The notes beneath the pieces were generated by a model. The model was given only the letters and a program-made list of their open reading frames with translations. It had not been told where the DNA came from and did not search any database. From Flavobacteriales bacterium (GTDB lineage: Bacteria > Bacteroidota > Bacteroidia > Flavobacteriales > JANQLC01), in the NCBI GenBank assembly GCA_028280815.1, contig JANQLC010000018.1:1-34152 (forward strand): 34,152 nucleotides of DNA, read 5' to 3'. Each line of letters begins with the position of its first letter. Within the stretch, counting starts at the first letter, position 1. Below are positions 1 through 34,152 of this stretch, piece by piece. A program made the position numbers and the translations under genes.

Positions 1-196
1 CAAGAATAAAAGACTCGGCGAACAGGCGAGCCTTGACGCCAGGCATAAAAAGGCGTTTATCGCAGTAGAGAGTTAACCAACGCAGGAAAAGTTAGCAGTA
101 TCGGAGCACATCGCAAGGCCAAAGCATGCGCCGTGCAAAGGCACAACCCACAAATGCTCGCCGACAAAAGACCCGTTTCCCGAATCCAATTCCGCG

Positions 197-1132
197 CTAA
201 ATCCGGTATATCCGCGCTATATTGTAATCTTTTAAAAGGCGCTTGGCCTTTTCATAATCCAGGGTAAAGCCCAAAACGTAACCGCCGCCGCCACTGCCAC
301 AGAGCTTTAGATAATAATCATCAGATTGGATTCCCTGCGCCCAGATCTCGAGCAGAGAATCGGGAATCATCGGGCGCAGATGCGCATAGACCCAGATGGA
401 AAGGGCCTTTAAATCACCGAACAACACCCCCAGCTTTCCCTTCATAAATGAGTCGATGCAAGCACTGCTGTATTTGACGAACTCATCTTTCACAGTCTGC
501 CTAAAGCCTTGGCTTTTGAGCTTTTCAAAGAAGATATTGATCATGGAGGCCGTCTGCCCAGGCGTCCCCGAGTTCAACAGGAAAATAGCGCCTTCTCCCC
601 TTTTGCACGCAGGTACATCTACTGCATCTACATCCGTTTTGGAATGAATCAGCAAGGGGAGTTTTAAGTAACAAACCAAGGGATCGAAGCCTGAGCTGGT
701 ACCGTGAAAGTAGTTTTCCATCTTGGCAAAGACGTTTTTCAGACGCTTGATTTTTTCCTTGTCCAAATCCCGCTCCACATCGATCTTTCGGATCGCATAG
801 CGCTTGTAAAATGCAGCCACTAAGGCACCGCTACTGCCTATCCCATAGCACTGTGGAATATTGGAATCAAAATACAGGCCCTTTGCTATATCCCGATTGA
901 GCTGCTCCATATCGAAGCGCAAATCCAAATCGGCGGACTGATTTAAAGCAGCGAGATTATCGACGTATGCCCGCAACAGCCGATTCGACTCTGTAATCCC
1001 CTCTGATCTTGCGGTGGGAAATTTTAAAGAGCCTTTAAAATCACCCAGTGGCAGGCTTAAACCTTTGGAATTTTGTACGACGCCGTATTCGCCAAAGAGC
1101 AGCACCTTGGCATAGAACAAGGGATTTTTCAT
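197..1132 (-). CDS. mvk: Mevalonate kinase-like GHMP kinase
   Basis: 311 aa ORF. N-terminus FYAKVLLFGEYGVV, GHMP ATP-binding motif PQCYGIGSSGALVAA, and C-terminal KLCGSGGGGYVLGF. Adjacent to mevalonate-diphosphate decarboxylase. Confidence 0.88.
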   Translation of the reverse strand: MKNPLFYAKVLLFGEYGVVQNSKGLSLPLGDFKGSLKFPTARSEGITESNRLLRAYVDNLAALNQSADLDLRFDMEQLNRDIAKGLYFDSNIPQCYGIGSSGALVAAFYKRYAIRKIDVERDLDKEKIKRLKNVFAKMENYFHGTSSGFDPLVCYLKLPLLIHSKTDVDAVDVPACKRGEGAIFLLNSGTPGQTASMINIFFEKLKSQGFRQTVKDEFVKYSSACIDSFMKGKLGVLFGDLKALSIWVYAHLRPMIPDSLLEIWAQGIQSDDYYLKLCGSGGGGYVLGFTLDYEKAKRLLKDYNIARIYRI

Positions 1133-1175
1133 CGCGACTGCGTTTTCTCCTCAGCATGCAAAGATATGAATAACC

Positions 1176-2315
1176 TCAGTACGCTGCACGATCTGCCATA
1201 TAGCCCTGGCCTTGACAATACCTCAGCAATTCTCCATCGATAAAATCCAAAATGAGTTGCCGATGTGTTTCGGGGTATAAGAGGTGCACATTGGCGCCTG
1301 CATCTAGGGTAAAACAAAGCGGATGTCCCGTCTGTTTTCGATAGTCCCAGACCGCATGCAACACGGCGACGGTGTTGGGCAGCATCAGCAGATAAGCCGG
1401 TGTAGCAGTCATCATCATAGCGTGAAGGGAGAGCGCCTCACGCTCTACCAAGCCGCCAAAAGCCTCCCAATCCCCAGACTTTAAAACCGGAATGAGGGAT
1501 TCCAAATTTTTCTCGGCCTCCTCAAAGCGCGGTTTCGCATGGGGATGGCCCTGCATCAATTCATGCCCCAGGCTGCTCGCTAGGCTTTTTTGCCCGCGTT
1601 GAATGAGCAAAATGGTATCTTGAACCCCCCGAAAAATGGGGTGAACGCCATAGGGATAGGGAATGGCATATGCATCGCTGCTGCCCGGGATAGCGGAAAT
1701 ACGGCCCCACACGACCAGTCCTTTGTATAGGCTCCGGCATGCGCTGCCAGAACCCAAGCGCGCCAAAAAGGAAGCCCTGCGCGCTGCGGCAAAAGCATCT
1801 AAGTCGGCTCCCAAATCCCGTTCCAGCTGAACGAGCGCCAATGCCAAAGCGCTCATGCCCGAAGCCGAAGAGGCCATTCCGCTGCTGTGCGGAAAAGTGT
1901 TGCGGCTGTGAATTTCAAAATGGTAATCTCTCAAAAAAGGGATGTGAGCGGCTACTCGCCGAAAAAAAGTTGCGATTTTGGGCTCGAAATCGGGCCTGTG
2001 CCGCCCGTGAAAAAAAAACCTAAACCCAGGGCCTTCAGATGGCTCTTCGACAAACGACAATTCGGTTTCCGTAAGGGAATGGGAAAGCGTAAAGCTCAAG
2101 GAAGCATGGGCCGGGATTTGCTCACCGCGCTTACCCCAATATTTGATCAAGGCGATATTCGATGGGCTGGTAACCCTTATCTTTCCGCTTTTTAAACCCA
2201 TTCGCAATCCCCTGCAAATCCATAACGCCTTGACGGCATTTTTCTCCTTCTCGGAAACCGCCCAAACACGGGATTCCAAGTGCCGGGGCCGCAATGGACG
2301 GACACCCCGGCCCAC
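1176..2315 (-). CDS. mvaD: Diphosphomevalonate decarboxylase
   Basis: Contains SPSNIALIKYWGKR, FPHSSGMASSASGMSALALAL and LDAGANVHLLY motifs. The start is uncertain; an internal Met (about 2201, MGLKSGKIRVTSPSNIALIKYWGK) is a plausible alternative. Confidence 0.9.
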   Translation of the reverse strand: MGRGVRPLRPRHLESRVWAVSEKEKNAVKALWICRGLRMGLKSGKIRVTSPSNIALIKYWGKRGEQIPAHASLSFTLSHSLTETELSFVEEPSEGPGFRFFFHGRHRPDFEPKIATFFRRVAAHIPFLRDYHFEIHSRNTFPHSSGMASSASGMSALALALVQLERDLGADLDAFAAARRASFLARLGSGSACRSLYKGLVVWGRISAIPGSSDAYAIPYPYGVHPIFRGVQDTILLIQRGQKSLASSLGHELMQGHPHAKPRFEEAEKNLESLIPVLKSGDWEAFGGLVEREALSLHAMMMTATPAYLLMLPNTVAVLHAVWDYRKQTGHPLCFTLDAGANVHLLYPETHRQLILDFIDGELLRYCQGQGYMADRAAY

Positions 2316-2523
2316 ACCGCGTTCACGCGATCAAAGGCGAGGCGCCGAGCCGAAAATTTCGGGGCTTCAAAAATACAAAAATCCATTGGCTCGTCAGGCT
2401 GGAAGCGCTGAAGGATTGCGATGGAAAGTGCAGAGACGACCGGGTTGACAAGAAGGGACCGAAGACCCAATTTTTGCACAAGAGATATTTTCCTAACTTG
2501 CAGCGTATATTGAGGAGAGATTT

Positions 2524-2566
2524 GGTTGCTTGCAACCTCATTAAAAAATGCTAAAAATCAGCATTT
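2524..2566 (+). promoter_or_regulatory. Two adjacent inverted repeats in the metK upstream region
   Basis: GGTTGC-TT-GCAACC (2524-2537) and AAATGCT-AAAAATC-AGCATTT (2546-2566), both perfect. They end 58 bp before the metK ATG. Confidence 0.45.
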
Positions 2567-2624
2567 CCCGCACAGCCCAATCCATCCCTTAGTTTACCCG
2601 TATCAACGAAAAGAGCAGTGATTT

Positions 2625-3881
2625 ATGCCGTACCTATTCACATCGGAATCCGTTTCTGAAGGGCATCCCGATAAGGTTGCCGATCAGATATCCGACGCCT
2701 TGTTGGACCATTTTTTAGCCTTTGACCCCAACGCCAAAGTGGCTTGTGAAACCCTGGTGACCACCGGGCAGGTCATCTTGGCTGGAGAGGTGAGATCCAA
2801 AACCTATATCGATGTGCAAAACGTTGCACGCCAAGTGATTAACAAAATCGGATACACCCGAGAGGCCTATGGATTCAGCGGTGACTCCTGCGGGGTGATC
2901 TCCTTGATTCACGGACAGTCTCCCGACATCCACCGAGCTGTCAAACGCAGTCACAACGAACAGCAAGGGGCGGGCGATCAGGGAATCATGTTTGGCTACG
3001 CGACGAGAGAAACGGAAAACCGCATGCCCCTGGCCCTGGATTTATCGCACCGCATTCTGCAAGAACTGGCTCAACTGCGCCGCGAGCGCGCGGCAATCCC
3101 CTACCTGCGCCCAGATGCCAAAGCACAGGTAACCGTGGCTTATTCCGATACAGACGAGCCCTTGTACATCGATACCATCGTGGTTTCTACCCAACACGAT
3201 GACTTTGATGCAGATGAAAAAATGCTGCGGCGGATAAAAACCGATTTGAAATCTATCCTGATGCCGCGCGTCATCAAAAAATTGCCCGCAAAAGCCCAAT
3301 CGCTCTTCACCGACCGAACTACCTATTACATCAACCCGACCGGCAAGTTTGTCATCGGCGGGCCGCACGGGGATTCGGGCTTAACCGGCCGAAAGATCAT
3401 CGTGGATACCTACGGTGGCAAAGGCTCGCACGGTGGGGGCGCTTTTTCAGGGAAGGACCCCTCCAAGGTGGATCGCTCCGCGAGCTATGCCGCACGACAC
3501 ATCGCCAAGAATTTGGTGGCCGCCGGCCTGGCGGATCAGGTTTTGGTGCAACTGTCTTACGCCATCGGCGTGGCAGAACCGACTTCTGTTTACGTGAATA
3601 CCTTTGGCAGCGCAAAAGTGAAGGCAAGCGATGGCGAAATAGCCCGAAAAGTGCAGGCGCTCTTCGATCTGAGGCCAGCTGCCATTGCAGATCGGCTCAG
3701 GCTCCACCAACCGATCTACTCAGAAACGGCCGCCTATGGGCACATGGGCAAAAAACCTCGGGTCGTAACCAAAATTTTTGAGTCCCCACACATCGGAAAG
3801 ATCGAGCGGGAGGTGACGCTGTTCACCTGGGAAAAACTGGACTATGTGGAACGGATAAAAAAGATTTTTGGATTGCGATAA
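2625..3881 (+). CDS. metK: S-adenosylmethionine synthase
   Basis: 418 aa. Starts [28 protein letters not shown]; contains [12 protein letters not shown] and [25 protein letters not shown]-type motifs. Confidence 0.98.
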
Positions 3882-3895
3882 GTCGCCTTATTTTC
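3878..3895 (+). terminator. Possible weak intrinsic terminator overlapping the metK stop
   Basis: ATAAG-TCGC-CTTAT stem followed by TTTTC; only a 5-bp stem. Confidence 0.3.
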
Positions 3896-4026
3896 AATTT
3901 ACCGATTTTTGAGCATTGCGCAAAGGCCTCGTATGGTATCCACCCCGTGCGAGAGTCGTGCCTTTTAGGTTGGCTCTTTCGATTTCACCCTTATTAGATG
4001 ACCGCTTAAAAAGTGAGGCTTATCCC

Positions 4027-4267
4027 TTGCTTTCCGCCTTTTGTGAAGGTTTGAAAAGGACGGCATTTCTCCATTCCCCTTGGAGAATTAAAAGGGGATT
4101 CTCTATCCTTCTCCCTGTGTAGATCCACCCGCTTTGACCTCTGGCCTTTGCTTTCCGCCTTTTGTGAAGGTTTGAAAAGGGCGGCATTTCTCCATTCCCC
4201 TTGGAGAATTAAAAAGGGGCATTCTCTGTCCTTCTCCCTGTGTAGATCCACCCGCTTTGGCCTTTGC
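4027..4267 (+). repeat. Two tandem copies of a ~121-bp repeat, with a third decayed copy beginning near 4264
   Basis: TTGCTTTCCGCCTTTTGTGAAGGTTTGAAAAGGrCGGCATTTCTCCATTCCCCTTGGAGAATTAAAA... occurs at 4027 and again at 4148 (offset 121), with few differences. The next TTTGCTGTCATCCTTTTGTGAGCGTTTAAAAAAGG is a degenerate continuation. Confidence 0.85.
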
Positions 4268-4665
4268 TGTCATCCTTTTGTGAGCGTTTAAAAAAGGCTT
4301 ATTTCTCTGGTGTTTATCTCTGAAGGAGACCACTTGGAAAGGGCGCTCGCCCTTGTCCTATAGTTCGGTCTAAATCCCAACTTTACCCCTTGGCGTTTGC
4401 TCTTTATAGGGGCTTAAAAAGGGGCTCTTTTCTCACCCGTTGGCAGTTTAAAAAGAAAAGGCTTACCCCTTTGATACTTGGTCCGTATAAGACAGCTTGA
4501 AAAAGACGCTTGTTTTTTGACTTCGTCCCATGTGGTGATTTAAAGATCGGGATTGGCTCTTATCCCGTGTATCGGTTTGGAAGAGTGGGCTTATTTTTTG
4601 TTCCTGTGGAGCAGTCTGAAAGGCTTTTTGCTTTTATCTCATGGTTTGAAAAGATGCTTCTCTTT
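4040..4665 (+). repeat. Degenerate quasi-periodic intergenic repeat array (locus A, GGTTTGAAAAGGgGCTT core on + strand)
   Basis: Recurrent cores by eye at about 4050, 4088, 4171, 4207, 4287, 4333, 4412, 4447, 4497, 4539, 4577, 4615 and 4646 (TTTRAAAARG / TTTGGAARAG / CTGAAAGG variants). Irregular spacing mostly 30-50 nt. Confidence 0.6.
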
Positions 4666-4779
4666 TCGGCTGTAAACCCGATCAAACACCCGCTCCATCA
4701 ACCGGCTTGACAAACGCATAAGTGCAGGGTTCAGTCCACGTTATCACGTAAAAATGTAAAGCGCGATAGCTGGGTCTCA

Positions 4780-6342
4780 TCACTCGACAGGTCGCCCCCC
4801 TCCCTGGCGCTTATCGGCGGGTTGATCGGCGTATTCGGTGGATTCGGACCTACGTTCAAAGTGGTGATTGTACACGTGCAATCGCTGCCTGCGCTCTAAG
4901 GCTTTGCGCGTCACCGTCTCGGAAATGAGGCTATCAAACGGATTCTCCAATGCCCTGTCCTCAGGTGTCGGCTTTTTGTCGGGTTGGGTGTCCATTTCTG
5001 CTGCCGCATTCCTGACTTCAAACCGCAGGTCAGGCTGTGTTTCAGGCGTATTTTCCGATTCGGGTATATCGAATGAAAAGCGCTGCTGATGGGGTGAGAT
5101 GGGGTCGCACTTTTCTCTTTGCGCCAAGGGTTGGTTTAAAACCGCGTCGGACCGCATCTTTTCCTTTAGAGAAGGCTTTAAGTCAGGGGGTTCTACATCG
5201 TATATGCCGCTCGATTCGGGCTCGTTTTCTCGGGGTTCATCATCGCGGACCAATTCGCCCGGCCGGGCGATCATGGTTTTCGTGATGGGTTGCTCATCGC
5301 CTAGGGTGTGGTATATCTTTTTGGATTCCTCACTTACGATGATCTCTTGTTGTGAATCCGAAAAGCCGGTTGCCACGACTGTGATGCTCACCCCTCCTTC
5401 CAAATCCTCATCCTCGCCAATGCCCATGATGATATCGGCGTTGTTTCCCGCTTCGTTTTGGATGTATTCATTGATGCTCGCTATCTCGTCCATGGTGATC
5501 TCTTTGGTTCCAGAAACGATCAGGAGTAAGACGTTTTGGGAACCCGTAATCTTATTGTTGTTCAACAAGGGGGAGTCCAATGCTTCGACAATTGCTTCTT
5601 TGGCGCGATTCGCACCGGTGGCCGTCGCCGAGCCCATGATGGCCGTACCACTGTTTGCCAAGACGGTCTTCACATCGTGCAAATCGATGTTTTGCGTGAA
5701 GTGATGGGTGATGACATCGGCAATTCCCTTTGCAGCTGTAGTCAAAACCCTATCGGCCTTGGAAAACCCTTCTTTAAAGCCCAAATCACCGTAGAGCGCT
5801 CTGAGCTTCTCGTTGTTGATCACAATGAGGGAATCGACGTGTCTGCGCATTTCTTCAATACCCGATTTGGCTTGTTGGAGGCGTTTTTTCCCTTCAAAGC
5901 AGAAGGGTACGGTCACGATTCCCACGGTCAAAATACCCAAATCACGGGCTACTGAAGCGATGACCGGTGCCGCGCCTGTACCGGTGCCGCCACCCATACC
6001 AGCTGTGATAAAGAGCATTTTGGTGTTCGCCGATAGGGCGCTCTTTATCTCATCGGCGCTCTCGACGGCTGCCTTTTTCCCAATTTCGGGATTGGCACCC
6101 GCGCCCAAGCCTTCGGTCAGGGAAATCCCCAATTGCACCTTGCTCGGGACTGGACTGTTGTCAAGCGCTTGGGCATCGGTATTGCACACGACGAAGTCCA
6201 CACCGTTAATGCCCTGGTTAAACATATAATTCACGGCATTGGTGCCCCCACCGCCTACGCCCATCACCTTGATGGAAGCAGAACGGTTCTTGGGCAGATC
6301 AAAGCTTATCCCGCCTCCTGGAAAATTTGTATCGCTCATCAC
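4780..6342 (-). CDS. ftsZ: Cell division protein FtsZ
   Basis: VMGVGGGGTNAVNYM, GMGGGTGTGAAPVIA and NNEKLRALYGDLGFKEGFSKADRVL motifs; last gene of the dcw cluster. Confidence 0.98.
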   Translation of the reverse strand: MMSDTNFPGGGISFDLPKNRSASIKVMGVGGGGTNAVNYMFNQGINGVDFVVCNTDAQALDNSPVPSKVQLGISLTEGLGAGANPEIGKKAAVESADEIKSALSANTKMLFITAGMGGGTGTGAAPVIASVARDLGILTVGIVTVPFCFEGKKRLQQAKSGIEEMRRHVDSLIVINNEKLRALYGDLGFKEGFSKADRVLTTAAKGIADVITHHFTQNIDLHDVKTVLANSGTAIMGSATATGANRAKEAIVEALDSPLLNNNKITGSQNVLLLIVSGTKEITMDEIASINEYIQNEAGNNADIIMGIGEDEDLEGGVSITVVATGFSDSQQEIIVSEESKKIYHTLGDEQPITKTMIARPGELVRDDEPRENEPESSGIYDVEPPDLKPSLKEKMRSDAVLNQPLAQREKCDPISPHQQRFSFDIPESENTPETQPDLRFEVRNAAAEMDTQPDKKPTPEDRALENPFDSLISETVTRKALERRQRLHVYNHHFERRSESTEYADQPADKRQGGGRPVE

Positions 6343-6357
6343 CTATCATTTCTAAGT

Positions 6358-7701
6358 CTATTCAGAATCGTTTAAAAATTGCTTAAACCGCTCTGTCCAC
6401 TTGTCGAAAAAAGATTTTATGCCCTTGTCGGCTGTTTTCTCCCGTTGGTGATCCAGGGCTGTGCGCGAGGCTTCCCCTTCATCACCCGGAGCCCGTCCCG
6501 CTCGATTCTCATCCAACCCCTTCATGACCAAGCCAACAGCGGTTGCGTAGATCGGACTGCTCAGTTCCTCAGGGGCCCCACCCGCCAAATGCTCGTTGGG
6601 ATAGCCGATTCTCGTATCCATACCGGTGATGTACTCGGTGAGCTGGCGCAGGTGTTTCAATTGCGCACCTCCACCGGTCAGCACGATACCTGCGATCAAT
6701 TTCTTCTTCTGCTCCGCATGTCCATAATTGGCAATCTCCATATTCACCTGCCCTATGATTTCGCTCACGCGGGCGTGGATGATTTGAGAGAGCCGTTTTA
6801 GGGAGATCTCTTTGGGCTCACGACCGCGCAAGCCGGGGATGGAAACGATATCGGTCTCCCTGTTTTCACCCGGCCAAGCAGAACCAAACCTCACCTTGAG
6901 CTGTTCGGCTTGGCGTTCGATGATGCTACACCCGATCTTGATATCTTCCGTAACCACATTGCCCCCGTAAGGAATGACAGCGGTATGGTGAATGGTACCA
7001 TTTTTGAAGATCGCTATATCCGTCGTGCCGCCACCGATATCCACCAGCGCGACCCCGGCTTCCTTCTCTTCTCGACTCAACACGGCATCGGCTGAAGCCA
7101 AAGGCTCCAATGTAATACCCGAGAGTTCCAGCCCGGCGCTCTTAATGCAACGGCCTATATTGCGGATGGAGGATACCTGTCCGACCACTACGTGAAAGTT
7201 GGCCTCCAAACGGCTGCCATACATGCCGATGGGCTGCCGTACTTCGGATTGGCCATCCACTTTAAAGTCCTGTGGCAAGACGTGTATAATCTCCTCACCC
7301 GGCAGCATGACCAACTTGTGAACCTGTGCGATCAAATCATCTATATCCGATTGCTCAATCACCTCTTCAAAGTGGCTTCGCGTGACGTAATCCCTGTGTT
7401 GCAAGCTGCGAATATGCTGACCGGCAATGCCGACTACCACAGCTCGAATATCCGCGCCAGAATCTGAAGCGGCCTGCACGACAGCCCCTTGAATGGAGTG
7501 TATGGTCTGTGTAATATTGTTGACCACACCCCGATGTACACCGAGACTCCTCGCCCGGCCGCGTCCCAACACCTCGAGTTTGCCGTATTCATTCCTCCGA
7601 CCCACCATGGCTGCAATCTTGGTGGTCCCCACATCCAAACCGATAGCGAAGTCGTCCGTTTCCATATCTCTATGATTGGGTGCAAATGACTTGATCCCCA
7701 T
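6358..7701 (-). CDS. ftsA: Cell division protein FtsA
   Basis: FAIGLDVGTTKIAAMVGR, VALVDIGGGTTDIAIF and GIVLTGGGAQL motifs, upstream of ftsZ. Likely start is the internal METDDFAIGLDVG near 7665. Confidence 0.96.
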   Translation of the reverse strand: MGIKSFAPNHRDMETDDFAIGLDVGTTKIAAMVGRRNEYGKLEVLGRGRARSLGVHRGVVNNITQTIHSIQGAVVQAASDSGADIRAVVVGIAGQHIRSLQHRDYVTRSHFEEVIEQSDIDDLIAQVHKLVMLPGEEIIHVLPQDFKVDGQSEVRQPIGMYGSRLEANFHVVVGQVSSIRNIGRCIKSAGLELSGITLEPLASADAVLSREEKEAGVALVDIGGGTTDIAIFKNGTIHHTAVIPYGGNVVTEDIKIGCSIIERQAEQLKVRFGSAWPGENRETDIVSIPGLRGREPKEISLKRLSQIIHARVSEIIGQVNMEIANYGHAEQKKKLIAGIVLTGGGAQLKHLRQLTEYITGMDTRIGYPNEHLAGGAPEELSSPIYATAVGLVMKGLDENRAGRAPGDEGEASRTALDHQREKTADKGIKSFFDKWTERFKQFLNDSE

Positions 7702-8383
7702 ATTTCAAATTGACGAGGCGGTACGTCGCCCACCCCCTTGTATCTAATACGCTTTTATAAAATGCGATCAATTTATCCAATTTTTCACCCATGTGTCGTG
7801 GGCTGCCAAATAGGACACGGTGCACACCGCTGCGCGTGAACAACACGTAATCGGCTCCCTTCAACGCTATGCCGATGATAAACTGGGATAGAAAGGGGCG
7901 CTGCAGCAGCGCCTTGACAAGGGCTTTCAAATCCTGCAAATCAGCACCCGTAAATTCACCCTGCACCAAGATGACATCGGCGGTGTAATCCGGGGAAAGG
8001 GGCATCCGACCCCCTGTGTCGGTCAGATAGTAATCGGCTTTCGTCGTGTGAACCCGAGCCAAAACGGTCTTTTGTCTCAGTGCCACCCTTAGTTTACCAT
8101 CGATTGAAACATAGACTTGGGCTTCGGCCACATAGGGCAACCCGTTTAGTTCTCGCTCTATTTTTCTCAGGTTCAGCGCCTGCAGCGGTTTTTGAACCTG
8201 CGCCGCATGGTTGCGGAGTATGCCCTCGATCTCTTCCCGGTTTAAAAAACGGTCTCCCGCCCTTGTGTCGGTCAAAACCTGAATGGCGCTGATGCGCGCC
8301 CGGCGGCTTCGGCCTCTTGCAAAGCCCAGCAAAAATAGGACCGCTGGGATGCCTACCAACATATATGGGATGCTGTGCTTCAT
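7670..8383 (-). CDS. ftsQ: Cell division protein FtsQ-like
   Basis: N-terminal TM segment followed by a POTRA-like segment (LRKIERELNGLPYVAEAQVYVSIDGKLRVALRQK). Lies between murC and ftsA. Confidence 0.85.
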   Translation of the reverse strand: MKHSIPYMLVGIPAVLFLLGFARGRSRRARISAIQVLTDTRAGDRFLNREEIEGILRNHAAQVQKPLQALNLRKIERELNGLPYVAEAQVYVSIDGKLRVALRQKTVLARVHTTKADYYLTDTGGRMPLSPDYTADVILVQGEFTGADLQDLKALVKALLQRPFLSQFIIGIALKGADYVLFTRSGVHRVLFGSPRHMGEKLDKLIAFYKSVLDTRGWATYRLVNLKYGDQVICTQS

Positions 8384-9720
8384 CGGATGAGTCGTCTCTT
8401 TATAGGTGCGGCCAAATCGCCTATATCTCCGGCTCCCATGGTGACCAGCACCTCAAAATCGATGTGTTTCAGTTCGTTCAACAATTTTCTCTTTGTCGTG
8501 ATCCGCTTATCCCTTATCTGAACCCTGTCGAGCAGGCTCGCCGCGCTCACCCCCTCTATGGGCGCTTCTCTGGCCGGATAAACCCCCAACAGCAACAAGC
8601 GGTCGAGACCGGAAAGCGCACGGGCAAAGTCATCGATGAAATCACGCGTACGACTGAACAAATGGGGCTGAAAAACACCGGTTATCTCCTTACCGGGGTA
8701 GCATGTGCGCACCGCGCTTAAAAAGGAGTCGATCTCCCTCGGGTGATGGGCGTAATCATCGATGTAAATGCGCTTGCCATCATCATAATGCACCGAGAAC
8801 CTGCGTCTTACACCTTTAAATTCTCTTAGGAGTGGACGCAATCCCTCAGGGTCAACGCCCAAAACATCGGCCATGGCCAAGGCGGCCAAAGCGTTCTCTA
8901 AGTTATACAGGCCCGGCAGCGGCCATATCCAATCCGACACGACTCGTGAGGGGGTTTTTAAGTCAAAGCGGTAACCCCGCTCTTGAATTCGAATGTTTTG
9001 GGCTTCGTAGTCGGCTGATTCTAAAGTAGAATAAGTCAAGCCTTTAAATGGGAGCCCTTTCTGGATCACCAGCCGAGCGGGATCTAGCCCGGAAACAAAG
9101 GCCTGAAAAGCCCGCTGTACACCCGCAGCGGTTTCATAGGTGTCCAAGTGGTCCGCGTCCATGCTGGTGACACAAGCGATCGCAGGGCGCAATTGCAAAA
9201 AGGAGCGATCGTACTCATCGGCCTCTACCACGGTTATATCGCCTGGATTTAAAATTAAATTGGATCGGTAATTTTCGGCAATCCCACCGAGAAAGGAAGT
9301 GGCTCCTACACGGGCCCGATCCAATACGTAACCCAATAGGGCAGTCGTAGTGGTTTTGCCGTGTGTGCCCGCCACCGCTAAGCAACGGGTATTTTCGGTA
9401 ATATGCCCCAACAGCTGGGCGCGCTTCCAAATGCGGAACCCCCCGTCCCTGAAATGACACCATACCGCGTGTGCCCGAGGGATGGCCGGTGTGGTGACCA
9501 CCAGCGTATCGGAAACGTCGAAGTCTCGCGGGATTTGATCGACATCCTCACCGTAGTGTACGGAGCAACCCGCTGAAGCGAGTTGTCGGGTCAAGGCCGT
9601 CTCCCTACGGTCGCAACCCGCAACGCGAAAAGACCGAGCGAGAAAGTAACGCGCCAAAGCGCTCATGCCGATCCCGCCGATGCCGATAAAGTAGAGCTTA
9701 TGTATCGAGTCCCATCTCAT
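8380..9720 (-). CDS. murC: UDP-N-acetylmuramate--L-alanine ligase
   Basis: LYFIGIGGIGMSALARYF, AVAGTHGKTTTTALLG and IYIDDYAHHPREI motifs. Confidence 0.97.
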   Translation of the reverse strand: MRWDSIHKLYFIGIGGIGMSALARYFLARSFRVAGCDRRETALTRQLASAGCSVHYGEDVDQIPRDFDVSDTLVVTTPAIPRAHAVWCHFRDGGFRIWKRAQLLGHITENTRCLAVAGTHGKTTTTALLGYVLDRARVGATSFLGGIAENYRSNLILNPGDITVVEADEYDRSFLQLRPAIACVTSMDADHLDTYETAAGVQRAFQAFVSGLDPARLVIQKGLPFKGLTYSTLESADYEAQNIRIQERGYRFDLKTPSRVVSDWIWPLPGLYNLENALAALAMADVLGVDPEGLRPLLREFKGVRRRFSVHYDDGKRIYIDDYAHHPREIDSFLSAVRTCYPGKEITGVFQPHLFSRTRDFIDDFARALSGLDRLLLLGVYPAREAPIEGVSAASLLDRVQIRDKRITTKRKLLNELKHIDFEVLVTMGAGDIGDLAAPIKRRLIR

Positions 9721-10808
9721 CTCATCAGCGTAAAGATTAGGTCTACGATCTCATGGGTGGCGCCTGGCCTGGCAAACTGTGCGATATTGCGTTCCAGCTC
9801 GCGCAGGGATTCCTCGTCCGCCAGCAAACTCGAAACTTTGGGCCAAAGCCGTTCCGAAGCGCGTTCGTCACTCACCCAAACCGCTGCTGCTGACCGCACC
9901 AATGCATCTGCATTTTTAGTCTGGTGATCCGCTGCAGCATGGGGCAAGGGTACCAGAACGGCTGCTTTTTGGGCTGCGCTCAATTCGGAAATGGCCATGG
10001 CACCGGCGCGTGAAACCACCAGATCGGCGGCCGCATAAGCCACGGACACATCGGGGACAAAATCGACGATTTTCACATGCTGTCTCTGCAAACCCTTCAA
10101 ATCGAGGTACTCTCGCACACCGGTTTGCCAGAGCAACTGCACATCGAGCCGATCTATCACCCCTTTCCAGACTCGATTCAAAGTCCGACTGCCCTGGCTA
10201 CCGCCAAAGGAACAGACCAATTTCGCATCCGGCCGAAAGCCGAGGACTTCCTTGGCTCTTTTCTTCTCCAGCCCCCCGACAAACAAATGCCTACGCACCG
10301 GATTGCCCGTCAGCCTGATCTTCTGTCTCGGGAAGTAGCGTTCCATATGGGGGTAAGCGACGCATATGTAGTCCGCCGTTCTCGCCAAAATTCTATTGGT
10401 CAGGCCCGGAACGGCATTCTGCTCTTGCACTATCGTAGGAACCTTCTTCTTTGCAGCCATATACAGCGCAGGGCCGCTGGCATAGCCGCCGGTACCGATG
10501 GCGACATCGGGTTGAAAGCCGCTCAGGATTTGTCCGGCTCGACGCAGGCTCTTCCACAGCTTAAAAGGGAAAGTCATATGCGTAAAGCTAACCTTTCTCT
10601 CTATGCCACTGATCGGCAAGGCTTGAATTTTATAGCCCGCTCGGGGTACGCTTTGCATTTCCATCCGGCCTGCAGCACCGACAAACAGAATGCGGGCAGC
10701 TGGCAAACGGTTTCTGATCTCATCAGCCAGCGCCAGGGCCGGAGAGATATGGCCGCCGGTTCCACCACCGCTAATCAATATGCTGGGCAATCGTTCTTGC
10801 AAATCCAC
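9717..10808 (-). CDS. murG: UDP-GlcNAc-undecaprenyl-pyrophosphoryl-MurNAc-pentapeptide GlcNAc transferase
   Basis: ILISGGGTGGHISPALALADEI, QEQNAVPGLTNRILA and DLVVSRAGAMAISELSA motifs. Confidence 0.97.
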   Translation of the reverse strand: MDLQERLPSILISGGGTGGHISPALALADEIRNRLPAARILFVGAAGRMEMQSVPRAGYKIQALPISGIERKVSFTHMTFPFKLWKSLRRAGQILSGFQPDVAIGTGGYASGPALYMAAKKKVPTIVQEQNAVPGLTNRILARTADYICVAYPHMERYFPRQKIRLTGNPVRRHLFVGGLEKKRAKEVLGFRPDAKLVCSFGGSQGSRTLNRVWKGVIDRLDVQLLWQTGVREYLDLKGLQRQHVKIVDFVPDVSVAYAAADLVVSRAGAMAISELSAAQKAAVLVPLPHAAADHQTKNADALVRSAAAVWVSDERASERLWPKVSSLLADEESLRELERNIAQFARPGATHEIVDLIFTLMR

Positions 10809-11970
10809 TTTCCGCCGATTCCAATCTGTCCTCTCGTTTCCCCTCAGTCAACACCCGACTGGCTGAAAGTATGATTCCCACTTCGAGACAGCTCATCCAC
10901 AGCGCAGTCCCACCACTGCTGATAAAGGGCATGGTCTGCCCGGTAACCGGGAGTAAGCCCACCGCTACGCCCATATTGACAAAGGCTTGAAATGCGATGG
11001 GCAACGCCATGCCGATCACCAAAAGAATACCAAAAAGGCTTGGCATCTTAGTGCTTATCACCATAATTCTGATAAAAAACAGTATGAACAACAATAAGAT
11101 AAGCGTACCGCCGACCCATCCGTATTCCTCTACGATAACGGCAAAGATAAAGTCCGATGAAGACTGGGGTAAAAAATCTTTTTGAGCGCTCTTTCCAGGT
11201 CCGACCCCGAACACACCGCCAGATGCTATCGCGATCTTCGCTTTCTCACTTTGATAGCCATCTCCTGCTGCCCGGTTGCAAAAGCGCTGCACACGGCTTA
11301 TCCAAGTGTTCACTCGACTGGGCAACACATCGGGAAAAGCCTTGGCAGTCAGTACAAAGAGGATGAATCCAAGCGTCGCGAATGCCAGTATAAGACCCGT
11401 ATACCGAGCGGGGAAACCACCGATGAAAAGCATGATTAAGACCATGGTGAACAAGAGTGCTGCCGTTGAGAAGCCGGCCGGTAAAATGAGTCCACAAATC
11501 AAGGAAACCGGTACAAAAAAATCGACCAAAGCCTCTCTAAACCGCAGCGGAACCCCTTGTATTTTGCTGAGGTAACGAGCCGTATAGGCCATGACAACCC
11601 AGGTGGCCAGAGAAGCGGTTTGAAAGGAGAGGTGGACAAAGGGAACCTGAATCCAGCGGCTGGCATTTGCGCCCGCAACCGTCTTGCCCTGCAACAGGGT
11701 AGCGACCAAGAGCACGACTACCACGGGCAAGCCGATGACGGACAGCCCACCGATATACCGGTAATTGATGCGGTGCGTGAAGTATAAAATGGCAAACCCG
11801 CTGCCGAGGAGCAGGGCGTGTTTAAAGAGGTATCGAAAGGTGTTGCCGTTGCCATACAGATAAGCCAAATTGCTGCTGGCGCTGTAAATGGGCAGGAATG
11901 AAAACAGCCCGATAAGCGCGATATAAGCCCATAGGTATTTGTCTCCCCGTATGTGTAACCCCTTAGACAC
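10771..11970 (-). CDS. ftsW: Lipid II polymerase / SEDS protein FtsW
   Basis: Polytopic SEDS protein. SEKAKIAIASGGVFGVGPGKSAQKDFLPQSSSDFIFAVIVEEYGWVG and GQTMPFISSGGTALW motifs. Confidence 0.95.
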   Translation of the reverse strand: MSKGLHIRGDKYLWAYIALIGLFSFLPIYSASSNLAYLYGNGNTFRYLFKHALLLGSGFAILYFTHRINYRYIGGLSVIGLPVVVVLLVATLLQGKTVAGANASRWIQVPFVHLSFQTASLATWVVMAYTARYLSKIQGVPLRFREALVDFFVPVSLICGLILPAGFSTAALLFTMVLIMLFIGGFPARYTGLILAFATLGFILFVLTAKAFPDVLPSRVNTWISRVQRFCNRAAGDGYQSEKAKIAIASGGVFGVGPGKSAQKDFLPQSSSDFIFAVIVEEYGWVGGTLILLLFILFFIRIMVISTKMPSLFGILLVIGMALPIAFQAFVNMGVAVGLLPVTGQTMPFISSGGTALWMSCLEVGIILSASRVLTEGKREDRLESAESGFARTIAQHID

Positions 11971-11973
11971 GCC

Positions 11974-13311
11974 CTATAATTTTTTTACCTCTGCTTTAAA
12001 CTGGTCTCCCCTATCCGCATAGTCTTCAAAGAGGTCAAAGCTCGCACAAGCGGGTGACAACAATACGTTGTCTCCTTTTTTCCCCAATATATAGGCCGTT
12101 TTTACCGCCTTTCTCATGGACGTCGTCTCTACGATGATCGGAACGTGGGGTTCAAAAAAACCGACGATTCTAGAATTGTCGATTCCCAAGGCTACCATCG
12201 CCCGCACTTTCTCCTTTACCAGGGGGAGCAAATCGCGGTAATCATTCCCTTTATCGACACCCCCCGCGATCCATACGGTGGGGCTTTCCATGCTTTGCAA
12301 GGCGTAAAACGCAGCGTTCACATTGGTCGCCTTGGAGTCGTTTACAAAGCGCATCTCGTGAATTTTCAAGACGGGTTCTAAGCGATGGGGTACCGCGGCA
12401 AAGTCCGATAAGCTCTGACGTATGGTTTCCTTGCTGATCTGCATCAGAGAAGCCGCCAATCCAGCTGCCATCGCATTTTGCACATTGTGTTTTCCGCTCA
12501 ATGCCAAGTCACTTATCTTCATCGTAAAACTGTTTTTGCGCGTTTTAAATCGGACTTCACCGCCCTGCACCCAGGCGCCTTCCGCTAGGGTTTGATCGGT
12601 TGAAAAAGCATAGGTCTCAGCCGGCGATCGATGGGTCTCTAAGCGGCTTGCGATGGTTTTATCATCTGCGTTATAGAGGAGAAAACCTCGGGCGTCCTGG
12701 TTCATCGCGATTTTAAACTTGGCTGCCGCGTAGCTTTCAAAACCGCCGGCATAGCGATCTAAGTGATCGGGCGTAATATTGGTAATCACAGCGATATGGG
12801 GTTTAAAGGTTTGGATGTTATCCAGCTGAAAACTGCTGATTTCCAACGCGTAAACCGGATGGGGCTCCACGGCGACCATATGGGCAAAACTCCGGCCTGT
12901 GTTGCCGCCCAGTCCCGAATCGATTCCCCCGCTTTTCAAAATGTGGTGAATCCAAGACGCCGTGGTCGTCTTACCATTGCTGCCGGTCACCCCGACGAGG
13001 ACGGAATCCGTATGACGCGCGGCGAGTTCCACCTCCGAGATCACCGATATGTCGCGCTCGAACAAACGCTGTACAATGGGAATTTCATTTGGAATGCCCG
13101 GGCTTTTCACCACCTCATCTGCATGTAAAATCTCAATCTCGGCGTGGCCGTTTTCTTCAAATCGGATTCCGTGGCGCAAGAGAAGATCTCTGTATTGGGC
13201 TTTGAGGCTACCGCTATCGGACAAGAAGACATCAAAACCCTTCCGCTTACCTAAGATCGCAGCGCCGACGCCGCTTTCTCCTCCCCCTAAGACGATCAAC
13301 TTTTTCATCAT
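11974..13311 (-). CDS. murD: UDP-N-acetylmuramoylalanine--D-glutamate ligase
   Basis: VLGGGESGVGAAILGKRKG, GVTGSNGKTTTASWI and NDSKATNVNAAFYAL motifs. Confidence 0.97.
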   Translation of the reverse strand: MMKKLIVLGGGESGVGAAILGKRKGFDVFLSDSGSLKAQYRDLLLRHGIRFEENGHAEIEILHADEVVKSPGIPNEIPIVQRLFERDISVISEVELAARHTDSVLVGVTGSNGKTTTASWIHHILKSGGIDSGLGGNTGRSFAHMVAVEPHPVYALEISSFQLDNIQTFKPHIAVITNITPDHLDRYAGGFESYAAAKFKIAMNQDARGFLLYNADDKTIASRLETHRSPAETYAFSTDQTLAEGAWVQGGEVRFKTRKNSFTMKISDLALSGKHNVQNAMAAGLAASLMQISKETIRQSLSDFAAVPHRLEPVLKIHEMRFVNDSKATNVNAAFYALQSMESPTVWIAGGVDKGNDYRDLLPLVKEKVRAMVALGIDNSRIVGFFEPHVPIIVETTSMRKAVKTAYILGKKGDNVLLSPACASFDLFEDYADRGDQFKAEVKKL

Positions 13312-14522
13312 CGCACTTTTAGGGTGATAAGGGCTACGAGAGCCAGCAAAAATGCCACGATTAAAAATCGCGACACGATCTTACTCTCGTGCCAACCCTT
13401 TTTCTGATAATGGTGGTGCAGCGGAGCCATTAAAAACACCCGCCTGCCAGTCCCATATTTCTCTTTGGTGTACCGGAAGTAGGCGAGCTGTAGAATGACC
13501 GATAGACTCTCGATGAAAAACACACCCCCTATCAAAATCAACAACAACTCCTTGCGAACCGCCACCGCAATAACGGCGAGGACACCGCCGATGGTCAAGC
13601 TGCCGGTGTCACCCATAAAAACCTGTGCTGGGTAGGTGTTATACCAGAGAAAGCCGATCAATCCGCCTGCCAGCGCAGCGATAAAGACCACCACCTCACC
13701 GATATGGGGGATGTACATGATGTCGAGGTAATTCGCAAAGACGATGTTGCCAGACACCCATACCAAAACGGCATAAGCACCCAAGGCTACAGAAGCCGTG
13801 CTAGCAGCCAAGCCATCTAAACCATCCGTCAAGTTAATCGCATTGGAAACGGCTGTAATGATAAATATGACCACGGGTATAAAGACGATCCAGGCACAGC
13901 GCTGATAATCCCTTCCCACCCATTTGAGCCAGGCGGCATAATCCAATTCATTGTGCTTGGTGAACGGCAAGGTGGTTTTTAAAGCGTGCTTTTCTTCTTT
14001 GAATGCCGGGTTTGCCATTTGAGCTGTCGATTTGTAATCCTTCTCTTTGATGGTAACCCCATCGTTAAAGTAGAGGGTAGCGCCTACCACCACACCGAGG
14101 ACGACTTGTCCAAATACCTTAAACCTCGCCTTTAGACCTCGTTTGTTCTTCCTAAAAATTTTGATGTAATCATCGGCAAAACCGATAAAGCCCATCCACA
14201 GGGTGGTAAAGATGAGGAGCGCCACATATACATTGTCGAGCCGCGCGAAGAGTAGCGTCGGGATGAGCGTAGCCGCTATGATGATCAAGCCCCCCAAAGT
14301 GGGGGTTCCCCGCTTTTGACTCTGCCCTTCCAAACCCAGGTCCCGTACGGATTCACCGATTTGTCTCCGCCTTAAAAAACCGATGACACGCCTGCCGTAG
14401 AGCGCCGCGATCAACAGGGAGAGCACGCCGGTCAAACCCGCGCGAAACGACAAGTACCGAAACATCCTCGCACCGGGGAAATCATAGCTCCTCCTCAGAA
14501 AATCAAACAGGTAGTACAGCAT
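13308..14522 (-). CDS. mraY: Phospho-N-acetylmuramoyl-pentapeptide-transferase
   Basis: KRGTPTLGGLIIIAA, GFADDYIKIFRKNKRGL, NAINLTDGLDGLAAS and FMGDTGSLTIGG motifs, with the long insert typical of Bacteroidota MraY. Confidence 0.97.
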   Translation of the reverse strand: MLYYLFDFLRRSYDFPGARMFRYLSFRAGLTGVLSLLIAALYGRRVIGFLRRRQIGESVRDLGLEGQSQKRGTPTLGGLIIIAATLIPTLLFARLDNVYVALLIFTTLWMGFIGFADDYIKIFRKNKRGLKARFKVFGQVVLGVVVGATLYFNDGVTIKEKDYKSTAQMANPAFKEEKHALKTTLPFTKHNELDYAAWLKWVGRDYQRCAWIVFIPVVIFIITAVSNAINLTDGLDGLAASTASVALGAYAVLVWVSGNIVFANYLDIMYIPHIGEVVVFIAALAGGLIGFLWYNTYPAQVFMGDTGSLTIGGVLAVIAVAVRKELLLILIGGVFFIESLSVILQLAYFRYTKEKYGTGRRVFLMAPLHHHYQKKGWHESKIVSRFLIVAFLLALVALITLKVR

Positions 14523-15985
14523 TACTTCTCTCGCTCTTGTAAGGATTCCATCAAAACGGCAAAGTCGTCAAAAGGGTATCGAACGCCTTGGATTTCCTCG
14601 TAGTCTTGGTGCCCTTTTCCCGCGAGCAGAACGATATCAGCCGCAGCAGCCCGCGCACCGGCCATGCGGATGGCTTCTGCTCGATCGGGAACGACTAAAA
14701 CGCGGGACGTTAAACGAGGGGGAATCCCAGCTTGCATATCCCTTAGGATAACCGAAGGGTCTTCAAATCGCGGGTTGTCTGAGGTCAGTATCACCTCATC
14801 CGATAGATTTGCTGCAATTCGCCCCATCTCAGGTCTTTTCGACTTGTCTCGATTTCCGCCACAGCCCAATACGGTGATGAGCTTTTCGCCTCGGGTTCGC
14901 AGCTCGCCAATCGTCTTCAGCACCTTTGAAAGTGCGTCCGGCGTATGCGCGTAATCGACCACCACATGAACCCCGGTATCGGATTGCGCATATTGAAACC
15001 GGCCCTTCACACCGCGCAACAGACTCATGGCTTGTAAAACCGCTGGGGCATCCTGGCCCAACAACCTGGCGATCCCATATACAGCGAGTAAATTATAGGC
15101 GTTAAAGTCGCCCACCAGGGGGGAAGACAAATCTGTACCGCCTAGGGAAAGCAGCATGCCGGAAAAGCGGTTTTCCAAAACCCGAGCCTTAAAATCCGCA
15201 GCGCGTCGCAAGGCGTAAGTGTAAACCTCGGCCCGGGTGTTTTGGACCATCACCCTACCATTTTTATCATCGGCATTGAAAAGCGCAAAGGATTGCCTAG
15301 GCAATCGGTCAAAAAAGCGCTTTTTGGTATCCCTGTAATTCGCAAAGCGCCGGTGGTAATCCAAGTGCTCGTGTGTGAGATTGGTAAACACAGCCCCAGC
15401 AAAGTGCAAGCCTTCTATGCGATATTGAGAGATGGCGTGTGAGCTCACCTCCATGAAGGCATAAGCAACTCCTGCGTCTAACATCTGCTTCAACACCCGA
15501 TTGAGCTGAACCGCATCGGGGGTGGTCCGCTCGGTTTCCAAGCGTTTGTCCCCTATGAGAATCTGAATGGTGGAAATCAAGCCACAAGCATAGCCCAATG
15601 CGCTGAACAACCGATGGGAAAGCGTTGCCGTGGTCGTCTTGCCGTTCGTGCCGGTTATGCCGATCAACTTCAGCTTGGAGCTGGGATTGCCGTAGTAGCT
15701 CGAAGCGACAAGGCCCAAAGCCCGCGCTGTGTTTTTTACCACCACATAGGTCACCTTAGCACTTCGCTCAGCTGGCATTTCTTCGCAAAGGACTGCGATA
15801 GCACCCTTGGAGATGGCGGCTGACATATATTGATGCCCATCTGTTATCGTACCGCGAATCGCTACGAAAAGCGCGCGATCCCGCACGCGCCGCGAATCGA
15901 ATCGAACGGATGTTATCACCACAGACGGATCGCCCGTGATTTCCACAATCGAAACACCATGCAATATGTCCGCCAAATTTTTCAC
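14522..15985 (-). CDS. murE: UDP-N-acetylmuramoyl-tripeptide synthetase
   Basis: GITGTNGKTTTATLSHRLF, VVDYAHTPDALSKVL and TSDNPRFEDPSVI (meso-DAP-type DNPR) motifs. Confidence 0.96.
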   Translation of the reverse strand: MKNLADILHGVSIVEITGDPSVVITSVRFDSRRVRDRALFVAIRGTITDGHQYMSAAISKGAIAVLCEEMPAERSAKVTYVVVKNTARALGLVASSYYGNPSSKLKLIGITGTNGKTTTATLSHRLFSALGYACGLISTIQILIGDKRLETERTTPDAVQLNRVLKQMLDAGVAYAFMEVSSHAISQYRIEGLHFAGAVFTNLTHEHLDYHRRFANYRDTKKRFFDRLPRQSFALFNADDKNGRVMVQNTRAEVYTYALRRAADFKARVLENRFSGMLLSLGGTDLSSPLVGDFNAYNLLAVYGIARLLGQDAPAVLQAMSLLRGVKGRFQYAQSDTGVHVVVDYAHTPDALSKVLKTIGELRTRGEKLITVLGCGGNRDKSKRPEMGRIAANLSDEVILTSDNPRFEDPSVILRDMQAGIPPRLTSRVLVVPDRAEAIRMAGARAAAADIVLLAGKGHQDYEEIQGVRYPFDDFAVLMESLQEREK

Positions 15986-17970
15986 GACTGCAAACGAAGA
16001 CGGATTGCGGAATGAGGTGAAATGGGGGTCCCGGCCTTGGGATACTGAGCCACCACCTTTCCCACGCCGCGATAAGTCACCTTCAGGCCGCGGTTCTCCA
16101 ATTGAGAGACGATCTGCATACCGGGTGCGTTCAATACATTGGGCATCTCATTCAAGTGCGCACTTAGTTTTCGGTATGGAAAGCGCTTTTCGGTTAGCCC
16201 TTGGGTTGCCACTGCGGTCTGACGGGCTTGGGCATCGACTTTTGGGGTGTGTGCGTAAAGGTAGTGTGCGATTCGTTTAAAAACCGGGCCGGCCACCTGT
16301 GCGCCATAATGACCGCCTTGCGGCTTGTGCACGACCACTATGCAGGAATACCTCAGATGTTCAGCTGGGAAGTAGCCGCACAGAGACGCTCTGTACTGCA
16401 GCGGTTGATCCTTTCGCCAGTATTCGACCTGTACCGTTCCGGTTTTACCCGCCATGGTAAACGCATCGGATCGCAAATGTTTAGCCGTTCCGTCCACAAA
16501 GACACCTTTGAGCATGTCTTGCGCTTTTCCCAGTGTCTCCTCAGAGCAGATAGCGGGGTTTAAAATTTCCGGTCCAAACACCCTTTCCACTTTTCCACCG
16601 CGCGAGATCGCCTTCACGAATCTGGGTTTTACCAGCTCACCGTCATTGGCCACCGCATTGTAAAAGCTGAGTATTTGCAAGGGCGTCAATCGCAGGCCAT
16701 AGCCATAGGCCATCCAGGGCAATGCGATCCCCGACCAGCTCGGGTCATTTGGATTCGGAATCCGCGGCTCGCCTTCACCGGGAATAGCCAAGTGGAGCTT
16801 TTCATTTAACCGCCATTTGTACAAGCGATCGACAAATCTCTCCGGATGGTCTTTGTAGTGCTTCAAAATGAGCTTGGCCATGCCGACGTTTGAGGATACC
16901 TCAAAAACCCTTTTGGCGCTGATCACGCCGTATCCCCCAGGACGGGCATCCCGAATGTAATTGCCGTAGTAGCGCATCACGCCGCCCTGCGTATCGACCT
17001 GAGTCGTCGTATCGATTACGCGGTCTTCCAGAGCCACCATCAGGGACATCAATTTAAAGAGCGAACCGGGCTCTGCAGATTCGAATACGGCGTAATTTCG
17101 CTTTTCGTAAAGCGATCCATCCGCAGCGCGCCCCAGGTTCACCATCGCTTTTATCTCTCCCGTCTTCACTTCCATAACCACCGCGCAGCCGTGGTCGGCT
17201 CGAAACTTCTCCACAGCCTCCAACAAGGCGTGATGCGCTATATTTTGAATATCCAGGTCGATCGTGGTCACCACATCCGCACCGTCTTCGGGTTCGATCT
17301 CATCCGAATCGCCAAGGGGCTTCCACCGCCCCTGTGCAATGCGCTGCTCCAAGCGCCGTCCATCCCTGCCGCGCAAATAATAACCATATACCCCTTCTAT
17401 TCCAACACGGCCGCGGTAATCATCAAATCCGATGGTTCGGGCTGCCAGCACACCCATGGGATTTACGCGTACCAGCTTGCGCACTGCGATTAATCCCCCT
17501 TTGAAACGCCCGTGATTCAATATCGGAAATGCCTGCAGGCGCATGTAATCGGGATAGGTCAAATTTCGATTCAACAGCAAATAGCGATTGCCTTTGCGGC
17601 GATTGCTGAGCAAAAGCTTCCTGTAGTAAGCGGCCGTTTGGCTATGCGGTAGGGCTGCCAAGGAATCGGCCAAGGCTTCGTAATTTCGATCGAAAAGGTC
17701 TCTATCAACTGCTTTTAAATCGATCCGAATGTCGTACGCCGATAGGGTGACAGCCATCAAATCGCCCTTTTCGGTGTAAATATTGCCTCGCTTAGCTGGC
17801 ACTACGGCATTCCTTATCGCGCTCGATGCCGCCATTTTTTTATACGCAGCACCTCGATAAACGGAAATGTAAATCATCTGTAACCAAATGGCTGCGCCAA
17901 AGCACAGCAAAAAGGCTGAAAACAGATAAAACCGCCCCAATATCTTCGTCTTCTCAAATCCCACGATCAC
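15982..17970 (-). CDS. ftsI: Peptidoglycan transpeptidase FtsI/PBP3 with C-terminal PASTA-like domain
   Basis: EPGSLFKLMSLMVALED (SxxK), SSN motif (FEVSSNVGMAKL), MAGKTGTVQVEY (KTGT), and C-terminal MPNVLNAPGMQIVSQLENRGLKVTYRGVGKVVAQYPKAGTPI. Confidence 0.95.
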   Translation of the reverse strand: MIVGFEKTKILGRFYLFSAFLLCFGAAIWLQMIYISVYRGAAYKKMAASSAIRNAVVPAKRGNIYTEKGDLMAVTLSAYDIRIDLKAVDRDLFDRNYEALADSLAALPHSQTAAYYRKLLLSNRRKGNRYLLLNRNLTYPDYMRLQAFPILNHGRFKGGLIAVRKLVRVNPMGVLAARTIGFDDYRGRVGIEGVYGYYLRGRDGRRLEQRIAQGRWKPLGDSDEIEPEDGADVVTTIDLDIQNIAHHALLEAVEKFRADHGCAVVMEVKTGEIKAMVNLGRAADGSLYEKRNYAVFESAEPGSLFKLMSLMVALEDRVIDTTTQVDTQGGVMRYYGNYIRDARPGGYGVISAKRVFEVSSNVGMAKLILKHYKDHPERFVDRLYKWRLNEKLHLAIPGEGEPRIPNPNDPSWSGIALPWMAYGYGLRLTPLQILSFYNAVANDGELVKPRFVKAISRGGKVERVFGPEILNPAICSEETLGKAQDMLKGVFVDGTAKHLRSDAFTMAGKTGTVQVEYWRKDQPLQYRASLCGYFPAEHLRYSCIVVVHKPQGGHYGAQVAGPVFKRIAHYLYAHTPKVDAQARQTAVATQGLTEKRFPYRKLSAHLNEMPNVLNAPGMQIVSQLENRGLKVTYRGVGKVVAQYPKAGTPISPHSAIRLRLQS

Positions 17971-18281
17971 CCTTTATCCACATAGATCAAAGCAGGGGGA
18001 TGGGAGGGAGGCTTCAACCCCGCCTCCTCCACCTGAGCCGCTACTTCCATTTCCAACCCGCTGGTTCGCAAATGGGCACGGATGCTGATAAACTCAGCCT
18101 TCAACCCGCGCACTTCATCCCTCAACTCGGCTATTTGAAATATCTTTCGATCCATCCGATGTGAACCGGCTATACTGATCAACCCCAAAACAGCGAGGAA
18201 AACGACAAACCGCCAATTTCTAACCGCCGTTTGGTCTACCAAAAATTTCCCCTTTACCAGGCTTATCAAGACATGAATCAT
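17967..18281 (-). CDS. FtsL-like small membrane protein
   Basis: 104 aa, single TM followed by a coiled-coil-like segment, between rsmH and ftsI. Confidence 0.75.
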   Translation of the reverse strand: MIHVLISLVKGKFLVDQTAVRNWRFVVFLAVLGLISIAGSHRMDRKIFQIAELRDEVRGLKAEFISIRAHLRTSGLEMEVAAQVEEAGLKPPSHPPALIYVDKG

Positions 18282-19180
18282 CGTTTTTCCGCTATTCTCA
18301 ACTTGGCGCTCCGCGCCCGGTTGTTTCTTTCCAATTCCGCGGCGGAAGGCCGGATAACGCGCCGGTTAAGCTGTTTAAACGGATGGTGCACACCCCCGTA
18401 AAAATCCCTTATCGACTCCCCAGCGAAGTTTCCGGTTTTCAAAAAGCGCTTGACCAATCGATCCTCCAGCGAATGGTAGCTGATCACAACCAATCGGCCA
18501 CCCGTCTTCAACACGTGTAAAGCCTGTGCTAACATTTGCCTCAAAGCTTCCAATTCATCGTTTACCTCGATTCGTATGGCCTGAAACACCTGTGCATAAA
18601 ACCTGTGCACACGCCTCTTGGGTGCAAACCGATGCAAGGCTTTTTCGAGCTGAAAAGTCGTCTCGATAGCCGCTTGCGCCCGGACTGCAACGATCTGCTT
18701 CGCCAGGACTCGAGCGGGTCGCAATTCGCCGTACGATCTAAAGACGCGCTGCAACTGCGATTCTCCATAACCATTGACCACCTCGTAGGCACAGCGCTTT
18801 GCCGACGCATCCATGCGCATATCCAAAGGCGCATCAAAACGGGTGGAAAACCCCCTTCTACCTTCGTCAAGTTGATGAGACGAAACGCCTAGGTCAGCCA
18901 ATATGCCGTCTACCCGATCGATTCCATTTGCCTGTAGCACCCCTTGCAAATACCTAAAATTCTGATGTATGAGCACCAATCGCTCATCTTTCACCGCATT
19001 TTCCTGGGCCGCTGCATCTCGGTCAAAGGCAAACAGCCTGCCACGCGCGCCGAGCCGTGAAAGGATCGCCTTGGCATGCCCACCCCCCCCAAAGGTGCTA
19101 TCGACATAAATGCCATGGGGGCAAATGGCGAGTCCTTCGATACTCTCTTGCAGCAATACCGCCTTATGACAACCCATCAC
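18278..19180 (-). CDS. rsmH: 16S rRNA (cytosine(1402)-N(4))-methyltransferase
   Basis: HKAVLLQESIEGL, GIYVDSTFGGGGHAKAIL and VISYHSLEDRLVKRFL motifs. Confidence 0.96.
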   Translation of the reverse strand: MMGCHKAVLLQESIEGLAICPHGIYVDSTFGGGGHAKAILSRLGARGRLFAFDRDAAAQENAVKDERLVLIHQNFRYLQGVLQANGIDRVDGILADLGVSSHQLDEGRRGFSTRFDAPLDMRMDASAKRCAYEVVNGYGESQLQRVFRSYGELRPARVLAKQIVAVRAQAAIETTFQLEKALHRFAPKRRVHRFYAQVFQAIRIEVNDELEALRQMLAQALHVLKTGGRLVVISYHSLEDRLVKRFLKTGNFAGESIRDFYGGVHHPFKQLNRRVIRPSAAELERNNRARSAKLRIAEKR

Positions 19181-19652
19181 CTGGCATTGAACCCATCACA
19201 TCTTCCGCCAACTCGCTGAAATCAATCGCCGTATTCCCAATCGCATCTTCATATCGCTGCTTATCCCAAATCTCGAGGATATCGATACTGGAAGACAATA
19301 CGATTTCCTTGCGCAATCCGGCGAAACCGATCAGGTCTCTGGGCACCAAAATACGCGTGTGCCCATCGATCTCTATGCACTTAACACCAGCGGTAAACAA
19401 GCGGACGAAGTCGCTGTTCTTTTTGACGAATCGATTCAGTCGGTTCAGCTTCTGCATAACCGCTCGCCACGCTGCCATGGGGTAGAGCTCCAAACAAGAC
19501 TCAAAAACCGAACGCTTGAGCACAAATCCCTCTTCCAGGGCATGTATGAGCTGTTTTCGCAAGGGTACCGGCATAGCAAAGCGCCCCTTTGCGTCCAGCT
19601 TGCATTCATAAGTGCCGATCACGCGAGTCAAGGCGGACGAATTTTGGGTCAA
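19164..19652 (-). CDS. mraZ: Transcriptional regulator MraZ
   Basis: IGTYECKLDAKGRFAMPVPLRKQL and internal second AbrB-like repeat VKCIEIDGHTRILVPRDLIGFAGL. The ORF start is TTG. A GTG start at 19622 (VIGTYECK) fits family N-termini and the -7 box better. Confidence 0.94.
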   Translation of the reverse strand: MTQNSSALTRVIGTYECKLDAKGRFAMPVPLRKQLIHALEEGFVLKRSVFESCLELYPMAAWRAVMQKLNRLNRFVKKNSDFVRLFTAGVKCIEIDGHTRILVPRDLIGFAGLRKEIVLSSSIDILEIWDKQRYEDAIGNTAIDFSELAEDVMGSMPGDGLS

Positions 19653-19657
19653 ATGTA
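19650..19657 (-). promoter_or_regulatory. Candidate Bacteroidota -7 promoter element for the dcw cluster
   Basis: Minus-strand TACATTTG matches TAnnTTTG. Lies 28 bp upstream of the proposed GTG start (19622). No canonical TTG at 19-bp spacing. Confidence 0.4.
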
Positions 19658-19668
19658 CACATATTTAT

Positions 19669-19692
19669 CCACTTTGTACCACAATTTACCAC
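19669..19692 (-). promoter_or_regulatory. MraZ-box-like operator: three GTGG direct repeats at 10-bp spacing
   Basis: Minus strand reads GTGGTAAATT GTGGTACAAA GTGGATAAAT; GTGG at 19692-19689, 19682-19679 and 19672-19669. Confidence 0.75.
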
Positions 19693-19860
19693 ATTGTTAA
19701 TAAATTTTAAAGTGCGGATAGGCTGGCGCGTATTCTCGCATGCAAAATGGGTTGAAGGCGGAAAAATATTGGAAAGTCCTCATTTTTCTAGCCTTTTCCA
19801 CCGGGCACGTCGAAGTACAAGCCGCCTTTACGTCAATTTTCGCATTCAAACACTTGTGCG

Positions 19861-19868
19861 TATTTTTG
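19861..19868 (+). promoter_or_regulatory. Candidate -7 element for the alpha/beta hydrolase-engB operon
   Basis: TATTTTTG (TAnnTTTG) 22 bp upstream of the ATG at 19891. Confidence 0.35.
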
Positions 19869-19890
19869 CGGGTTTAAGGGTTGGATCCAA

Positions 19891-20670
19891 ATGGAGTTTG
19901 AGCTGAAGCGAGCCGGTCGTTTTAACTATATCGATGCAGGGCGTGGTTGCCCGCTGATCCTGTTACATGGCCTAATGGGCAGCTTGAGCAACTTCAGCGA
20001 AACCATCGCTCATTTTTCCAAAAAAAATTATCGCGTTGTCGCGCCCTGTTTGCCCATGTACAAGCTCCCGTTGTTAAAGACCAATGTGACGAGCTTTGCG
20101 CAATATTTGGATGAGCTCATCAAATGCTTAGAAATCAAAGGCGCAACACTTATCGGCAATTCGCTGGGCGGACACATCGCCTTGATCTATGCCAAACGAC
20201 GTCCTGAAAGGATTCACAGCATCGTACTCACCGGCAGTTCGGGGCTGTATGAGAGCGCCGTGGGAAACAGCTTTCCAAAGCGGAAAAACGTCGAATACAT
20301 ACGCAAAAAAGCGCTGGATGTATTCCACGACCCAGACATGGTAACCGACGAGCTGGTGGCAGAATTATTCGAATTGGTAAACGACAGAAACAAAGTGATA
20401 AAAACCTTGTCGGTGGCCAAAAGCGCCATACGTCACAACATGGCTCAAGAGCTGAGCTCTTTTAGAATGCCGTTCTGCTTGATATGGGGCAAGAACGACA
20501 AAGTAACCCCACCGGATGTGGCTGAAGACTTTCACCGGCTCCTGCCCGACTCGGATTTGTATTGGATCGATCGTTGCGGTCATGCGCCCATGATGGAAAA
20601 GCCCAGGGAGTTCAATGAAATTTTAGACAGGTGGTTAGCCCGATTTGTCCGTCTGACACATGCGAATTAA
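19891..20670 (+). CDS. Alpha/beta-fold hydrolase
   Basis: LILLHGLMGSLSNFSE, nucleophile elbow IGNSLGGHIALIYA, IWGKNDKVTPP and CGHAPMMEKP motifs. Confidence 0.92.
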   Translation: MEFELKRAGRFNYIDAGRGCPLILLHGLMGSLSNFSETIAHFSKKNYRVVAPCLPMYKLPLLKTNVTSFAQYLDELIKCLEIKGATLIGNSLGGHIALIYAKRRPERIHSIVLTGSSGLYESAVGNSFPKRKNVEYIRKKALDVFHDPDMVTDELVAELFELVNDRNKVIKTLSVAKSAIRHNMAQELSSFRMPFCLIWGKNDKVTPPDVAEDFHRLLPDSDLYWIDRCGHAPMMEKPREFNEILDRWLARFVRLTHAN

Positions 20671-21337
20671 AGAGGTCCAGTTTATCAGCAGCAGCGCAGA
20701 TATCGAAGACTGCCCCAGAGCACCATTGCCCGAGTACGCCTTTATCGGGCGATCCAATGTGGGCAAGTCTTCGCTCATCAATTGTTTGACAGGTCGAAAA
20801 TCCCTGGCAAAAACCGCTGCCAGGCCTGGCAAAACCCAGACCGTCGACCACTTCCTCGTAAATGATCGCTGGTTTCTGGTCGATTTACCCGGTTGTGGCC
20901 ATGCCCGCGTTTCCAAGACCCGAAGGGATCGCTTTGGAAGGTTAATCGAAAGCTATATCAGCGAGCGAGTGCAATTGGTCTGCCTCTTCGTCCTGGTAGA
21001 CGCAAGGCGTGAATGGCAAAAGTCGGATGCTGGATTTTTGCGCTGGCTCGGCGAAGGGGAGATCCCCTTTGCATTGGTCCTCACCAAAACGGACAAGCTC
21101 AGACGAGGCGAACTGCAAAAAAACCTGAGCCATTACAAGGCGCAAATGCGTCATGACTGGGAAGTGATGCCGAAATTTTTTTCAACCAGTGCCTTGAAAA
21201 AATGGGGCGGGGATTCCATCTTAACCTATATCGATGAATTGAATCAATCGCTGCGGCTTGTCCCCCAAAATCAATCCAGCCGGCTTGCCAACAAAGTGAG
21301 ACCTACCAGCTGCACAATCCACTTTGAAAGAGGATAA
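20660..21337 (+). CDS. engB: Ribosome biogenesis GTP-binding protein EngB/YsxC
   Basis: AFIGRSNVGKSSLINCLTGRKSLAKTAARPGKTQTVDHFLVNDRWFLVDLPGCGHA and VLTKTDKL motifs. Confidence 0.96.
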   Translation: MRIKEVQFISSSADIEDCPRAPLPEYAFIGRSNVGKSSLINCLTGRKSLAKTAARPGKTQTVDHFLVNDRWFLVDLPGCGHARVSKTRRDRFGRLIESYISERVQLVCLFVLVDARREWQKSDAGFLRWLGEGEIPFALVLTKTDKLRRGELQKNLSHYKAQMRHDWEVMPKFFSTSALKKWGGDSILTYIDELNQSLRLVPQNQSSRLANKVRPTSCTIHFERG

Positions 21338-21434
21338 ACAGGCTTAACACCCCAACTGCTGAAAAACCGCCTCCCAAAATCCCCGCTGGTAAACAGCGCG
21401 CCCAAATACATACAACTGGTGGGAATCGAGTTCG

Positions 21435-21785
21435 TTAAAAATCCCCTGCGCCCTTATGCGATAAACCGGCCTGCTTCGCAAAGTGGTTGCCAAACGATTC
21501 GATTTCAGTCGCCAGCTCTTCCTCCGAAGTGGCACGGCTATAGGTAGTGGACATGGCGATAAACAGCTGGTGGAAAAACTTTTTCATATCGTCTAAGGGC
21601 ATGTCTTTTGTCCACAGGTCTACGCGCAGCGCTTCCCGTTTTGTAGAGTCCCATACGGAGAGAAAAACGGCCTTTACCGCCTGGTTTTCCAAGCTGCCCT
21701 CTTCTGCACACCACTCGATTTTCTCCGGCACCCGGTTTTCATCCAGACCGACTGTAAGGGTTATTTTGGTTTCTGTCTTAACCAT
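21435..21785 (-). CDS. gldC: Gliding motility-associated protein GldC
   Basis: GLDENRVPEKIEW, SVWDSTKREALRVDLWTKDMPLDDMKKFFHQLF matches recalled GldC family sequence; adjacent to gldB. Confidence 0.85.
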   Translation of the reverse strand: MVKTETKITLTVGLDENRVPEKIEWCAEEGSLENQAVKAVFLSVWDSTKREALRVDLWTKDMPLDDMKKFFHQLFIAMSTTYSRATSEEELATEIESFGNHFAKQAGLSHKGAGDF

Positions 21786-21867
21786 CTGCTCAGGGTTTGG
21801 GTTTGTAGTGCGAGGCTTTTAGTATGACCATCGGATCGTTTTCTTCGATAAGCGCTGGCAAAGCGCA

Positions 21868-22761
21868 TTACGGGTTTTTATCTCGATACGCCTGCACGAT
21901 CCGCCAACCGACCCAAATGCCAACCCCACCCGGGGAATCCTTATCGATTTCCAAATAAAACTTAGAAAAAGGAGCGATGGATAAAAAGCGACTTTCCAAT
22001 CTCTTATCTTTTCGGTACAACATATCAGCGGTTACGAAGTAATTCCAAATTTGGAACTCATTATCGAGACACCACTGCTGCGATGCTCGGGTATAGCCCA
22101 TCAGCTGGTAAGCCGGAATTTGCGGTGCAAGCGCTTGGGCCAGCATCCTGATCTTTCCAAAATAGATCAGCTCAGATAAAAAAGTCTGATCTCTCGGCAG
22201 CGGTACAAAGGCCTTAGCCAGGGCTAGGGCGAGGTGGGGCAAGATTTGCGCCGGTTCAAAGCGCGCGCGCATATATCGGGGTAACCCCCGATAAAATTTC
22301 GAATCGGCACCCAAAAACAAATCACCAGCCACCAAGAGCAGGCTGTCCCGATAGCATACCGGATTTTGCCAGTCGAGACCGGAGACATACCAATAAGTCG
22401 TAGGTATTTTACAGTCGGGGTAGTAAAATTTCAGGTGTTTAAACAAATCGAGCAGTTTGGGCTTGTACCGATGGAAATGCAGGGATTCAGTCGCCCTGTA
22501 TAGGGAGCGCTCCCATGCATTGCGACGCTTCGCTTCCCAAACCGAATCCGGCGTAGCGGCATCGAAAAAAAATGGAAATCGCACTTTGACTGCGGCCAAG
22601 GTGCGAGTGGTATCGTAAAAAGCGCGTGCAAAATCCACCGTCTCAGCTGCCACTTGAATGCCCGAAACAGCCCCATCTGGTTTCTTACCGGCATGACAGG
22701 AAGTCAACAAGAACAAAAAGACAGCAGCATACTTCACGAAAAGCCGTATTTTTAGGCGCAA
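21868..22761 (-). CDS. gldB: Gliding motility lipoprotein GldB
   Basis: Lipoprotein signal (FLFLLTSC), KYYFPDCKIPTT-like segment, and C-terminal APFSKFYLEIDKDSPGGVGIWVGWRIVQAY. The ORF start is TTG. A GTG start at 22737 (MKYAAVFLFLLTSC) is more plausible. Confidence 0.85.
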   Translation of the reverse strand: MRLKIRLFVKYAAVFLFLLTSCHAGKKPDGAVSGIQVAAETVDFARAFYDTTRTLAAVKVRFPFFFDAATPDSVWEAKRRNAWERSLYRATESLHFHRYKPKLLDLFKHLKFYYPDCKIPTTYWYVSGLDWQNPVCYRDSLLLVAGDLFLGADSKFYRGLPRYMRARFEPAQILPHLALALAKAFVPLPRDQTFLSELIYFGKIRMLAQALAPQIPAYQLMGYTRASQQWCLDNEFQIWNYFVTADMLYRKDKRLESRFLSIAPFSKFYLEIDKDSPGGVGIWVGWRIVQAYRDKNP

Positions 22762-22766
22762 AGTTA
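22759..22766 (-). promoter_or_regulatory. Candidate -7 promoter element for gldB-gldC
   Basis: Minus-strand TAACTTTG (TAnnTTTG), 21 bp upstream of the proposed GTG start at 22737. Confidence 0.4.
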
Positions 22767-22781
22767 AAAACTAAAACGCGG

Positions 22782-23570
22782 ATGCAGCTGGAAGAAGTAA
22801 TCGATTTCATCGTTCATTGGCTCACCGATTACCGCGAAAAATCCGGTGCAAAAGGCTTCGTAGTCGGCGTTTCCGGGGGTGTTGACAGCGCTGTTACCGC
22901 TGCGCTAAGCGCCCTGACGGCAGCGCCTACACGCCTGGTCGAAATGCCCATTCACCAAGCGGAGAGCCAGCGCACCCGAGCCCAAAACCACATAGCATTT
23001 TTAAAGAAAAATCACCCAAACGTGAGCGATTTGCAGCTGGATCTCACAGGCCCCTTTGACGTTTTACAACGCGTGCTGACACAAGACCCGGCTGCGGAAA
23101 CCCATTCCTTAGCATTGGCTAACACACGTGCGCGTTTGCGCATGGTTACCCTGTATTTTGAGGCGCAAGTCCACGGCTACCTCGTGGTGGGCACCGGAAA
23201 CAAAGTCGAGGATTTCGGAGTCGGTTTCTTCACCAAGTACGGTGATGGTGGCGTAGACCTCAGCCCCATTGCCGACCTGTACAAATCCGAAGTATACGCG
23301 CTCGCAAAGGCATTGGGCATTGACGAGGCCATTGCAAAAGCAGAACCCACCGACGGGCTTTGGAGCGACAACCGAAGCGACCAAGCTCAATTGGGCGCCA
23401 CCTATGACGAATTGGAGTGGGCGATGAAAAACCATCCGGATTTAGATGTCAAAACCCTGTCGGGCAGGGAGAGATGGGTTTACCAGCGCTATGCCGAGCT
23501 CCACGAAAAAAACGCGCACAAATGGCGCCCCATACCCGTGGCAAAAATACCCGACTCATTGAAGAACTGA
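22782..23570 (+). CDS. nadE: NH3-dependent NAD+ synthetase
   Basis: GFVVGVSGGVDSAVTAALSA (PP-loop), VVGTGNKVEDFGVGFFTKYGDGGVDLSPIADLYKSEVY. ORF trimmed to the ATG at 22782 (MQLEEVIDFIVHWL). Confidence 0.95.
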   Translation: MQLEEVIDFIVHWLTDYREKSGAKGFVVGVSGGVDSAVTAALSALTAAPTRLVEMPIHQAESQRTRAQNHIAFLKKNHPNVSDLQLDLTGPFDVLQRVLTQDPAAETHSLALANTRARLRMVTLYFEAQVHGYLVVGTGNKVEDFGVGFFTKYGDGGVDLSPIADLYKSEVYALAKALGIDEAIAKAEPTDGLWSDNRSDQAQLGATYDELEWAMKNHPDLDVKTLSGRERWVYQRYAELHEKNAHKWRPIPVAKIPDSLKN

Positions 23571-23599
23571 GCAAATCCGACGAGACTTTACGAGCTCGA

Positions 23600-24320
23600 C
23601 ACAAGCGCGCAATCAGCGAGACAAACACCAAAAAACAAGCCCTCTTCTCAAGCCGACCATTGGAAATAAAAGAGCAAGCCCTGACTTCAAACCGTCCAGC
23701 GTCAAATAGGCGACAAAGTCGGCTGTGCTGACCACAGACCCATACAAAAAAACAAGTCCCGCTTTCAAGTCGCATCCAGAGACAAATACAAAGCGTAGGG
23801 TTGGAGGCTCAGACCGGCCCATAGGACAAGAGCGATCCCCTTTTCAAACGGTCTCCTTCAGAGACGAAACCCAAAAAACACCCCTCACTTCTCAGACGCA
23901 CGCCAAGTGAAAAATACAACGAACGACAGCGGGCTGGCCACGGGAATAAAAAGGGTCTGCTTTCAAACCCGCACACACAGGGACTAACGCGGCTCGCGGC
24001 TGTGGGCGAGTGGGATATCATTTTCAAACCCGCACACACAGGGACTAACGGCAAATATAAGCTGCCACGCACTGCCAAAAAAGTTCAAACCCGCGCACAC
24101 AGGGACTAACGCCATATAAAAGCGATATAAAAAGCCACGATTTATTCAAACCCGCGCATACAGGGACTAACGCATAAAAATTTGATTATCAACAACTTAA
24201 TACTGTTCAAACCCGCGCACACAGGGACTAACGCCAAAACACAGGTCGTCTTTCAAACGTCAAAAGGAAGTAAAAATAAGCGCAGCGTTTGAGCTGACTC
24301 CCTCAGAGACAAACCCCAAA
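23600..24320 (-). repeat. Degenerate quasi-periodic intergenic repeat array (locus B1), flanking and enclosing the 61-bp array
   Basis: On + strand, recurrent (T)TTCAAAC/CTTCAAACCG/CTCAGAC cores followed by CAGAGACAAA-type blocks and CCAAAAAACAAG, near 23647, 23686, 23764, 23808, 23843, 23891 and 24252. Spacing about 35-48 nt. Confidence 0.6.
23962..24233. CRISPR. Small CRISPR-like array: 5 repeats of 28 nt (TTCAAACCCGCrCAyACAGGGACTAACG), 4 spacers of 33 nt
   Basis: Repeats at 23962-23989, 24023-24050, 24084-24111, 24145-24172 and 24206-24233: exact 61-nt period. Each repeat differs from consensus by at most 1 nt. The four spacers are mutually unrelated. No cas genes in the window. Confidence 0.7.
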
Positions 24321-24529
24321 AACAAAGGCTGGTGTGTTCCAGACCCCCACGCGGATTGCCTATCGCAATTGGGACTTGTTTTCGTCTGAATAGATAGAAT
24401 GACGATTCTCTTACGCCATTTCAATGCAAGAAAAATTGTATTGCCGGGTAGTATGTGTTTTCCAAAAAAAGGACGATTCGTTTTTCGGACTATATTTGCA
24501 ACTGGAGCCTAGGGCAGAAACCAAAAAAA

Positions 24530-24995
24530 TAAAAGTCGCCTTTTAAACTGGATCCCACAGGTAAAAATCAAAGAGCAACCCTAGATTTTCAGACCCACGC
24601 CAGCTCAAAATACGCGGCAAAAGTGACCGGTTTGACCTATTGGATGCACACCTCTTACCCAAATCTGCGCAGCAGGTCAACGAGGGTGTTTCCCATGTGA
24701 TCGATACCGAGATTAGACTGTTGAAACAAAACGCGGGGATAAAAAAACAAATCCTTTTTCGACCGATCGGCACAGCGCAAAAACGAGAGGATAAGACCCG
24801 CTTTTCAGCTGACATAGGAGACAAAGAGCTCCCCCTTTTCAAACCGACTGAGAAGACAAATACCCAAAAACAAGCCCGCCCTTCAGACCTTCCACAGAGA
24901 CAAAGGCCAAAAAATGGAGCCGAATTTCCAAACTGCCAAGCGGGAACGGAAAATAAGCCTCGTCCTTCAGGTCGCAGGGGAATCGATGGACGAAA
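24530..24995 (-). repeat. Degenerate quasi-periodic intergenic repeat array (locus B2)
   Basis: Cores on + strand: CCTTTTAAACTGG (~24540), GATTTTCAGACC (~24585), CTTTTCAGCTGACATAGGAGACAAAG (~24801), CTTTTCAAACCGACTGAGAAGACAAATACCCAAAAACAAG (~24835), CTTCAGACCTTCCACAGAGACAAAGGCC (~24881), TTTCCAAACTG (~24926), CTTCAGGTCG (~24965). Confidence 0.6.
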
Positions 24996-25001
24996 AACCC
25001 A

Positions 25002-26921
25002 TCAAACCACCCGCGTTAAAAATTTATCCAAAACGACCATCAACCTCTTTGTGTTCATGATTTCTCGTATCGCAGCGGTTCTCTCGGATTCTCCCTGGGC
25101 TTTTAACCCCTGCGCCAGGGTTTTCAGCTGCCTCTCCAAAAACTGCCTCTTGTAGCGAAAAATGGTATCCAAGAGTTCACGACTCAAACGCGTACCCGGT
25201 CGGGCGACATAAACGCCCATGCGCTTCCAGTCGTGCAAAGGTTGTTCTTCTAACATTAGGTCAGCGGCCATAGCCGCCACTTCAGGGTCGGGGTGGACGG
25301 CGAAATGCGCACCGCTGAGCAGCTCGTCTCGGGATTCCCAATGTCGTCTGATCTCTTCAAAAATCTTTCTGAGAACGGGATGCTGCAAGGTTATGGCGTC
25401 CTCTACCAATAGCTGAATGGCTTCTTCAGCAAGCGTGGTCTCATAGGATTCGGATTCACCGGGTATTTTTATCGCGATCTCTTCGGTCCCGTACAGCAAC
25501 ATAGCGCGCAGCAATGCCCGCTCGAGTTCCGCTTCGTGAGGACGCATTTCGCGCGGTTCCGACTGGAGGACTTCAAAGGCCTTTCGCTTTGGCCTTCCCG
25601 CCGCTTCCCGCCCGTCTCTTTGGAGGTATCGATTCAATTGGCTGAAGAGCGCCTGTTCCGATACCTGAAAGATAGCAGCGCTCTCCCGAATGTACAGCTC
25701 CCGCTTGATAAAATCATCTACCTTAGCGATACTGCGCACGACATCGCCGACGACCGCTGCCTTTTTCAAGGGATCACCCTGGGCTTCTGCAGCCTTCAAT
25801 CGCGCTTTGAATCGAATGAAGTCCTCGCTTTCCCGTTGTAAAAATTCGCGCAAGGCATCGGTTGAGCAACTGCGTGCAAAAGCATCTGGATCCCGACCCG
25901 CTGGGAAGAGCAAGACCCTTACATTCATCCCTTGTTCCAAGACCAAATCCAAACCGCGAAGCGCCGCTTTGACCCCTGCTGAATCCCCATCGAAAAGTAT
26001 GGTTAGGTTTTGCGTCAACCGCTTGATCAGGCGTATTTGTGCCACCGTCAGGGAAGTACCCAAGCTCGCTACCGCGTTTTTCACCCCGCTTTGATGCAGC
26101 GAAATCACATCGGTATAGCCCTCGACCAAATAGCAGTTGTCCCGTTTGACGATTTCTCTCTTCGACTGAAAAATACCGTACAGCGTCTCGCTCTTGTTGT
26201 AAATAACACTCTGCGGAGAATTGATATACTTGGGCAATTCACCATCCGATTTCAAAATGCGGCCGCCAAAACCCAGTGTACGGCCTGAAAAACTGTGGAT
26301 GGGAAAGATCAGACGCCCCCGAAAGCGATCCAAGTGCGCATCACCGCTTTCCCGAGTGATTGTCAAGCCGGTCTGCGCCAAAAATTCCAATCGATAGCCG
26401 CGCTCGAGCGCTGCGACCGTAAAAGCACTCCGCTCATCGAGGCAATAGCCCAATTCAAATCCTCCAATCGCCGCCGCCGAAAAGCCGCGCGCCTTACAAT
26501 ACGCCAATCCGACTGCCCTCCCCTTGGGATTTTCGGTTAGGACCTTTTGAAAATACCCCTTGGCGAAATCCGTGACGATGTAGAGGCTCTCGCGCTCGCT
26601 CGCCCGCTGCACTCGCTCCGGCGTCTGCCGCTCTTCTCTGATCTCAACGCCATATTTCTCAGCGAGATAACGCAGGGCTTCAGGATAGGAATAATGCTCG
26701 TGCTCCATCAAAAAAGTAACCGCGTTGCCCCCCTTCCCAGAACTGAAATCCTTCCAGATCTGCTTGGCCGGCGAAACCACAAAAGAGGGCGTTTTTTCAT
26801 CGCTAAACGGGCTTAAAGCCTTGAAGTTGCGCCCGGACTTTTTGAGCCTGACAAATTCTCCGACCACTTCCTCAACGCGGGCAACCGCAAAAATTTCAGC
26901 TATGGTTTCCTGGGTGATCAT
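25002..26921 (-). CDS. dnaG: DNA primase
   Basis: EEVVGEFVRLKKSGRNFKALSPFSDEKTPSFVVSP, TOPRIM YLVEGYTDVISLHQSG and LFDGDSAGVKAALRGLDL motifs. Confidence 0.97.
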   Translation of the reverse strand: MITQETIAEIFAVARVEEVVGEFVRLKKSGRNFKALSPFSDEKTPSFVVSPAKQIWKDFSSGKGGNAVTFLMEHEHYSYPEALRYLAEKYGVEIREERQTPERVQRASERESLYIVTDFAKGYFQKVLTENPKGRAVGLAYCKARGFSAAAIGGFELGYCLDERSAFTVAALERGYRLEFLAQTGLTITRESGDAHLDRFRGRLIFPIHSFSGRTLGFGGRILKSDGELPKYINSPQSVIYNKSETLYGIFQSKREIVKRDNCYLVEGYTDVISLHQSGVKNAVASLGTSLTVAQIRLIKRLTQNLTILFDGDSAGVKAALRGLDLVLEQGMNVRVLLFPAGRDPDAFARSCSTDALREFLQRESEDFIRFKARLKAAEAQGDPLKKAAVVGDVVRSIAKVDDFIKRELYIRESAAIFQVSEQALFSQLNRYLQRDGREAAGRPKRKAFEVLQSEPREMRPHEAELERALLRAMLLYGTEEIAIKIPGESESYETTLAEEAIQLLVEDAITLQHPVLRKIFEEIRRHWESRDELLSGAHFAVHPDPEVAAMAADLMLEEQPLHDWKRMGVYVARPGTRLSRELLDTIFRYKRQFLERQLKTLAQGLKAQGESERTAAIREIMNTKRLMVVLDKFLTRVV

Positions 26922-27239
26922 CTGCCATACAAAATTAGCGATTTAAACCCTTGGGCCTATCGGTGGGAGTCGGATCAAAGAGTAACGCAGCCCAAAATAC
27001 CGAAAAAGCCTTTACACTATGGCTTTCAAAGGTATAATCCAGCATGGGCAACGAGTCCTGTTTACGATCTGAGGCCGGGTATTTTCCAAGGCTTTAGGAT
27101 CTGATTTTTGTATTTGCGCATTTTCTACGCTGCGTGAGCGAGGATGCCATATGCCTTTGCAATCGGAGGTTTTATCGCCTCTACGCCACTCACTTCGAGA
27201 GGAGGTACACGACCACAGCCCCTTGAAATTCCCATTGGA

Positions 27240-27500
27240 AATACGCCGCTCTTCAAAACCGCCACCCCAATACAAGAGCAAAAGACAATCCGCCTCTCAA
27301 ACCGACTCAAAAGACAAAGACTGAATTTTCAAGGCGAAGCACAGAGAGGAGAAAAGAATGAGCTCCGTCTTTAGACAGCCTAGCGGACAAAAGCACAAGC
27401 ATAAGGCCGAGTTTCAAATTCCCCCGAATTGAGATATATGATAAAGATGAGCGCGGCTTTTCAAACCGTCTCGAGTTCGAATAGGGGATAAAAACCAACG
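27240..27500 (-). repeat. Degenerate quasi-periodic intergenic repeat array (locus C)
   Basis: CTCTCAAACCGACTCAAAAGACAAAGAC (27294-27321) closely matches the 24835 unit in locus B2. CTTTTCAAACCGTCTCGAG at ~27457, CTCTTCAAAACCG at ~27249 and AATTTTCAAGG at ~27325 are further copies. Confidence 0.55.
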
Positions 27501-27607
27501 TGGTCAGCCCGGCTTGATCGACGATGGGATTGGATGACCGCCATACACAGCTGTTGATATGTATCAACACTTATAGGCTCTATTCTATAATATTCAGCTC
27601 CCAACCG

Positions 27608-28774
27608 TTATAAAATTAACATCGCATCCCCGTAAGAGTAGAATCGATACCCTTCCCTTATGGCTTCCCTGTACGCTTTCATGATCAAATCGTAGCCTGC
27701 AAAGGCAGCCACCATCATCAGTAGCATGGATTTGGGGGTGTGAAAGTTGGTCACCATGCAGCTCGCAATCCTAAAATCATAGGGTGGAAAGATAAATTTA
27801 TTGGTCCATCCATCAAAAGGATTCAGGCGACCATCGGATGAAACCGAGCTTTCAATGGCGCGCATAACCGTCGTACCTACGGCGCATATACGCTTTCTTT
27901 CACCGATGGCTTCATTCACAATTTTAGCCGCCTGCTCGCCGATGCGAAGGGCTTCGGAATCCACTTTGTGCTTGGACAGATCCTCTACCTCTACCGGGCG
28001 AAAAGTACCCAACCCCAGGTGCAGGGTTATTTCAGGCAGGTGCACCCCTTTGATTTCCAACCGTTTTAATAAGTGTTTTGAAAAATGCAAGCCAGCCGTC
28101 GGGGCAGCTACAGATCCTTCTTCTTTCGCATAAACGGTCTGGTAGCGCGCTGCATCTTCCGGCCTTAAGTCTCTTTTGATGTACTTGGGAAGTGGGGTCT
28201 TTCCCAATTTCCTGAGCTTTTTTCGAAAGCTGCTGTAGGAACCATCGAACAAAAAGCGAATCGTGCGTCCGCGCGAAGTGGTGTTGTCGATCACTTCTGC
28301 AACCAAGCTGTCACCATCACCGAAAAACAACTTATTTCCAATCCGAATCTTGCGGGCCGGATCCACCAAAACATCCCACAAGCGGCTCTCCGGATTCAGC
28401 TCGCGCAACAGGAAAACCTCAATGTGGGCACCGGTCTTCTCCTTGCTGCCGAAAAGGCGGGCTGGGAAAACCTTGGTGTTGTTCAGTATCAGCACATCAC
28501 CTTCATCAAAATAATCGATTAAGTCCTTGAATGACCGATGTTCAATCTCACCCGTATCCCGACGCAAAACCATGAGCCGGGACTCATCGCGATGCTTAGC
28601 AGGAAACTCCGCCAGCAACCGATCGGGAAGTTTAAAACTGAAATGAGAGGTCTTCATTCTCAAAACGCAAGGGCTTTTGGACGGGCAAATATACGATTTG
28701 AAGGCTGGGCATGTCAAGGCAGTGGATACGAGATTACGCCTTTGGGCATCCCGGTAAAACGAGCGGTGAATCAC
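27608..28774 (-). CDS. queA: S-adenosylmethionine:tRNA ribosyltransferase-isomerase
   Basis: [57 protein letters not shown] and GLGTFRPVE motifs. The likely start is the ATG at 28657 ([15 protein letters not shown]). Confidence 0.96.
28686..28693 (-). promoter_or_regulatory. Candidate -7 promoter element for queA
   Basis: Minus-strand TATATTTG (TAnnTTTG) 28 bp upstream of the ATG at 28657; TTGACA lies about 21 bp further upstream. Confidence 0.45.
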
Positions 28775-28864
28775 TTAGAACGATTGTAATCACGACCATT
28801 TGCTGTTGTATAAATGTTCATATAGTCAGAACTTTGTAAAACGAATTGGCAAAGGGGATTTAGC

Positions 28865-29053
28865 ATGGATTTAAAAGCGATTCAACCCGAGCTATATACT
28901 TCCCGCAAAATCCTAAAAGTCAAGCCCATATGGATAAAACGCATCAGCGATATCGAGGGCCGAGCGGTAAGCATTTCTCACCTATTATTGAAAGATCAGT
29001 CAACCCAAGTCAAGCGTTTATTAGCAGAACACTCAAAAAATAGGTATATATGA
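28865..29053 (+). CDS. Small basic protein of unknown function, translationally coupled to the downstream predicted nuclease
   Basis: 62 aa ORF. Its stop overlaps the next start as ATGA (29050-29053). Confidence 0.5.
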   Translation: MDLKAIQPELYTSRKILKVKPIWIKRISDIEGRAVSISHLLLKDQSTQVKRLLAEHSKNRYI

Positions 29054-30000
29054 AAAAGCTAAGTGATTATATAAAGGAGAAGTTCGGCATCCACGAAGAC
29101 AAATTTCTGGAGGCTATGCAAATGAGCCCCGGCGCAGAAGGCTATCTACACGGCTCTTTGGGCGAATTGCTATTTAAAGAATACGTTGAACTCAAAGGTT
29201 TTGAAGCGCTCAGAATCAAAGAAAAACCCAAAGGTGGTTACAACGCCAAAAGCGATAAAGCGAGAGGCAACTTTTACATCAGAAAAAAGGCGAGCACAAG
29301 AGATGGGTGGTATGTAATCGAGAACAAAGGAATCAAAACCAATGCTGAGACACACCTCTTCGGGTTGTATACCAAAAAAAATCTCTTTACTCATTTAAAG
29401 AGCCTCGCCTTCCCCAAACCCGATTATTTGGAAAGGTCGTATCGAAAGGGACTAAATGCCTATAAAAAAGCAAGAGCAGAATGGGAACGCAAAAATCCGG
29501 GTGCGCATTTTCCAGCATTTAGCTGGGATAAAAAAACCCCTGGATCAAGGGCTTTTAACCTGATTGGCTATTGGAAAAACGAAGCGGAATTGAAGACTTG
29601 GGTAGAGAATCTCAACGATATGAGCCTGACAAAGGACGACTATTTAAACCTCAAAGGCCCCATTAGAATACTGGCAACCCATGCGCCGAGCAACAGGGTC
29701 GCGCCCGCCACTGGCATCAAGCAAACCGCACCATTGGTTTCAGATTTCAATATAATGTGTGTGGATTTGTTTCAGAGAATTGGGGCACACCAATTCGTGT
29801 TCATGAATCCCAATAGCATTTCTCACTCACCGACAAGCCCTGAACACCTATACCAAAATTACTACATCGACTACATCATACCAGGGGTTAAAGATACGCT
29901 AAAACTATCACACCCTTGGTATGGCGATATTGAGCAATGCATCAAGCAGACGCATCCCATTCCCAGAAAAATGGACAAATCACAATTGGATTTGAGATAA
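29050..30000 (+). CDS. Predicted restriction endonuclease-like protein
   Basis: 316 aa directly upstream of the methylase-specificity fusion. The N-terminal segment has GELLFKEYVELKGF ... GWYVIENKGIKTN, a candidate PD-(D/E)XK core (ExK). Family not confirmed. Confidence 0.55.
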   Translation: MKKLSDYIKEKFGIHEDKFLEAMQMSPGAEGYLHGSLGELLFKEYVELKGFEALRIKEKPKGGYNAKSDKARGNFYIRKKASTRDGWYVIENKGIKTNAETHLFGLYTKKNLFTHLKSLAFPKPDYLERSYRKGLNAYKKARAEWERKNPGAHFPAFSWDKKTPGSRAFNLIGYWKNEAELKTWVENLNDMSLTKDDYLNLKGPIRILATHAPSNRVAPATGIKQTAPLVSDFNIMCVDLFQRIGAHQFVFMNPNSISHSPTSPEHLYQNYYIDYIIPGVKDTLKLSHPWYGDIEQCIKQTHPIPRKMDKSQLDLR

Positions 30001-30005
30001 CTCCC

Positions 30006-30042
30006 TTGTCTTACGGGTGTTTGTGATTATATTTGTCACAAA
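30006..30042 (+). promoter_or_regulatory. Bacteroidota-type promoter with an overlapping palindromic operator candidate
   Basis: TTG (30006-30008), 19-bp spacer, TATATTTG (30028-30035). Perfect inverted repeat TTTGTGA-N9-TCACAAA (30020-30026 / 30036-30042) encloses the -7 box. Confidence 0.6.
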
Positions 30043-32059
30043 TGTGCAGATAATGGCGCTCCAACTGGACTTTGAATTGAGCAGAAGCGACAAGATTTTA
30101 GGAAAGTTTGAAAAAATTCACAATTTTATATACGCCCACGACGGGCTTTCCACGCAACAAACCCTAGAGGAATTCATCAAAATTCTATTTATCAAGGTAA
30201 TCGATGAAAAAACGAGAGCAGGAAACTTCCACATGCGTGAAATTGAGCTCGACCACAATGAGAGTTCGAAAAAACCACAGCAGCTGATAGACGGAATCAA
30301 CGGGCTTTTTTCCGATACGATAAAGGCGTATCCCGAATTGTTTGACAAACACGATAGAATAAAGTTAAGCCCTATTTCTCTGGCCAATACCATACATAAA
30401 CTGCAGGACATCTCGCTTACAAACTCGCTCAATGATGCCAAGGGGCTGGCCTTTCAAAAGTTTCTCTCACACCGAGAAAGAGATGGAAGGGGCCAATTTT
30501 TCACGCCCGAACCCATCGTTGACTTTTGTGTGCGTTTCATCCAGCCCAAACCCGATGAAACCATTATTGACCCAGCTTGTGGAAGCGGCGGATTTTTGAG
30601 TGCTTCGTTCAACTATATTTTAAAAAACAACGGAGACATAGATACCGAAAAAATCGTCTCAGAAAATCTTTACGGACTGGACATCAACAAAAGCGTAGCG
30701 CGAATCGCCAAGATGAAACTGCTCCTCGAAGCCCATGTCGATACCCACGTAAGGTGTGTTAACGCGCTGACTGACTTGGGAGAAATACTTCTAAAATTAA
30801 CGGGGGACAAATCTTTCAAAGGCTTTGATGTGGTACTGACAAATCCACCATTTGGCACAGCTGGTAAAATCACCGATAAAAAAATTCTCTCCGCTTTCGA
30901 TTTGGGTCACAAGTGGAAAAAGGTGGGTCCAGAGAACTTCGTAAAAACAACTGCGCTTCACGCCGGTCAGGTAGCCGAAATACTATTCATTGAAAGGTGT
31001 ATCGATCTGCTAAAAGAAGGTGGCAGAATGGGCATTGTCCTTCCAAATGGACACTTTGAAAATCCCTCATTGGAATATTTGAGATCCTACATCAAGCAGC
31101 GGACTAAAATTCTGGGTGTCGTCAATTTGCCGCAAGAGACATTTATCCCATATGGCACGGGTATAAAAGCTTCTCTGCTATTCGTACAAAAAGTCAGGCC
31201 CAACACAGCGCAAAAGTATACAGTATTTTTCAGTCAAATCCGGAAAATCGGTTACCGAGGGAACAAAAATGGCGGCCCGATCTACTTAAAGGACAATTAC
31301 GGAAAAATATTGAGAGACGAAAATAAAAACCCGATATTAGACGAGGACCTACCCAATGTCATCAGCGATTACGCCCTCTTCAATAATGAAAATCACATAG
31401 AGACGACCCATTCATTCTCCATTGAATACGACGAGATGGGCGATCGTTTTGACTACGACTTTTACTCTCCCCAATACAGGCGACTGATCGAGAAAATCAA
31501 AGAACGCCATGCCGTCATGCTATCCGATATCGCCGACATCGTAAAGACCAAGAGCGAGCGCTTATCAAACAAGGATGCCATAGTTGAATACGTAGAGCTC
31601 TCAGATATCAGCACATCCTCCCTTGAGATTACCAGCTCGACCCAAATAGTCGTTCACGAATTGCCGAGCAGGGCATCCTACGCCTTGGAAAAAGGAGATA
31701 TTATCACAGCGGTAGCTGGAAATTCGATCGGCTCGCGCAAACACGCCACCGCTCTCGTGGGCGCAGAGTTTAAAGGCACCATATGCACCAACGGGTTTCG
31801 GGTGCTGAGAAATTTTAAAATCGACCCCTATTACTTGATCTATTATCTCAGGTCGAGGTATTTCCTCGAGCAAATTTCAGCTTTGAGAACGGGTGCTGCC
31901 ATTCCCAGTATTTCCGATGAGGACCTCGGAAAGCTATGGATCATCATTCCGGATGTCGATACGATAAAACAAATCGGTGATAGTGTACGTAAATCATTTA
32001 AATTAAGGGAAAGATCAAAAAGAGAACTCAATAGCATAGCGCATAAGCTCACCTTATGA
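30017..32059 (+). CDS. N6-adenine DNA methyltransferase fused to an HsdS-like specificity (TRD) domain
   Basis: HsdM-like N-terminus, FTPEPIVDFCVRFIQPKPDETIIDPACGSGGFL (motif I), DVVLTNPPFGTAGK (motif IV), C-terminal TRD-like LSDIADIVKTKSERL...GDIITAVAGNSIGSRKHA...LRTGAAIPSISDEDLGKLWIIIP. The ATG at 30053 (MALQLDFELSRSDK) is the likely start. Confidence 0.88.
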   Translation: MFVIIFVTNVQIMALQLDFELSRSDKILGKFEKIHNFIYAHDGLSTQQTLEEFIKILFIKVIDEKTRAGNFHMREIELDHNESSKKPQQLIDGINGLFSDTIKAYPELFDKHDRIKLSPISLANTIHKLQDISLTNSLNDAKGLAFQKFLSHRERDGRGQFFTPEPIVDFCVRFIQPKPDETIIDPACGSGGFLSASFNYILKNNGDIDTEKIVSENLYGLDINKSVARIAKMKLLLEAHVDTHVRCVNALTDLGEILLKLTGDKSFKGFDVVLTNPPFGTAGKITDKKILSAFDLGHKWKKVGPENFVKTTALHAGQVAEILFIERCIDLLKEGGRMGIVLPNGHFENPSLEYLRSYIKQRTKILGVVNLPQETFIPYGTGIKASLLFVQKVRPNTAQKYTVFFSQIRKIGYRGNKNGGPIYLKDNYGKILRDENKNPILDEDLPNVISDYALFNNENHIETTHSFSIEYDEMGDRFDYDFYSPQYRRLIEKIKERHAVMLSDIADIVKTKSERLSNKDAIVEYVELSDISTSSLEITSSTQIVVHELPSRASYALEKGDIITAVAGNSIGSRKHATALVGAEFKGTICTNGFRVLRNFKIDPYYLIYYLRSRYFLEQISALRTGAAIPSISDEDLGKLWIIIPDVDTIKQIGDSVRKSFKLRERSKRELNSIAHKLTL

Positions 32060-32124
32060 GTATGTCATAAACCCAAAGGTAAGCGCATTTAAGTCCGATT
32101 GAGGTGTAGCCAAGTGCACCGGTT

Positions 32125-33363
32125 TCAGCATTCGGATCGGATCGCCTCTACCACAAAGCCCAGCTGCTGCAAATCACGCCAAAAGCGGGGATAAGACTTT
32201 TCCACGACTTCGGGTGCTTCAATGGCGATGGGTACCTTCAAGGCCAGTGGGGCAAAGGCCATCGCCATACGGTGATCGCCATAGGTTTTAATCCGAACAC
32301 CCGTATGAATCGTTTCAGACTTATCCAAATGCAGCGAATCACTTGTAACGGTGAGGCGCGCGCCGAGCTTTTGCAGTTCGTTCTGCAAGGCGAGCAACCG
32401 ATCGGTCTCCTTGATTTTCAAGGTGTGTAAGCCCCTAAGCCGGCATCCCCCCCCCAGGCCAAAACAGCTGACAGCAATCGTCTGAGCCAGGTCGGGCGTC
32501 CCCACCAAGTCCAATGCGACAAAGGGGGGTAGCGCGCATTCCTCTTTTTGCAAGATCAAATGGGGTGGCTCAAAATTGGAATGCACGCCAAAGCCTTTGT
32601 AGATATCCCGCAATTTACTGTCACCCTGTATGCTGTAGGGTATAAAAGTCTTTAGGCGCAGGCTGGCCCGTTTGGCCAAAGCCGCTATGGCGTAGTAGTA
32701 AGAAGCGGCACTCCAATCGGATTCTATCGCTATGCTTTTTGACGAGGGTTTTCGCCCCGGAAAAACGCGGATGGTGTGTCTATCCCAATTCACCGTGATG
32801 CCCAATTGGCGCAACAGGTGCACCGTCATGCCGATATAAGGCATCGAAGTGATCGTCCCTTCCAGTGTCAAGGTCAGGCCGCGCTTTAGCCTTGCTGCGA
32901 TGAGCAACAAAGCTGTCGCGTATTGGCTGCTCACCCCTGCGCTGATGCGCACCCTACCGCCGAGCAACTCTCTTCCACTGATCAAAAGCGGGGGGTAGCC
33001 TTCTCTTTCGACGTAACGAATTTCCGCACCCAATTCCCGAAGTGCATCGACCAAAATTTTTATCGGGCGCTGTTTCATCCGGGTCGAACCCGTCAGCAGG
33101 GTTTCACGCCCCTGTCGTATGGAAAAATAAGCGGTCAAAAAGCGCATAGCCGTCCCGGCGTGACCGATATCGATTTCCCGCTCCCCACGCCCAAGCGCCT
33201 TTTGCAACAACTCGGTATCCGCAGCCTCAGAAGGGTTTTCAACTTTTACCCCCCCATACAGGGCTTCCAAAATCAACAGGCGGTTGGTCTCGCTCTTAGA
33301 ACCGCTGAGCTGTAGGGCACCCGCAACCGCCTGTGCGGGATGGCTGAGGCGCATGACTTTCAA
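32125..33363 (-). CDS. aroA: 3-phosphoshikimate 1-carboxyvinyltransferase (EPSP synthase)
   Basis: LSGSKSETNRLLILEAL, DIGHAGTAMRFLTAYF, LKIKETDRLLALQNEL and YGDHRMAMAFAPLAL motifs. Confidence 0.96.
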   Translation of the reverse strand: MKVMRLSHPAQAVAGALQLSGSKSETNRLLILEALYGGVKVENPSEAADTELLQKALGRGEREIDIGHAGTAMRFLTAYFSIRQGRETLLTGSTRMKQRPIKILVDALRELGAEIRYVEREGYPPLLISGRELLGGRVRISAGVSSQYATALLLIAARLKRGLTLTLEGTITSMPYIGMTVHLLRQLGITVNWDRHTIRVFPGRKPSSKSIAIESDWSAASYYYAIAALAKRASLRLKTFIPYSIQGDSKLRDIYKGFGVHSNFEPPHLILQKEECALPPFVALDLVGTPDLAQTIAVSCFGLGGGCRLRGLHTLKIKETDRLLALQNELQKLGARLTVTSDSLHLDKSETIHTGVRIKTYGDHRMAMAFAPLALKVPIAIEAPEVVEKSYPRFWRDLQQLGFVVEAIRSEC

Positions 33364-33366
33364 GGC

Positions 33367-33696
33367 TTACCTCAGTTTTTCATTGTGGCGGTGCCGGTCT
33401 CGATCGCGCTCCGCTTTGACCTGAAGCCTTTTATCGAAAGCCTCTCGCAAATCCACACCGGTTTGATTGGCCAAGCAGAGTGTGACGAAGAGTACATCGG
33501 CCAGCTCCTCGCCCAGGTCTCTCTGCTTATCGCTTTCCTTCTCGCTTTGCTCCCCATACCGCCGGGCGATGATGCGCGCCACTTCCCCCACCTCTTCGGC
33601 GAGTTGTGCCATATTGGTCAATACGTCGAAATAACGAACGCCGTGCGCTTTAATCCAGTCATCCGCGATTTGCTGTAACTCTGAAAGCTCCTTCAT
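33367..33696 (-). CDS. MazG-like nucleotide pyrophosphohydrolase
   Basis: LTNMAQLAEEVGEVARIIAR (EExxE) and DLGEELADVLFVTLCLAN (ELADV) motifs. Confidence 0.9.
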   Translation of the reverse strand: MKELSELQQIADDWIKAHGVRYFDVLTNMAQLAEEVGEVARIIARRYGEQSEKESDKQRDLGEELADVLFVTLCLANQTGVDLREAFDKRLQVKAERDRDRHRHNEKLR

Positions 33697-34144
33697 CCCT
33701 CATTTTTGTATCGATTACCAGCGTGACCGGTCCGTCGTTGACGAGCGTCAGCTGCATGTCAGCCCCAAAGATACCGGTTTGTACAGGACGCCCGCTCTCC
33801 GCAGCCAATTTCCCCACAAAATCCGCGTACAAGTGACGCGCCGCTTCAGGCTTAGCCGCCCGGCTATAAGATAGACGGTTCCCCTTTTTCGCACTGGCGC
33901 ATAGGATAAATTGGCTCACGACCAGCAGCTCAGCGTTCCCATCGCGTATGGACTTATTCATCACGCCCTGTGCATCGTTAAAGACGCGCAATTTGCTGAT
34001 CTTATTCGCCAAGCCGTCCACCGATTCCAAATCGTCTGAAGCAGCTATTCCCAAAAGAATCAACAGGCCCTTATCGATTTCAGCTGTAACCTGACCCGCC
34101 ACCGCAACCGATGCGCAGCACACGCGCTGTATCACCGCCCGCAT
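33659..34144 (-). CDS. dtd: D-aminoacyl-tRNA deacylase
   Basis: MRAVIQRVCCASVAVAGQ, VVSQFILCASAKKGNRLSYSRAA and TGIFGADMQLTLVNDGPVTLVIDT motifs. Confidence 0.96.
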   Translation of the reverse strand: MRAVIQRVCCASVAVAGQVTAEIDKGLLILLGIAASDDLESVDGLANKISKLRVFNDAQGVMNKSIRDGNAELLVVSQFILCASAKKGNRLSYSRAAKPEAARHLYADFVGKLAAESGRPVQTGIFGADMQLTLVNDGPVTLVIDTKMRDEGAFRVTANRG

Positions 34145-34152
34145 CTAAGCGC

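Follow-up and report, generated by a model that had tools for sequence, protein, structure and literature searches.

How CRISPR arrays originate where none existed before is an open question, and it is raised by an array lying between nadE and dnaG in the window, one entire 34-kb contig (34,152 nucleotides). Its five repeats, TTCAAACCCGC(A/G)CA(C/T)ACAGGGACTAACG, start at positions 23962, 24023, 24084, 24145 and 24206 of the + strand, all 28 nt long and spaced by exactly 61 nt, and the four spacers between them are mutually unrelated and each exactly 33 nt (Table 1). These coordinates bear out the near-identical repeats, the regular steps and the unrelated spacers that an initial annotation of this DNA had described. 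The repeats occur in two variants, with CCCGCAC in R1 and R2 and CCCGCGC in R3-R5; R4 has a private C->T change, and the base 3' of the repeats is C, G, C, C, and C from R1 to R5. Two readings had been put forward in the initial annotation, one being a CRISPR array that is orphan or cas-distal, the other a local repeat amplified in a CRISPR-like manner. Our analysis indicates that the array is very probably a neo-CRISPR, whose spacers were inserted off-target by the type I-E Cas1-Cas2 of the host itself, and which is likely inert in interference.

Table 1 Features of the nadE-dnaG array (window positions) and loci with repeats at lag 60-61
Feature	Position	Strand	Description
nadE-dnaG intergenic region	23571..25001	+	packed with degenerate units of a genome-wide intergenic family
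Left flank of array	23941..23961	+	weak fit to family unit tail, p=0.07; presumed growing (leader-like) end
Probable neo-CRISPR array	23962..24233	+	five 28-nt repeats, four 33-nt spacers, period 61
Spacer 1	23990..24022	+	33/33 identical to host chromosome, G000:C37:138780-138812
Spacer 2	24051..24083	+	29/33 against host C24:6044-6076
Spacer 3	24112..24144	+	no source in genome, phage records or viral contigs
Spacer 4	24173..24205	+	no source in genome, phage records or viral contigs
Last repeat + right flank	24206..24250	+	one continuous family unit by profile fit; taken as original target
W	window array, nadE-dnaG		5 repeats
N2	C10:18599 (L130:18599-18748)		3 repeats; start of PfkB-family kinase ORF
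N3	C12:681		2 repeats
N4	C31:2844		3 repeats
N5	C12:26693	ambiguous	2 repeats; in OMP_b-brl_3 gene; boundary uncertain
N6	C12:94768	ambiguous	3 repeats
N7	C17:25639 (L193:5639-5727)		2 repeats; in DUF2586 ORF adjoining phage lysozyme

The genome is the only member of its genus, and apparently also of its family, among the genomes compared, and its assembly is fragmented (1.59 Mb in 42 contigs). The window itself holds no cas gene, as the initial annotation had stated and as the list of open reading frames confirms; contigs C20 and C15 carry the cas loci. Elsewhere in the window, positions 2506-2564 form a SAM-II riboswitch (Rfam RF01726, 60.5 bits), which is located upstream of a metK-like ORF. 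The C20 locus is a complete type I-E system (cas3, cse1, cse2, cas6e, cas7, cas5, cas1, cas2), all genes being open reading frames that score above an NCBIfam cut-off, in the case of cas3 with the model for its helicase domain. Cas1e and Cas2e of the matching type, both over their NCBIfam cut-offs, are therefore resident. The I-E array on C20, hereafter the main array, has 37 repeats GTCTTCCCCACGCATGTGGGGGTGTTTC and 33-nt spacers (two of 32) at a period of 61, and C15 holds a II-C locus with a period of 75-77. The 28+33 geometry of the window array is that of the resident I-E array, and not that of the II-C array. A genome-wide search for cas genes and further copies of the repeat, as the initial annotation had advised, finds the former on C20 and C15 and the latter in no other array.

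The repeat of the window array has its source in the intergenic DNA around it. The blocks TTTCAAAC and CAGrGACnAA, which had been described as common to the array repeat and the flanking units, are real and reveal the origin of the repeat. The units of this family, TTTTCAAACCG..CACAGAGACAAA..CCAAAAACAAGCCC, are about 45 nt long and degenerate, and are spaced by roughly 40-48 nt. The same family is also seen at window positions 3990-4680 (-) and 27240-27500 (+), and across the genome. We built a family profile on 49 noncoding copies, none of them within the array, starting from exact noncoding seeds; an unconstrained fit over 70 nt had shifted to A-rich sequence and was discarded in its favour. 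The fit of the exact-seed profile has p=0.008 for the repeat body and p=0.001 for the right flank, with a combined p<5e-5. The next TTTCAAAC after the unit containing the last repeat lies at 24251, and collapsing the four 61-nt steps sets the TTTCAAAC spacing to 46 nt, the normal family spacing, as expected if the spacers entered one unit with duplication of 28 bp. These features indicate that the array repeat is a pre-existing, non-CRISPR sequence of the host.

Non-tandem duplicates were sought in 1.17 Mb (74% of the genome) at all lags of 40 to 110, the two canonical arrays being excluded from the counts. Perfect 24-nt matches at lag 60-61 occur at seven loci, each with a different repeat, compared to four matches at the other 69 lags combined. 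The chance expectation at two lags is 0.12 loci (P ~ 5e-11; 3e-9 with the window left out), and a control drawn from other Flavobacteriales (80 loci, 1.0 Mb) gave zero at lag 60-61. The arrays at these loci have repeats of 28 nt and spacers of 33 nt, one of 32, with the boundary uncertain in N5. By this measure, the genome appears to contain at least six further neo-arrays besides that of the window, each with a repeat taken from local sequence. A lag-61 match in L170 (21/24, in an inverted-repeat family) was left out of the count. L170 (contig C40) is small and differs from the other stretches examined in being rich both in the inverted-repeat family CCTGGTGCAGCGCACCAGG with its variants and in simple repeats of the CTTTTA type. 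Off-target insertion by the II-C system was also considered and rejected, since, apart from the II-C array itself, lags 75-77 gave a single weak match (21/24, at lag 77).

At some loci the sequence before insertion can be recovered. Removal of two 61-nt steps from N2 lets the PfkB-family kinase ORF read through (MLHIQSLTASRPIVIIGAAFGDIILAMDRLPVRGGDEVGREVSRQIGGCAFNVA...) and shifts the start of its Pfam match from profile position 28 to 4, and removal of the insert from N7 gives a DUF2586 ORF of 370 codons. The OMP_b-brl_3 gene at N5 is out of frame with the insert present or removed. By inspection, W, N3, N4, and N6 are located in intergenic-family units. Since the genes at N2 and N7 and the family units host the 28-mers, these are ordinary host sequence. 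The N7 region is also apparently prophage-like.

On the chosen strands, C8 and G21 are invariant among the seven targets, and C9 and G20 are mostly conserved; in the I-E repeat these four positions belong to the stem. The summed similarity of the targets to that repeat peaks at register 0 (75, compared to 47 +- 7 and a maximum of 67 at other offsets), even if that of any single target is weak (7-15 of 28) and the strand given by it is ambiguous, the stem being palindromic. The window repeat is identical to the resident I-E repeat at 12/28 positions; many places in the genome show similarity of this kind, and the choice of this particular unit is therefore not explained by its sequence.

The spacers point to the chromosome as one donor. 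Within the neo-arrays, 7/13 spacers are copies, exact or nearly so, of other parts of the host chromosome: W.S1, N2.S1, N2.S2, N7.S1, and one N6 spacer match exactly, and N4.S1 and N5.S1 with one difference. The protospacer of spacer 1 of the window array falls in the first part of an ORF that is glpD-like judging by its sequence, and is preceded by GAA, an AA-type PAM. The match of spacer 2 is just upstream of a tRNA-Arg gene and has no adjacent AA; it is at best a relative of the source. The best self match of spacer 4 is at chance level (E 0.1). As for mobile elements, to which the initial annotation had looked for a source, none was found for the four spacers in phage records, nor for spacers 2-4 in viral contigs, only chance-level partial matches being returned. 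That annotation had held that conserved spacers with no such matches would argue against a genuine CRISPR; the lack of matches does not decide the matter here, since spacer 1 derives from the host chromosome. Moreover, 23 of the 36 spacers of the main array, compared with phage records, gave no match either, and a lack of phage matches is therefore uninformative.

The canonical arrays (L010:12143-14336 and L009:9480-10600) also contain host-matching spacers, 3/36 in the main array and 3/15 in the II-C array. The neo-arrays are enriched in them (Fisher p = 0.0016 vs the main array, 0.0026 vs both canonical arrays). Five of the seven neo-array protospacers (W.S1, N2.S1, N4.S1, N7.S1, and N6) have AA immediately on their 5' side, an excess with P ~ 0.0015, allowing either strand and with the strand of N6 set by AA itself. 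Most of the type I-E PAMs given in PMC8482600 contain AA. In the main array, no AA adjoins the protospacers of the three self-matching spacers, one of which maps to an rpoB gene end; PAM-bearing self spacers are thus present in the neo-arrays and none was seen in the main array. This distribution, albeit in few cases, is what we would expect if neo-arrays gave no working crRNAs. The order of the spacers is informative as well. W and N6 (the latter read on its PAM strand) have an exact self spacer in the leftmost place and N4 has a near-exact one there, and the rightmost spacers of W, N6, and N4 have no match. Together with the R1/R2 variant, which is missing from R3-R5, the leftmost self spacers suggest that the arrays grow at their left end, as ordinary arrays do.

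We propose that the I-E Cas1-Cas2, encoded on another contig, mistook a 28-bp stretch of a family unit for a CRISPR repeat because its C8C9...G20G21 core resembles the I-E repeat stem. A 33-nt prespacer would have been joined at staggered positions to both ends of this stretch, and gap repair would then have duplicated the 28 bp. Three subsequent insertions, probably at the left end, would have led to the five-repeat array, with prespacer donors that would include the host's own chromosome. Equivalent events would have taken place at six or more other sites of the genome, a new local 28-mer serving as the 'repeat' each time.

The same observations bear on other explanations. An ordinary cas-distal or orphan array would be a second I-E array, kept vertically or acquired, whose repeat has diverged. 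The exact I-E geometry and the I-E system resident on another contig are in line with this, and to that extent the first proposal of the initial annotation was correct, but the array does not carry the genome's repeat. Its own repeat is unique to this locus: a genome search allowing up to three mismatches found five occurrences, none outside the array, the repeat is absent from 397 other Flavobacteriales genomes, viral contigs contain no exact match, and a plasmid search with the array locus returned none. In addition, the surrounding family runs on through the right end of the array, and the six other arrays use other local repeats, two of them within genes that are intact without the insert. 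We consider an ordinary array highly improbable. The second proposal, amplification of the local family by recombination or slippage with no participation of Cas proteins, was right in tracing the repeat to that family, but the array is not a tandem amplification. Family units are 40-48 nt apart with homologous intervals, whereas the array spacers are unrelated 33-mers, at least one of which comes from a distant gene, and lag 60-61 alone is in excess, also within genes that do not belong to the family (N2 and N7). Such an origin is extremely improbable.

It is also conceivable that off-target insertion produced a working array, transcribed and processed by Cas6e, that serves immunity or regulates genes of the host, for instance the glpD-like one. 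Every I-E effector gene is open, and spacer 1 matches the glpD-like gene perfectly next to an AA-type PAM. Nevertheless, such a target should be lethal given an intact cas3. The weak stem noticed in the initial annotation is borne out by computed folding, which gives 3 bp and -3.6 kcal/mol compared to -11.7 for the main I-E repeat, so that the array repeat does not form a stable hairpin for Cas6e. No leader was recognised at the left flank, and the promoter search at the array gave one promoter-like site, on the opposite strand, with 0.9 expected by chance. We regard a functional array as very unlikely. The weak hairpin, unlike that of the main repeat, and the tolerance of PAM-flanked self spacers suggest that the neo-arrays are probably inert for interference.

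Nivala, Shipman and Church are said to have obtained, in 2018, mostly single insertions with Cas1-Cas2 overexpressed in E. coli, and reportedly pointed to a few putative cases from nature, in Yersinia pestis and Sulfolobus islandicus. Neo-CRISPR loci arising from off-target Cas1-Cas2 integration are attributed to Nivala et al. 2018 (doi 10.1038/s41564-017-0097-z), which PMC11788318 and PMC9456107 cite. Those loci reportedly share with the window array insertion outside the CRISPR locus, at CRISPR-like sites, and duplication of the target into a repeat. They differ from the present case, in which a single natural genome has at least seven arrays of up to four spacers, largely of host DNA, several of the arrays being seeded in one intergenic family. 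All the testable defining features of a neo-CRISPR formed by off-target I-E integration appear, at the level of sequence, to be present here.

Compared to the organism's own C20 array, the window array has the same 28-nt repeat length, 33-nt spacer length and period of 61, mostly C/T 3' of the repeat, and AA beside protospacers; it differs in its repeat, weak stem and host-DNA-enriched spacers, and has neither adjacent cas genes nor a recognised leader. Orphan arrays, which lack cas genes, are mainly treated as signs of degenerating systems (PMC8616872). The window array resembles them in being short and without neighbouring cas genes, whereas this genome does have a cas system and every one of the repeats consists of local DNA that is not CRISPR. 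Against a partial search of the literature, the number of arrays per natural genome, the multi-spacer growth, the self origin and the family landing pads provisionally appear to be new.

Off-target integration has been demonstrated with overexpressed Cas1-Cas2, and natural examples are few. This single natural genome shows at least seven apparently independent array births with one to four spacers each, and, with donors identifiable and empty sites too at some loci, it constitutes a natural data set that informs on target rules, PAM use, growth polarity, and self-spacer tolerance. Other genomes could be screened cheaply for non-tandem duplicates at the lag of their resident array. The finding also calls for caution, as orphan arrays are not necessarily relics and their spacers are not necessarily foreign. 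It seems reasonably likely that the I-E Cas1-Cas2 of this lineage acts as a leaky, genome-wide insertion mutagen that starts dispersed neo-arrays whose spacers are host-derived, with interruption of genes and with intergenic-family units as landing pads. If this is true, the birth of CRISPR loci would be visible at several stages within one genome.
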